DNA of 47,482 nt, taken from an uncultured Clostridia bacterium. GTDB taxonomy: Bacteria > Bacillota > Clostridia > Christensenellales > Aristaeellaceae. The stretch covers positions 1 to 47,482 of the forward strand of contig CAMKJS010000017.1 in assembly GCA_946413245.1 (NCBI GenBank), read 5' to 3'. How positions within the stretch are numbered: position 1 is the stretch's first letter; each line of letters starts with the position of its first letter. Position numbers and translations under genes: made by a program. This document shows, in pieces, positions 1 to 47,482 of this stretch. The notes beneath the pieces were generated by a model. The model had not been told where the DNA came from. It did no database searches and saw only the letters and a program-made list of their open reading frames with translations.

Positions 1-1596
1 CCCAGCAACGGCAGCAAGCTGCGGAACCTGTCGGAGTATCAGTGGAACGACAGCGAGTGGATGGAGGCGCGGAAGGAGAAGGAGCCCTGCCGCCGGCCCA
101 TGAACATCTATGAAATGCACCTGGGCACTTGGCGCAGGGACGAGCACGGACGGATCCTGAACTACGCCGAGATTGCCGACCGGCTTGTTCCCTACCTGCA
201 GGACATGGGCTATACGCACGTGGAATTCATGCCGGTGATGGAGCATCCGTTTGACGGCTCCTGGGGGTATCAGGTGATCGGATATTACGCGCCGACCTCC
301 CGTTACGGCACGCCCGACCAGCTCCGGTACCTTGTGGACAGGCTGCACCAGGCGGGCATCGCGGTGATTCTGGACTGGGTACCCGCCCATTTCCCCAGGG
401 ACGAAGCGGGGCTGCGCCTGTTTGACGGAACGCCCTGCTATGAGCACGCCGACTCCCGCCGGGCGGAGATGCCGCAGTGGGGAACGCTGCTGTTCGACTA
501 CGCACGGGGCGAGGCGGTCAGCTTCCTGCTGTCCAACGCGCTTTTCTGGCTCCGGGAATACCACGCCGACGGCCTGCGCTGCGACGCGGTCAGCTGTATG
601 CTGTATCTGGATTTCGGCAAGGAACCCGGCCAGTGGGTGCCCAATGAGTTCGGCGGGCACGAAAACCTGGACGCGATCCGCTTCCTGCAGAAATTCAACG
701 AAACCGTGAACAGGGAATGCCCCGGCGCGATCACCGTGGCGGAGGAATCCACGGCTTTCCCCAAGGTCACCCATCCCATCGGGGACGGCGGCCTGGGCTT
801 CAGCTTCAAATGGAACATGGGGTGGATGAACGACATTCTCTCCTACATCGAACTGGACCCGATCTACCGGCAGTATCATCACGACAAAATCACGTTCTCG
901 ATGATGTACGCGTTCAGCGAAAACTATGTGCTGCCCTTCTCTCACGACGAGGTGGTTCACTGCAAGCACTCCATGATCGAGAAGCAGCCGGGGGATCTGT
1001 GGCAGAAGTTCGCCGGCCTGCGCGCCTTGTACGGGTACTACATGGTGCATCCCGGAAAGAAACTGCTGTTTATGGGCGGGGAGTTCGGCCAGTTTGTGGA
1101 ATGGCGGGACAACGAACAGCTGGACTGGTTCCTGCTTGGATATGAAAGGCATCCGGACCTGCAGAAATTTGTGAGAGAACTGAACCGCCTGTACAGAAGC
1201 GAACCGGCCATGCACAAAATTGACGACAGCTGGGACGGCTTCAAGTGGCTGAACGTGAACGACAAGGAGCGCAGCGTGGCGGCCGTGATGCGCACCGATG
1301 GCGAAGACAGCGTCATCGCCTGTGCGGTGAACTTCACCCCTCAGCCCTATCTGAATTATCGGATCGGCCTGCCCTTTGACTGCGAGCTGACGGAAATCCT
1401 CAATTCCGACAGGGCGGAGTTCGGCGGCAGCAATCTTTATAACGGAACGGTTCTCCGGGCGGAGGAAATCCCCCAGGAGGAGCATCCCTTCTCCTGTGAA
1501 ATCGTTCTCCCGCCGCTGGCCGCGGTCTTCTTCAGGGTTCAGAAAAAACAAAAAAACGAAGACGACGCGCCGGATCAGCATGAAACCGGAGCATGA
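1..1596 (+). CDS. glgB: 1,4-alpha-glucan branching enzyme, 5'-truncated
   Basis: The reading frame is open from base 1, so the gene begins upstream; 531 codons are present, against roughly 630-750 in full-length family members. The enzyme makes alpha-1,6 branches in glycogen in the cytoplasm (GH13 family). Visible GH13 signatures in order are the GlgB-type MNIYEMHLGTWRR entry, the GSWGYQ segment, region I DWVPAHFP, region II GLRCDAVS with the nucleophile Asp codon at 583-585, region III AEEST, and region IV FSHDEVVH. The C-terminal beta-sandwich follows and the stop is TGA at 1594-1596. The missing part would be the N-terminal CBM48 domain. It is convergent with the next gene, 24 bp away. No other glycogen gene is in the window. 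Confidence 0.95.
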   Translation, partial: PSNGSKLRNLSEYQWNDSEWMEARKEKEPCRRPMNIYEMHLGTWRRDEHGRILNYAEIADRLVPYLQDMGYTHVEFMPVMEHPFDGSWGYQVIGYYAPTSRYGTPDQLRYLVDRLHQAGIAVILDWVPAHFPRDEAGLRLFDGTPCYEHADSRRAEMPQWGTLLFDYARGEAVSFLLSNALFWLREYHADGLRCDAVSCMLYLDFGKEPGQWVPNEFGGHENLDAIRFLQKFNETVNRECPGAITVAEESTAFPKVTHPIGDGGLGFSFKWNMGWMNDILSYIELDPIYRQYHHDKITFSMMYAFSENYVLPFSHDEVVHCKHSMIEKQPGDLWQKFAGLRALYGYYMVHPGKKLLFMGGEFGQFVEWRDNEQLDWFLLGYERHPDLQKFVRELNRLYRSEPAMHKIDDSWDGFKWLNVNDKERSVAAVMRTDGEDSVIACAVNFTPQPYLNYRIGLPFDCELTEILNSDRAEFGGSNLYNGTVLRAEEIPQEEHPFSCEIVLPPLAAVFFRVQKKQKNEDDAPDQHETGA

Positions 1597-1620
1597 ACTG
1601 CCGGACGGGCAATCCGGAAA

Positions 1621-2406
1621 TCAATCCGCCCGGACAGTCTGGCGGAACAGCGCCAGCGCCGGTTCGAAGCAGGCAGGCGCAGCGGCCAGAATGGCCGCGG
1701 AGCTGCCGAAGACGGGCTCGCCCTCCAGCAGCGGCATGCTGAATATTCCGCCGGCTTCGGAAACAAGCAGACTGCCGGCGGCAAAATCCCAGGGTTTCAG
1801 GCTCATTTCAAAGAAAATATCGTGGCGCCCGCAGGCAAGGGCGGCCAGATCAATCGCGGCGGATCCGCTCCTCCGGATGTCCGAACACGCATGGAGGAAT
1901 GCCTGCGCCAGGCGGATGCTTTGCCCGGCCAGCTGCTCGTAATACGGGGCGGTTCCGAAAGCAACCAGGGCACGGCTGAAAGGCACAGCGGACACATGGA
2001 TGGAATGGCCGTTCAGGGTTGCCCCCTTTCCGGCCTCCGCGTAAAACATCTCCCGGGTGTAAGGCTGCCAGACCAGGCCGATGACCGGCTTTTTGCCTTC
2101 GCACAGCGCGATCGACACGGCGGACATCCGATAATCATGAATCAGATTGGTGGTGCCGTCCACCGGATCCACCACCCAGGTCGGATCGTCCGTCAGGGCG
2201 TCGTTTTCCTTTTCCTCCCCGATCATTTTTGACCCCGAAACCAGAGAAAGAAGGCTCTCCTGAAGATAGGATTCCACTTCCCTGTCAATGTTGGTGACAA
2301 AATTCGCGTGACCCTCTTTCTGATCAATTGCTGAGAGGGGACGGGACGAAAACATGTCTCCTGCCGTCCGGGCAATTCTTTGCAGTGCCGAAGCTGTTTT
2401 ACGCAT
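1621..2406 (-). CDS. Inositol monophosphatase family protein
   Basis: This 261-residue protein belongs to the Mg2+-dependent inositol monophosphatase/SuhB/CysQ superfamily, cytoplasmic phosphatases of small phosphorylated sugars or nucleotides. The metal-binding signatures are visible: GEEKEND near residue 63 and WVVDPVDGTTNLIHDY near 78-93, followed by the C-terminal WDFAAGSLLVSEAGG. The length is normal for the family. The ATG at 2404-2406 is preceded by a GGGAGG ribosome binding site about 11 bases upstream. The gene is divergent from the ABC transporter pair and convergent with glgB. Substrate cannot be read from the sequence: inositol-1-phosphate, fructose-1,6-bisphosphate or 3'-phosphoadenosine phosphate are all possible. 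Confidence 0.88.
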   Translation of the reverse strand: MRKTASALQRIARTAGDMFSSRPLSAIDQKEGHANFVTNIDREVESYLQESLLSLVSGSKMIGEEKENDALTDDPTWVVDPVDGTTNLIHDYRMSAVSIALCEGKKPVIGLVWQPYTREMFYAEAGKGATLNGHSIHVSAVPFSRALVAFGTAPYYEQLAGQSIRLAQAFLHACSDIRRSGSAAIDLAALACGRHDIFFEMSLKPWDFAAGSLLVSEAGGIFSMPLLEGEPVFGSSAAILAAAPACFEPALALFRQTVRAD

Positions 2407-2657
2407 ATAGGACGATACCTCCCAATCCGACTGATTCCGCGGCGGCCGTCCCGGAAAACGGTCCGGCGGCGCGGAAAAAACTTCCCTGCCTGATAATTCT
2501 ACGGCGGCCGCTGTTTTCCTTGCGAAGCCGCCGGCATTCGGCGAATCTGTTTTCCGTATTTGCGGCCATGCGGAAGGAGTCGGACGCCTGCTGTCAGAAT
2601 TATTGCAGAAGGACGGATTTCACTGACTTTCCTGAAGCGTGAGAAGGATTTCATAAG

Positions 2658-4487
2658 ATGGAATACGATCGGAAATATACGGTCCGGCAGAACCTGGCGT
2701 ACTGCGTCCGGGCGACCCGGCAGGGCTGTCCGAAGCTGCTGGCCTTCTGCCTGCTGGTGATCCTGGCCAACTGCCTGATTCCGATGATCACCGCCTGGCT
2801 GCCGAAGACCGTGATCGAGGAGATTACGGAGGGGAGCCCCCTGCGGCGGCTGCTCACCGTGACGGCGGCCATGACCCTGGCACTGGCGGTGCTTTCCGGC
2901 CTGCAGAAATATCTGGACAGGCTGATCTACTGGAACAAGTTCAAAATGAACGCCTTTTTCCTGCGGAAGATTACCCGCAAGGGTCTCACCACCGATTACA
3001 GGAACCAGGAAAACGAGCATTTCCGGGCGCTGCAGAACGAGAGCTTCGCCAGCTGCAACGGCAACTTTTCCCATTATGCCCGGATCTATGACGCCATCGT
3101 GCTGTTTTTCTCCAACCTGCTCGGTTTTCTGGCCTTCACGGGAATCCTGCTGACGCTGAACCCGCTGCTGATCCTCTTTCTCTGTCTGACGACGCTGGTC
3201 AGCTTTTTCCTGAACCGGCGGATCAGCAAGTGGATCGAGGGCAGTAACGACGAAAAGGCCGGGTATGAGCAGCGCATGCAGTACGTGATCCGCGCGGCGG
3301 ACGATACCCGCGCCGCGAAGGATATCCGGCTGTACCGGATGGCGGCCTGGCTGGACGGGATCTATGAAAAGAACCTGAGCGGCCTCCTGGGCTGGTACCG
3401 GAGATATACGGCGAAGCTCTTCCGGGTGTCCGCGGCCGACAGTGCCCTGGTGCTGGTCCGGGAAGGCGCCACCTACGCGTATCTTCTTTATCTGGCGGTA
3501 AAGGGCAGGATTTCCGTGGCGGAATTCGTGCTGTATTTCAGCGTGGTGGCAGGTTTTTCAGCCTGGCTGGGCAGCCTGCTGGGGCAGATCACCGAGCTGG
3601 GGCGGCTGAACCACGCGATGAACCGCTTCCGCTCCTATCTGGAATATCCGGAAACCTATCTGCGGGAAGGCGGAAAACCGACGGGGGACCGGAGCGCCCC
3701 GAAGAAGATGGAGCTGCGGCATGTCAGCTTCCGCTACGGCGGAGACGGGGAGGACGTGATCCGGGATCTGAATCTGACGCTGGAGCCGGGGGAGCATCTG
3801 GCCGTGGTGGGCCTGAACGGCGCCGGAAAAACGACGCTGGTGAAGCTGCTCTGCGGCCTGACGGAGCCCACGGAAGGGACCGTCCTGTACGGCGGGACCG
3901 ATATCCGGGAATTCAACCGGGACGAATACTACGGGCTGTTCGGCGCGGTTTTCCAGGATTATTCGATTCTGCCGGTGACAATCGGGGAGATCGTCGCGGA
4001 GGACGAAGAGGGGAACATCGACCATGCGCTGGCGGAAACCTGCCTGAAGCAGGCAGGGCTGTGGAAAAAAATCACCTCCCTGCCGGAAGGCGTAAAAAGC
4101 AAATACGACAAAACCTTCTGGGACGACGGCGTCAACCTGTCCGGCGGAGAGACCCAGAAGCTGCTTCTGGCGCGGGCGCTGTACCGGCAGGCGCCGGTGA
4201 TCGTGCTGGACGAGCCCACCGCCGCCCTGGACCCGGTTTCCGAAAACCGGCTGTATGAAACCTATGACGAGGTCATGCGGGGGAAAACCACGGTCTTCAT
4301 TTCCCACCGGCTGGCATCCACCCGCTTCTGCCGCCGCATCGTGCTGATCGAGCACGGGCGGATCACGGAAGAGGGCACCCATGAGGAACTGCTCGCGAAA
4401 AAGGGCAGATACCACGAGCTGTTTGAGACCCAGGCGAAGTACTATCGCGAGAACCCGGAAGGGGAGGTGGACAGCGATGAGGCTTAA
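2658..4487 (+). CDS. ABC exporter half-transporter (permease-ATPase fusion), subunit 1
   Basis: This 609-residue type IV ABC exporter subunit has an N-terminal transmembrane domain (about residues 20-330) and a C-terminal nucleotide-binding domain (about 350-590). The ATPase motifs are intact: Walker A GLNGAGKTT near residue 385, signature LSGGETQ near 493, Walker B VIVLDEPT near 514, and H-loop FISHRLAS. The ATG at 2658 has a GAGAAGG site upstream. It overlaps the next gene by 11 bases, so the two are translationally coupled and probably form a heterodimer. Related clostridial pairs export peptides, lipids or drugs; the substrate cannot be inferred here because there is no adjacent peptide or modification gene. 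The 251 bp upstream gap holds no clear gene. Confidence 0.92.
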   Translation: MEYDRKYTVRQNLAYCVRATRQGCPKLLAFCLLVILANCLIPMITAWLPKTVIEEITEGSPLRRLLTVTAAMTLALAVLSGLQKYLDRLIYWNKFKMNAFFLRKITRKGLTTDYRNQENEHFRALQNESFASCNGNFSHYARIYDAIVLFFSNLLGFLAFTGILLTLNPLLILFLCLTTLVSFFLNRRISKWIEGSNDEKAGYEQRMQYVIRAADDTRAAKDIRLYRMAAWLDGIYEKNLSGLLGWYRRYTAKLFRVSAADSALVLVREGATYAYLLYLAVKGRISVAEFVLYFSVVAGFSAWLGSLLGQITELGRLNHAMNRFRSYLEYPETYLREGGKPTGDRSAPKKMELRHVSFRYGGDGEDVIRDLNLTLEPGEHLAVVGLNGAGKTTLVKLLCGLTEPTEGTVLYGGTDIREFNRDEYYGLFGAVFQDYSILPVTIGEIVAEDEEGNIDHALAETCLKQAGLWKKITSLPEGVKSKYDKTFWDDGVNLSGGETQKLLLARALYRQAPVIVLDEPTAALDPVSENRLYETYDEVMRGKTTVFISHRLASTRFCRRIVLIEHGRITEEGTHEELLAKKGRYHELFETQAKYYRENPEGEVDSDEA

Positions 4488-6339
4488 GGAGCGAATCGCG
4501 GTCACCCGGCGCGGGTATGAGGTCCTGAAGGCCTATTGCCCCGGGCTGATCCGGACGAAGGCGGTTTCCGCGGCGCTGGAGGCGCTGTCTCCCTTTGTGA
4601 CCATCTGGTTTTCCGGGCGGATCATCAACGAGATCGCGGGGAACCGGGACGCCGGCACGCTGGCGCTGCTGGTGCTGCTGACAATTGGCTTCGGATTTGC
4701 CTTTTCCATGATCCGCAGCGCCCTGAACCGGGTGGTCAGCGACAAGGAAGCCGGCATGTGGAACGATTTCCCGAAGATTTTTGCCGACAAGCAGATGAGC
4801 ATGGACTTCGCGGACCTGGAAAACCAGGACGTTCAGAAACAGCGGCAGAAGGCGGAGGAAAACCTGTTCATGTTCGGCAACGGTCTGGCCCAGCTGGTGT
4901 GGGATACGCCGAGCCTTGTGCACGCGGCTGTCGGGATTGCCGCGTCCGCCGCGCTGACCGCCTCCCTGTTCACGTCCCAGACGGGAAACGCCGTGCTGGA
5001 TTCCCGGCTCTGGATCGCCGCGGCTGTCGGGCTTATGGCGCTGTCCGGAGTGATCAGCACGCGCCTGCAGAAAAGGGAGGAAAAGGTTTTCGGGGGCTGG
5101 ACGGAAGGCACCGTATGGTACAACCGGGCGTTCATGTTCTACGGCCACGCGCTGTACGCGGAAACAGCCCGGGCGAAGGACGTGCGGCTGTACCGCCAGG
5201 ACCGGATCGCCGACCGGGAGATGCGGAAGCTGGAAGAGCACAACCGGAAGGACAACAGGGCGCTGGCGCAGATGAGCGCCTGCCAGGGTCTGCTGGAGTT
5301 TTCCCGGGGCATATGCAACGTGCTGTGCTACCTGTTTGCGGCGGCGAAGGCCGCGCTCGGCGCCTTCGCTGCGGGCAGCCTCGTTCAGTATGTCGGCGCC
5401 CTGACGCAGCTGGTGAAGAGCGTGAACGACCTGTTCTTCACCGTATCCGAAAACCGGATCTATACCGTGCACCTGCAGAAGCTCTTCGAATACCTGGATC
5501 TGCCGAACGCGAAGCGGCAGGGAAGCCTGCCGGTTGACCCGGAAGCGGGCCGGGAATACACGGTCGAATTCCGGAACGTATCCTTCCGCTATCCGGGCAG
5601 CGATACGGACGTGCTGAAGAATGTGAGCACGACGCTGCGCGCTGGAAAGAAACAGGCGCTGGTGGGCGCGAACGGCGCGGGCAAGACAACCTTCGTGAAG
5701 CTGCTGTGCCGGCTGTACGACCCGACGGAGGGACAGATTCTGCTGAACGGCACCGACATCCGTGAATACGACTACGACGAATATCTGAATCTGTTTTCTT
5801 TCGTGTTCCAGGATTTTAAACTGTTTGCCTTCGGGCTGGGGGAGAACGTCGCCGCCGGCGGGGAATACGACGCCGCGAAGGCGGAGGAATGCCTGAAAAA
5901 GGCGGATTTCGGCGAACGGCTCCGGTCGATGCCGGAGGGCCTGCAAACCTGCCTGTACAAGGATCTGTCTGAAAACGGCGTGGAGATTTCCGGCGGCGAG
6001 GCGCAGAAAATCGCCCTCGCCCGGGCGCTGTACAGAGGATCGCCGATCATCGTGCTGGACGAGCCCACGGCCGCCCTGGACCCTATCGCCGAGGCGCAGG
6101 TGTATGCCGGCTTCAGCGGCATGGTGGGGGACCGGACCGCCGTTTATATCAGCCACCGGCTTTCCTCCTGCCGGTTCTGCGACGAGATCACGGTGTTCGA
6201 TCAGGGCCGTATCGTGCAGCAGGGCACACACGACGAACTGATCCGGGATCCGGGCGGAAAGTATTACGAGCTCTGGACGGCCCAGGCGCAGTATTATGAA
6301 AAGACCGGAGGAAACGCCGCAGACAGCGCTACAGACTGA
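4477..6339 (+). CDS. ABC exporter half-transporter, subunit 2
   Basis: The second half-transporter of the pair has 620 residues from the ATG at 4477. That start was chosen because it has a GGGGAGG site at 4461-4467 and overlaps the previous stop; an in-frame ATG at 4381 lies deep inside the upstream gene and lacks a site. An N-terminal membrane domain (about 1-340) is followed by an ATPase domain with Walker A GANGAGKTT near residue 397, signature ISGGEAQ near 504 (Ile instead of the usual Leu), Walker B IIVLDEPT near 524 and H-loop YISHRLSS. Both partners keep the catalytic Glu, so neither NBD looks dead. The 3' end overlaps the convergent DMT-family gene by 11 bases. Confidence 0.92.
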   Translation: MRLKERIAVTRRGYEVLKAYCPGLIRTKAVSAALEALSPFVTIWFSGRIINEIAGNRDAGTLALLVLLTIGFGFAFSMIRSALNRVVSDKEAGMWNDFPKIFADKQMSMDFADLENQDVQKQRQKAEENLFMFGNGLAQLVWDTPSLVHAAVGIAASAALTASLFTSQTGNAVLDSRLWIAAAVGLMALSGVISTRLQKREEKVFGGWTEGTVWYNRAFMFYGHALYAETARAKDVRLYRQDRIADREMRKLEEHNRKDNRALAQMSACQGLLEFSRGICNVLCYLFAAAKAALGAFAAGSLVQYVGALTQLVKSVNDLFFTVSENRIYTVHLQKLFEYLDLPNAKRQGSLPVDPEAGREYTVEFRNVSFRYPGSDTDVLKNVSTTLRAGKKQALVGANGAGKTTFVKLLCRLYDPTEGQILLNGTDIREYDYDEYLNLFSFVFQDFKLFAFGLGENVAAGGEYDAAKAEECLKKADFGERLRSMPEGLQTCLYKDLSENGVEISGGEAQKIALARALYRGSPIIVLDEPTAALDPIAEAQVYAGFSGMVGDRTAVYISHRLSSCRFCDEITVFDQGRIVQQGTHDELIRDPGGKYYELWTAQAQYYEKTGGNAADSATD

Positions 6340-7207
6340 GCATGACGATGCTGGCCGCGGACAGCAGAATACCGGCGATCTGCGCGGCGCTCAGCTTTTC
6401 GCGGAAAAGAATGCAGGAATAGAGAACGGACAGCACCAGCACGCCGCCGTTGTCGATGGTATACAGAACCGGCGCGCTGACCAGCGTCAGCAGATACAGC
6501 ATGAGGTGGGCGGCGGCGGTGGCGCTGACGCAGCAGAGCAGCAGACAGATCAGGGGCTCCCGGCTGATCCGGAAGCCGGCGGCCAGGGCTTTGGGATCCC
6601 GGATGCCCTGCCAGACCGCGTACAGCAGGGACATGACCAGATAGGTCAGAACGATCATTTCGTTGCGCTCGGTTCCGTTCATGCGCTGCTGCTGCAGATT
6701 CATCAGAATGCTGAACAGGCCGTTGGCCGCGAACAGGGCGGCGCACCAGAGCAGGAATTTACCCGAGTGGCCTTTCAGGGTCAGCCCTTTCAGGTTCAGC
6801 AGGACGAAGGCGATCAGCATCATCAGAATGGCGGTCCCCTGGATCCAGTTCAGCGTTCCGCCGAGGAACAGAACCTGATGCAGCAGCGGAAGAACGATAC
6901 CGCCGAACAGGACGCAGATCATCTGAAAGGAGTAGGATCCGGCCCGGCTGGCCTGAATCATCGCCGTGTTGTAAACCAGCAGCACGACCGCGTTGAGGAG
7001 GCCCAGCAGCAGGGTCTGCGGAGAAGGGGCGAAGCGGAATCCTGCCAGGGCCAGCGTCACAATGCCCGCGAAGGCCCCGTAGGCAATGGAGAACACCGCG
7101 GAGGTCATGGCCGGACCGCCGCTCGTGTGCTTCTGGGAAAACAGCTTGCAGAAAAGGGACTGAAAGGAAAACAGCAGCGTCATTACCGCAACGAGAAACG
7201 CAGTCAT
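6329..7207 (-). CDS. DMT-superfamily transporter (EamA type)
   Basis: This 292-residue integral membrane protein has about ten hydrophobic helices arranged as two EamA repeats, typical of drug/metabolite transporters that export amino acids or other small metabolites. The start at 7205-7207 was chosen over an upstream in-frame ATG (7363) because an AAGGAG site lies about 9 bases before it and the upstream extension is hydrophilic and shadows the promoter. A sigma-A-like promoter on the minus strand sits at 7247-7275. The stop overlaps the end of the convergent ABC exporter gene. Substrate is unknown. Confidence 0.85.
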   Translation of the reverse strand: MTAFLVAVMTLLFSFQSLFCKLFSQKHTSGGPAMTSAVFSIAYGAFAGIVTLALAGFRFAPSPQTLLLGLLNAVVLLVYNTAMIQASRAGSYSFQMICVLFGGIVLPLLHQVLFLGGTLNWIQGTAILMMLIAFVLLNLKGLTLKGHSGKFLLWCAALFAANGLFSILMNLQQQRMNGTERNEMIVLTYLVMSLLYAVWQGIRDPKALAAGFRISREPLICLLLCCVSATAAAHLMLYLLTLVSAPVLYTIDNGGVLVLSVLYSCILFREKLSAAQIAGILLSAASIVMLSL

Positions 7208-7246
7208 AGCAGAATGCTCCTTCGTGAATCGGGTGTGTTCCGCATG

Positions 7247-7275
7247 ATTATACCCTTCCCTTTCCGGCCGTGCAA
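7247..7275 (-). promoter_or_regulatory. Sigma-A-like promoter for the DMT transporter gene
   Basis: On the minus strand TTGCAC (7270-7275) and TATAAT (7247-7252) are separated by 17 bases. The -10 is about 40 bases upstream of the chosen start at 7207. This is a consensus match only. Confidence 0.65.
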
Positions 7276-7295
7276 GAATAATCGGCAGAAGCATA

Positions 7296-7324
7296 TTGAA
7301 CGAAATGTTAACCGGGTATACAAT
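7296..7324 (+). promoter_or_regulatory. Sigma-A-like promoter for the P-type ATPase gene
   Basis: TTGAAC (7296-7301) and TACAAT (7319-7324) are separated by 17 bases, leaving a leader of roughly 80 bases before the GTG start at 7409. It lies back to back with the minus-strand promoter at 7247-7275. Confidence 0.65.
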
Positions 7325-7408
7325 AAACCGGCTTGATGATTCGGGGACGGCCGCGGGAAACAATTCGGCAGGGCCGTTTCCGGAGACGGTTCAGAGGAGG
7401 CAGATGAC

Positions 7409-10054
7409 GTGAAACCGTACCTGACGGAGAAAGAAGCTGTGTTGGCGGAAACCGGTTCTTCCATGGAAGGGCTGACCGAAGAGGAGGCCGCGGCGAGGCT
7501 GACCCGGAACGGGCCCAATAAGCTGAAGGAAGGGCGAAAGGAGAGCCTGTTCCGGAAGTTCCTGGGCGAATTCAGGGATCCCATGACCATCGTGCTGATC
7601 ATTGCCGCGCTGGTCAGCGCGGTTACCGCCCTGTACGCCGGCGAGAGCCTGACCGACAGCGCCATCATCCTGGTGGTGGTGCTGATCAACGCGTGCCTGG
7701 GGGTTTACCAGGAGAGCAAGGCGGAGGCCGCCATCGAGGCGCTGCAGCAGGCGGCCGCGGCCACCGCCAAGGTCATTCGCGGCGGACACCAGAAAACCAT
7801 CCGGGCGGACGAAGTCGTCCGGGGCGATCTGCTGGTGCTGGAGGCCGGGGACGCTGTGCCCGCCGACGCCCGCGTGGTGGAGTGCGCCTCCATGAAGACC
7901 CAGGAGGCAGCCCTGACCGGAGAATCCACGGACGTGGATAAACAGGCAGGCGTCCTCACGGCCGCGGACAACGGGGAGGTTCCCCTGGGCGACCGTAAAA
8001 ACATGGTCTATATGGGGTCCGTGGTCACCTACGGCCGGGGCCACGCGGTGGTCACGGGCACCGGGATGGACACGGAAATGGGAGCGATCGCCGACGCCCT
8101 GAACACGGCGGAGGATGAGGAGACGCCGCTGCAGATCAAGCTGAACGAGCTTTCCCGGAAGCTGTCCGCCATGATCCTGGTGATCTGCGCCTTCGTGTTC
8201 ATCGTCAATCTGGTCCGGAACGGCGGGGAGGCCGTGCTGGATACGTTCATGGTCGCTGTTTCCCTGGCTGTGGCCGCCATTCCGGAGGGGCTGAGCGCCG
8301 TGGTTACCGTCGTGCTCTCCATCGGCGTGACCAAAATGAGCAAAAACAACGCGATCATCCGGAAGCTGACCGCCGTGGAAACCCTGGGCTGCACCCAGAT
8401 TATCTGCTCGGACAAGACCGGCACCCTGACCCAGAACAAAATGACCGTGGTCAAAAAGGTTACGGAGGATGAGAAGCTTCTGATGACCGCCATGGCCATG
8501 TGCTCCGACGCGGAGCTTGAAAACGGGGAAGCCGTGGGCGAAGCCACCGAATGCGCGCTGGTCAACGACGCCAATAGGAACGGGCTGCCGAAGAACGAAC
8601 TGGCGGCGGATCTGCCCCGGGTGGACGAGGCTCCCTTCGACTCCATGCGCAAGATGATGTCCACGCTGCACAGGGCCGGGGCCGGGCACGGATTCATTCA
8701 GTTCACCAAAGGCGCGCCGGACGAGGTGCTGCGCCGCTGCACCCGGATCTGGCAGGGCGGCAGGGCAGTTCCGATCACCAAAGAGCAGAGAAACCGCATT
8801 CTGGAGGAAAACAAGGCCATGGCGGATCAGGCTCTGCGGGTGCTGGCCGCCGCCCAGCGGGTGTATGACGAACGGCCTGCCTCCAACGCGCCTGAAGAGC
8901 TGGAGCAGGATCTGACCTGGATCGGCATGTGCGGGATGATCGACCCGATCCGCCCCGAGGTGAAGGACGCCATCGAACAGTGCCGCAGCGCGGGAATCCG
9001 GCCTATCATGATTACCGGGGACCATAAGGACACGGCCGCCGCGATCGCGCGGGAGCTGGGCATCCTGAAACCCGGCCAGACGGCCATTACCGGCGCGGAA
9101 CTGGACGCCATTCCGGACGAGGTCTTCGCGCAGGAGGTGAGGCGGTATTCCGTCTACGCCCGGGTCCGGCCGGAAAACAAAGTACGCATCGTGAACGCCT
9201 GGAAGGCGCTGGGCATGGTGACGGCCATGACCGGGGACGGGGTCAACGACGCTCCTTCCATCAAAAGCGCGGACATCGGCGTGGGCATGGGAATTACCGG
9301 CACCGACGTCACCAAATCCGTGGCGGATATGATCCTGACGGACGACAATTTCGCGACTATCGTCTCCGCGGTGGCCGAGGGCCGGCGGATTTACGACAAT
9401 ATCCGCAAGGCGATCCAGTTCCTGCTTTCCGCCAACCTGGCGGAGGTGCTGGCGGTATTCTCCGCCACCCTGATGGGCTTCTCCATTCTCAAACCGGTGC
9501 ACATCCTGTGGATCAACCTGATCACCGACACGCTGCCGGCGATCGCCCTCGGCACGGAAGACGCGGAAAAGGACGTGATGCGGAGACCGCCCAGGAACCG
9601 GAAGGAGAGCATTTTTGCCGAGGGCCTCGGCTTCGACATCGCGTTCCAGGGGCTGGTGATCGCCGCGGTGACCGTGTTCAGCTTCTTCGCCGGACACCGG
9701 ATGGAAAGCGGCGCCTGGGCCGTCGCCGAATCTCCGGCCGGCATGACCATGGCCTTCCTGACCCTGAGCATGATCGAGATTTTCCACTCCTTCAACATGC
9801 GTTCCCGGAACGCGTCCCTCTTCAGCCTGAAAAAACAGAACCTGTGGCTGTGGGGGACCCTGGCCTTCTCGCTGCTGATCACGGCCGCCGTGATTTTCAT
9901 TCCCGCGCTGAATTCGGCCTTCTCCTTCCAGCCGATCACGTTTGCCGAGTATCTGACGGCCATGGCGCTGGCCCTGTCCGTGATCCCGATCGTGGAGACC
10001 GAAAAGGTGATCCGCCGCCGTGCGCTGCGGGCCCGCCGGGAAAACCGTGTATGA
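7409..10054 (+). CDS. Cation-transporting P-type ATPase, Ca2+-type (P2)
   Basis: This 881-residue membrane pump resembles bacterial SERCA/PMCA-type calcium ATPases. In order: an N-terminal cation ATPase segment, first helix pair (about 58-100), actuator domain with TGES at 170-173, the M4 motif PEGL at 292-295, phosphorylation motif DKTGTLT with Asp335, KGAPDEV in the nucleotide domain, hinge TGDGVNDAPS, and C-terminal helices including NLAEVLAVF and LWINLITDTLPAIALG. The start is GTG at 7409 with an AGAGGAGG site at 7393-7400; the nearby ATG at 7404 reads into a stop after one codon. Ca2+ efflux is the likely role from family knowledge; another divalent cation cannot be excluded. The next gene follows 19 bases downstream. 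Confidence 0.93.
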   Translation: MKPYLTEKEAVLAETGSSMEGLTEEEAAARLTRNGPNKLKEGRKESLFRKFLGEFRDPMTIVLIIAALVSAVTALYAGESLTDSAIILVVVLINACLGVYQESKAEAAIEALQQAAAATAKVIRGGHQKTIRADEVVRGDLLVLEAGDAVPADARVVECASMKTQEAALTGESTDVDKQAGVLTAADNGEVPLGDRKNMVYMGSVVTYGRGHAVVTGTGMDTEMGAIADALNTAEDEETPLQIKLNELSRKLSAMILVICAFVFIVNLVRNGGEAVLDTFMVAVSLAVAAIPEGLSAVVTVVLSIGVTKMSKNNAIIRKLTAVETLGCTQIICSDKTGTLTQNKMTVVKKVTEDEKLLMTAMAMCSDAELENGEAVGEATECALVNDANRNGLPKNELAADLPRVDEAPFDSMRKMMSTLHRAGAGHGFIQFTKGAPDEVLRRCTRIWQGGRAVPITKEQRNRILEENKAMADQALRVLAAAQRVYDERPASNAPEELEQDLTWIGMCGMIDPIRPEVKDAIEQCRSAGIRPIMITGDHKDTAAAIARELGILKPGQTAITGAELDAIPDEVFAQEVRRYSVYARVRPENKVRIVNAWKALGMVTAMTGDGVNDAPSIKSADIGVGMGITGTDVTKSVADMILTDDNFATIVSAVAEGRRIYDNIRKAIQFLLSANLAEVLAVFSATLMGFSILKPVHILWINLITDTLPAIALGTEDAEKDVMRRPPRNRKESIFAEGLGFDIAFQGLVIAAVTVFSFFAGHRMESGAWAVAESPAGMTMAFLTLSMIEIFHSFNMRSRNASLFSLKKQNLWLWGTLAFSLLITAAVIFIPALNSAFSFQPITFAEYLTAMALALSVIPIVETEKVIRRRALRARRENRV

Positions 10055-10073
10055 ATTGTTCAGGAGGCATGGC

Positions 10074-10592
10074 ATGACCATTGAAACCGACAGGCTGCTT
10101 ATCACCGAAATGACGCCGGAAATGGCCGGGGATGTCTGCCAGAATTCCCTGGACGGCGAAACCCGGCGGTTTGTGCCGGACGAAGTGTTCGAAACCCCGG
10201 AGGAAGCGCTGGAAACCATCCGGTTCCTGATCTCCCGGTACGGATCCCCGGAGGGACCCCTGGTGTACGCGGTGATCATCCGGGACGGAAACCGGAACGC
10301 CGGGTATGTTCAGCTGTCCCGGATTGAGAACGGAGCCTGGGAAATCGGCTATCATATCGCCCAAAGGTATACCGGGCAAGGCTACGCGACGGAAGCGGTG
10401 CGGGCCTTTCTCCCGGCCGCGGCGGAAGCCGTCGGGGCAAAGGAAGTATACGGGATCTGCCTGAAGGAGAACGCCGCCTCGTACCGGGTGCTGGAAAAAT
10501 GCGGCTTCGAAATCCTGTATACCGGGCCCGGCGAATACCAGGGACAGAAAAGGGAAATCGTCCGAAGCGTCCGCAGTCTCACAGAGGTCTGA
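10074..10592 (+). CDS. GNAT-family N-acetyltransferase (RimJ/RimL type)
   Basis: This 172-residue protein starts at ATG 10074, which has an AGGAGG site at 10062-10067. It shows the ETDRLLI N-terminal strand typical of RimJ/RimL-like acetyltransferases, the acetyl-CoA loop RYTGQGYATEA, and the C-terminal NAASYRVLEKCGFE segment. It would transfer acetyl from acetyl-CoA to a primary amine on a protein or small molecule; the acceptor is not predictable. It lies 19 bases after the P-type ATPase and is probably cotranscribed with it. Inverted repeats follow the stop. Confidence 0.88.
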   Translation: MTIETDRLLITEMTPEMAGDVCQNSLDGETRRFVPDEVFETPEEALETIRFLISRYGSPEGPLVYAVIIRDGNRNAGYVQLSRIENGAWEIGYHIAQRYTGQGYATEAVRAFLPAAAEAVGAKEVYGICLKENAASYRVLEKCGFEILYTGPGEYQGQKREIVRSVRSLTEV

Positions 10593-10620
10593 GGAGCAGA
10601 CCGGAAGGATCCGGCTTCTT
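10586..10620 (+). terminator. Possible weak terminator after the GNAT gene
   Basis: GGTCTG (10586-10591) pairs with CAGACC (10597-10602), immediately followed by a second short hairpin (10601-10605 with 10610-10614) and the pyrimidine run CTTCTT. The T-tract is poor, so this is tentative. Confidence 0.35.
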
Positions 10621-10669
10621 CGCGTTGTTCCCGATGGTAAAAAAATTTCCGGTTCCGATAAAAAAGGAT

Positions 10670-10698
10670 TTGCATTTTTTGCCGAAAGCATATATTAT
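10670..10698 (+). promoter_or_regulatory. Promoter of the tricarboxylate (tct-cit) operon
   Basis: TTGCAT (10670-10675) and TATTAT (10693-10698) are separated by 17 bases in a locally AT-rich stretch. The leader to the tctC start is about 155 bases. No operator palindrome or two-component-system gene was recognised nearby, so regulation of the operon is open. Confidence 0.7.
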
Positions 10699-10859
10699 GA
10701 TAGCGAGGGAGATCGTTTGTTGATGGTTTCATTGTACATTTTGGTTTCAATTCAGAGAAAAGGGCCCCCGGATGTATTTTTCGTTCTCAAAGCGGTCAGC
10801 TCGCCTGTTTTACAGGGTGTGGCAGCTTTAGATAAATTATTTTAAGGAGGAATCACCCC

Positions 10860-11855
10860 ATGAAAAAAATCCTTGCTCTGTTCCTCGCCCTGATGATGCT
10901 GGCCGGCCTGTGCTCTGCGGCATCCGCCGAAGAGTGGAAGTTCGAGCGCGGCATCACCATCGTATGCCCCTGGGGCCTTGGCGGCGGCGCTGACAGCACG
11001 ATCCGTCCCATGGCCACGCTGATGCAGAACTACCTGGGCGTGCCGGTGGACGTGCGGAACGAGACCGGCGGCAGCGGTGTGACCGGCGCGACCTTCGCGT
11101 ACAAAGAGCCCGCCGACGGCTACACGTTCCTGCTGGGCACCCAGTCCCTGTACATCCAGGACATGATGGACAATATGGACTTCAACTTCAAGGATGAATT
11201 CGAGTGCGAAGTCATCCTCGTGCACTCCATCAACATGCTGGCCGGCTCCAAGATTCAGATGGAAAAGTACGGCATCAAGACCTTCTCCGACCTGAAGGCC
11301 TATGCCGCCGAGCATCCCTATGAAGTATCCGTCGCCATGCTGACCGCCACCGGCGTGGACGGCATGTGCTTCGAGATCGCCACCGAGGGCCTGGCTCTGA
11401 ACCCCGTGACCTACGACTCCGGCTCCGCTGCCAACAGCGACATGGCCGGCGGCCACGTAGATCTGTCCGTGGGCGGCTACGACGACATGAGCGGCCTGAT
11501 CGAATCCGGCGATATCATCCCGCTGCTGCTGTTCTGCGAACACCGCATCGACATCATGCCCGACTGCGAATGCACCGCTGAGCTGGGCATCGACAGCTAC
11601 GCCGGTCCGTGGCGCGGCATCTTCGCCAAGAAGGGCACTCCCCAGGGCGCCATCGACAAGATCGTGGAAGCCGTGGAAGCCTGCCGCAGCGACGCCACCT
11701 GGCAGGAGTTCATCAAGAACGCTGCGTACGACCAGCGTACGGTTCCCGCTCCCGGCGAAGCCCTGCAGGCCTTCTGCCTGAGCGAGTACAAGGATCTGCG
11801 CGACTACATGGTCGAGCAGGAGACCATCGAAAAGGACTACGACGATCTGAAGTAA
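10860..11855 (+). CDS. tctC: TTT-family tricarboxylate-binding protein TctC
   Basis: This 331-residue extracytoplasmic binding protein belongs to the tripartite tricarboxylate transporter family. A signal peptide covers about residues 1-23 (Lys-Lys start, hydrophobic core, SAASA end). The mature part opens with the family-typical ITIVCPWGLGGGADSTIRPMA and contains the VRNETGGSGVTGATFAY segment that forms the carboxylate-binding loop. The ATG is preceded by AAGGAGG. It is the first gene of the tctC-tctB-tctA set and is followed by a perfect 12-bp hairpin that probably lets it be expressed above the membrane subunits. The clustered citrate lyase genes point to citrate or a related tricarboxylate as ligand. 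Confidence 0.92.
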   Translation: MKKILALFLALMMLAGLCSAASAEEWKFERGITIVCPWGLGGGADSTIRPMATLMQNYLGVPVDVRNETGGSGVTGATFAYKEPADGYTFLLGTQSLYIQDMMDNMDFNFKDEFECEVILVHSINMLAGSKIQMEKYGIKTFSDLKAYAAEHPYEVSVAMLTATGVDGMCFEIATEGLALNPVTYDSGSAANSDMAGGHVDLSVGGYDDMSGLIESGDIIPLLLFCEHRIDIMPDCECTAELGIDSYAGPWRGIFAKKGTPQGAIDKIVEAVEACRSDATWQEFIKNAAYDQRTVPAPGEALQAFCLSEYKDLRDYMVEQETIEKDYDDLK

Positions 11856-11884
11856 TCCCGCGGAAACACAGGAATTATGCTCAG

Positions 11885-11912
11885 ACCGGGGAAGAGGTTC
11901 CTCTTCCCCGGT
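11885..11912 (+). terminator. tctC-tctB intergenic hairpin (partial terminator or mRNA stabiliser)
   Basis: Perfect 12-bp arms at 11885-11896 and 11901-11912 enclose a 4-base loop. There is no good T-tract, only a pyrimidine-rich TTTCCACTCTTC, so it more likely tunes expression between the binding protein and membrane subunits than ends transcription. Confidence 0.6.
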
Positions 11913-11949
11913 TTCCACTCTTCAAACGATTTAAAGGAGATGACATCCT

Positions 11950-12471
11950 TTGTTTGAGCTGATTTGCAATGTTCTCCTGCTCGTGTTTCTGGGGTACACG
12001 TACTTCACGCACGTTCTGGAGGCCAAGGTTCCCAAGAGTTACCTGAAAAACCCCAATGTTCTTCATCCCAGCGTCTGGCCCAAGCTGATCATTATTCTGC
12101 TGGTGATCTGCCTGGTGATCAACATCATCAAGATCTTTAAGAAGAACAAGGGCAATCCCGAATTCTCCTTCGGCGCCTTTGCCAAAAACAGCTTAGTATT
12201 CCTGAAATCCAAGATGTTTATCGGCATGGCGATCCTGGTGATTGCCGCCCTGATCCTGGAGCCCCTGGGCTTCGTGGTGACGGCCGCGCTGCTCATGTTC
12301 GCCTACGGAATGCTGCTGGGCGAGAAGATCTGGTGGCGGCTGGCCATCATCTCCTGCGTTCTGGCCGTATTCCTGCACATCGCGTTCAGCGGTCTGCTGG
12401 GAGTCAGCCTGCCCCGCGGCACGGTGCCCTTCCTGCGTGACTTCTCTCTGTTCCTGGAAAATCTGTTCTAA
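11950..12471 (+). CDS. tctB: TTT-family small membrane subunit TctB
   Basis: This 173-residue protein has four hydrophobic segments and a charged cytoplasmic linker (KIFKKNKGNPEFS), as expected of TctB, the small poorly conserved subunit of tripartite tricarboxylate transporters. The start is TTG at 11950, with AAGGAGA at 11934-11940; the ATG at 11939 runs into a stop after five codons. The C-terminal SLPRGTVPFLRDF segment is commonly seen in this subunit. The next gene begins 14 bases downstream. Confidence 0.85.
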   Translation: MFELICNVLLLVFLGYTYFTHVLEAKVPKSYLKNPNVLHPSVWPKLIIILLVICLVINIIKIFKKNKGNPEFSFGAFAKNSLVFLKSKMFIGMAILVIAALILEPLGFVVTAALLMFAYGMLLGEKIWWRLAIISCVLAVFLHIAFSGLLGVSLPRGTVPFLRDFSLFLENLF

Positions 12472-12485
12472 GGAGGAATTGAAAC

Positions 12486-14045
12486 ATGAGTTTAGGCGAG
12501 ATGTTTGTTTCCGGCCTTAGCGCTGTCTGGGGCGGAGGCACGATGTTCCTGATGGTCGTTGTGGCCATCGTTCTGGGTACCATTTTTGGCGCCCTGCCCG
12601 GCGTATCGGCCACCATGGCCGTGGCTCTGGGCCTGACCTTTACCTATACCATGGGCCCGGTGCCCGCCATCGTCTTCCTGACGGCCATATACTGCTCCTC
12701 CATTACGGGCGGTTCCATCACGGCCATTCTGTTCAAGATTCCCGGCGTACCCTCGTCGGCGCCTACTACGTTTGACGGCTATCCGATGGCCCAGCGCGGC
12801 GAAGCCGGCAAGGCTCTGGGCGTGGCGCTGCTGGCCTCCGCCATCGGCGGCTTGTTCTCCGCGCTGATCATGTTCCTGCTGGCGACCCCGCTGAGCAAGG
12901 CGGCCCTGGCCTTCGGCAACGGCGATATGTTCGCCATTACCTTCCTGGGTCTGAGCATCCTGATCGTGCTGGATACCGAGCATATTCTGACCACGATCAT
13001 TTCCGGCCTGCTGGGCCTGCTGCTGGCCTGCATCGGCCAGGACCCCATGGCTGGCGTGGCCCGGCTGACCTTCGGCCAGACGAACCTGCTGAGCGGCATG
13101 GAGATGATCCCCGTGCTGATCGGTCTGTTCGCCGTGACCGAGGTGCTGAAGCAAACCACGACCAAGAAACGCCTGTCCGCTGAGGACGGCGTCGGCAACA
13201 AGGGCAAGGTCAACACCAAGATGCCCAGCATGAAGGAACTGTGGAGCATCAAGATGACCCTGCTCCGCTGCTCCATCGTCGGCACGGTGGTCGGCATCCT
13301 GCCCGGCGCCGGCGCGACCATCGCTTCCTTCATGTGCTACACCATGGAGAACAAGCTCTCCAAGTATCCGGAGAAGTTCGGCACCGGCATCATCGACGGT
13401 ATCGCCGCCTCCGAAGCCTCCAACAACGCCGCTACCGGCGGCGCCATGGTTCCCCTGCTGTGCCTGGGTATTCCGGGCGGCAACGCGGCGGCTGTCATGG
13501 CTTCCGCCCTGGCCCTGAAGGGCGTGCAGATGGGCCCGCGTCTGCTGAACGTGCAGCCGGAATTCCTGTCCGCCACCTTTATCACCATGATCGTGACCAA
13601 CATCCTGATGGTTATCGTCGCCATCGGCATCGCGAAGGTGTTCGCCCAGATCCTGGCTGTACCCTATTATTACCTTGGGCCGATCATCCTGCTGCTGGCC
13701 ATGATCGGATCCTTCTCCGAAGGCAACATCGTGGGCGTCTTCGTCATGGTGATCGCCGGCATCCTGGGTATCGTGGTCAAGTATATGCACCTGAACAGCG
13801 CGGCCATCGTGCTGGGCCTGGTGCTGGGAGGCATGTGCGAAAAGTATTTCTCCCAGGCCTTCCAGAAAGCCCATATCGTTACGGCGGAAATGGGCTTCGG
13901 CGATTACGTGGCCAAGGTGTTCGAGAGCCTGTTCGGCAGCCCGATCTCCGCGATCGTGATGACCTGCTGTATCCTGCTGCTGCTGAGCCCGATCTATATG
14001 CCGCTCCTCAAGAAGGTTACCGGCAAGGGCAAGCAGGCCGCATAA
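12486..14045 (+). CDS. tctA: TTT-family large membrane subunit TctA
   Basis: This 519-residue large permease subunit has about twelve hydrophobic segments. It contains the family motifs GALPGVSATMAVAL near residues 35-50 and the second repeat GILPGAGATIASFMCY near 265-280, then EASNNAATGGAMVPLL and LCLGIPGGNAAAVM. With TctB and the binding protein TctC it performs ion-coupled uptake of tri- or dicarboxylates across the cytoplasmic membrane. ATG 12486 has a TAAGGAGG site. It is followed by a strong hairpin before the hydratase gene. Confidence 0.94.
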   Translation: MSLGEMFVSGLSAVWGGGTMFLMVVVAIVLGTIFGALPGVSATMAVALGLTFTYTMGPVPAIVFLTAIYCSSITGGSITAILFKIPGVPSSAPTTFDGYPMAQRGEAGKALGVALLASAIGGLFSALIMFLLATPLSKAALAFGNGDMFAITFLGLSILIVLDTEHILTTIISGLLGLLLACIGQDPMAGVARLTFGQTNLLSGMEMIPVLIGLFAVTEVLKQTTTKKRLSAEDGVGNKGKVNTKMPSMKELWSIKMTLLRCSIVGTVVGILPGAGATIASFMCYTMENKLSKYPEKFGTGIIDGIAASEASNNAATGGAMVPLLCLGIPGGNAAAVMASALALKGVQMGPRLLNVQPEFLSATFITMIVTNILMVIVAIGIAKVFAQILAVPYYYLGPIILLLAMIGSFSEGNIVGVFVMVIAGILGIVVKYMHLNSAAIVLGLVLGGMCEKYFSQAFQKAHIVTAEMGFGDYVAKVFESLFGSPISAIVMTCCILLLLSPIYMPLLKKVTGKGKQAA

Positions 14046-14058
14046 CCGTATCCACTGC

Positions 14059-14110
14059 GAAGCTTCCCGCGGAAGCCTGCTTTCGCGGGCTTTCCGGGAA
14101 GCTTCTTTTT
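14059..14110 (+). terminator. Rho-independent terminator or attenuator after tctA
   Basis: 11-bp arms (14059-14069 with 14095-14105) enclose an inner GC-rich hairpin and are followed by TTTTT at 14106-14110. The hydratase start is only about 25 bases downstream with no clear promoter between, so partial read-through is likely. Confidence 0.75.
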
Positions 14111-14134
14111 GTAAAAACCTGAAGGGGGTATCAC

Positions 14135-16408
14135 ATGTTGAAACTGTATGATTCCGGCGTGTATCTGCTCCACGGACGCCAGATCACGGCGGACGCGCAG
14201 GAAGCCGCCAGGCTGGCCGGCAAGCCTGTCTCCAAGGAGGAAGCCTCGCAGGGCACCATCGCCTACGGCATCCTGAAGGCGCACAACAAGAGCGGGGATA
14301 TGGATCACCTGCAGATGCGCTTCGACAGCCTGACCAGCCACGATATCACTTACGTGGGCATTATCCAGACCGCGCGGGCTTCCGGCATGAAGGAATTCCC
14401 CATGCCCTACGTGCTCACCAACTGCCACAACAGCCTGTGCGCCGTGGGCGGCACCATCAACGAGGACGACCATATGTTCGCCCTCAGCGCGGCCCACAAG
14501 TACGGCGGGATCTATGTGCCCACTAACATGGCGGTCATCCACTCCTTCAACCGGGAGATGATGGCTGGCTGCGGGCGGATGATACTCGGCTCAGACTCCC
14601 ATACCCGCTACGGCGCCATCGGTACCCTGAGCGTGGGCGAGGGCGGCGGCGAGCTGGCGAAGCAACTGGTGGGCCGCACCTACGACGTGGCCCGGCCCGG
14701 CGTGGTGCTGATTTATCTGGACGGCGAACCCCGGCCCGGCGTCGGTCCCCAGGACGTGGCACTGCAGATTTGCGGCGCGGTATACGCCAACGGCTACGTG
14801 AAAAACAAGGTCATGGAATTCGTGGGCCCCGGCGTGGCGAAGCTGCCCATGGAATACCGCAACGGTATCGACGTGATGACCACCGAGACCACCTGCTGGA
14901 GCTCCATCTGGGAGACGGACGAAGCGACGGAGGAATACCTGACCATCCACGGCCGTCCCGAAGCCTATAAGAAACTGGCGCCGGCGGACGCGGCCTACTA
15001 CGACGGCTGCGTCTATATCGACCTTTCGAAGATTGAAAGCACAATCGCCCTGCCGATGCATCCCAGCTATGCGATGACCATCCGGGAACTGCTGGAGAAT
15101 CCGAAGGACATTCTGCACGAATACGAGGAAAAGGCAAACAAACAGATCGTCGGCGCGAAGATCGACCTGGTGAGCAAGGTACACGACGGCGGCGTCTGGG
15201 TGGAGCAGGGCCTGGTGGCCGGCTGCTCCGGCGGAACCTTCGACAACGTGTGCGCGGTGGCCGACATTCTGCGCGGAAACAGCACCGGAAACGGGCCGTT
15301 CACCATGAGCGTGTATCCCGGCTCCATGCCCGCCTACCTGCAGCTGCTGAAGAACGGCGCGCTGGCTGACATCGCCGCCGCCGGCGCGATTATCCGCGAA
15401 TGCTTCTGCGGTCCCTGCTTCGGCGCGGGCGACACCCCCGCCAACGGGGAATTCTCCATCCGTCATACGACCCGCAACTTCCCGAACCGCGAAGGCAGCA
15501 AACCCGGCGAGGGCCAGATGAGCGCCGTGGCCCTGATGGACGCCCGGTCCATCGCCGCCACCGCCATCCATCACGGCAAGCTGACCCCGGCGACCGACCT
15601 GGACGTGAAGTATCAGAAGTATCCGTACGTTTTCGACAAGTCCGTGTACGAGAAGCGGGTATACTTCGGCTACGGAAAGGCGGAACCGGATCATGCGCTG
15701 AAGTTCGGCCCCAATATCAAGGACTGGCCTGAGCAGCCCGCCCTGACAGAGGATCTGCTGGTGAAGGTCGTATCCTATATCACGGATCCCGTCACGACCA
15801 CGGACGAACTGATTCCCTCCGGCGAAACCTCCTCCTATCGCTCCAATCCCGAACGCCTGAGCGAATTCGCCCTCAGCCGCAAGGATCCCGAATATGTGGG
15901 ACGCAGCAAGGCTGTGCGGCAGATCGAGCGCGGCCGGGCAGCCGGAGAGGGACTGCCTGAAGAAGTCAAAAAGGTATACGAAGCGCTGGCGAAAGTCGTC
16001 GTTGTCGATCCGGAACATACCGATATCGGCTCCACGATCTTCGCCGTGAAACCCGGCGACGGCTCCGCCCGCGAGCAGGCCGCGTCCTGCCAGCGCGTGC
16101 TGGGCGCTTCCGCCAACCTGGCGAAGGAATACGCCACCAAGCGGTATCGCTCCAACTGCATCAACTGGGGTATGGCGCCGCTGCTGGTGAAGGACGAAAC
16201 CGCCTTCGCGCTGGGCGATTGGGTATTCATCCCCGGCCTGCGTAAGGCCGTGCTGGAAGGCACGCCGGAATTCACCGCGTATGCCGTGAAGGCGGACGGC
16301 ACGGTGACTCCCTTTGCCGTCAGCCTCGGGGCGCTGACGCCGGACGAGCGGCAGATCATCGCCGACGGCTGCCTGATCAACTACTACCGGAATCATCCTG
16401 TGAACTGA
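14135..16408 (+). CDS. Single-chain aconitase-family hydratase (YbhJ-like)
   Basis: This 757-residue [4Fe-4S] hydro-lyase contains both the catalytic aconitase domains (about 1-480) and the C-terminal swivel domain (about 590-757). Cluster ligands are visible as Cys364 in VAGCSGG and the pair Cys425/Cys428 in CFCGPC; substrate-binding motifs include GSDSHTRYGAIG at 152-163 and GDGSAREQAAS in the swivel domain. The length and divergent sequence resemble the YbhJ-type putative hydratases rather than AcnA or AcnB. Between a tricarboxylate transporter and citrate lyase, it probably interconverts citrate and aconitate/isocitrate, letting the pathway take aconitate as well as citrate (inference). 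A GGGGG site precedes ATG 14135. Confidence 0.88.
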   Translation: MLKLYDSGVYLLHGRQITADAQEAARLAGKPVSKEEASQGTIAYGILKAHNKSGDMDHLQMRFDSLTSHDITYVGIIQTARASGMKEFPMPYVLTNCHNSLCAVGGTINEDDHMFALSAAHKYGGIYVPTNMAVIHSFNREMMAGCGRMILGSDSHTRYGAIGTLSVGEGGGELAKQLVGRTYDVARPGVVLIYLDGEPRPGVGPQDVALQICGAVYANGYVKNKVMEFVGPGVAKLPMEYRNGIDVMTTETTCWSSIWETDEATEEYLTIHGRPEAYKKLAPADAAYYDGCVYIDLSKIESTIALPMHPSYAMTIRELLENPKDILHEYEEKANKQIVGAKIDLVSKVHDGGVWVEQGLVAGCSGGTFDNVCAVADILRGNSTGNGPFTMSVYPGSMPAYLQLLKNGALADIAAAGAIIRECFCGPCFGAGDTPANGEFSIRHTTRNFPNREGSKPGEGQMSAVALMDARSIAATAIHHGKLTPATDLDVKYQKYPYVFDKSVYEKRVYFGYGKAEPDHALKFGPNIKDWPEQPALTEDLLVKVVSYITDPVTTTDELIPSGETSSYRSNPERLSEFALSRKDPEYVGRSKAVRQIERGRAAGEGLPEEVKKVYEALAKVVVVDPEHTDIGSTIFAVKPGDGSAREQAASCQRVLGASANLAKEYATKRYRSNCINWGMAPLLVKDETAFALGDWVFIPGLRKAVLEGTPEFTAYAVKADGTVTPFAVSLGALTPDERQIIADGCLINYYRNHPVN

Positions 16409-16420
16409 TCGTTTGATAAT

Positions 16421-16460
16421 CCGGAGCATCCGGAAGGATTCTTCCCTCCGGATGCTCCGG
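16421..16460 (+). terminator. Hairpin between the hydratase and flavin-reductase-like genes
   Basis: A perfect 13-bp inverted repeat (16421-16433 with 16448-16460) has a 14-base loop and no T-tract. It fits an mRNA processing or stabilising element or a bidirectional partial terminator inside the operon. Confidence 0.5.
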
Positions 16461-16497
16461 CAAGCCTGAAAAATGTCTGAATAAGAGAGGACTGTGC

Positions 16498-16965
16498 ATG
16501 ATCACCATCACCGTTTCCGAAGCGTTCGGCAATGCCCCGCCGCGCAGCGCCGCCGTGCTCTGCGTGAAAGGAAACGACGGACGAACGAACCTGATGCTTG
16601 CCGACTGGTTTACCTGGCTGAACATCAAGCGGAATCCCATGATCAGCTTTTCCCTTCCCCGCGGCGCGGAGATCGGAAAAAGCCTTCGGGAGGGGGACGC
16701 TTTTGTGCTGGCCTTTCCGCCCCTGAAGGAAGCGAAGCGCTATCAGGCAGGCGTCAGCGCCGGCGCGGAAGAAACCGGGGAGAACGCCGGCAGGGAGCCA
16801 GAAACGGTCCGGGAGGACGGAATGGACGTGAGGATCCCCAAAGGCAGCACGGTACTGCTCCGGTGCACGCTGGCCGGGGCCTACAACTATCCCTTTAAAA
16901 AAGTACGGATTTTCAACTGCAATCTGGAGGAAGCGAGAGGCAGCACGGAAGGCCTGCTGGACTGA
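16498..16965 (+). CDS. Flavin-reductase-like FMN-binding split-barrel protein
   Basis: This 155-residue protein resembles the flavin reductase-like/FMN-binding split-barrel family: TNLMLADWFTWLNIKRNPMISFSL near residues 33-55 matches the family pattern in which FMN-binding residues precede a conserved Asn-Pro. It is at the short end of the family and lacks a long C-terminal extension. ATG 16498 follows AAGAGAGG. It would bind FMN in the cytoplasm; no partner oxygenase is nearby, and its place in a citrate operon is unexplained. It could protect or repair the oxygen-sensitive hydratase cluster, but that is speculation. Confidence 0.65.
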   Translation: MITITVSEAFGNAPPRSAAVLCVKGNDGRTNLMLADWFTWLNIKRNPMISFSLPRGAEIGKSLREGDAFVLAFPPLKEAKRYQAGVSAGAEETGENAGREPETVREDGMDVRIPKGSTVLLRCTLAGAYNYPFKKVRIFNCNLEEARGSTEGLLD

Positions 16966-16994
16966 AACAAATCGCTCTGCGTTGAGGACGAAGT

Positions 16995-17558
16995 ATGAAG
17001 AAAGAGAAAATCAGCAGAACGCTGGAGATCTTCCTGACGTTTCTGAAAATCGGCTGCTTCACCTTCGGCGGCGGATGGGGCATTGTGGCGCAGATCCAGA
17101 AGGAATACGTGGAGAAACGACACTGGATCACCGACGAGGAGTTGCTGGACTTCACCTCCGTAGGACGCTCCACCCCGGGGCTGATGATCGGCAACGCGAG
17201 CGTGCTGTTCGGCTATCACGCGGCGGGCTTTCCCGGCGCGCTGGCCGCGCTGCTGGGCATCGTGATTCCGCCGTTCGTGATCATGCTGGGAGTGGTATTC
17301 GTATATGACCAGGTGAAGGACAACCTGTATGTGGCCCGCGCCATGACCGGCGTACGGGCGGCCGTGGTGCCCATTATTTTCAGCGCGCTGACGAAGCTGA
17401 TGAAATCCGGTCTGAAGGACGCGGCCTGTTACCTGATAGCCGCCGCGGCCTTCGCGCTGTGCCTGTTCGTGAAGATGAACAACGTGCTCATCGTGCTGCT
17501 GGGCGCCGCGGCCGGACTGCTGTTTCAGGAGGTGAGGAACCGCCGTGATCTATCTTGA
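16995..17558 (+). CDS. CHR-family (chromate transporter-like) half protein 1
   Basis: This 187-residue membrane protein is a short-chain CHR-family half. It shows the hallmark FLKIGCFTFGGGWGIVAQIQKE near the N-terminus, the segment corresponding to P-G-P as TPGLMIGN, and about six hydrophobic helices. Short CHR proteins work as adjacent heterodimer pairs; characterised ones export chromate, but many clostridial pairs have no tested substrate. The next half begins inside this gene (14-base overlap, GTG 17545), so the pair is translationally coupled. Its place between the hydratase and citrate lyase suggests a physiological anion other than chromate (inference). Confidence 0.85.
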   Translation: MKKEKISRTLEIFLTFLKIGCFTFGGGWGIVAQIQKEYVEKRHWITDEELLDFTSVGRSTPGLMIGNASVLFGYHAAGFPGALAALLGIVIPPFVIMLGVVFVYDQVKDNLYVARAMTGVRAAVVPIIFSALTKLMKSGLKDAACYLIAAAAFALCLFVKMNNVLIVLLGAAAGLLFQEVRNRRDLS

Positions 17559-18084
17559 GCTGTTTTTATCCTTCCTGATGATCGGCTTTACCAGCTTCGG
17601 CGGCATGTCCATGATCCCCCTGATCAACGATCAGATGCTGTCCCACGGCTGGATGACCACCCAGGAGGTGGCGGACATCGTCGCCATCGCGGAAATGACC
17701 CCCGGCCCCCTGGGACTGAATTGCGCGACCTTTGCAGGAGCGCGCACGGCGGGAACGCTGGGCGCGATTTCCGCTTCGCTGGGCGTGGTGACGCCGTCCC
17801 TCACCCTGACGATGCTGGCGGCTGTTTTTCTGGAAAAATTCAAGGAGAACAGGCTGCTGGAGGAAGCGATGTACGGCGTACGGCCCGTGTGCATCGGCCT
17901 GATCTTTGCCGTCATCATTCAGCAGAGTATGAGCAACTATGCCGGAACGCTGTTCGGATTCATCTCCTGGCAGGCTGTGCTGATCGGCGCGGTATCCCTG
18001 CTGGTGCTGATGAAGGGAAAGTGGAGCGTGCCGCAGACCATCCTGCTGGCGGCCGGGCTGGGGCTGGCGCTGGGAGGACTTTGA
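17545..18084 (+). CDS. CHR-family (chromate transporter-like) half protein 2
   Basis: The second CHR half has 179 residues from GTG 17545, with an AGGAGGTGAGG site just upstream inside the first half. It has the motif FLMIGFTSFGGMSMIPLI, the canonical TPGPLGLNCATFAG segment, and a hydrophobic C-terminus. The two halves differ in the GGG versus GGM and TPG versus TPGP motifs, as expected for complementary antiparallel halves. It lies 62 bases before citD with no clear promoter between. Confidence 0.86.
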   Translation: MIYLELFLSFLMIGFTSFGGMSMIPLINDQMLSHGWMTTQEVADIVAIAEMTPGPLGLNCATFAGARTAGTLGAISASLGVVTPSLTLTMLAAVFLEKFKENRLLEEAMYGVRPVCIGLIFAVIIQQSMSNYAGTLFGFISWQAVLIGAVSLLVLMKGKWSVPQTILLAAGLGLALGGL

Positions 18085-18146
18085 GGAACAGGACGGATAC
18101 GATTGATTTTCTCATCCAAAGAGAGACATGGAAAGGAGCCAAGGAT

Positions 18147-18446
18147 ATGGAGATCAAAAAGCCCGCTGTGGCGGGCACGCTGGAATCCAGCGACTGCATG
18201 GTGACGGTGGAGCCGGGACAGGGAGAGATTGAACTGGATCTGGACAGCGTCGTGATCCGGCAGTACGGAAAGCAGATCCGCAAAATCATCCATGAGACCC
18301 TGGACCGGCTGGACGTGAACAACGCCAAGGTGACCGTGGTGGACAAGGGAGCGCTGGACTGCACCATCAAGGCACGGGTGGAATGCGCGGTGTACCGCAG
18401 CAACGATATCAGGGACAACCTGCCGTGGGGAGGTGTCATCAGATGA
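18147..18446 (+). CDS. citD: Citrate lyase acyl carrier protein (gamma subunit)
   Basis: This 99-residue protein is the normal length for CitD. The segment AGTLESSDCM places a Ser at position 14, the residue that carries the phosphoribosyl-dephospho-CoA prosthetic group in characterised CitD. The acyl carrier shuttles acetyl and citryl groups between the CitF and CitE subunits. ATG 18147 has a GAAAGGAG site upstream. It overlaps citE by four bases (ATGA). Confidence 0.93.
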   Translation: MEIKKPAVAGTLESSDCMVTVEPGQGEIELDLDSVVIRQYGKQIRKIIHETLDRLDVNNAKVTVVDKGALDCTIKARVECAVYRSNDIRDNLPWGGVIR

Positions 18447-19342
18447 ATCCGAACATGAAACGGCTGCGCAGAAGCATGATGTTCCTCAACTGCCAGAAGC
18501 CCGGCCTCATCAAGGACCCTTACGTTTACGCGCCTGACTCCATCATGCTGGATCTGGAGGACGCCGTGGCCGAGCGGGAAAAGGACGCGGCCCGGTATTC
18601 CCTGTATCATGCCCTGCAGGAAATCGACTACCGCGGGGTGGAACGCGTGGTGCGGATCAACGGGCTGGACACCGATCTGTGGATCGAGGACATCCGCTGC
18701 TCCGTGGCGGGCGGCTGCGACGCGATCCGCATTCCGAAAACGGAAACCGCGGAGGACGTGCAGAAGGTGGAAGCGGCAGTCATCGCCGCCGAAAAGGAAT
18801 TCGGCGCGGAAGAAGGCCGCACCCTGATTATGGCCGCCCTGGAATCGGCCAAGGGCGTGATGCACGCCTATGAGATCTGCCAGGCCAGCCCCCGGCTGTT
18901 CGGCATCGCCCTGTCCGGCGGCGACTATACCAAAGACCTGCAGACCACGATCTCCGGTACGGGCGTGGAGCTGATGGGCGCTCGGCAGCATATGATTATC
19001 GCGGCCCGCGCCACCGGTGTGCAATGCTTCGATACCGTGTACACCAACCTGAACGATATGGAAGGTTTCCGCAGGGATGTGGAAACCATTCACACCATGG
19101 GCTTTGACGGAAAGTCCATCATCAATCCCCGCCAGATTCCCATTGTGCACGAAATCTATACGCCGAAACCCAAGGACATCATCTTCGCGGAAAAGGTGGT
19201 GCGGGAAATCGACACCAAGAAGGCCCAGGGCATCGGCGTGTTCACGGTGGACGGCAAGATGATCGATATCGCATTCTACGACGGAGCCAAGCGCACCCTG
19301 GCATTGGCCAAGGCCAGCGGCGTATATAAGGGGGAACTGTAA
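18443..19342 (+). CDS. citE: Citrate lyase beta subunit (citryl-ACP lyase)
   Basis: This 299-residue protein starts at ATG 18443, overlapping the citD stop, with GGGAGG 9 bases upstream. It has the HpcH/HpaI aldolase fold with CitE signatures RRSMMFLNCQKPGL, DSIMLDLEDAV (Mg2+ site), VVRINGLDT, ESAKGVMHAYEI and the C-terminal SIINPRQIPIVHEIY. It cleaves citryl-ACP to oxaloacetate and acetyl-ACP. Length and motifs agree with the lyase-complex subunit rather than the stand-alone citramalyl-CoA lyase paralogues, and the citD/citF neighbours confirm it. Confidence 0.95.
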   Translation: MNPNMKRLRRSMMFLNCQKPGLIKDPYVYAPDSIMLDLEDAVAEREKDAARYSLYHALQEIDYRGVERVVRINGLDTDLWIEDIRCSVAGGCDAIRIPKTETAEDVQKVEAAVIAAEKEFGAEEGRTLIMAALESAKGVMHAYEICQASPRLFGIALSGGDYTKDLQTTISGTGVELMGARQHMIIAARATGVQCFDTVYTNLNDMEGFRRDVETIHTMGFDGKSIINPRQIPIVHEIYTPKPKDIIFAEKVVREIDTKKAQGIGVFTVDGKMIDIAFYDGAKRTLALAKASGVYKGEL

Positions 19343-19343
19343 G

Positions 19344-20897
19344 ATGATCAACGCAGTCGGTCGGGAAATTCCCGATGAAATCCTCAAGGCGACAGGCAAG
19401 GAGCCATTCCAGGGGAACAATTACAAAAACGGCGTGCCTTTCCGCCGCCAGGGCCCGATTATCCGCCCGGTGATGGAGAATACCCATAACAAGCTGGTGA
19501 AGGATATCCACGAAGCCCTGGTAAAATGCAAAGCCCATAACGGCATGACGATCAGCTTCCACCATCATTTCCGGGAGGGCGACCTGATCGTCAACATGGT
19601 CATGGAAGAAATCCATAAAATGGGCATCAAAAACATCACCCTGGCGGCCACCTCGCTGGGGAAGGCCCATGATCCGCTGGTGCCCATGATCGAGGACGGA
19701 ACCATTACCCGGATCGAAGCCTCCGGCGTGCGCGGAAAGATCGGCCAGGCCATCTCCGACGGCAAGCTGAAGGGCCTCGCCATCATGCGCTCCCACGGCG
19801 GGCGCGTTCGCTCCCTGGTAACCGGAGAAACGAAGGTGGACATCGCCTTTATAGGCGCGCCGACGTCCGACGACTACGGCAACCTGCGCGGTATCGGCGG
19901 CAAAACCAACTGCGGCGTGCTGAGCTACTCCCACGTGGACGGCGACTGCGCCGAGTATGTGGTGGCCATCACGGACTGCCTGGTGCCTTTCCCGAACTTC
20001 CCCGCTCACATCTCCATGACCAAGGTGGACTACGTGTGCGTGGTGGACGCCATCGGCATTCCCGAAAAGATCGCCACCGGCGCGGCCAAGCCCACCACCG
20101 ACCAGCGGAAGCTGATGATGGCGGAATACTGCACCCAGGTCGTGGTGAATACGCCCTACTTCAAGGAGGGCTTCTCCTATCAGACCGGCGTGGGCGGCGC
20201 TTCCATCGCCTCCACCATCTCCCTGACCAAGATCATGGAGGAACGGGGAATCAAGATGGGCTTCGGCGTGGGCGGCCTGACCAAACCCATGTGCGACCTG
20301 CTGGACCGCGGCATGGTGCGCGTGCTGATGGACACCCAGGCCTTCGACCTGGACGCCGTCAGCAACGTCATCAACCCGGCCCACCACCGCATCACCGCCG
20401 GCGCGTACGCCAACCCCTTCAATAAAGGCGCCTTCGTGAACAAGCTGGACTACGTGATCCTGGCTTCTCTGGAAGTGGACGTGCATTTCAACTGCAACGT
20501 GGTGGTCGGCTCCGACGGCGTGATCACCGGCGCGCAGGGCGGCCATCCCGACACAGCCCAAGGCGCGAAGTGCACCATCGTGATCTGCCCGCTGCTTCAG
20601 GGCCGTATTCCGGCCATCTGCTCCGAGGTGACCACGGTCACCACGCCCGGCGAATCCGTGGACGTCGTGGTGACGGATTACGGCGTGGCCGTAAACCCCA
20701 ACCGCCACGACCTGCTGGAATGCCTGCAGAAGGCGGACTGCGTGCCGCTGAAGACCATCGAGGAGCTGCGGGATATCGCATATGCCATCGTGGGCGAACC
20801 GGAGCCGGTCCAGTTCGAGGACCGCATCGTGGGCATCATCGAAGCGCGGGACGGCACCATTATGGACGTGGTGCGCCAGGTGAAGCATTACGGCTGA
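19344..20897 (+). CDS. citF: Citrate lyase alpha subunit (acetyl-ACP:citrate ACP-transferase)
   Basis: This 517-residue protein is the normal length for CitF, a CoA-transferase-like subunit that exchanges acetyl for citryl on the acyl carrier. The N-terminal NAVGREIPDEI and the motifs GMTISFHHHFREGDLIVN, SHGGRVRSLVTGE and GGHPDTAQGAKCTIV are typical of the family. ATG 19344 starts one base after the citE stop, with AGGGGG upstream. It is followed by a clear terminator-like hairpin before citXG, so the accessory genes downstream should be expressed less than the structural subunits. Confidence 0.95.
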   Translation: MINAVGREIPDEILKATGKEPFQGNNYKNGVPFRRQGPIIRPVMENTHNKLVKDIHEALVKCKAHNGMTISFHHHFREGDLIVNMVMEEIHKMGIKNITLAATSLGKAHDPLVPMIEDGTITRIEASGVRGKIGQAISDGKLKGLAIMRSHGGRVRSLVTGETKVDIAFIGAPTSDDYGNLRGIGGKTNCGVLSYSHVDGDCAEYVVAITDCLVPFPNFPAHISMTKVDYVCVVDAIGIPEKIATGAAKPTTDQRKLMMAEYCTQVVVNTPYFKEGFSYQTGVGGASIASTISLTKIMEERGIKMGFGVGGLTKPMCDLLDRGMVRVLMDTQAFDLDAVSNVINPAHHRITAGAYANPFNKGAFVNKLDYVILASLEVDVHFNCNVVVGSDGVITGAQGGHPDTAQGAKCTIVICPLLQGRIPAICSEVTTVTTPGESVDVVVTDYGVAVNPNRHDLLECLQKADCVPLKTIEELRDIAYAIVGEPEPVQFEDRIVGIIEARDGTIMDVVRQVKHYG

Positions 20898-20923
20898 TCC
20901 GCTCGCACCGGTACACATCATCC

Positions 20924-20954
20924 GGGGATACCGGCGTACGGTATCCCCTTTTTT
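20924..20954 (+). terminator. Rho-independent terminator (leaky) between citF and citXG
   Basis: 9-bp arms GGGGATACC (20924-20932) and GGTATCCCC (20940-20948), a 7-base loop, then six T. The citXG ribosome binding site starts right after, so read-through is required for the maturation genes. Confidence 0.85.
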
Positions 20955-20968
20955 CAGGAGGGGACAGG

Positions 20969-22315
20969 ATGCCGCAGACGGTGACGTTGGAACAGGTTCT
21001 GGAAGCCCGGGAACGCCGGGCCCTTCGCCAGCAGGCGCTGCTTGCCCGGTACCGGCTGCCCCTCGTGTCCTTCTCCATGAACATCGCCGGGCCGGTGAAA
21101 AACACACAGCTGATCCGGCGCGGGTTCCGGCTGGGCAGGCGGACGCTGCTGGAACATCTCCGCCTGTCCGGAATCCATGCGGTTCAGGAAGAACAGACGG
21201 ACACGGTGACGGGCTGCGAAACCCTGCTCGTGACGGACGGAGAACCTGAACAGATCAAGAAGATCGCATGCTCCATCGAAGACAACGCTCCGCTGGGGCG
21301 GCTGTACGACATGGACGTGATCGGAACGGACGGCGCGAAGCTGGAGCGGCCGGAGCCGCGCCGCTGCCTGATTTGCGGCCAGCCGGCCCGGGCGTGCGCC
21401 AGGAGTCGCACCCATTCCGTGGAGGAGCTTCAGGATGCCACGCGGACGCTGCTGAAGGCGGCGCTGGAAAAGGAAGACGCCATTACTGCCGCGCGCCTCG
21501 CCGTTCAGGCTCTGCTGTATGAGGTATGCGTCACGCCCAAGCCGGGCCTGGTGGACCGGGAGAACAACGGCAGCCACCGTGATATGGACATTTACACGTT
21601 CATGGCCAGCGCTTCCTCCCTGTGGCCCTATTTCGCGGACTGCACGCAAACCGGCAGGCAGACCGCGGACCGGCCCGCGCCGGAAACCCTGGCGGCGCTG
21701 CGTCCGCTCGGCGTCCGGGCGGAGTGCGGAATGCTCCGGGCCACCGGTGGCGTGAACACCCATAAAGGCGCCGTTTATTCCATGGGGCTGCTGTGTGGAG
21801 CGCTGGGACGGCTGGAGCGGGAGAAATGGGCGAACCCGGCAGCCGTATTATCCGAAATATCCGCCATGGCGCAGGGCTCCGTGGAGAGGGAACTGGGCGG
21901 CGTCACCCAGGAATCCGCCCGGACCGCTGGGCAGTGGCTGTACGCGCTGTACGGGATCGCCGGCGTCCGCGGGGAAGCGGAGAAGGGTTTTCCTTCGGTG
22001 ACGGTTTACGGCCTGCCGGTGCTGGAGGAAGGCCTCGCGCAGGGGAAAACCGCCGACGAAGCCGGCGCCGCCGCGCTGCTGACCATGCTGATCCATACCA
22101 CGGACACCAATATGGCGGCCCGCGGCGGGATCGCCCGCGGGCAGGAGGCGGCGGCCCGGGTCAGTACTGTGCTGGAGGATTCCCCGTATCCACCGAAGGA
22201 AGCCGTGGAAGAACTGGACAGGGAGTTCATTGCGGACAACCTCTCCCCGGGGGGGAGCGCCGATCTGCTGTCCCTTTGCTGGATGCTGCATTTTCTGAAG
22301 GAGGAGCCGATATGA
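20969..22315 (+). CDS. citXG: Citrate lyase prosthetic-group enzymes, CitX-CitG fusion
   Basis: This 448-residue fusion has an N-terminal CitX domain (about 1-170; RYRLPLVSFSMNIAGPVKNT and LIRRGF are CitX signatures) and a C-terminal CitG domain (about 180-448; TPKPGLVDRENNGSHRDMD, ATGGVNTHKGAVYS, HTTDTNMAARGG). CitG makes triphosphoribosyl-dephospho-CoA from dephospho-CoA and ATP; CitX transfers the phosphoribosyl-dephospho-CoA to the Ser of apo-CitD. Such fusions are known in several bacteria. ATG 20969 was chosen for its AGGAGGGG site; longer in-frame starts lie inside citF. It overlaps citC by four bases. Confidence 0.92.
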   Translation: MPQTVTLEQVLEARERRALRQQALLARYRLPLVSFSMNIAGPVKNTQLIRRGFRLGRRTLLEHLRLSGIHAVQEEQTDTVTGCETLLVTDGEPEQIKKIACSIEDNAPLGRLYDMDVIGTDGAKLERPEPRRCLICGQPARACARSRTHSVEELQDATRTLLKAALEKEDAITAARLAVQALLYEVCVTPKPGLVDRENNGSHRDMDIYTFMASASSLWPYFADCTQTGRQTADRPAPETLAALRPLGVRAECGMLRATGGVNTHKGAVYSMGLLCGALGRLEREKWANPAAVLSEISAMAQGSVERELGGVTQESARTAGQWLYALYGIAGVRGEAEKGFPSVTVYGLPVLEEGLAQGKTADEAGAAALLTMLIHTTDTNMAARGGIARGQEAAARVSTVLEDSPYPPKEAVEELDREFIADNLSPGGSADLLSLCWMLHFLKEEPI

Positions 22316-23355
22316 GCGATTCCTGGATCGGACAGATTTATCCGGGCGATACCCGCGGCATGGCCATGGTGGACGCGCTCCTGGAAAAGGAGGGGATCCG
22401 CCGGGACGGGAACCTGGACTATACCTGCGCCATGTTTGACGAAAACGGACAGGCAATCGCCACGGGAAGCTGCTTCGGCAATACCCTGCGTTGTTTCGCC
22501 GTCAGCGGAGCGCACCAGGGCGAAGGGCTCCTGAACCAGGTGATCACCCATCTGATCGACTGGCAGGCAGGGCGGGGACAGTTTCACCTGTTCCTCTATA
22601 CAAAAGCCGGAACCGCGCCGTTTTTCGCTGACCTGGGATTTCATGAAATCGCGCGGGTGGACGGGAAGCTGGTGTTCATGGAGAACCGGCGGAACGGCTT
22701 CCCGGGGTATCTGAAGCAGCTTGAAGCGACCCGGCGGGACGGCGTTTCCGCCGCCGTCGTCATGAACGCCAATCCCTTTACCCTGGGCCATCAGGCGCTG
22801 GCGGAGCAGGCGTCGGCTTCCTGCGATACGCTGCACCTGTTCATCGTCTCCGAGGACAGGAGCTTCTTCCCTTTTTCCGTGCGCAGGAAGCTGGTTGAGC
22901 TGGGCACGGCGCACCTGCCTAACGTCGTTCTGCACGACTGCGGGCCGTATATCATTTCCTCCGCCACCTTCCCGAGCTATTTTCTGAAGGATGAAACGGA
23001 CGTGATCGAGGGGCAGGCGCGGCTGGACGTGGAGGTGTTCAAACGGATCGCCGCCGTGCTGAACGTCAGAGCCCGCTGGGCGGGGGAAGAGCCCACGAGC
23101 CGGGTTACAGGCCTGTACAACCGGGTTATGGCGGAGGAGCTGCCCAAAGCCGGAATCCGGTTCGTGGAAATACCCCGCGTTCAGACCTCGGGAACCGTGA
23201 TCAGCGCCAGCACTGTCCGGGCCTGCCTGCGAGACGGCGATTTCACGGAGCTGAAAAAAATGGTTCCGCCTTCCACGCTGGCGTATCTCACCGGTGCGGA
23301 AGCGGAACCTGTTCTGAAAAAACTGCGCCAGGCTGAAAACGTGGTTCATTACTGA
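22312..23355 (+). CDS. citC: [Citrate (pro-3S)-lyase] ligase
   Basis: This 347-residue enzyme acetylates the citrate lyase prosthetic group with acetate and ATP, activating the lyase. An N-terminal GNAT-like domain (about 1-130) is followed by a nucleotidyltransferase domain with MNANPFTLGHQALAEQA near residues 147-163 (the T/HxGH adenylylation motif) and the C-terminal ISASTVRACL motif. ATG 22312 overlaps the citXG stop and has a GGAGGAG site. citC commonly begins cit operons; here it is last. A GC-rich inverted repeat (23364-23384) follows. Confidence 0.93.
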   Translation: MSDSWIGQIYPGDTRGMAMVDALLEKEGIRRDGNLDYTCAMFDENGQAIATGSCFGNTLRCFAVSGAHQGEGLLNQVITHLIDWQAGRGQFHLFLYTKAGTAPFFADLGFHEIARVDGKLVFMENRRNGFPGYLKQLEATRRDGVSAAVVMNANPFTLGHQALAEQASASCDTLHLFIVSEDRSFFPFSVRRKLVELGTAHLPNVVLHDCGPYIISSATFPSYFLKDETDVIEGQARLDVEVFKRIAAVLNVRARWAGEEPTSRVTGLYNRVMAEELPKAGIRFVEIPRVQTSGTVISASTVRACLRDGDFTELKKMVPPSTLAYLTGAEAEPVLKKLRQAENVVHY

Positions 23356-23363
23356 CCTGGTTT

Positions 23364-23384
23364 CCGCCCGAAAACACCGGGCGG
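23364..23384. terminator. Inverted repeat between convergent citC and glycerate kinase genes
   Basis: 7-bp arms CCGCCCG (23364-23370) and CGGGCGG (23378-23384) with loop AAAACAC lie in the 35-bp gap between convergent stops. There is no T-tract on either side, so its strength as a terminator is uncertain. Confidence 0.5.
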
Positions 23385-23390
23385 GATTCA

Positions 23391-24533
23391 TCATTTCAGG
23401 CTCATGCCGATCCGGACGGCGCGCAGCAGCCGTTCCGCGGCAAATTCATACAGGGCCGGGGTGTCCGCCATAGCCTTTTCCAGGGTCATGGGGCCGGACA
23501 CCGTAGACTGGATCGTGCTTTCGCACAGATCGAACAGGTCTTCCGCGCCGTCTCCGATGCCTCCGACGATGGCGACGGCCGGAATTCCCCGGGCGGCGCA
23601 GCGCTTCGCCACGCCGACGGGAACCTTGCCGAAGCGGATGCTCTGCCCGTCAATCCGGCCCTCGCCGGTGACGGCCAGGGACACGCCATCCAGCTTCTGC
23701 TCAAAGTGAACGGCATCCAGCACGGCGTCGATCCCGCTCTTCAATGCGGCGCCCAGCACGCCGCCCAGCACCGCTCCCAGACCACCGGCCGCGCCGGCGC
23801 CGGGGAACCCAGCGATATCTCTGCCGCAGGCGGCACGGACGACTTCGGCGTAATGCGCCATCCCGGTTTCGAGCTCGTCCCGGATGGCGCCGACCGCGCC
23901 TTTCTGGGACCCGTAAATGAAAGTGGCGCCGTTTTCCCCCAGCAGGGGATTGGTCACGTCGCAGATTACGGTGATTTCGGTTTCCTTCAGCGCCGGCAGC
24001 AGCCCGCTGAAGTCTGCCTTCGCCACCCGGATCATTTCTCCGCCGACAGGCCGGACCTCCTTGCCGGCATCGTCCGTAAAGCAGGCGCCTAAGGCGGTCA
24101 GCATGCCCATGCCGCCGTCGTTAGTGGCGCTGCCGCCGATGCCGATCAGGATCCGGCGGACACCTTTTTCCAGGGCGGCGGCGATCATTTCGCCGGTGCC
24201 GAGGCTGGTGGTGTTCCGGGGATCCCGCTTTTCCGCAGGCACGTAGGGAAGGCCGCTGGCCTGGGCCATTTCCATCACGGCAGCGCCGTCCGCCAGCAGG
24301 CCCCATTCCGCCGTTTCCGGCTCGAACAGAGGGCCGGTGACGGAAGCTTGAATCCGTTCGCCGCCCATGGCGCGCAGCAGGGCGTCCACGGTACCCTCTC
24401 CGCCGTCCGCCACGGGAACGGACACGGTTTCCGTTCCGGGAAAAATCCGGGCGGTTACCCGTTCCAGAATATCGCAGATTTCAGGAGCGGACAGGGATCC
24501 CTTAAAAGAATCTGGGGCAAAGATGAATTTCAT
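23391..24533 (-). CDS. Glycerate kinase (GarK/GlxK family)
   Basis: This 380-residue protein matches the glycerate kinase 1 family: the N-terminal MKFIFAPDSFKGSLSA, the VADGGEGTVDAL motif, IGIGGSATNDGGMGMLTALG, and GRIDGQSIRFGKVP. It phosphorylates D-glycerate with ATP, probably to 2-phosphoglycerate. The start at 24533 was chosen over an ATG six codons upstream because an AGGAG site sits 7 bases before it and it gives the family-typical N-terminus. It is divergent from a 2-hydroxyacid dehydrogenase, which may act in the same glycerate/hydroxypyruvate branch (inference). Confidence 0.93.
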   Translation of the reverse strand: MKFIFAPDSFKGSLSAPEICDILERVTARIFPGTETVSVPVADGGEGTVDALLRAMGGERIQASVTGPLFEPETAEWGLLADGAAVMEMAQASGLPYVPAEKRDPRNTTSLGTGEMIAAALEKGVRRILIGIGGSATNDGGMGMLTALGACFTDDAGKEVRPVGGEMIRVAKADFSGLLPALKETEITVICDVTNPLLGENGATFIYGSQKGAVGAIRDELETGMAHYAEVVRAACGRDIAGFPGAGAAGGLGAVLGGVLGAALKSGIDAVLDAVHFEQKLDGVSLAVTGEGRIDGQSIRFGKVPVGVAKRCAARGIPAVAIVGGIGDGAEDLFDLCESTIQSTVSGPMTLEKAMADTPALYEFAAERLLRAVRIGMSLK

Positions 24534-24651
24534 ACTTTTTCTCCTGCACATCCGTTAATAACAGTACCGGTTTCCATACTGAACACAATTCTCCGGAAAT
24601 GACCGGAATTCCTTCGAAAACAGGTACAGAAACAATGATTTCGGAGACCGG

Positions 24652-24681
24652 TTGAAACGGATCGATTCGATTTGCTATAAT
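24652..24681 (+). promoter_or_regulatory. Strong promoter (extended -10) for the dehydrogenase-sirtuin cluster
   Basis: TTGAAA (24652-24657) and TATAAT (24676-24681) are separated by 18 bases, with an extended -10 TG at 24673-24674. The leader to the start at 24756 is about 68 bases. Confidence 0.8.
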
Positions 24682-24755
24682 GCATCTGCGGATTTCAGCA
24701 GCTGAGCACAGCCGTTCAGTAATACTGCATGGAGCATAAGAAAAAGGGGACGAAA

Positions 24756-25715
24756 ATGAGCAGAAAAATGATCATTGTCCTTCCGCTGGTGGAGGAACAT
24801 AACCGGAAAAGGATCGAAACCGCAGCCGCGATCCGGGGTTTCACGGTATCCTGTTTCGCGGACGAGCAGGAAGCGCTTCCTCATCTGGCGGAGGCGGAGG
24901 TGATTCTGGGCCAGTCCGCCGCGCTGGCGGAAAACGCGCCGCGGCTGCGCTGGCTGTGTACCCCTTCGGCGGGGGTCAATCAATTCACTCCGGGCTGTTT
25001 CGCGAATCCGGAGGCGGTACTGACCAATTCCTCCGGGGCGTACGGTGTGACCATCGCCGAGCATGTGGTCATGGTTACGCTGGAGATGCTGCGCCGCCAG
25101 CCTGAATACGGCGAAATCGTCCGCCGCCGGGAATGGCGCCGGGATCTGCCGGTGCGGTCTATCCGGGACAGCCGGATTACCCTGATGGGCACCGGGGATA
25201 TCGGGCAGGAAACCGCGATACGGCTGCGGGCGTTCAGCCCTGCCTGTCTCACGGGGGTGAACCGCGGCAGCCGGAATCCCGGGAACCTGTTTGACCGGAT
25301 CGTTCCGCAGGAACAGCTGGACGCTGTTCTTCCTGAAACAGAGATCCTGGTGATCTCGCTGCCCGGCACGGCGGAAACCTTCCATATGCTGGACGCCCGC
25401 CGGCTGGCGATGCTGCCGGATGGGGCCCTCATCGTCAATGTTGGCAGGGGAACGGTGATCGACCAGAAGGCGCTGGAAGCGGAGCTGCGGGCATGGCGCC
25501 TGCAGGCTGCTCTGGACGTGTTCGAACAGGAACCGCTGCCTGCGGAGGATTCGCTGTGGGACTGCCCCAATCTGCTGATCGCTCCCCATGTGGCGGGCAA
25601 CATGACGCTGCCCTATACGAGGAACCGGATTGTGGAACTGTTTCTGGAGGATTTTGAGAACTACTGCGAGGGAAAACCGCTGGTCCGGCAGGTGGATCTG
25701 AAGCGGGGATACTGA
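24756..25715 (+). CDS. D-isomer-specific 2-hydroxyacid dehydrogenase
   Basis: This 319-residue NAD(P)-dependent dehydrogenase has the Rossmann motif LMGTGDIGQETAIRL near residues 143-157, the NVGRGTVIDQKALE segment, and the catalytic-His region APHVAGNM. Length is normal for the family. ATG 24756 has an AAAGGGGA site upstream; an in-frame ATG nine codons earlier (24729) lacks one. It could reduce hydroxypyruvate, glyoxylate or another 2-oxoacid to the D-hydroxyacid; the divergent glycerate kinase makes hydroxypyruvate reductase a reasonable guess. The next gene starts 22 bases downstream. Confidence 0.9.
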   Translation: MSRKMIIVLPLVEEHNRKRIETAAAIRGFTVSCFADEQEALPHLAEAEVILGQSAALAENAPRLRWLCTPSAGVNQFTPGCFANPEAVLTNSSGAYGVTIAEHVVMVTLEMLRRQPEYGEIVRRREWRRDLPVRSIRDSRITLMGTGDIGQETAIRLRAFSPACLTGVNRGSRNPGNLFDRIVPQEQLDAVLPETEILVISLPGTAETFHMLDARRLAMLPDGALIVNVGRGTVIDQKALEAELRAWRLQAALDVFEQEPLPAEDSLWDCPNLLIAPHVAGNMTLPYTRNRIVELFLEDFENYCEGKPLVRQVDLKRGY

Positions 25716-25737
25716 GCATAAAGAAGAGGGAAAAAGG

Positions 25738-26263
25738 ATGAATATAACAGAAACACAGACCGTCGAAACCGCCAGCCTGACGCCGCGGCGGTTCCCGGCG
25801 ACAGCCCGGTTTGCCCGGGGGGAATCTGGACCGTGTCAACGAACAGCGGAAACAGGCCAACAATCTGCACGTAGCCGGGGAACCCGAAGTGTTCAAGCCG
25901 GGTTTCCGCGACGGGCCGGGGGATTGTATCCGGGCGATTTGGAGCGATCCGCATAAGGAGATTGTGGTTGCGGAGCTGCAGGGCAGCGTCTGCGGCTTTG
26001 CCGTGCTGAACCATATCGTGAAGCCGGAGAACCCGTTTATGCATGAGCGGTATTATCCGGACATCGACGAATTCGGCGTGGACGGGAACCGCCGGCGGCA
26101 GGGCGCCGCCAGCGCGATGATCCGCTTTATCCGGGACTATGCAAAGGAGAAGGGCTATAAACGACTGGAGCCGAACATGTGGGAGCTCAACCGCGGCGCG
26201 CTGGCGTTCTACGAAGCCGCGGGGTTTACCACCTGCCGGAGATACATGGAGATGCATCTGTGA
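25738..26263 (+). pseudogene. GNAT-family acetyltransferase, probably frameshifted near the N-terminus
   Basis: From about base 25820 one frame encodes a good GNAT domain: NLDRVNEQRKQANNLHV, EIVVAELQGSVCGFAVL, the acetyl-CoA loop GVDGNRRRQGAAS and ALAFYEAAGFTTCRRYME, ending at 26263. The only ATG with a proper site (25738, after AAGAGGGAAAAAGG) is in a different frame, whose product after MNIT has no family resemblance and stops at 25956. The domain frame is closed by TGA at 25778 and its first possible start is TTG 25811 without a Shine-Dalgarno, which would remove the first beta strand. Either an indel between 25750 and 25820 broke the gene, or a 150-residue protein starts at TTG 25811. Confidence 0.65.
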
Positions 26264-27051
26264 AAGACGATATCAAAAAGAACCCGGATGTGACGGAAAA
26301 GGTCAACCGGCTCCGGGAACTGATCGACCGGTCCAAACGAATCGTTTTTTTCGGAGGCGCGGGGGTATCCACCGCCAGCGGAATTCCGGACTTCCGGTCC
26401 GCGTCCGGCCTGTTCGCGGGGGAAGAAGACGGTCTGTCCCCGGAAATGATGTTGAGCAGCAGTTTCTTCTGGCTGCATCCGGAACGGTTCTTCGACTTTT
26501 ACCGGAAGCACATGCTGTATCCGGAGGCGGCGCCGAACGCCGCGCACCGGTATCTGTATACGCTGGAAAAGCAGGACAAACTTCGGGGCATCGTAACCCA
26601 GAATATCGACGGACTGCATAAAAAGGCCGGGAACATCCGCGTTTACGAGCTTCACGGAAGCGTGTACGAGAATTACTGCATGGAATGCAACGCGCCTTAT
26701 CCGATGGAAACGATCCTGCATTCCGACGGGATTCCCCGGTGCGAATGCGGGGGCGTGATCCGGCCAAACATCGTGCTGTACGGCGAACCGCTGGAAAAAT
26801 ACGTCTGCATCGGCGCCAGACGGGAAATCACAAACGCGGATCTGCTGATTGTCGCGGGAACATCCCTGGCGGTCGAACCGGCGGCGTCGTTCACAGAGGA
26901 TTTCCGCGGCCGGAACCTGGTGATTATCAATCAGGAGCCTACCCCCGCGGACGGCCGGGCATCCCTGGTGATCCGCGGAGATGTGGCCGTCGTTTTTTCC
27001 GCCCTGGACGCGGGAACTGCCGCAGATGCCGCGGAGGGCTGTCAATCTTGA
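26260..27051 (+). CDS. Sir2-family NAD-dependent protein deacylase (sirtuin)
   Basis: This 263-residue sirtuin removes acyl groups from protein lysines using NAD+. Motifs in order: NAD-binding FFGGAGVSTASGIPDFRS near residues 28-45, TQNIDGLH near 115-122, the catalytic His in ELHGSV, the Zn-binding cysteines as CMEC and then CEC, and GTSLAVEPAA. The second Zn pair is C-x-C rather than the textbook C-x2-C. The start is GTG 26260, overlapping the GNAT stop as GTGA, with GGAGA upstream. Cotranscription with an acetyltransferase gene suggests an acetylation/deacetylation pair, although the acetyltransferase may be broken. Confidence 0.9.
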   Translation: MKDDIKKNPDVTEKVNRLRELIDRSKRIVFFGGAGVSTASGIPDFRSASGLFAGEEDGLSPEMMLSSSFFWLHPERFFDFYRKHMLYPEAAPNAAHRYLYTLEKQDKLRGIVTQNIDGLHKKAGNIRVYELHGSVYENYCMECNAPYPMETILHSDGIPRCECGGVIRPNIVLYGEPLEKYVCIGARREITNADLLIVAGTSLAVEPAASFTEDFRGRNLVIINQEPTPADGRASLVIRGDVAVVFSALDAGTAADAAEGCQS

Positions 27052-27130
27052 CAAACAGAGCGAAAATGCATAGAATCGAAAAGCAGGAACCGATGGATTT
27101 TCACAAATATGACCGGCAGAGGGAAAACAC

Positions 27131-28027
27131 ATGAATGAGAAATTTTTCAACAAGGGTGAAGTGGTTTTTCGCGAGGGAGAAATCGGAAAGAGCTTCTTCC
27201 AGATCACAAAGGGAACAGCGGGCGTTTATGTCCGCTACGGGGAAGCGGATCAGCGAAAGCTGACGGATATGAAGGAAGGGCAGTTCTTCGGCGAGATGGC
27301 TGTGGCGGACGCCTGGTCCCGCAGCACGACGATCATCGCGGAGGAACCTCTTTATGTGCTCGAAATTGACGGGAGCATGCTGGACACGTATTTCCGGGAG
27401 CAGCCGGACAAGATTCTGGCCCTGATGAAACAGCTGGGCCGCAGAATCCGGGAGCTGACCGCGGAATATGACGAGGTCTGCGCGTTTATCCGGGAAAAGC
27501 AGGAAGCCGGCGCGGAGAAGAAAGAGGGATTCCTGGCCAGGCTGAAAAAGTATCGGGAAATGAGCAGCATGGCCCGGAAGAATTCAGCCCCCACCCAGGA
27601 AGAAAAGTTCGGCGTTCCGGCATTTGACGAAGCGGACAAAACCTCTCCCCGGGTGCTGTCGTTTAAGAAAGGGCAGATTATCTTCCGGGAAGGGGATACC
27701 GGCAGCTGCTATATGTATGCGGTTCACGGCGGCAGCGTCGGCATCTATGTGAATTACGGGACGCCGAACGAAAAGCAGCTGACCACCCTGTATGCGGATT
27801 CCTTTTTCGGAGAGATGGGCCTGATCGAGAACGAACCGCGCAGCGCGACGGCTGTGATCGAAGAGAACGGCACGCTGCTGGAGTGCATCCGGGCGGAGGA
27901 GCTGGAAGCCCTGTTTGCGGAGAATCCGACCAAGATCTACATGATCCTGAGCCATCTGTCCCGGCGGCTTCGGATCCTCACGCGGGATTATACCGAGGCA
28001 TGCGCGATTGCCGCCGGAGACGAATGA
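27131..28027 (+). CDS. Tandem cyclic-nucleotide-binding-domain protein
   Basis: This 298-residue protein consists of two CNB (CAP_ED) domains, about residues 1-120 and 175-290, joined by a charged linker. The second has the full phosphate-binding cassette FFGEMGLIENEPRSAT near 226-241; the first has FFGEMAVADAWSRSTT, lacking the Pro-Arg-Ser-Ala-Thr pattern, so it may not bind nucleotide. There is no DNA-binding helix-turn-helix, kinase or channel domain and no signal peptide, so it is probably a cytoplasmic sensor acting through a partner. It lies 79 bases after the sirtuin. The effector is unknown. Confidence 0.85.
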   Translation: MNEKFFNKGEVVFREGEIGKSFFQITKGTAGVYVRYGEADQRKLTDMKEGQFFGEMAVADAWSRSTTIIAEEPLYVLEIDGSMLDTYFREQPDKILALMKQLGRRIRELTAEYDEVCAFIREKQEAGAEKKEGFLARLKKYREMSSMARKNSAPTQEEKFGVPAFDEADKTSPRVLSFKKGQIIFREGDTGSCYMYAVHGGSVGIYVNYGTPNEKQLTTLYADSFFGEMGLIENEPRSATAVIEENGTLLECIRAEELEALFAENPTKIYMILSHLSRRLRILTRDYTEACAIAAGDE

Positions 28028-28047
28028 TCCGGACGGCGAAGCGGTAA

Positions 28048-29400
28048 TCAGGGATTTGTTCCTGTCTGAACGATGAAATCAGCGATTGTCTGAATCACCT
28101 GCGCGTCGACTTTTTCCGCGCGGGAATACACGGAGGATCCTTCGGTTTTCTGCCCCGGGGTGAAGCAGTGGGTCAGCCCCGGGCAGGAAAGAAGGGTCCA
28201 GTTTTCTTTTTCCCCGAGCGCGTTCTTCCAGATGGAGAAGTCCTCCATGGTCACCTGATAATCCTCTTCTCCCTGGAGCAGAAGAACCGGTTCCGTAATT
28301 TCCTCCGCGGCCTGCAGGATGTCATACGCGGCCAGCCACTTCCAGTACGGTGCGTAAGCGCCGGCGACCGGATCGTCGTCGGTCAGGGCGTCCAAATTAT
28401 TCAGCTTGTCCAGGTCCGCAAAAAGCGCGTCCTTTTCCGCCTGCTGTTCCGCGGTAACCTCCGGCAGCAGGGAATACAGGAAGTCATACTGTTCCCGGAT
28501 CAGCACCTCCAGCGGCCGCGGCGACGCGGCCAGCATGACGAACCCCCGGGCTTTGACCGAAGCCTGCGCGAGTTCCCGGGCGATTGCCGGGACTGCGTTG
28601 CCGCCCAGGCTGTGCCCCAGCACAAAGATCCGGCCGGGGTCGATCTTTTCCTGCTTCGACAGCAGCTGCACCGCGCTGACGGCATCATCGACGGATTCAT
28701 CCATCAGCGTAATCTGACGGTCGCTCATCATTTCCGCTCCGTATACGTAGGTGCGCTTGTCGAAGCGGTAGACCGCGATCCCTTTTTCCGCCAGCCCTTC
28801 CGCCAGATCCCGGAACGGTTTGAGACTGCCGACGGTTTCATCCATATCGCTGGATCCGGAACCGTGAATCAGGACCACCGCCGGGAAAGAACCATCCCCC
28901 TTCGGAACCGTCAGGATCCCGGGGAGCTCCCCGTTCAGCGCCGGAACCGGAAGAGCCAGGCTGACGCTGTCGAAAGCGCCGGATTCCGGCGTTTCTTCAT
29001 TTTTGCCGGTGTATGGGCCGGTGGACAGCCCGGCGATCGTCCCATCCTGGACCACCAGGATGAGATCCACAGACATGGCCGAAAAGACGCAGGGGATATA
29101 GAAGGCCTTCAGCCCCTGAATGGTTCCTTCGTACGCGGAACCGATTTCCGCGATTGTTCCCAGAGCGGCCAGCGACTTCGCGAGCCCGCCGATGCCGCCC
29201 AGCTGCCCGACGGCCGCCTTCATCTGAACGGACAACTGCCAGACGCCTTCCAGTGTCTCCGGATGCTCGCCCAGAAAGACGGCGATCCATTCGTCCGCGT
29301 CCGCGGCGGTATCCATCCGGCGTGCCTCCGGCTCCGCCCCGGCGGTTCCGCAGGCAGCCAGCGTCATGACGACGGCCATCAAAACGGTTAAAAACTTCAT
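28048..29400 (-). CDS. Lipoprotein alpha/beta hydrolase with N-terminal DUF3887-like domain
   Basis: This 450-residue exported protein has a lipoprotein signal peptide with lipobox LAAC (Cys17). An N-terminal domain of about 100 residues resembles the DUF3887 modules that precede secreted hydrolases. The alpha/beta hydrolase domain follows with VVLIHGSGSSDMDE (oxyanion region), nucleophile Ser264 in GHSLGG, an acid at about Asp380 in QGEEDYQV and His411 in GLTHCF. It probably acts as an esterase or peptidase outside the membrane; the substrate is unknown. The start at 29400 was chosen for its AAGGAG site and signal peptide; a longer frame upstream is hydrophilic and lacks both. Confidence 0.85.
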   Translation of the reverse strand: MKFLTVLMAVVMTLAACGTAGAEPEARRMDTAADADEWIAVFLGEHPETLEGVWQLSVQMKAAVGQLGGIGGLAKSLAALGTIAEIGSAYEGTIQGLKAFYIPCVFSAMSVDLILVVQDGTIAGLSTGPYTGKNEETPESGAFDSVSLALPVPALNGELPGILTVPKGDGSFPAVVLIHGSGSSDMDETVGSLKPFRDLAEGLAEKGIAVYRFDKRTYVYGAEMMSDRQITLMDESVDDAVSAVQLLSKQEKIDPGRIFVLGHSLGGNAVPAIARELAQASVKARGFVMLAASPRPLEVLIREQYDFLYSLLPEVTAEQQAEKDALFADLDKLNNLDALTDDDPVAGAYAPYWKWLAAYDILQAAEEITEPVLLLQGEEDYQVTMEDFSIWKNALGEKENWTLLSCPGLTHCFTPGQKTEGSSVYSRAEKVDAQVIQTIADFIVQTGTNP

Positions 29401-29547
29401 TTCAGGAATCTCCTTTCTCACAGTCCTCTCCTTGTCCGCAGGGGGCGCCGCACCGCGGCGCGGCTTTCCGCCTCCTGCCGGAGTCATTCTGCCGCATGAC
29501 GCAGCGTCACAAGCAAGAGGTGACGCAAGGGGATATTTCTGTTTTTG

Positions 29548-29907
29548 TTACTGAAGCTGCCTGGAAATCGCCGCGAAGGATTCCTCGGACAGGTCGTGCT
29601 CGATCTTGCAGGCGTCCTCCCTGGCAACTTCATCAGGAACGCCGAGCTGGATCAGGTATTTGGTCAGCACCTGATGGCGGTCATAGATCTTCCGCGCGAT
29701 CGCATAGCCTTTGTCTGTCAGGGAAATCATATTATCCGAGCCCATGTTGATGTAGCCGTTTTCTCTCAGCTTCTTCATGGCGACGCTGACAGAGGGCTTG
29801 GAAACGTTCAGGCCCGCGGCAATGTCGACGGAGCGGGCGTGGCCCTTCCGTTCCAGCAGCATCAGAATCTGCTCGAGATAATCTTCTGCGGATTCGTAAA
29901 TATTCAT
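29548..29907 (-). CDS. DtxR/MntR-family metal-dependent repressor
   Basis: This 119-residue protein has the winged helix (about residues 1-65, SVDIAAGLNVSKPSVSVAMKKL) and the metal-binding/dimerisation domain, without an SH3 domain. Likely metal ligands by comparison with MntR and DtxR are Asp9 and Glu12 (MntR-like SAEDYLEQI), His78 in DRHQVL, and Cys100, Glu103 and His104 in ACKIEH. Cys at position 100 is DtxR-like, where MntR has Glu, which favours Fe2+ sensing. A promoter with an operator palindrome lies just upstream, so it is probably autoregulated. Related palindromes in the 33.5-33.7 kb divergent promoter region make it the candidate regulator of the iron island. Confidence 0.9.
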   Translation of the reverse strand: MNIYESAEDYLEQILMLLERKGHARSVDIAAGLNVSKPSVSVAMKKLRENGYINMGSDNMISLTDKGYAIARKIYDRHQVLTKYLIQLGVPDEVAREDACKIEHDLSEESFAAISRQLQ

Positions 29908-29980
29908 CGAAAAGCTCCTTTGCTCCCTGCTGAGGGAAGCGGGACGCCTGAACGAATCTGTATCCCGCCTTTGACCGGTA

Positions 29981-30004
29981 TCCGGTTAACGATTTCTAAC
30001 CGGA
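29981..30004 (-). promoter_or_regulatory. Operator palindrome (site A) in the DtxR-type repressor promoter
   Basis: 8-bp arms TCCGGTTA (29981-29988) and TAACCGGA (29997-30004) with an 8-base spacer. The 16-bp core 29985-30000 has the form GTTA-N8-TAAC, shared with three sites at 33551, 33578 and 33716. It begins four bases after the promoter -10, so bound protein would block initiation. Confidence 0.7.
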
Positions 30005-30007
30005 ACC

Positions 30008-30036
30008 AATCTATCAGATTTCCGCCGGTTCGTCAA
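30008..30036 (-). promoter_or_regulatory. Sigma-A-like promoter of the DtxR-type repressor gene
   Basis: On the minus strand TTGACG (30031-30036) and TAGATT (30008-30013) are separated by 17 bases, followed directly by operator A. The -35 lies inside a 7-bp inverted repeat (30025-30031 with 30037-30043) just downstream of the permease stop, which may also slow read-through from the upstream operon. Confidence 0.7.
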
Positions 30037-30059
30037 GAACCGGGTTGTTTTATTCACGG

Positions 30060-32354
30060 TTATTCGGCGGTTTTCAGCGCGGCCACCATATCGATGTGCC
30101 GGTTTTTCCGCGCGACCATCAGGCCGACGATCAGGGAAACGCCGAAGGTGAGCAGGATGCTGACCAGCCAGGTGGCCGGGCCCAGCACCAGCTTCAGCTC
30201 ATATTCGGACGCCAGCGCCGTCAGCAGGTACTGCAGCACGCCGGCGCCGGCAGGAATTCCGATCATGACGCCGAGAACGGTCAGCCACAGATTCTGGCTG
30301 ATCAGCAGCCGTCCGATCTTGGAATCCTTAAACCCGACCACTTTCAGGGTGGCCATTTCCCGATAGCGTTCCGTGTAGCTCATCACGCCCAGGTTATACA
30401 GTACCACGATACCCAGAATGACGGCCGCGATCACCAGCAGCCAGATCATTTTGTTCATCAGATCCATAAACACGTCAAATGAATCCATGATCGACTGCTT
30501 GCTCTGCTGATTCAGGATATGCGGATCCGCCGGGATTTCCGCGGCGTCCGTGAAAACGGACGAGACGGAATAGGCGATCCCCGTCTGATCCGCGAAGGCG
30601 TCCGTCATGAATATTCCTTCCGTCATGGAGTCCAGCACGCCGGCCACGGGAACCGTATAGTGTTCATTGCTGTCGTAAGGGGAGAAGGTCAGTTCGTCCC
30701 CGGCCCTGAGGTGATATTCCCGCGCAATTCTTGAACAGATATAGACGCCGTCGTTCGTCAGCGGAATGATCCGCATATCCGGGTCCGCAAAACGGACTTT
30801 GTCATGGGTGACGGAATAGATTTCCATCGAATAGCCCTTATCGCCGATCTGGACCGCTCCGGAGGCCGCCCAGTCGCCGTTCAGGGAATCCGCAAGCGCT
30901 TTTGCTTCTTCCGCCGTCATGTTTTCCGTGTCCAGATTCACCCTGGTGGTATAGTTGATCGCTTTCTCATAGAAGATATCCAGAAAAGCGTCCATCGTAT
31001 CCTTCATGCCGAGACCGCCCACAAGCAGCACCATGCATCCGACGATGCCGAAGAGTGTCATCAGGCTCCGGGCCTTATGCCGCACGCAGTCCCGCAGATT
31101 CCATTTTGTTCCGAACCCGAGCCGCTTGAACCGTTTCGTCTCCTCGAGCCGCAGATGCTTCATCCGCTTCGGGGAATAGGGCCTCAGCGCGTCCGCTGCC
31201 GTGCCCTGCAGCATTTTCCGTACGGACAGGAATCCGATAAACATCAGGAACGCGTTGATCCCCGCCAGCACATACCAGGAGAAACGGGGCGCGTACAGCG
31301 TCCAGGAGGGCATATCGATATAGGTGGCCATGGCTCCGTCCGGATTCATGATAAACCAGCCCAGGCCGTAGCCGAGGGCGATGCCCAGAACGGTTCCGAG
31401 CAGGCCGATGATCAGCGCGTAGGCGGAATAGTGGATCAGAATCCGCCTGTCCTTGAACCCCAGCGCCTTGAACGTGCCGATCTGCGTTTTCTCGCTGGCG
31501 CAGATCCGGTGCATGGTCGTGACCATGGTCAGAATCGCAATGGCCAGAAACAGCACAGGCAGGATGGACGCCATGGTTTTTCCTTCGTTCACCTCTCCCT
31601 GCGCCTCGGCCCAGGAAACCGCCTCCTCTTTGGAAAGGATCAGGCGGGTGCTGCCCAGAGCCTGGTCAGCCGCCTCCACAAAAGCCGGCTTTGCCAGGGA
31701 AGATTTTACGTTGATCTGATGATACAGGGAGCCGATCAGCATTTTATACAGGGCGGGAATGGCCTGATCCAGCATCACGGGGGAAATATACACAAAGCCG
31801 TAGGTGGAATAATCCGGCATCATCTGGGTGGAATCCGGCAGGCAGATCAGGTATTCGCTGGATTTGACCAGTCCCCTGACAGTTCCCTGAACCGTGATCA
31901 TCTGATACGTCAGGGCCAGGGAATCGCCGACAGCAATTCCGTTGGCGGCGGCGTAGGAATCCGAAAGCCAGAAGCCGTCCGGATCATCCGCGCTGTAAGG
32001 CGCTCCTTCCATGACCAGAATACCGGAAACGTCCATATTCTCGCTGACGGTCAGCGCCAGGGTATCCGTGTTGTCCTTCACCGAAACATTCAGCGACAGG
32101 AAACGGGTCGCGTCCTCCACGCCGGGGATCGCATTCACTGCTTCCAGATCCTCCGGAGTGAACCCTTTGTCGGAATAGATCCGGTAATCCGCGAAACCGG
32201 TCGCGTCATAGATTTCTTTCGTGTTCACTTCCAGGGAGTACCATTCCACGTTGAATCCGAGAAACACACCGACGCCCAGCGCGACCATGATGACCATGGA
32301 AATAAACTGGGCCTTGTACTGCCACAGCGTCCGAAACAGTTTCTTCAATAACAT
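30060..32354 (-). CDS. ABC transporter permease, FtsX/MacB type, two FtsX domains
   Basis: This 764-residue permease has an N-terminal membrane anchor (about 15-38), a large extracytoplasmic domain, a first FtsX triple-helix domain (about 260-385), a second membrane anchor near 430, another extracytoplasmic domain, and a C-terminal FtsX domain (about 640-760; YREMATLKVVGFKDSKI precedes the helices). This ten-helix layout is typical of Gram-positive FtsX-like permeases that work with a LolD-type ATPase, here encoded directly upstream. The substrate is unknown, but operator sites in the operon promoter suggest a role in metal homeostasis. ATG 32352-32354 follows AAGAGG. Confidence 0.9.
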   Translation of the reverse strand: MLLKKLFRTLWQYKAQFISMVIMVALGVGVFLGFNVEWYSLEVNTKEIYDATGFADYRIYSDKGFTPEDLEAVNAIPGVEDATRFLSLNVSVKDNTDTLALTVSENMDVSGILVMEGAPYSADDPDGFWLSDSYAAANGIAVGDSLALTYQMITVQGTVRGLVKSSEYLICLPDSTQMMPDYSTYGFVYISPVMLDQAIPALYKMLIGSLYHQINVKSSLAKPAFVEAADQALGSTRLILSKEEAVSWAEAQGEVNEGKTMASILPVLFLAIAILTMVTTMHRICASEKTQIGTFKALGFKDRRILIHYSAYALIIGLLGTVLGIALGYGLGWFIMNPDGAMATYIDMPSWTLYAPRFSWYVLAGINAFLMFIGFLSVRKMLQGTAADALRPYSPKRMKHLRLEETKRFKRLGFGTKWNLRDCVRHKARSLMTLFGIVGCMVLLVGGLGMKDTMDAFLDIFYEKAINYTTRVNLDTENMTAEEAKALADSLNGDWAASGAVQIGDKGYSMEIYSVTHDKVRFADPDMRIIPLTNDGVYICSRIAREYHLRAGDELTFSPYDSNEHYTVPVAGVLDSMTEGIFMTDAFADQTGIAYSVSSVFTDAAEIPADPHILNQQSKQSIMDSFDVFMDLMNKMIWLLVIAAVILGIVVLYNLGVMSYTERYREMATLKVVGFKDSKIGRLLISQNLWLTVLGVMIGIPAGAGVLQYLLTALASEYELKLVLGPATWLVSILLTFGVSLIVGLMVARKNRHIDMVAALKTAE

Positions 32355-32405
32355 ATCAAGACCTCTTTTTCCGCCGGAACCGAAGGCTTCTGGAGCTCCC
32401 TCCGG

Positions 32406-33107
32406 TTACCAGTCCACCTCTTCCGCCGCCAGGGGATGATCCTGCTCCTCACAGGACCGGATTTTTCCGTTCTTCACCCGGATGACCACGTCCGCCATCT
32501 TCGCGATGTTCTGGTTATGGGTCACGATGATGATCGTTTTTCCCATATCCCGTGCCATGGACAGCAGCAGCTTCAGCACCATGACGCCGGTTTCGGAATC
32601 CAGCGCGCCGGTGGGCTCGTCACACAGCAGAATGTGGGGGTTCTTGGCCAGCGCCCGGGCGATGGATACGCGCTGCTGTTCCCCGCCGGAGAGCTCGGAC
32701 GGAAACTGATGGATATGATCCTCCAGCCCGACGGCCCTGAGCATGTCGTGGCTGGAAAGCGGGTCCGGCGCGATCTCCTTTACCAGCGCCACGTTTTCGA
32801 TCACGGTCAGCGTGGGAATCAGATTATAGCTCTGGAACACGAAACCTACGGAAGCGGCCCGGTATTCCGCCAGCTCGTTCGGCGTGAGCGTGGAGATGTC
32901 TCTTCCGTTCACGACGATCGTGCCTTCGGTGGGGCTGTCCAGCCCGCCGAGCATGTTCAGCAGCGTGCTTTTTCCGGCGCCGCTGGGCCCCAGAACCACG
33001 ATGAACTTTCCTTCCTCCAGGTTGAGGTTCACATGATCCAGCGCCCGCTGCTCATGATCTCCGTTCCGGTATACTCTTGAAACGTTTTTGAATTCCACAA
33101 TGGCCAT
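32406..33107 (-). CDS. ABC transporter ATP-binding protein, LolD/MacB type
   Basis: This 233-residue ATPase has Walker [10 protein letters not shown] near residues 38-46, Q-loop [14 protein letters not shown], signature LSGGEQQRV near 141-149, Walker [10 protein letters not shown] and H-loop VTHNQ. It partners with the 764-residue permease 51 bases downstream. The start at 33107 was chosen because it has an AAGGAG site about 10 bases upstream and gives the conventional N-terminus; an in-frame ATG nine codons earlier overlaps the regulator stop. It starts five bases after the AraC-type regulator gene ends, so the three are one operon. Confidence 0.93.
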
Positions 33108-33112
33108 GACGA

Positions 33113-33517
33113 TTATTCTCCTTCCTTTTTCCAATAGACACGGTGGCGGATTCTGTACTCACTGGGGGTACAGCCCTCCGTTTTTCTGAAGACATGGGAA
33201 AAATGAGCCGAGGAAACGAAGCCGACCATTTCCCCGATTTCCGAAATCTCCTCACCGGTATGGGCCAGCAGCTCCTTCGCCTGCTCGCAGCGGACGTGAT
33301 TGTGGTACGCGAGCGGGGTAAACCCGGTGTTTCTCTTAAACACCCGCAGCAGATAGCTTCCGTTCACAAACAGGGTGTCCGCCATTTTCTGCAGGGAGAA
33401 CTTTTCCCTGGAATGCGCCTCTATATAATCGGAAGCCGCCTGTGTCAGGGTTTCTCCGCCGGCTTTCTTTTTCCCGGTTTCGGGCACCGCTGTTGCCTGA
33501 ATTGGCTCGTTCTTCAT
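33113..33517 (-). CDS. AraC-family transcriptional regulator (DNA-binding domain only)
   Basis: This 134-residue protein is essentially one AraC/XylS DNA-binding domain: a short 25-residue lead, then the two helix-turn-helix motifs ([21 protein letters not shown] and [20 protein letters not shown]) and the C-terminal GCTPSEYR signature. No ligand-binding domain is present, so it may be controlled by its own level rather than by an effector. It heads an operon with a LolD-type ATPase and permease. Its promoter region contains operator sites B and C plus two direct repeats that are candidate binding sites for this protein. The start has a GGGAGGGG site. Confidence 0.88.
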
Positions 33518-33550
33518 ATCGGATCCCCTCCCGCTGACCGCAAAATCATG

Positions 33551-33566
33551 ATTAGAAGATTCTAAC
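33551..33566. promoter_or_regulatory. Operator palindrome site B (AraC operon side)
   Basis: ATTAGAAGATTCTAAC; bases 33552-33565 are a perfect palindrome. It lies 7-22 bases downstream of a minus-strand -10 TATAAT (33573-33578), covering the probable transcription start of the AraC operon. It shares RTTA-N8-TAAC with sites A, C and D. Confidence 0.7.
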
Positions 33567-33572
33567 CAGGAA

Positions 33573-33593
33573 ATTATATTAGCATAATCTAAC
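33573..33593 (-). promoter_or_regulatory. AraC-operon -10 element with overlapping operator site C
   Basis: On the minus strand a perfect -10 TATAAT lies at 33573-33578; no good -35 is visible at 16-18 bases. Operator site C (ATTAGCATAATCTAAC, 33578-33593) overlaps the -10 and fills the spacer. Sites B and C start 27 bases apart. Confidence 0.65.
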
Positions 33594-33625
33594 TGATTAT
33601 TCCATCATTTCACATTAAAAAATCC

Positions 33626-33674
33626 AAAATGTCGATATCAGACAATTGTTTATTTTCAAAAAGTCAATATCAGG
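33626..33674 (+). promoter_or_regulatory. Two 17-bp direct repeats, candidate AraC-type activator sites
   Basis: Two copies of AAAAWGTCRATATCAGR, at 33626-33642 and 33658-33674, differ at three positions and lie 32 bases (about three helical turns) apart on the same face. The second copy ends about 22 bases before the extended -10 of the FTR1 promoter, the usual position for an AraC-family activator. That they bind the neighbouring regulator is inference. Confidence 0.55.
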
Positions 33675-33695
33675 ATACCGCTATTCCAAAATGTG

Positions 33696-33704
33696 TGCTA
33701 AGAT
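33696..33704 (+). promoter_or_regulatory. Extended -10 promoter of the FTR1 iron operon
   Basis: TGC followed by TAAGAT (33699-33704) forms an extended -10. The -35 region has no good match, suggesting activator dependence. The start would fall near 33711, just ahead of operator site D. Confidence 0.5.
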
Positions 33705-33715
33705 TTTTCATGCAA

Positions 33716-33731
33716 GTTAGCAAGTGCTAAC
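33716..33731 (+). promoter_or_regulatory. Operator palindrome site D in front of the FTR1 operon
   Basis: GTTAGCAAGTGCTAAC is a perfect 16-bp palindrome apart from its central AG (arms 33716-33722 and 33725-33731). It lies at about +5 to +20 of the predicted transcript and matches sites A-C, so it is the likely site for metal-dependent repression of the iron operon. Confidence 0.75.
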
Positions 33732-33762
33732 GTTATGCATGTTTAACGGAAGGAGGACGGGC

Positions 33763-35514
33763 ATGCAGATGAAGAAAGTTCCTGGACTGATCTGCGCGCT
33801 GGTCATCGTTTTACTGACTGTTTCGCTGCCGGGCGTTGCGGAGGAAACAGTGTCGACCCGCTGGGCGGACGCGGCGGACGAGATTGACAAATTCCTGGAC
33901 GCCGCGTTTGAAGCGTATCTGGACGGGGATCCGTCAGCCGCCTACAACCATGTGAGCAACGCCTATTTCCGGGTGTATGAAACGACGGGTTTTGAACGGC
34001 AGACCATGAGCTACATCAGCGGAAACCGCAAGAACGCCGTGGAAATGCAGTTTTCCGCGTGCAAAGCAGCCGTAAAGAAAGAAAACGAAACCGCCGAAAC
34101 GAAAATTGCCGTCCGCAGCGCGCTGGCCAAGCTGAAGGCGATGATCCGCGAAGACGGAAACAAGCTGGCCGCCATGCAGGGAGGCGTGCAAAGCGAAACC
34201 AAATACTACCTGCGCGGCGAGCTGTCCGCCGGCGATCCGTACGCGGAATACTCCGCCGATCCAAATGCCGCGGCGAAGTATTCCAGTCGGTACGAAGCCG
34301 CGACGCTGGTGAAGGAACTGCTGGATACGGCCTACATGGCTTATCTGGATAAGGACTTTGCTGCTGCGGAGGACAATCTGAACACGGCCTACTACTCGGT
34401 GTACGAAGAATCCGGGCTGGATCACGCCATCTATACCGACTTGTCCATTCAGGAAAGGCAGTCGGCGGAAAAGTGTTTCTCCGATCTGCGCAGCCTGATT
34501 GCCTCCGGCGGGGAAAAATACCAGAAAAACAAGTATCGCACCACCACCGACCGGGCTAAGAACACCATCCTGAAATACGCCAAAGCGATCGACACGAAAA
34601 ATGCTGAGTCGAAGGCGGAAGAAGCCGGCGAAAGCGGCGGCGTCTCCGCGGAAAGCGAAGCCGCGGAAGAAAAGCAAAGCGATCCGAAGTGGCTGACCTT
34701 CCTGGGAGCCTTTGGCATCATCGTCCGGGAAGGGCTGGAAGCGATTCTGGTCATCGCCGCGATCATTGCTTACCTGGTAAAGAGCGGAAACAGCCGCAGC
34801 GTGAAAAACGTCTATATCGGCGCGGCAGCCGGCGTCGCGGCGAGTTTCGCCGCGGCTGCGGTGCTCGCCTGGGCAAAACAGGCGTTTGTCGGCGCCGGCC
34901 TTGCGCAGGAGGTGATTGAAGGAATCACTGCCCTGATCGCGGTATGCGTGCTGTTCTACGTCAGCAACTGGATGATTTCCAAAGCCGAGGCGGCCAGCTG
35001 GAGCCGCTTTATCGACGGGAAGGTTCAGTCCTCCGTGGAGCAGGGAAGCGCGTTCGCGCTTGCTTTCACCGCTTTCCTGAGCGTGTTCCGGGAAGGCGCG
35101 GAGGTTGTGCTGTTCTATCAGCCGATGCTCAGCGAGGGGAACCCGGGGATGGTCTGGGCCGGATTCGGTGCCGGATGCGTCCTGCTGGTCTTCGTTTACC
35201 TGGCGATCACGAAGCTGTCGATCAAACTGCCCATCAAAGTCTTCTTTACCGCCACATCCATCCTGATGGCTGTGATGTGCGTCAGCTTCCTGGGCAGCGG
35301 TATCAAGGAACTGGCTGAAGGCAACGTCTTTGACCTGGCGCTCCGCGTGCCCGGTATTCCGGAAAACGACGTGATCCAGATCTTCGGGATTTATCCCTGG
35401 CTGGAGACGCTGGTGCCGCAGCTGATTCTGGCGGTGATTCTGCTGATCACATTCCTGATCGCCCATTACCGGGGTAAGATGAACGCGCTGAAGGCGCAGA
35501 TCGCTCAATCCTGA
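33763..35514 (+). CDS. FTR1-family iron permease with duplicated extracytoplasmic domain
   Basis: This 583-residue protein has a signal peptide (about 1-27), a large extracytoplasmic region and a C-terminal FTR1 membrane domain with about seven helices. The two iron-handling motifs are REGLE (322-326) and REGAE (443-447). The extracytoplasmic region contains two homologous segments (about 40-125 and 180-270): AYLDGDPSAAYNHV...AYFRVYE parallels AYLDKDFAAAEDNL...AYYSVYE. FTR1/EfeU/FetM proteins take up iron with a periplasmic partner. ATG 33763 was chosen because AAGGAGG ends six bases before it; ATG 33769 is also possible. It heads the iron operon behind operator D. Confidence 0.93.
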   Translation: MQMKKVPGLICALVIVLLTVSLPGVAEETVSTRWADAADEIDKFLDAAFEAYLDGDPSAAYNHVSNAYFRVYETTGFERQTMSYISGNRKNAVEMQFSACKAAVKKENETAETKIAVRSALAKLKAMIREDGNKLAAMQGGVQSETKYYLRGELSAGDPYAEYSADPNAAAKYSSRYEAATLVKELLDTAYMAYLDKDFAAAEDNLNTAYYSVYEESGLDHAIYTDLSIQERQSAEKCFSDLRSLIASGGEKYQKNKYRTTTDRAKNTILKYAKAIDTKNAESKAEEAGESGGVSAESEAAEEKQSDPKWLTFLGAFGIIVREGLEAILVIAAIIAYLVKSGNSRSVKNVYIGAAAGVAASFAAAAVLAWAKQAFVGAGLAQEVIEGITALIAVCVLFYVSNWMISKAEAASWSRFIDGKVQSSVEQGSAFALAFTAFLSVFREGAEVVLFYQPMLSEGNPGMVWAGFGAGCVLLVFVYLAITKLSIKLPIKVFFTATSILMAVMCVSFLGSGIKELAEGNVFDLALRVPGIPENDVIQIFGIYPWLETLVPQLILAVILLITFLIAHYRGKMNALKAQIAQS

Positions 35515-35520
35515 TACCCT

Positions 35521-35626
35521 CACGGAACGTAAAAAACACGGGCCCCGGAGCCTGGTGACGCAGACTCCGCAGGAGCCTCCAATCCAACGGAGGCCCCACA
35601 GGGGCCTCCGCCCCGCGCGTTCCGTG
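35521..35626 (+). other. Large GC-rich structured element between the FTR1 and P19-like genes
   Basis: Outer 9-bp arms CACGGAACG (35521-35529) and CGTTCCGTG (35618-35626) enclose smaller paired segments, including a perfect 10-bp hairpin with a 3-base loop (35588-35597 with 35601-35610). There is no terminal T-tract. The next gene's ribosome binding site follows 26 bases downstream. It may be an attenuator, processing site or mRNA stabiliser raising the level of the periplasmic protein. Confidence 0.6.
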
Positions 35627-35668
35627 CCGGATATACAAAAAGATCCATGAAAGAGGAGGATGTCTGAC

Positions 35669-36223
35669 ATGAAAAAGTTGGTTGCTCTGCTGCTGGCCGC
35701 TATGATGCTCTTCGCCGTTTCCGCTGTTTCCCTGGCGGAAGAAGAAGCAGGTTTCGATGAATACGAACTGGGTGTCGAGGGTGAACAGGAAGTCGATTTC
35801 ATGACCATGGCGATGGTATATTTCCAGCCCGTGGATATGGCTCCCGCCGAGAACGCGACCCCTAAGGAAGGCTCTGACCTGCATATCGAAGTGGATCTGA
35901 CGGCTAACGAGAACCCCTACGGCTTCCCGGTGGACGGCTGGGTGCCCTATCTGAGCATCGATTTCGTGATCAAGGATCTGGAAGGCAAGGAAGTCTATTC
36001 CGGTTCCATGATGCCGATGGCGGCCTCTGACGGCCCGCACTACGGAAACAACATCCCGCTGGCTGAGGGCGAATACACCATCACCCTGTACATCAAGAGC
36101 CCGGCTGAAAACGGCTATCTGCTCCACGTGGACGCGGAAACCGGCGTCGAAGCCAAGGACGGCTTCTGGACCGAACCGCTGACCGCCACCTGGACGGGCT
36201 GGAAGTTCGTCAAGGAATGGTAA
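35669..36223 (+). CDS. P19/Tp34-type periplasmic iron-transport protein
   Basis: This 184-residue exported protein belongs to the P19/Tp34/FetP family, the extracytoplasmic metal-binding partner of FTR1-type permeases. A signal peptide covers about residues 1-22. The mature part has the family features YFQPVDMAP (Met), SDLHIEVDL (His), W-x-PYLSIDFVIKD, SMMPMAASDGPHYGNNI (second His region) and a C-terminal Trp-rich strand. Its cupredoxin-like fold binds Cu2+ and Fe2+ in studied homologues. The start at 35669 was chosen because the AGAGGAGG site directly abuts the in-frame ATG at 35660 but is correctly spaced for 35669. Confidence 0.9.
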   Translation: MKKLVALLLAAMMLFAVSAVSLAEEEAGFDEYELGVEGEQEVDFMTMAMVYFQPVDMAPAENATPKEGSDLHIEVDLTANENPYGFPVDGWVPYLSIDFVIKDLEGKEVYSGSMMPMAASDGPHYGNNIPLAEGEYTITLYIKSPAENGYLLHVDAETGVEAKDGFWTEPLTATWTGWKFVKEW

Positions 36224-36257
36224 TCCCCAAAAACCTGTAAAGAGAATCTCTTTTGAT

Positions 36258-36322
36258 ATACTGGCGCTCCGTCCGCGGGGGCGCAGGCGCTGACGGCGCC
36301 TGCGTTGGCGGAGTGCCGGTAT
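36258..36322 (+). other. Two-tier stem-loop between the P19-like and DUF2318 genes
   Basis: A 14-bp outer stem (36258-36271 with 36309-36322, two G-U pairs) encloses a perfect 9-bp GC-rich hairpin (36282-36290 with 36296-36304). There is no T-tract. With the element at 35521-35626 it brackets the P19-like gene, suggesting that transcript segment is stabilised or separately processed. Confidence 0.6.
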
Positions 36323-36365
36323 TTGGCATGTTTATGACTTGTATTTTTACAGAGAGGGCCCTGCT

Positions 36366-37661
36366 GTGTTCAAGTATCTTTGGATGGTGATCCAGGATCT
36401 TTTCCTTACAGTGACGTATGCTTCGCTGATGCATGCGATGCTTTCCCGTGTCGCCGGAAGAAAAGGACGTCTGATTCATGCCGTTGCGCTGTGCGCGGGA
36501 GTGTTGGCTTCTGTTGCCATCGCAACCGTGAAATACAATACGAAGCTCATTGTTTCCAGCCACTGGAATCATTATATTTACGCCGTTGTGATGTCGCTGA
36601 CAATTCTCTTTCTGGTGTTTACTTTCTGCTTCGGCAGAAAGGAAAAACAGTCCGGGGGAGCGGGCGGTGCGATCCTCTGCGTTACCGGCTCCCTGCTGTC
36701 AGCCGTCATGATTTTTTTCGCGCTGCCCGGTGTGCTGCTGTACCCCTTCAGCTTTAATACCATGGGGCAGGGATATCTTTCCTCCTACTATCTTGTGCGC
36801 ATGGCCGGATGGCTCGGCGCGCTGATTCTTCTTCTGATCTGTTCGCGGCTGCTTTCTCAGTGCGCGTTGGAAATAAAGCCTTACGCGTGGGTTCCTGTTT
36901 TGATGAACATCAATCTGCTGGCTTTTTCCGTCTATTGCTTCGGCCGCTTCTTTGTTCCCTGGGTTAACCGGGCCAAATGGCTCGGGTGGTCCGTGAAGTA
37001 CAGCGACGAAGCCTACGGATGGATCGGGAAATGGATGATGTTCACCGCGAACCACGCCATGCTGTTCTACTGGGTCACGGCCGGGCTGGTCGTTTTGCTG
37101 GCGGTCTTTTTCTTCCGCCAGGGAACGATCCTGCGGGAAAAGTACGACAATCCCGCGCAGCTCCGTAAGCTGAAGGCCCGGAACCGGCGCTGGCGGAGGA
37201 TATCCGCCGGAATACTGGCCAGTATTCTTCTGTTTTCCCTGATTCTGACCGTCGTCAAGACGAACGACACCAGACAGGTGGAACTGTCCGCTCCTGAAAG
37301 CTACACGGTGGATCGGGAAGCCGGCGTGATTCTGGTTCCTTCCGAGGCGGTGAACGACGGCCACCTGCACCGCTTTGAGTACCGGACTGAAAAGAACATC
37401 GACGTTCGCTGGATCGTGGTGAAAAAGCCCAATTCCGCCAGCTACGGCGTTGGGCTGGACGCCTGCGAGGTATGCGGGAACGCCGGCTACTTCGAACGGA
37501 ACGGACAGATCGTATGCAAACGCTGCGACGTCGTGATGAATATCAACACCATCGGATTCAAAGGCGGGTGCAATCCCATTCCCCTCGCTTATGAAGTGAA
37601 GGACGGCAATCTGGTTTTCCGGCTGGAAGACCTGGTTGCAGGGGAGAAGGAGTTCAGGTAA
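36366..37661 (+). CDS. DUF2318 (Fe-S-containing) membrane protein of the iron system
   Basis: This 431-residue protein has about seven to eight hydrophobic helices up to residue 300 and a C-terminal extracytoplasmic DUF2318 domain. That domain has Cys367-x2-Cys370, Cys384-x2-Cys387 and Cys402 (ACEVCG, VCKRCD, GGCNPIPL), characteristic of the family predicted to hold a metal or Fe-S centre. Homologues sit between p19 and the FtsX-like permeases in Campylobacter p19 / E. coli fet clusters. Start GTG 36366 was chosen for the AGAGAGGG site at 36351-36358; an upstream in-frame TTG (36339) lacks one. It may pass electrons to or from iron during transport (inference). Confidence 0.88.
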   Translation: MFKYLWMVIQDLFLTVTYASLMHAMLSRVAGRKGRLIHAVALCAGVLASVAIATVKYNTKLIVSSHWNHYIYAVVMSLTILFLVFTFCFGRKEKQSGGAGGAILCVTGSLLSAVMIFFALPGVLLYPFSFNTMGQGYLSSYYLVRMAGWLGALILLLICSRLLSQCALEIKPYAWVPVLMNINLLAFSVYCFGRFFVPWVNRAKWLGWSVKYSDEAYGWIGKWMMFTANHAMLFYWVTAGLVVLLAVFFFRQGTILREKYDNPAQLRKLKARNRRWRRISAGILASILLFSLILTVVKTNDTRQVELSAPESYTVDREAGVILVPSEAVNDGHLHRFEYRTEKNIDVRWIVVKKPNSASYGVGLDACEVCGNAGYFERNGQIVCKRCDVVMNINTIGFKGGCNPIPLAYEVKDGNLVFRLEDLVAGEKEFR

Positions 37662-37673
37662 GGGGGAAATAAA

Positions 37674-38969
37674 ATGCTTTTTCGAATGATACGCGGCGTG
37701 CTCTTTCACCAGAAGGGAAAAATGCTGCTGATTGCGCTGACTATCGCCCTGGGAGCTTCTCTGGCCACGGGTATGCTGAACGTCGTTCTGGGTGTGGAGG
37801 AGAAGGTCAACAAGGAACTGAAGAACTACGGCGCCAATATTGTCGTAAAACCCAAGGACTCCTCCCTGCTGTCCGATATTTACGACGTGGGGGAAGGGGC
37901 GGAGCTGAATACGGCCTATCTGCGCGAGGACGAGCTCGGCAAACTGAAAACGATTTTCTGGGCGTTCAACATTGTGGACTTCACGCCCTTCCTGGATACG
38001 CAGGTTCAGATAGCGGAAGGCGTACCCGTAAAAATGACCGGAACCTGGTTTAATCATCACCTGGATCTGCCGACTGGGGAAAGCCTCGACGCCGGCGTGG
38101 TCGGGATGCGTTCCTGGTGGGATATCACGGAGGGACGCTGGCTGGACGAAAAGGATGAAAACGCAGCCGGTGAAATCATGGCAGGCACTGCCCTGGCGGA
38201 GCGCCAGGGCTGGCACGCGGGAGACGTGATCCATCTGAAAGGGAGCCACGGGGAAAAGGACGTTACGCTGGTGGGCGTATACGACGCCGGCGGGGACGAG
38301 GACGACCAGCTGTATGCCACGCTGGATCTGGTGCAGGCCCTGACGGACCGGGAGAACAAAGTGGCTTCCATTGAAGTGTCCGCCCTGACTACTCCGGATA
38401 ACGAGCTGGCCCGGCGCGCGGCGAAAAATCCCGCCGCCCTCAGCAGCCGGGATTACGAAACCTGGTACTGTACCGCTTATGTCTCCGCGATCTGCTATCA
38501 GATTCAGGAAGTGATCACCGGATCCGTTGCCACCGCTGTCCGGAAAGTGGCGGAAAGCGAAGGAACGATTCTGGATAAGACGAAGCTGCTGATGATCCTG
38601 ATCACTGCCCTGAGCCTGATCGGTTCGGCGCTGGGCATCTCTAACCTGGTAACGGCCTCCGTGATGGAGCGCAGCCAGGAAATCGGCCTGCTGAAGGCGA
38701 TCGGAGCAAAGGACCGCCCGATTACCGGCGTGGTGATGACGGAAATCCTGATTACCGCGTTAGTGGGATTTGCCGCGGGATACCTGATGGGCTTCGGATT
38801 CGCGCAGCTGATCGGCCACAGCGTGTTCGGATCGTCCATCGATATGGATCCGAAGGTCGCACCGATCGTGGCGGGCCTGATCGCGCTGGTTACCATCGCG
38901 GGCAGTCTTCCGGCGATCCGCATGGTGCTGCGCCTGAGACCTGCGGAAGTGCTGCATGGAGGTCATTGA
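37674..38969 (+). CDS. FtsX-like ABC permease 1 of the iron system
   Basis: This 431-residue permease has an N-terminal helix (about 15-40), an extracytoplasmic MacB-like domain (about 45-295) and three C-terminal helices after the coupling motif MERSQEIGLLKAIGAKD. It corresponds to the first permease in fet/p19-type clusters. Its extracytoplasmic domain does not show the FMN-binding insert found in the next permease. ATG 37674 follows AAGGGGG and is 12 bases after the DUF2318 gene; the stop is two bases before the next ATG, so the two are tightly coupled and probably heterodimerise. Confidence 0.9.
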   Translation: MLFRMIRGVLFHQKGKMLLIALTIALGASLATGMLNVVLGVEEKVNKELKNYGANIVVKPKDSSLLSDIYDVGEGAELNTAYLREDELGKLKTIFWAFNIVDFTPFLDTQVQIAEGVPVKMTGTWFNHHLDLPTGESLDAGVVGMRSWWDITEGRWLDEKDENAAGEIMAGTALAERQGWHAGDVIHLKGSHGEKDVTLVGVYDAGGDEDDQLYATLDLVQALTDRENKVASIEVSALTTPDNELARRAAKNPAALSSRDYETWYCTAYVSAICYQIQEVITGSVATAVRKVAESEGTILDKTKLLMILITALSLIGSALGISNLVTASVMERSQEIGLLKAIGAKDRPITGVVMTEILITALVGFAAGYLMGFGFAQLIGHSVFGSSIDMDPKVAPIVAGLIALVTIAGSLPAIRMVLRLRPAEVLHGGH

Positions 38970-38971
38970 AT

Positions 38972-40432
38972 ATGACGAAAAGAAGAATGTTCCTGCGCAT
39001 GATCACGGCTTCTCTCCTGCGCAGACGGTCGAGGATGCTGATTGCGCTGCTGTCGATCGGGATCGGCGCGACGATTCTGGCCGGGCTGGTGACCATTTAC
39101 GTGGACGTTCCCCGGCAGATGGGAGCCCAGTTCCGTTCCTACGGCGCCAATATGCTGATCCTTCCCCGGGAAGGCGCGACCCTGACCGGGGACCGGCTGG
39201 CGGAGGTGCTGGAAAAGATCCCGCAGGACGAGCTGATCGGCGCGACACCGTACCGCTACGTCCGCCTGGATATGACATCCCGGCAGCAGTCCTTTACGGC
39301 GGCGGGAACCGATTTTTCGCAGGTTCCGAAAACCAGCCCATACTTCAGCATCGAAGGGATGTACCCGGAAAACACGAGAGAGGTGCTGATCGGAAAGAAC
39401 ATTGCGGACATCATCGGGGTGAAAACCGGATCCACGATGGAGCTGACGTATCAGCCGGCGGCTTCTTCGAAGACGGCGGGCCCGGAAGAGAGCCGCCTTC
39501 CGAATGCCGAACTGGCCGGAAGCGCGGAGGGCTTCGGCGGCGGAATCGTTTACGTCAGCGTAAAGCTGGACGACCGCTCCGCCATCGCGTCTCTCGGGAT
39601 CGACGCCGGCACGCAGACGCCGGAATACGGCGGACGGACGGCTGAGGACCAGGATTTCCTGAATCAGTTCATCGGAAAAACTCTTCCGCTGACCCTCGGG
39701 GAGGATGTGGACGCGCTCTCCGGCGCGACGGTGACGTCGGAAGCGGTGGTGCAGGCGGTCAACACGGCCCGGAAAGCGGAAACGGCGGCGAAACCGCAGA
39801 CGCTGAATTTTACGGTCACCGGGATTCTGACCACCGGCGGCGAAGAGGAGGATTACGTTTTCCTGTCCCTGGAGGATATGAAAACGCTTACCGGATCGGA
39901 TCAGCTGGATGTGGCGGAGCTGAGCGTCTCCGCCGGCGCGGAACAGCTCGAAACATACGCGGATTCCATTTCACAGGACAGCGATACCGTGCAGGCCAGG
40001 CTGGTGAAACGGGTTACCCGCTCCGAGGCCTCCGTGCTGGAAAAACTGACGGCGCTGGTCTTTCTGGTAACCCTGGTGGTTCTGCTGCTGACCATGATCT
40101 GCGTTTCCACGACGATGATGGCGGTCGTCTCGGAACGCCGAAGGGAAATCGGCCTGCGCAAGGCGCTGGGCGCGTCCGACGGCTCCATCCGGGCGGAATT
40201 TCTGGGCGAGGGACTGTTCCTGGGATTGCTGGGAGGCGTCATGGGCGGCATTCTCGGCTTTGTGTTTGCTCAGGTGGTCAGCGTCAACGTCTTCGGTTCC
40301 TCGATCACCTTCCAGCCGCTGCTGCTGCCCGTCACCATCATCGTATCCATGGCGATCGCGGCGCTGAGTTGTCTGCTTCCCATTAAGCGCGCGGTGGCCA
40401 TCGATCCGGCTTTAGTATTAAAAGGCGAATAG
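38972..40432 (+). CDS. FtsX-like ABC permease 2 with inserted FMN-binding domain
   Basis: This 486-residue permease has an N-terminal helix (23-43), a long extracytoplasmic region (45-355), and three C-terminal helices (about 359-381, 414-436, 450-470) after SERRREIGLRKALGASD. Residues about 180-269 match the FMN_bind domain pattern: GSAEGFGGGIVYVSVKL (183-199), a middle QTPEYGG, and DALSGATVTSEAVVQAVN (247-264). The flavinylation consensus Dxx(S/T)GA(T/S) is fully met, making Thr253 the candidate FMN-acceptor. The domain is on the outer face, where ApbE acts. The C-terminus is normal for the family. ATG 38972 has TGGAGG 9 bases upstream; an in-frame TTG two codons earlier is less likely. Confidence 0.88.
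   Translation: MTKRRMFLRMITASLLRRRSRMLIALLSIGIGATILAGLVTIYVDVPRQMGAQFRSYGANMLILPREGATLTGDRLAEVLEKIPQDELIGATPYRYVRLDMTSRQQSFTAAGTDFSQVPKTSPYFSIEGMYPENTREVLIGKNIADIIGVKTGSTMELTYQPAASSKTAGPEESRLPNAELAGSAEGFGGGIVYVSVKLDDRSAIASLGIDAGTQTPEYGGRTAEDQDFLNQFIGKTLPLTLGEDVDALSGATVTSEAVVQAVNTARKAETAAKPQTLNFTVTGILTTGGEEEDYVFLSLEDMKTLTGSDQLDVAELSVSAGAEQLETYADSISQDSDTVQARLVKRVTRSEASVLEKLTALVFLVTLVVLLLTMICVSTTMMAVVSERRREIGLRKALGASDGSIRAEFLGEGLFLGLLGGVMGGILGFVFAQVVSVNVFGSSITFQPLLLPVTIIVSMAIAALSCLLPIKRAVAIDPALVLKGE
39509..39778 (+). other. FMN_bind domain-coding segment inside FtsX-like permease 2
   Basis: This segment encodes residues about 180-269 of the permease. The GF-GG-x-I-x-V-x-V start and D-A-L-S-G-A-T-V-T-S end are the conserved ends of the FMN-binding domain of NqrC/RnfG-type flavoproteins. 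The candidate FMN-bearing Thr codon is ACG at 39728-39730. The first permease of the pair shows nothing similar at the same place. Confidence 0.75.
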
Positions 40433-40453
40433 TTGTGAAGTGAGGAGAAAGAT

Positions 40454-41110
40454 ATGAGTCTGCTTGAACTGAAAAACATCTCCAAAATCTACGGAGACCT
40501 GAAGGCGCTGGACAATGTTTCCCTGCATGTGGATCAGGGAGAATGGGTCGCGATCATGGGTCCTTCCGGCAGCGGCAAGAGCACCATGATGAATATTATC
40601 GGCTGCATGGATAAACCGACAAAGGGTGAAGTCCTGCTGGACGGCGTGGATATCAGCAAGGAAAGCAGCAAAGCCCTGACGGACATCCGCCGGGATAAGA
40701 TCGGCCTGATTTTCCAGCAGTTTCATATGGTGAACTATCTGACAGCCGTGGAAAACGTGATGGTCAGCCAGTACTATCATTCCATGCCGGATGAAAAGGA
40801 AGCGCTGGAAGCGCTCGAGCGCGTCGGCCTGCGCGAACGGGCCCGGCATCTGCCCAGCCAGCTTTCCGGCGGTGAACAGCAGCGCGTGTGCGTGGCCAGG
40901 GCGCTGATCAACCATCCGGAGCTGATCCTGGCGGACGAACCCACCGGAAACCTGGACGAAGCCAACGAAAACATCGTTCTGGACCTTTTCGCGCAGCTGC
41001 ATAAGGAAGGAACGACGCTGATCGTCGTCACGCATGACCCCGAAGTGGCGGACGCCGCGCAGCGTACCATTGTGCTGGAACATGGGCGAATCGCTGACAA
41101 CCGTCAGTGA
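40454..41110 (+). CDS. ABC transporter ATP-binding protein of the iron system
   Basis: This 218-residue LolD/MacB-type ATPase has Walker A GPSGSGKST near residues 36-44, signature LSGGEQQRV near 137-145, Walker B LILADEPT and the H-loop VTHD. It lies 21 bases after permease 2 with a GAGGAG site and probably energises permeases 1 and 2. Inverted repeats span its stop codon: CGCTGACA (41092-41099) pairs with TGTCAGCG (41120-41127), and CCGTCA/TGACGG form a smaller hairpin inside. Confidence 0.93.
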   Translation: MSLLELKNISKIYGDLKALDNVSLHVDQGEWVAIMGPSGSGKSTMMNIIGCMDKPTKGEVLLDGVDISKESSKALTDIRRDKIGLIFQQFHMVNYLTAVENVMVSQYYHSMPDEKEALEALERVGLRERARHLPSQLSGGEQQRVCVARALINHPELILADEPTGNLDEANENIVLDLFAQLHKEGTTLIVVTHDPEVADAAQRTIVLEHGRIADNRQ

Positions 41111-41240
41111 CGGAAGTCTTGTCAGCGATGAGGTCAACCGAAACGAGCGAGCTCCACAGTGTGGAGTCGCGACGATTGAGGTTGCGGATAAAGTTGCTCG
41201 TGAAGTTATTAATGAGAATTTTCAGGCATGAGGCGAACGA
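41092..41240 (+). other. Structured gap between the iron-system ATPase and DUF4418 genes
   Basis: This 132-bp intra-operon gap, plus the gene end, is rich in inverted repeats: 8-bp arms 41092-41099/41120-41127 and a perfect CTCCACA/TGTGGAG hairpin with a 1-base centre (41152-41166) set in a longer imperfect dyad. No gene, promoter or T-tract was recognised. It may be an interspersed repeat element or an operon-internal control region. Confidence 0.4.
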
Positions 41241-41242
41241 AC

Positions 41243-41644
41243 ATGAAAAAACAGATAATACCCGGCTGTGTGATGCTTGTGCTCTCTCTGGTGATCGCCA
41301 TCGGGAGCTTCACCTTTTTAAGCCCCTGCGTTCATGAGGACGGCAGTGTGGGCGCCTGTCACTGGGCAGGCAGGGCGCTTCTCGGACTGGGCTGCCTGCT
41401 GGCGGTGCTCTCCGTGCTGGCGCTCCTGTCCGGGCGCGCGCGCTTTGGAATATATCTGAGCAGCCTGGCTGTATGTACAGTCGGAATCCTGACGCCCGGA
41501 ACCCTGATCAGCCTGTGCCGCATGGACAGTATGCGCTGCCGGGCTGTGATGCAGCCCGCCATGATCATTCTTTTTGCCGCTGCAGGTCTGGCCGCCCTGT
41601 GCGGGGCTCTTGCGTGCGGACGGAAAGAGAAAGGAAGAACGTGA
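41243..41644 (+). CDS. DUF4418-family membrane protein
   Basis: This 133-residue protein has four hydrophobic helices and conserved-looking Cys and His residues on the outer side (SPCVHEDGSVGACHW; LCRMDSMRCRAVMQP), as in the DUF4418 family often found beside FtsX-like transporters. The function is unknown. The Cys/His pairs could bind a metal, which would suit the iron context (inference). ATG 41243 is chosen for the usual N-terminus; an in-frame ATG at 41228 is possible, and neither has a strong ribosome binding site. Confidence 0.75.
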   Translation: MKKQIIPGCVMLVLSLVIAIGSFTFLSPCVHEDGSVGACHWAGRALLGLGCLLAVLSVLALLSGRARFGIYLSSLAVCTVGILTPGTLISLCRMDSMRCRAVMQPAMIILFAAAGLAALCGALACGRKEKGRT

Positions 41645-41651
41645 ACCCGGC

Positions 41652-42854
41652 ATGAAAAACGCTCCTTTACCGCTGAAGAACCTGATCAGAAAACCGGGGA
41701 GAACCACAGCCCTGGTGCTGCTGACCGCTTTTCTGGCTCTGGCTGTTTTCGGCGGCTCAGTGATCATACTCTCTCTGCGCACGGGGCTCCGGAGCCTGGA
41801 GGCCCGCCTGGGAGCGGACATTATTCTGGTGCCTTCTGAGGCGCAGAGCAAGATCAGCTTTCAGAACATGTTTCTGCAGGGAACCACCGGCGCGTTTTAT
41901 ATGGATGCGGCTGTGACGGATAAAGCCATGGGCGTGCCCGGCGTGGAGAAAACCGCGCCGCAGACCTTTCTGGCGTCCCTGAAGGCAGACTGCTGCTCCG
42001 TGAAGATCCAGGTGATCGGGATTGATCCAGAAAAGGATTTCACCGTTCAGCCGTGGATCGCGCGCAGTCTGACCGGGGAACTGGGGGATATGGACGTCGT
42101 GACCGGCTGCCGGGTGGAAGCCGGTATCGGAGAAATTATCCGGATCTATGATCAGCGGTGCAAGGTTGTCGCGCGGCTTGAACCCACGGGAACCGGCCTG
42201 GATACTGCCGTCTACTGCAATATGGGTACCATGAATACCCTGCTGGCTGCCGCGGAAGCCAAAGGCGTCAGCCACAAAATCTCCAGCGGGGACGATTCCG
42301 TCGTCTCAGCCGTCTATGTCAAGGTGAAGGACGGATATGACATTGATACGGTCAATTCAGCGCTGACCGGAAAGCTCCGCAAAGTAACAGCCGTCCGGAC
42401 CCGGTCCATGATCACCGGTGTTTCGGACAGCCTGGCAGGAATCAGCCGCACCGTTACGACGATGGTCATCGTAATCTGGGCGCTGGCCCTGATCATCCTG
42501 ATGCTTGCCTATATTCTGATTGTCCGGGAGCGTTCCAGGGAGTTTGCCGTGCTCCGCCTCATCGGCGCGTCGGGAAACATGCTGGGCAGGATGGCGCTGA
42601 CCGAATCCGCGGTTTGCGGCCTGGCCGGCGGCCTCGTGGGAACCGGCCTGGCAGCAATCGGTGTTTTCTCGTTTTCCGCCCTGATTGAGAGCAGCCTGGG
42701 ACTGCCGTATCTGCTTCCGGATCCGGGCACGCTCCTTCTTCTGGCGGCGGGCACCGTCATTCTTTCCGCTGCGGTTTCCGCCCTGGCAAGCGCCTTTGCG
42801 GCATGGCGCCTCAGCAGGGTAAACCCGGGGACCGCGCTCAGGGAGGGGAACTGA
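41652..42854 (+). CDS. FtsX-like ABC permease of the second transporter module
   Basis: This 400-residue permease has an N-terminal helix (about 20-45), an extracytoplasmic domain (about 45-265) and three C-terminal helices after the REFAVLRLIGASG coupling motif. It lacks the FMN-binding insert seen in permease 2 of the upstream module. It is one base from the next ATPase gene and seven from the DUF4418 gene, so the three form a coupled unit at the end of the iron operon. With only one permease gene it would act as a homodimer. The substrate is unknown. Confidence 0.88.
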   Translation: MKNAPLPLKNLIRKPGRTTALVLLTAFLALAVFGGSVIILSLRTGLRSLEARLGADIILVPSEAQSKISFQNMFLQGTTGAFYMDAAVTDKAMGVPGVEKTAPQTFLASLKADCCSVKIQVIGIDPEKDFTVQPWIARSLTGELGDMDVVTGCRVEAGIGEIIRIYDQRCKVVARLEPTGTGLDTAVYCNMGTMNTLLAAAEAKGVSHKISSGDDSVVSAVYVKVKDGYDIDTVNSALTGKLRKVTAVRTRSMITGVSDSLAGISRTVTTMVIVIWALALIILMLAYILIVRERSREFAVLRLIGASGNMLGRMALTESAVCGLAGGLVGTGLAAIGVFSFSALIESSLGLPYLLPDPGTLLLLAAGTVILSAAVSALASAFAAWRLSRVNPGTALREGN

Positions 42855-42855
42855 T

Positions 42856-43539
42856 ATGCTGCTTCGGGCCGATCACATCAGCAAAACTTTTTTCCGCAGT
42901 ACCGGAAGCGCCAATTATTTTTATGCCGTTTCCCCTCTGAGCATGGAAATCGCCCCGGGAACGGTCACCGTACTGACGGGCAGAAGCGGTTCCGGAAAAA
43001 CCACGCTGCTGAATATGCTTTCGGGGATTCTGGAACCGACAGAGGGAAAGGTATGGGCGGACGACACCGATCTGTACGGTCTGAAGGATGCCGCGCTTTC
43101 CCGCTTCCGGAACGACCGGATCGGCGTCGTCTCGCAGGCCAGGAGCGCGGTGGACACGCTGACGGTGGCGGAAAACATCCTGCTGCCGGCAAAACTGTAC
43201 GGAAAAACACCGCCTGAAGAAGAAACAAGGTACTGGATGAAAGCGTTTGAAATCGCTCCTCTGGCGGACGCGATGCCGAAAGAGCTTTCCGGCGGCGAAC
43301 TGAGGCGGATGGCGATCATCCGGGCTCTCGTTCAGGATCCGGACGTTCTTTTTGCCGACGAACCCACAGGCGATCTGGACGATGAAAACACAAAAAAGGT
43401 TTTATCCGCTCTGCATGCTTTTGCGCACGAAAGAAACAGGGCGGTGTTCATCGTAACGCATGAGAACGAGGCGGTGAAATATGCGGACCGGCTCTTCAGA
43501 ATGGAGAAAGGTCAGATCATGCAGCCGGAAAGCGAATAA
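42856..43539 (+). CDS. ABC transporter ATP-binding protein of the second module
   Basis: This 227-residue LolD-like ATPase has Walker A GRSGSGKTT near residues 41-49, signature LSGGELRRM near 144-152, Walker B VLFADEPT and H-loop VTHE. It starts one base after the permease stop with an AGGGAGGGGA site. It is the last gene of the operon that begins with FTR1; a strong bidirectional terminator follows at 43574-43604. Confidence 0.93.
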   Translation: MLLRADHISKTFFRSTGSANYFYAVSPLSMEIAPGTVTVLTGRSGSGKTTLLNMLSGILEPTEGKVWADDTDLYGLKDAALSRFRNDRIGVVSQARSAVDTLTVAENILLPAKLYGKTPPEEETRYWMKAFEIAPLADAMPKELSGGELRRMAIIRALVQDPDVLFADEPTGDLDDENTKKVLSALHAFAHERNRAVFIVTHENEAVKYADRLFRMEKGQIMQPESE

Positions 43540-43573
43540 TAACCGCTGAAAAGATGCAGTATCCGCGGTACAG

Positions 43574-43604
43574 GAAAAGCAGTGCCCGCGAGGCACTGCT
43601 TTTC
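43574..43604. terminator. Bidirectional rho-independent terminator
   Basis: Perfect 13-bp arms (43574-43586 with 43592-43604) with loop CGCGA. The stem ends in TTTTC on the plus strand, followed by TTCATTCTT, and in TTTTC on the minus strand. It serves the iron operon and the convergent glmS gene. Confidence 0.88.
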
Positions 43605-43611
43605 TTCATTC

Positions 43612-45480
43612 TTACTCCACCGTAACGCTCTTGGCCAGATTCCTCGGCTTGTCCACATCCAGCCCCCTGTTCACGCTGGTGTAATATGCCAGCAGCTGAA
43701 GCGGGACAATCGCCAGCGAAGCGATGAAGTGTTCGTCCGTCTTCGGCACATATACGGTGAAGTTCACGGAATCCTCCACGGAGAAGAAGCCGTTCGTCGT
43801 CAGCCCCATCAGATAGGCGCCGCGGCTCCTGCATTCCAGCATGTTGCTTACCGTCTTCTCGTACAGGCTTCCCTGGGTCAGCACGCCGATGACCAGGGTG
43901 TTGTTCTCAATCAGGCTGATGGTTCCGTGCTTCAGCTCGCCCGCCGCGTAGGCCTCGGAATGGATGTAGCTGATTTCTTTCATTTTCAGGCTGCCCTCAA
44001 GGCTGATCGCATAGTCCAGCCCCCGGCCGATGAAGAAGATATCGTGGGTGTTGGCGATCTTGGAGGAGAACCACTGCAGCCGTTCCTTTTCTTCCAGAAT
44101 ACGGCGGATCTGATCCGGGATCGCGGCAAGCGCTTCCAGGAATCCCGCAACCTGCTCCCCGGTGACGGCGCCGCGTACGGCCGCCAGATGCACTGCCAGC
44201 ACGTCCACGGCAATCAGCTGCGCGCTGTACGCCTTGGTCGTCGCCACGGCGATCTCCGGCCCCGCCAGCGTATACAGCGTATGATCCGCTTCCCGGGCGA
44301 TCGTGGAGCCGATCACATTGACCACCGCCAGCGTCATTGCGCCGCGTTCCTTTGCCACCCGGAGCGCCGCCAGGCTGTCCGCTGTCTCTCCGCTCTGGCT
44401 GATGACGATCACCAGCGTATCGGGAGCCGCGGGAATGCTGCGGTACCGGTATTCGCTCGCCAGTTCCACCCGCACCGGGATTTTCGCCAGATCCTCGATC
44501 ACATACTGCGCCGCCATGCCTACATGCCAGGCGGAGCCGCAGGCCACGATATCGATCCGGCTGACGGCTTTCAGCATTTCGTCCGTCAGGCCGGTTTCCG
44601 CCAGCGTAATCCTTCCGTCCTTCACCAGGCTGTTCAGCGTGTCCCGCACAGCCCTGGGCTGCTCATGGATCTCCTTGAGCATAAAATGCTCATATCCGTC
44701 CTTTTCCGCGGACGCCGCGTCCCAGGTGATCTCGGTCAGCGGCAGGGAAACCTCGTCTCCGTTCAGATCATAGAACCTGACGCTTCCGGGACTGATCCTT
44801 CCTACCTGCAGGTTGTCAATATAGTAGACATTTCGTGTGTGCTTCAGAATGGCGGGCACGTCCGAAGCCAGATAAGAGGCGTCCTCCGCGGTGCCGATCA
44901 CCAGCGGGGAATCCTTCCGCGCCACAAAGATTTCATCCGGATAGTCCCTGAACATCAGAGCCAGCGCGTAACTGCCCCGTACCCGCACCATGGTCCGGGT
45001 GATCGCGTCCACCGGTCCGATCTTATACTTCTTGTAGTAATAGTCGACCAGCTTAACCACGACTTCCGTGTCCGTTTCGCTGTAGAACGCGTAGTTGTGC
45101 CGCAGCAGCTTTTCCTTCAGTTCCAGAAAATTCTCGATAATGCCGTTATGCACGCCTACCACATCGCTCTCCACCGTTCCGGAACCGGAACCGGAGCAGT
45201 TTCCGCTCACGTGCGGATGGGCGTTGACCATGCTGGGATCCCCATGGGTCGCCCAGCGCGTATGCCCGATGCCGCAGGTGCCCGGCAGCGCTTTTCCCTG
45301 ATCTGTTTTGTCCGCCAGGTGATACAGCTTTCCGGTGGCTTTCACGACCTCCGCCGGCGCCGAGCCGTTGCGAACCGCCAGCCCGGCCGAATCATACCCC
45401 CTGTATTCCAGCCTGGCCAGCCCGTCCAGCAGGATCGGAGCTGCCTGCACATGACCTGTATATCCGACGATTCCACACAT
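43612..45480 (-). CDS. glmS: Glutamine--fructose-6-phosphate aminotransferase
   Basis: This 622-residue enzyme makes glucosamine-6-phosphate from fructose-6-phosphate and glutamine, the first step of cell-wall amino-sugar synthesis. The N-terminal glutaminase domain starts MCGIVGYTG with the catalytic Cys as residue 2, then LEYRGYDSAGLA and GHTRWATHG. Two SIS isomerase domains follow, with VVISQSGETADSLAALR and the C-terminal AKSVTVE. Length is close to the usual 600-610. The start at 45480 is fixed by the Cys2 requirement and a GGGAGG site; longer in-frame starts are not plausible. The 5' leader is structured but not a glmS ribozyme. Confidence 0.97.
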   Translation of the reverse strand: MCGIVGYTGHVQAAPILLDGLARLEYRGYDSAGLAVRNGSAPAEVVKATGKLYHLADKTDQGKALPGTCGIGHTRWATHGDPSMVNAHPHVSGNCSGSGSGTVESDVVGVHNGIIENFLELKEKLLRHNYAFYSETDTEVVVKLVDYYYKKYKIGPVDAITRTMVRVRGSYALALMFRDYPDEIFVARKDSPLVIGTAEDASYLASDVPAILKHTRNVYYIDNLQVGRISPGSVRFYDLNGDEVSLPLTEITWDAASAEKDGYEHFMLKEIHEQPRAVRDTLNSLVKDGRITLAETGLTDEMLKAVSRIDIVACGSAWHVGMAAQYVIEDLAKIPVRVELASEYRYRSIPAAPDTLVIVISQSGETADSLAALRVAKERGAMTLAVVNVIGSTIAREADHTLYTLAGPEIAVATTKAYSAQLIAVDVLAVHLAAVRGAVTGEQVAGFLEALAAIPDQIRRILEEKERLQWFSSKIANTHDIFFIGRGLDYAISLEGSLKMKEISYIHSEAYAAGELKHGTISLIENNTLVIGVLTQGSLYEKTVSNMLECRSRGAYLMGLTTNGFFSVEDSVNFTVYVPKTDEHFIASLAIVPLQLLAYYTSVNRGLDVDKPRNLAKSVTVE

Positions 45481-45510
45481 AATCCGTTTCCTCCCACAAA
45501 TATACTGCAT

Positions 45511-45589
45511 AACGAATCTGGTTTCCGGATTCGTTGATCATCCGAACGGTATAAAAGGGAACTGATTGATTTGCCCGAGGCAAATCAAT
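45511..45589 (-). other. glmS 5' leader stem-loops
   Basis: Two clear hairpins lie in the minus-strand leader: 8-bp arms 45511-45518/45528-45535 and 11-bp arms 45565-45575/45579-45589 with a 3-base loop. A further pairing, GGCAAAG with CTTTGCC, followed by a T-rich stretch lies nearer the promoter (about 45606-45642). The arrangement could be an attenuator. No glmS ribozyme core was found. Confidence 0.5.
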
Positions 45590-45653
45590 GTGATCATGAG
45601 CATAAAAGCGGCAAAGCGGCCTGATGCATGACCCCTTTGCCGTGCTCCGGAAG

Positions 45654-45682
45654 AGCATACCATGTTCCGTTGTTTGTGTCAA
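45654..45682 (-). promoter_or_regulatory. Promoter of glmS
   Basis: On the minus strand a perfect -35 TTGACA (45677-45682) and TATGCT (45654-45659) are separated by 17 bases. The transcript leader would be about 165 bases. Confidence 0.8.
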
Positions 45683-45708
45683 TACGTTATAATACATTAT
45701 AAAATGGT

Positions 45709-46755
45709 TTACAGTCTTCGGAAACCGAAATGGGCGCCGCAGCTCTCGCGCACCACCAGGGTGGCCTCCCGGACGATGGCGAAGGAGCGGGAAGAGGATT
45801 CCCTGGCCAGAAGCAGCTCCCGGACGGCGCTCTGGGCCATCTCCTCCGGATGCAGATCCACGGAGGTCAGGGCAGGATCCGTATAGGCGCAGAAAAACTG
45901 ATTGTCACAGCCGATAATGGCCATATCCCGGGGAAGCGAAAGCCCCATTTTTTTCAGCTGCTTGATGACGCCGAGCGCGACGAGGTCATTGAACGTCACG
46001 ATGGCAGTGGGCCAGCGGGAAGAATCCAGGCCGGAAAGCATCCGAAGGACGGCTCTTTCGCCGCTCTCCATGTCATATCCGGCGTCCACGTGGTAGGCCG
46101 GATCGTCCGGCAGGTCCATGACGCGCAGCTGCTCCAGGAAACCGGCGCCCCGGCGGGAAGTATCCTTGCTGTGCATCGAGCCGCCCAGGAAAGCGATCCG
46201 CCGGTGCCCCAGCGTGTGCAGATGGCGGACGGGGAGACGGGAGCAGTTCACCAGGTCGCTCTGAATGCAGATGCATTCCAGCGAAACGTCCTGCGGGCAG
46301 ATCGTCGCCACCGGCATATACTTTCCCAGCTTCTCCAGGGCGGTATTCAGGTCTCCGCGATCCGCCGACCAGATGCTGCCTGCGAAAAGCACCCCGTCCA
46401 TGCGGCAGCGGATCAGCTCGTTCACGAGTTCCGCGGAAATGGCCTGGTTTTCCATCGTCTGAAAGAGGCGGATGCTGCAGCCGTTCTTATCCGCTTCCCA
46501 GTAAGCCGCGTCCAGGATCCGGTTGAAATACAGGTTTGAGATCACGGGAAGGACGACCGCCAGCGCGCGGCTGCGCCCGCTCTCCAGATTCTGCGCGGAC
46601 ATGCTGGGCGTATAGGCGTGCGCGTCGATGACCTGCTGCACTTTCAGGCGGGTCGCTTCCTTCACATGCGGATCCTTCCGGACCACGCGCGTAACAGTGG
46701 CAGTGGAAACGCCGGCCTCCCGGGCAATATCATAGATGGTGGCTTTTCTGTTCAT
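45709..46755 (-). CDS. LacI-family transcriptional regulator
   Basis: This 348-residue repressor has the N-terminal LacI helix-turn-helix ATIYDIAREAGVSTATVTRVV (about 5-25), the hinge-helix region near 50-60, and a periplasmic-binding-protein-like effector domain, with GHRRIAFLGG near residue 175 and DLHPEEMAQSAVREL near the end. The start at 46755 was chosen because it gives the standard HTH position and has a GGAGGA site; the in-frame extension upstream runs through the promoter. It is divergent from a sugar-type solute-binding protein gene, and two matching palindromes lie between them, so it probably represses that operon. Confidence 0.93.
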   Translation of the reverse strand: MNRKATIYDIAREAGVSTATVTRVVRKDPHVKEATRLKVQQVIDAHAYTPSMSAQNLESGRSRALAVVLPVISNLYFNRILDAAYWEADKNGCSIRLFQTMENQAISAELVNELIRCRMDGVLFAGSIWSADRGDLNTALEKLGKYMPVATICPQDVSLECICIQSDLVNCSRLPVRHLHTLGHRRIAFLGGSMHSKDTSRRGAGFLEQLRVMDLPDDPAYHVDAGYDMESGERAVLRMLSGLDSSRWPTAIVTFNDLVALGVIKQLKKMGLSLPRDMAIIGCDNQFFCAYTDPALTSVDLHPEEMAQSAVRELLLARESSSRSFAIVREATLVVRESCGAHFGFRRL

Positions 46756-46794
46756 TATATTCCTATCCTCCGGAAAACGCTTGACTGCGGAAGT

Positions 46795-46823
46795 ATAGTA
46801 GCATGATTCGGCTGAAAAAGCAA
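46795..46823 (-). promoter_or_regulatory. Promoter of the LacI-family regulator gene
   Basis: On the minus strand TTGCTT (46818-46823) and TACTAT (46795-46800) are separated by 17 bases. Operator 1 lies just upstream of the -35. Confidence 0.6.
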
Positions 46824-46828
46824 GAAAA

Positions 46829-46844
46829 ATGTTACCGATAACAT
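46829..46844. promoter_or_regulatory. LacI-family operator 1
   Basis: ATGTTACCGATAACAT has 6-bp arms around CCGA. It lies between the -35 elements of the two divergent promoters and shares ACCGATAACAT with operator 2. Confidence 0.7.
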
Positions 46845-46885
46845 AAAAAAGATCAAAAAAATTTGCAAATACCGCAAAAAGTATC

Positions 46886-46914
46886 TTGACAAAAAGGGCC
46901 AAAAGCAATAGGAT
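46886..46914 (+). promoter_or_regulatory. Promoter of the solute-binding protein operon
   Basis: TTGACA (46886-46891) and TAGGAT (46909-46914) are separated by 17 bases. The leader to the start at 47028 is about 107 bases. Confidence 0.8.
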
Positions 46915-46984
46915 TTAGACAAATACAGGGATGAACGAGGCAAAACGGGCTGGGGAAAGAAGGAAATGGAACCCGAAGACTGTG

Positions 46985-46998
46985 AAACCGATAACATT
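46985..46998. promoter_or_regulatory. LacI-family operator 2 (half-degenerate)
   Basis: AAACCGATAACATT repeats the right arm and centre of operator 1 (ACCGATAACAT at 46987-46997). It lies in the transcribed leader, about 153 bases from operator 1, so looping or roadblock repression is possible. Confidence 0.6.
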
Positions 46999-47027
46999 CC
47001 TGAAGAATATGTGAGGAGGAACCATTC

Positions 47028-47482
47028 ATGAAGAAAATGCTGTCTGTGCTGCTCGCCGCGATGATGCTGCTCTCGCTGCTGGCCGTGCCCGCCCTGGCTG
47101 ATGACCAGGTGCTGACCGTGGTGACCTGGGACGCCACTACCACCCCCTATCTGGTTGCCCAGAAGGAAGCTTTCGAGGCTTCCCATCCCGGCGTCACCAT
47201 CGAGTATGTGGACGTTGCCTCTCAGGACTACGCCGTGAAGACGACCACCATGCTGGAAGGCGGGGACACGAGCGACGTGTTCATGATCAAGGAGATCGAC
47301 AATCTGATCAACTGGCAGGCCCAGGGCTTCGCCGCCCCGCTGGCTGATTATGTCGCCGCCGGCTACGACATGTCCGGCTTCGTCGGAACCGAGAAGAACT
47401 ACGCGGTGGACGGCGTGCAGTACGCGATTCCGTTCCGCAGCGACTTCTGGGTGCTGTTCTACAACAAGGATCTGTTTGACGC
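47028..47482 (+). CDS. Extracellular solute-binding protein (family 1, sugar type), 3'-truncated
   Basis: The gene starts at ATG 47028 with a GAGGAGG site and runs off the window after 151 codons; full-length members have about 400-450. A signal peptide (MKKMLSVLLAAMMLL, ending near VPALA) precedes the mature part, which begins VLTVVTWDATTTPYLV and contains EAFEASHPGVTIEYVD and FRSDFWVLFYNKDLFD, typical of family 1 ABC sugar-binding proteins. Membrane permease genes are expected downstream. The divergent LacI-type regulator and two operators point to sugar-inducible control. Confidence 0.9.
   Translation, partial: MKKMLSVLLAAMMLLSLLAVPALADDQVLTVVTWDATTTPYLVAQKEAFEASHPGVTIEYVDVASQDYAVKTTTMLEGGDTSDVFMIKEIDNLINWQAQGFAAPLADYVAAGYDMSGFVGTEKNYAVDGVQYAIPFRSDFWVLFYNKDLFD

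Follow-up and report, generated by a model that had tools for sequence, protein, structure and literature searches.

Why should an ABC permease of a bacterial iron-uptake cluster carry a flavin-binding domain in the middle of its chain, where does this domain come from, and what could it do there? The question is raised by a gene in a 47,482-nucleotide stretch of DNA (here called the window) from an uncultured Clostridia bacterium of the family Aristaeellaceae (GCA_946413245.1, contig CAMKJS010000017.1). The second of two neighbouring permeases, FetC, is a protein of 486 amino acids starting from the ATG at 38972, within an open reading frame at 38966-40432 (+), and its residues are counted from this ATG throughout. 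The initial annotation, made from the letters alone, had placed an FMN_bind module in an extracytoplasmic loop of this MacB/FtsX-fold protein, beside genes for FTR1, a P19-like protein and a five-cysteine DUF2318 protein. Profile searches bear out these domains: FetC matches PF02687 (FtsX, 78.2 bits), which marks it as an FtsX/MacB-type ABC permease, and PF04205 (FMN_bind, 40.1 bits against a cut-off of 22, E 6.1e-10, at 39539-39769), and the three neighbours are matched upstream by PF03239, PF10634 and PF10080. The features of the locus are the following.

33724..35514, +, FTR1-family iron permease, FetM-like, with a long N-terminal part (PF03239, 93.2 bits); the true start is probably near 33769
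35660..36223, +, P19/FetP-like iron-binding protein (PF10634, 158.2 bits)
36339..37661, +, FetA-like membrane protein with a DUF2318/FtrD-like five-cysteine domain (PF10080, 100.8 bits)
37674..38969, +, FetB-like FtsX/MacB permease 1, without FMN_bind (PF02687 and PF12704)
38972..40432, +, FetC-like FtsX/MacB permease 2 with inserted FMN_bind (PF02687, PF04205 and structure model)
39509..39781, +, inserted FMN_bind domain, residues 180-270 (PF04205)
39710..39730, +, ApbE flavinylation motif D247-A-L-S-G-A-T253; candidate acceptor Thr253, codon 39728-39730
40454..41110, +, FetD-like ABC ATPase (PF00005, 125 bits)
41228..41644, +, DUF4418 protein directly after FetD (PF14387, 66.9 bits)
41574..42854, +, third FtsX-type permease, without FMN_bind (PF02687, 52.6 bits); the true start is probably near 41652
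42856..43539, +, second ABC ATPase, of a DUF4418-FtsX-ABC module (PF00005, 109.5 bits)

The gene order FTR1-P19-DUF2318-permease-permease-ATPase is that of Fet/P19 clusters and recurs in the homologous loci, with FTR1, P19 and the DUF2318 gene upstream of the permeases wherever a named locus extends far enough; the cluster around permease 2 is predicted to be of the classical Fet/P19 iron-uptake type. The names FetB, FetC and FetD were given by analogy with the gene order of Campylobacter fetMP-fetABCD (PMC6083913, PMC10783030), and the cysteine pattern read from the translation of the DUF2318 protein, CEVC-x13-CKRC-x14-C, is the five-cysteine pattern described in PMC6083913. The Campylobacter fetMP-fetABCDEF (p19) cluster shares FTR1, P19, the DUF2318 membrane protein, two FtsX-type permeases, the ATPase and their order with the window. 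However, it ends with two separate thioredoxins (FetE and FetF), whereas the window has FMN_bind inside permease 2 and Pfam gave no thioredoxin family match among the nine window proteins scanned. The first permease, which had been said to lack the insert, indeed shows no FMN_bind match in 37674-38969, and the sole PF04205 match on the window's contig lies inside permease 2.

FetC combines the features of type VII ABC permeases such as MacB and LolCDE, with which it has in common an FtsX C-terminal domain, a MacB-like core, the four-helix plan and an adjacent PF00005 ATPase encoded by the next gene. The predicted structure consists of a helix (3-54), a large mixed domain (61-344) and three further helices (350-388, 403-441 and 451-475), and by analogy with the family the large domain between helices 1 and 2 would face the extracytoplasmic side. 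Alignment with relatives without the insert places the FMN_bind domain within the MacB-like core, with a conserved core segment on either side of it, immediately before FTVTGILTTGGEEE. The proposed likeness to the FMN domains of NqrC and RnfG holds in the model, in which the inserted domain is confidently predicted with this type of fold, although the full-length FetC model seats it only loosely (pTM 0.58). The best sequence match to the inserted domain is PDB 8p2b (CbFMN4 domain 1), and the NCBIfam RnfG models match it partially, with 48.6 and 28.5 bits against full-length cut-offs of 205 and 102. RnfG and NqrC are subunits of ion pumps, whereas the host of this FMN_bind domain is an ABC permease. 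Among the 50 Foldseek matches listed for the whole FetC model, no structure title names a flavin domain.

The motif D247-A-L-S-G-A-T253 was correctly described as an exact ApbE consensus with Thr253 as candidate acceptor, matching Dxx[S/T]GA[S/T] as quoted in PMC10339131. Its conservation was followed in named records, from which the best 80 of 350 related stretches were taken, each matching FetC over nearly its whole length; since the query consisted of peptides from insert-bearing FetC outside the insert, this collection favours the insert form. Nearly all of the record titles denote Clostridia-type metagenome assemblies, many of them from rumen or gut. The strict motif is kept in the window and in 78 of these 80 loci from other genomes, whose best segments have 63-88% identity with FetC of the window; in the other two, it reads DALAGAT (Ser to Ala, L106) or was lost by an in-frame shortening (L080). 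PF04205 matches with E<=0.001 in all 54 aligned homologues (the window, 50 of the 80 named loci and three others), and all 39 aligned inserts have D68, G72, A73 and T74 (domain numbering) unchanged. Because the 54 homologues match PF04205 and 78 of the 80 loci keep the strict motif, the presence of FMN_bind in FetC is not a chance similarity. The 39 inserts also all differ from the tandem and RnfG domains seen in having Gln-Thr in place of their Glu-Thr (mostly ETxGLG-like), which might possibly tune the flavin site.

The distribution of the insert was determined in three genome samples of increasing breadth. In the window's family, whose members are largely uncultured (300 genomes), FetC was matched with E<=1e-50 in 113 genomes; 109 of these matches run through the insert region, although some are cut by contig ends and G904 lacks the insert's end, and the remaining four split around an absent insert. 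Insert-type matches occur in 14 of the 50 genera of this sample. Within the window's genus, a full-length DUF2318 protein is encoded in 24 of 45 genomes, 23 of which have the insert; for the last of them (G024), the contig stops short within FetB. The order sample (248 genomes) gave three FetC matches with E<=1e-60, two with the insert and one without. Both of the former belong to the window's genus, which had hinted at a feature of this genus only, an idea overturned by the 14 genera of the family sample. In the phylum sample (398 genomes), 65 genomes, including the window's, have a DUF2318 match. From the 64 others 20 loci, mostly picked for long open frames, were fetched; after six incomplete Fet clusters (L164-L169) had been left out, none of the 14 complete clusters from other families had the insert. 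Likewise, PF04205 is absent from the precomputed domains of the 120 homologues of one no-insert FetC among the matches listed. At the loop that holds the FMN domain, two FetC homologues (P0128 and P0132) have about 75 inserted residues that are unrelated to it and contain no further Pfam domain, showing that more than one insertion has been taken at this site.

A flavin in Fet/P19 systems is not new in itself, a point absent from the initial annotation. In Gram-positive and some other Fet clusters, a separate FMN-binding protein stands where most Proteobacteria have a thioredoxin (PMC6083913), Bifidobacterium SifE is such a protein (PMC5449479), and PMC8238504 (Meheust 2021) counted 260 P19 clusters with an FMN-binding gene. 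The window shares with sifABCDE and these clusters both the transporter core and the presence of an FMN-binding domain; their FMN-binding protein (SifE) is described as the product of a separate gene, whereas the window's domain is inserted in FetC. In our samples, an FMN_bind gene directly follows FetD in five of the 14 no-insert clusters of other families (Pfam), in G676, a no-insert genome of the same order, and in all four no-insert clusters of the window's own family, where it encodes proteins of 163-183 amino acids with PF04205 scores of 28-36 bits and a lipobox-like start in each. Overall, 10 of 19 no-insert loci have the separate gene after FetD and nine do not, so a flavin protein in this slot is not universally required there. 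None of the 77 insert loci has such a gene on the same strand within 2.5 kb after FetD; the profile used here was trained on nine of the ten separate genes and has limited power for very distant forms, although it still detected L150 with 33 bits. The 77 were left from 90 after removal of 13 loci (four with FetD cut, two without FetC/FetD and seven with less than 800 bases downstream), and at least one contig was counted twice (L043 and L174). The separate carrier's job thus seems, judging from these sequences, to have been taken over inside the permease by a different flavin domain.

The slot after FetD holds DUF4418 in the window and not a separate FMN_bind gene, which makes the cluster a variant outside the Gram-positive separate-gene subtype. 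A relative of DUF4418 was found somewhere in 71 of the 77 insert loci and in none of the 19 no-insert loci, by a one-sequence search which distant forms could escape. In L158, one of the 14 no-insert clusters of other families, the slot directly after FetD is occupied by a frame of 96 amino acids (13213-13500, +) with weak cytochrome-c7 and paired-CXXCH matches just under the Pfam cut-off. This small protein is perhaps a heme carrier in a place used elsewhere by thioredoxin or flavin proteins.

Two sets of trees bear on the origin of the insert. With FetB as the outgroup, a tree of permease-core sequences unites the 16 insert-bearing FetC in one clade (100/100), and a second FetC tree does so for its 22 insert rows (100/99). 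This clade is nested among FetC sequences without the insert, including four from the window's family, so the insertion is the derived state; the nearest no-insert branch is placed tentatively (85/69). With all insert clusters going back to one event, the mutual exclusion of insert and separate gene represents one transition and not 77 independent ones. We also considered that the no-insert family members had lost the domain, which is not supported: their FetC sequences branch outside the insert clade, so that their clusters are an older or an exchanged form. Two of them (L177 and L178, from G862 and G915) belong to a genus (g394) in which most matched members have the insert, yet they carry a no-insert cluster with a separate lipoprotein, and their FetC branches outside the insert clade as well; the cluster may have been exchanged between species.

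The tree of the FMN domain itself comprises 43 rows (18 inserts, 16 tandem domains, six separate lipoproteins and three others). The 18 inserts group together (94/91), next to RnfG of the window's genome and to tandem multi-flavin domains that come mostly from the window's genus. The lipoproteins, six in number, stand apart as another group (100/100), with long branches and two rows of odd composition, so the window's domain belongs to an FMN_bind branch other than that of the separate lipoproteins sampled. Pairwise identities agree with this, as the window's insert is 39-50% identical to the 16 tandem domains and 37% to RnfG, and it matches the lipoproteins with 27% over 77 residues or in short pieces only. 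A fusion of the neighbouring lipoprotein, the seventh gene of the cluster, into FetC is therefore an unlikely source and was rejected on this grouping; it is likely that a domain of the tandem/RnfG branch has taken the lipoprotein's place. The closest domain type is that of the multi-flavinylated tandem proteins CbFMN4 and SaFMN3, for whose domains, of the same broad type as the insert, covalent FMN has been demonstrated (PMC10339131). Unlike these proteins, which have several FMN_bind domains in a row, FetC has a single stretch in a permease loop.

The presence of an ApbE gene in the genome had been named as a check, and a single ApbE (PF02424, E 3.1e-86; C12:48305-49126), with a hydrophobic, signal-like N-terminus, was matched in the window's genome, whose completeness is 78.6%. 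Across the genus, ApbE is matched in 40 of 45 genomes and in 22 of the 23 with the insert, the exception (G036) being 73% complete. The window's genome also encodes RnfD and RnfG-type domains in one 522-residue frame (L002, 232-1797, +, on G000:C6; PF03116 at 7-302 and PF04205 at 424-511), with an Rnf-Nqr membrane subunit gene next to it. Another member of the genus has a flavin-heme hybrid of 1074 amino acids (L032, 91-3312, +, on G032:C21), in which a cytochrome c552 domain comes after five FMN_bind stretches. Downstream of the Fet cluster in L091, on the opposite strand, lies a gene for an 846-residue FAD_binding_2 flavoprotein with two FMN_bind stretches (13778-16315, -), and frames of 845-862 amino acids with FMN-type domains lie likewise downstream in L090, L094 and L099.

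Our main reading is that the flavin domain in FetC would do the electron-transfer job of the separate lipoprotein, with a predicted covalent FMN attached to Thr253 by ApbE; we give this slightly better than even odds (about 0.53). An exported ApbE would load FMN onto Thr253 outside the membrane, and electrons would reach the flavin from a membrane donor, for which the DUF2318 protein or RNF-type flavins are the best candidates. The flavin could then reduce ferric iron at P19 or at the permease mouth and thereby feed FTR1 with ferrous iron. FetB, FetC and FetD would form a MacB/LolCDE-like ABC machine that carries no iron itself and in which ATP moves the extracytoplasmic domains, bringing the flavin to donor and acceptor in turn. 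Such mechanotransmission in FetBCD would be analogous to that of MacB, which does not carry substrate across the membrane in which it sits (PMC5985334). C. jejuni mutants lacking any one of fetA, fetB, fetC or fetD show impaired growth when iron is low, and FetE and FetF are predicted in that study to pass on reducing power that likely comes from FetBCD and through FetA (PMC10783030). A redox step at FetBCD agrees well with the insert, which would give this step a physical place. The more specific idea of a covalent flavin as a moving arm, swung by FetD's ATP hydrolysis between its donor and P19-bound iron and so gating or powering electron delivery, is tentative and in our view somewhat unlikely. 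Such a machine would be, to our knowledge, the first flavoprotein ABC permease.

The direction of electron flow could also be the opposite one, with ferrous iron oxidised near the permease, ferric iron moved by FTR1 and the electrons leaving via FMN. An FTR1 protein is present in the cluster, the Ftr1 of yeast works with an oxidase (the Fet3/Ftr1 pair), and FMN carriers are able to pass electrons in either direction. Moreover, FtrABCD is described as using only Fe2+, with a permease predicted to exploit the energy of Fe2+ oxidation (PMC11966278), and C. jejuni FetE resembles thiol oxidases, with FetE and FetF both suggested to act possibly as oxidases (PMC10783030), a finding that fits the oxidative direction at least as well. 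For the versions with a separate carrier, however, the chemistry suggested in PMC6083913 and PMC8238504 is a reduction of ferric iron or a redox reaction resembling those of assimilatory iron reductases, and we consider the flavin unlikely to be an electron acceptor. A redox sensor, in which the oxidation state of the flavin or the binding of a partner switches the FetBCD ATPase cycle and no electrons go to iron, would agree with the location of the domain within the part that moves in MacB-like machines. The job appears to be interchangeable with that of the separate lipoprotein, of thioredoxins and perhaps of the cytochrome-c7-like protein of L158, which suits a carrier better and makes a sensor quite unlikely.

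FetBCD could instead use its flavin off the FTR1-P19 route to move a flavin, heme or a siderophore-like compound. Its function and substrate are called unclear in PMC10783030, and the heme exporter HrtBA is among the Foldseek matches to the whole FetC model; against this, the constant position of FTR1, P19 and the DUF2318 gene ahead of the permeases in each sufficiently long named locus makes transport of such a compound improbable. Finally, the insert could have retained the FMN_bind fold for a structural or protein-binding role, with no flavin at work in it, as the lost motif in one of the best 80 loci of 350 and the Ser to Ala exchange in another would allow. The strict motif in the other 78, at identities to the window's FetC of 63-88%, and the four invariant residues speak against it, and we regard a purely structural role as very improbable.

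What had been known already is the flavin link to the P19 system; new are the insertion in the permease and its swap for the separate carrier. We found no report of an FMN_bind-FtsX fusion in the open-licence literature searched, although the 260 clusters of PMC8238504 could include inserted forms. The roles of FetBCD and of its thioredoxin or flavin partner are stated as open for the widespread Fet/P19 system (PMC8238504, PMC10783030). A lineage which carries a different flavin domain in FetC, and in which no separate carrier was seen, points to the extracytoplasmic loop of FetC as the place of electron delivery and offers one polypeptide for joint tests of flavin, ATPase cycle and iron reduction. 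Moreover, if FMN is attached to this domain, ABC permeases would join the substrates of ApbE.
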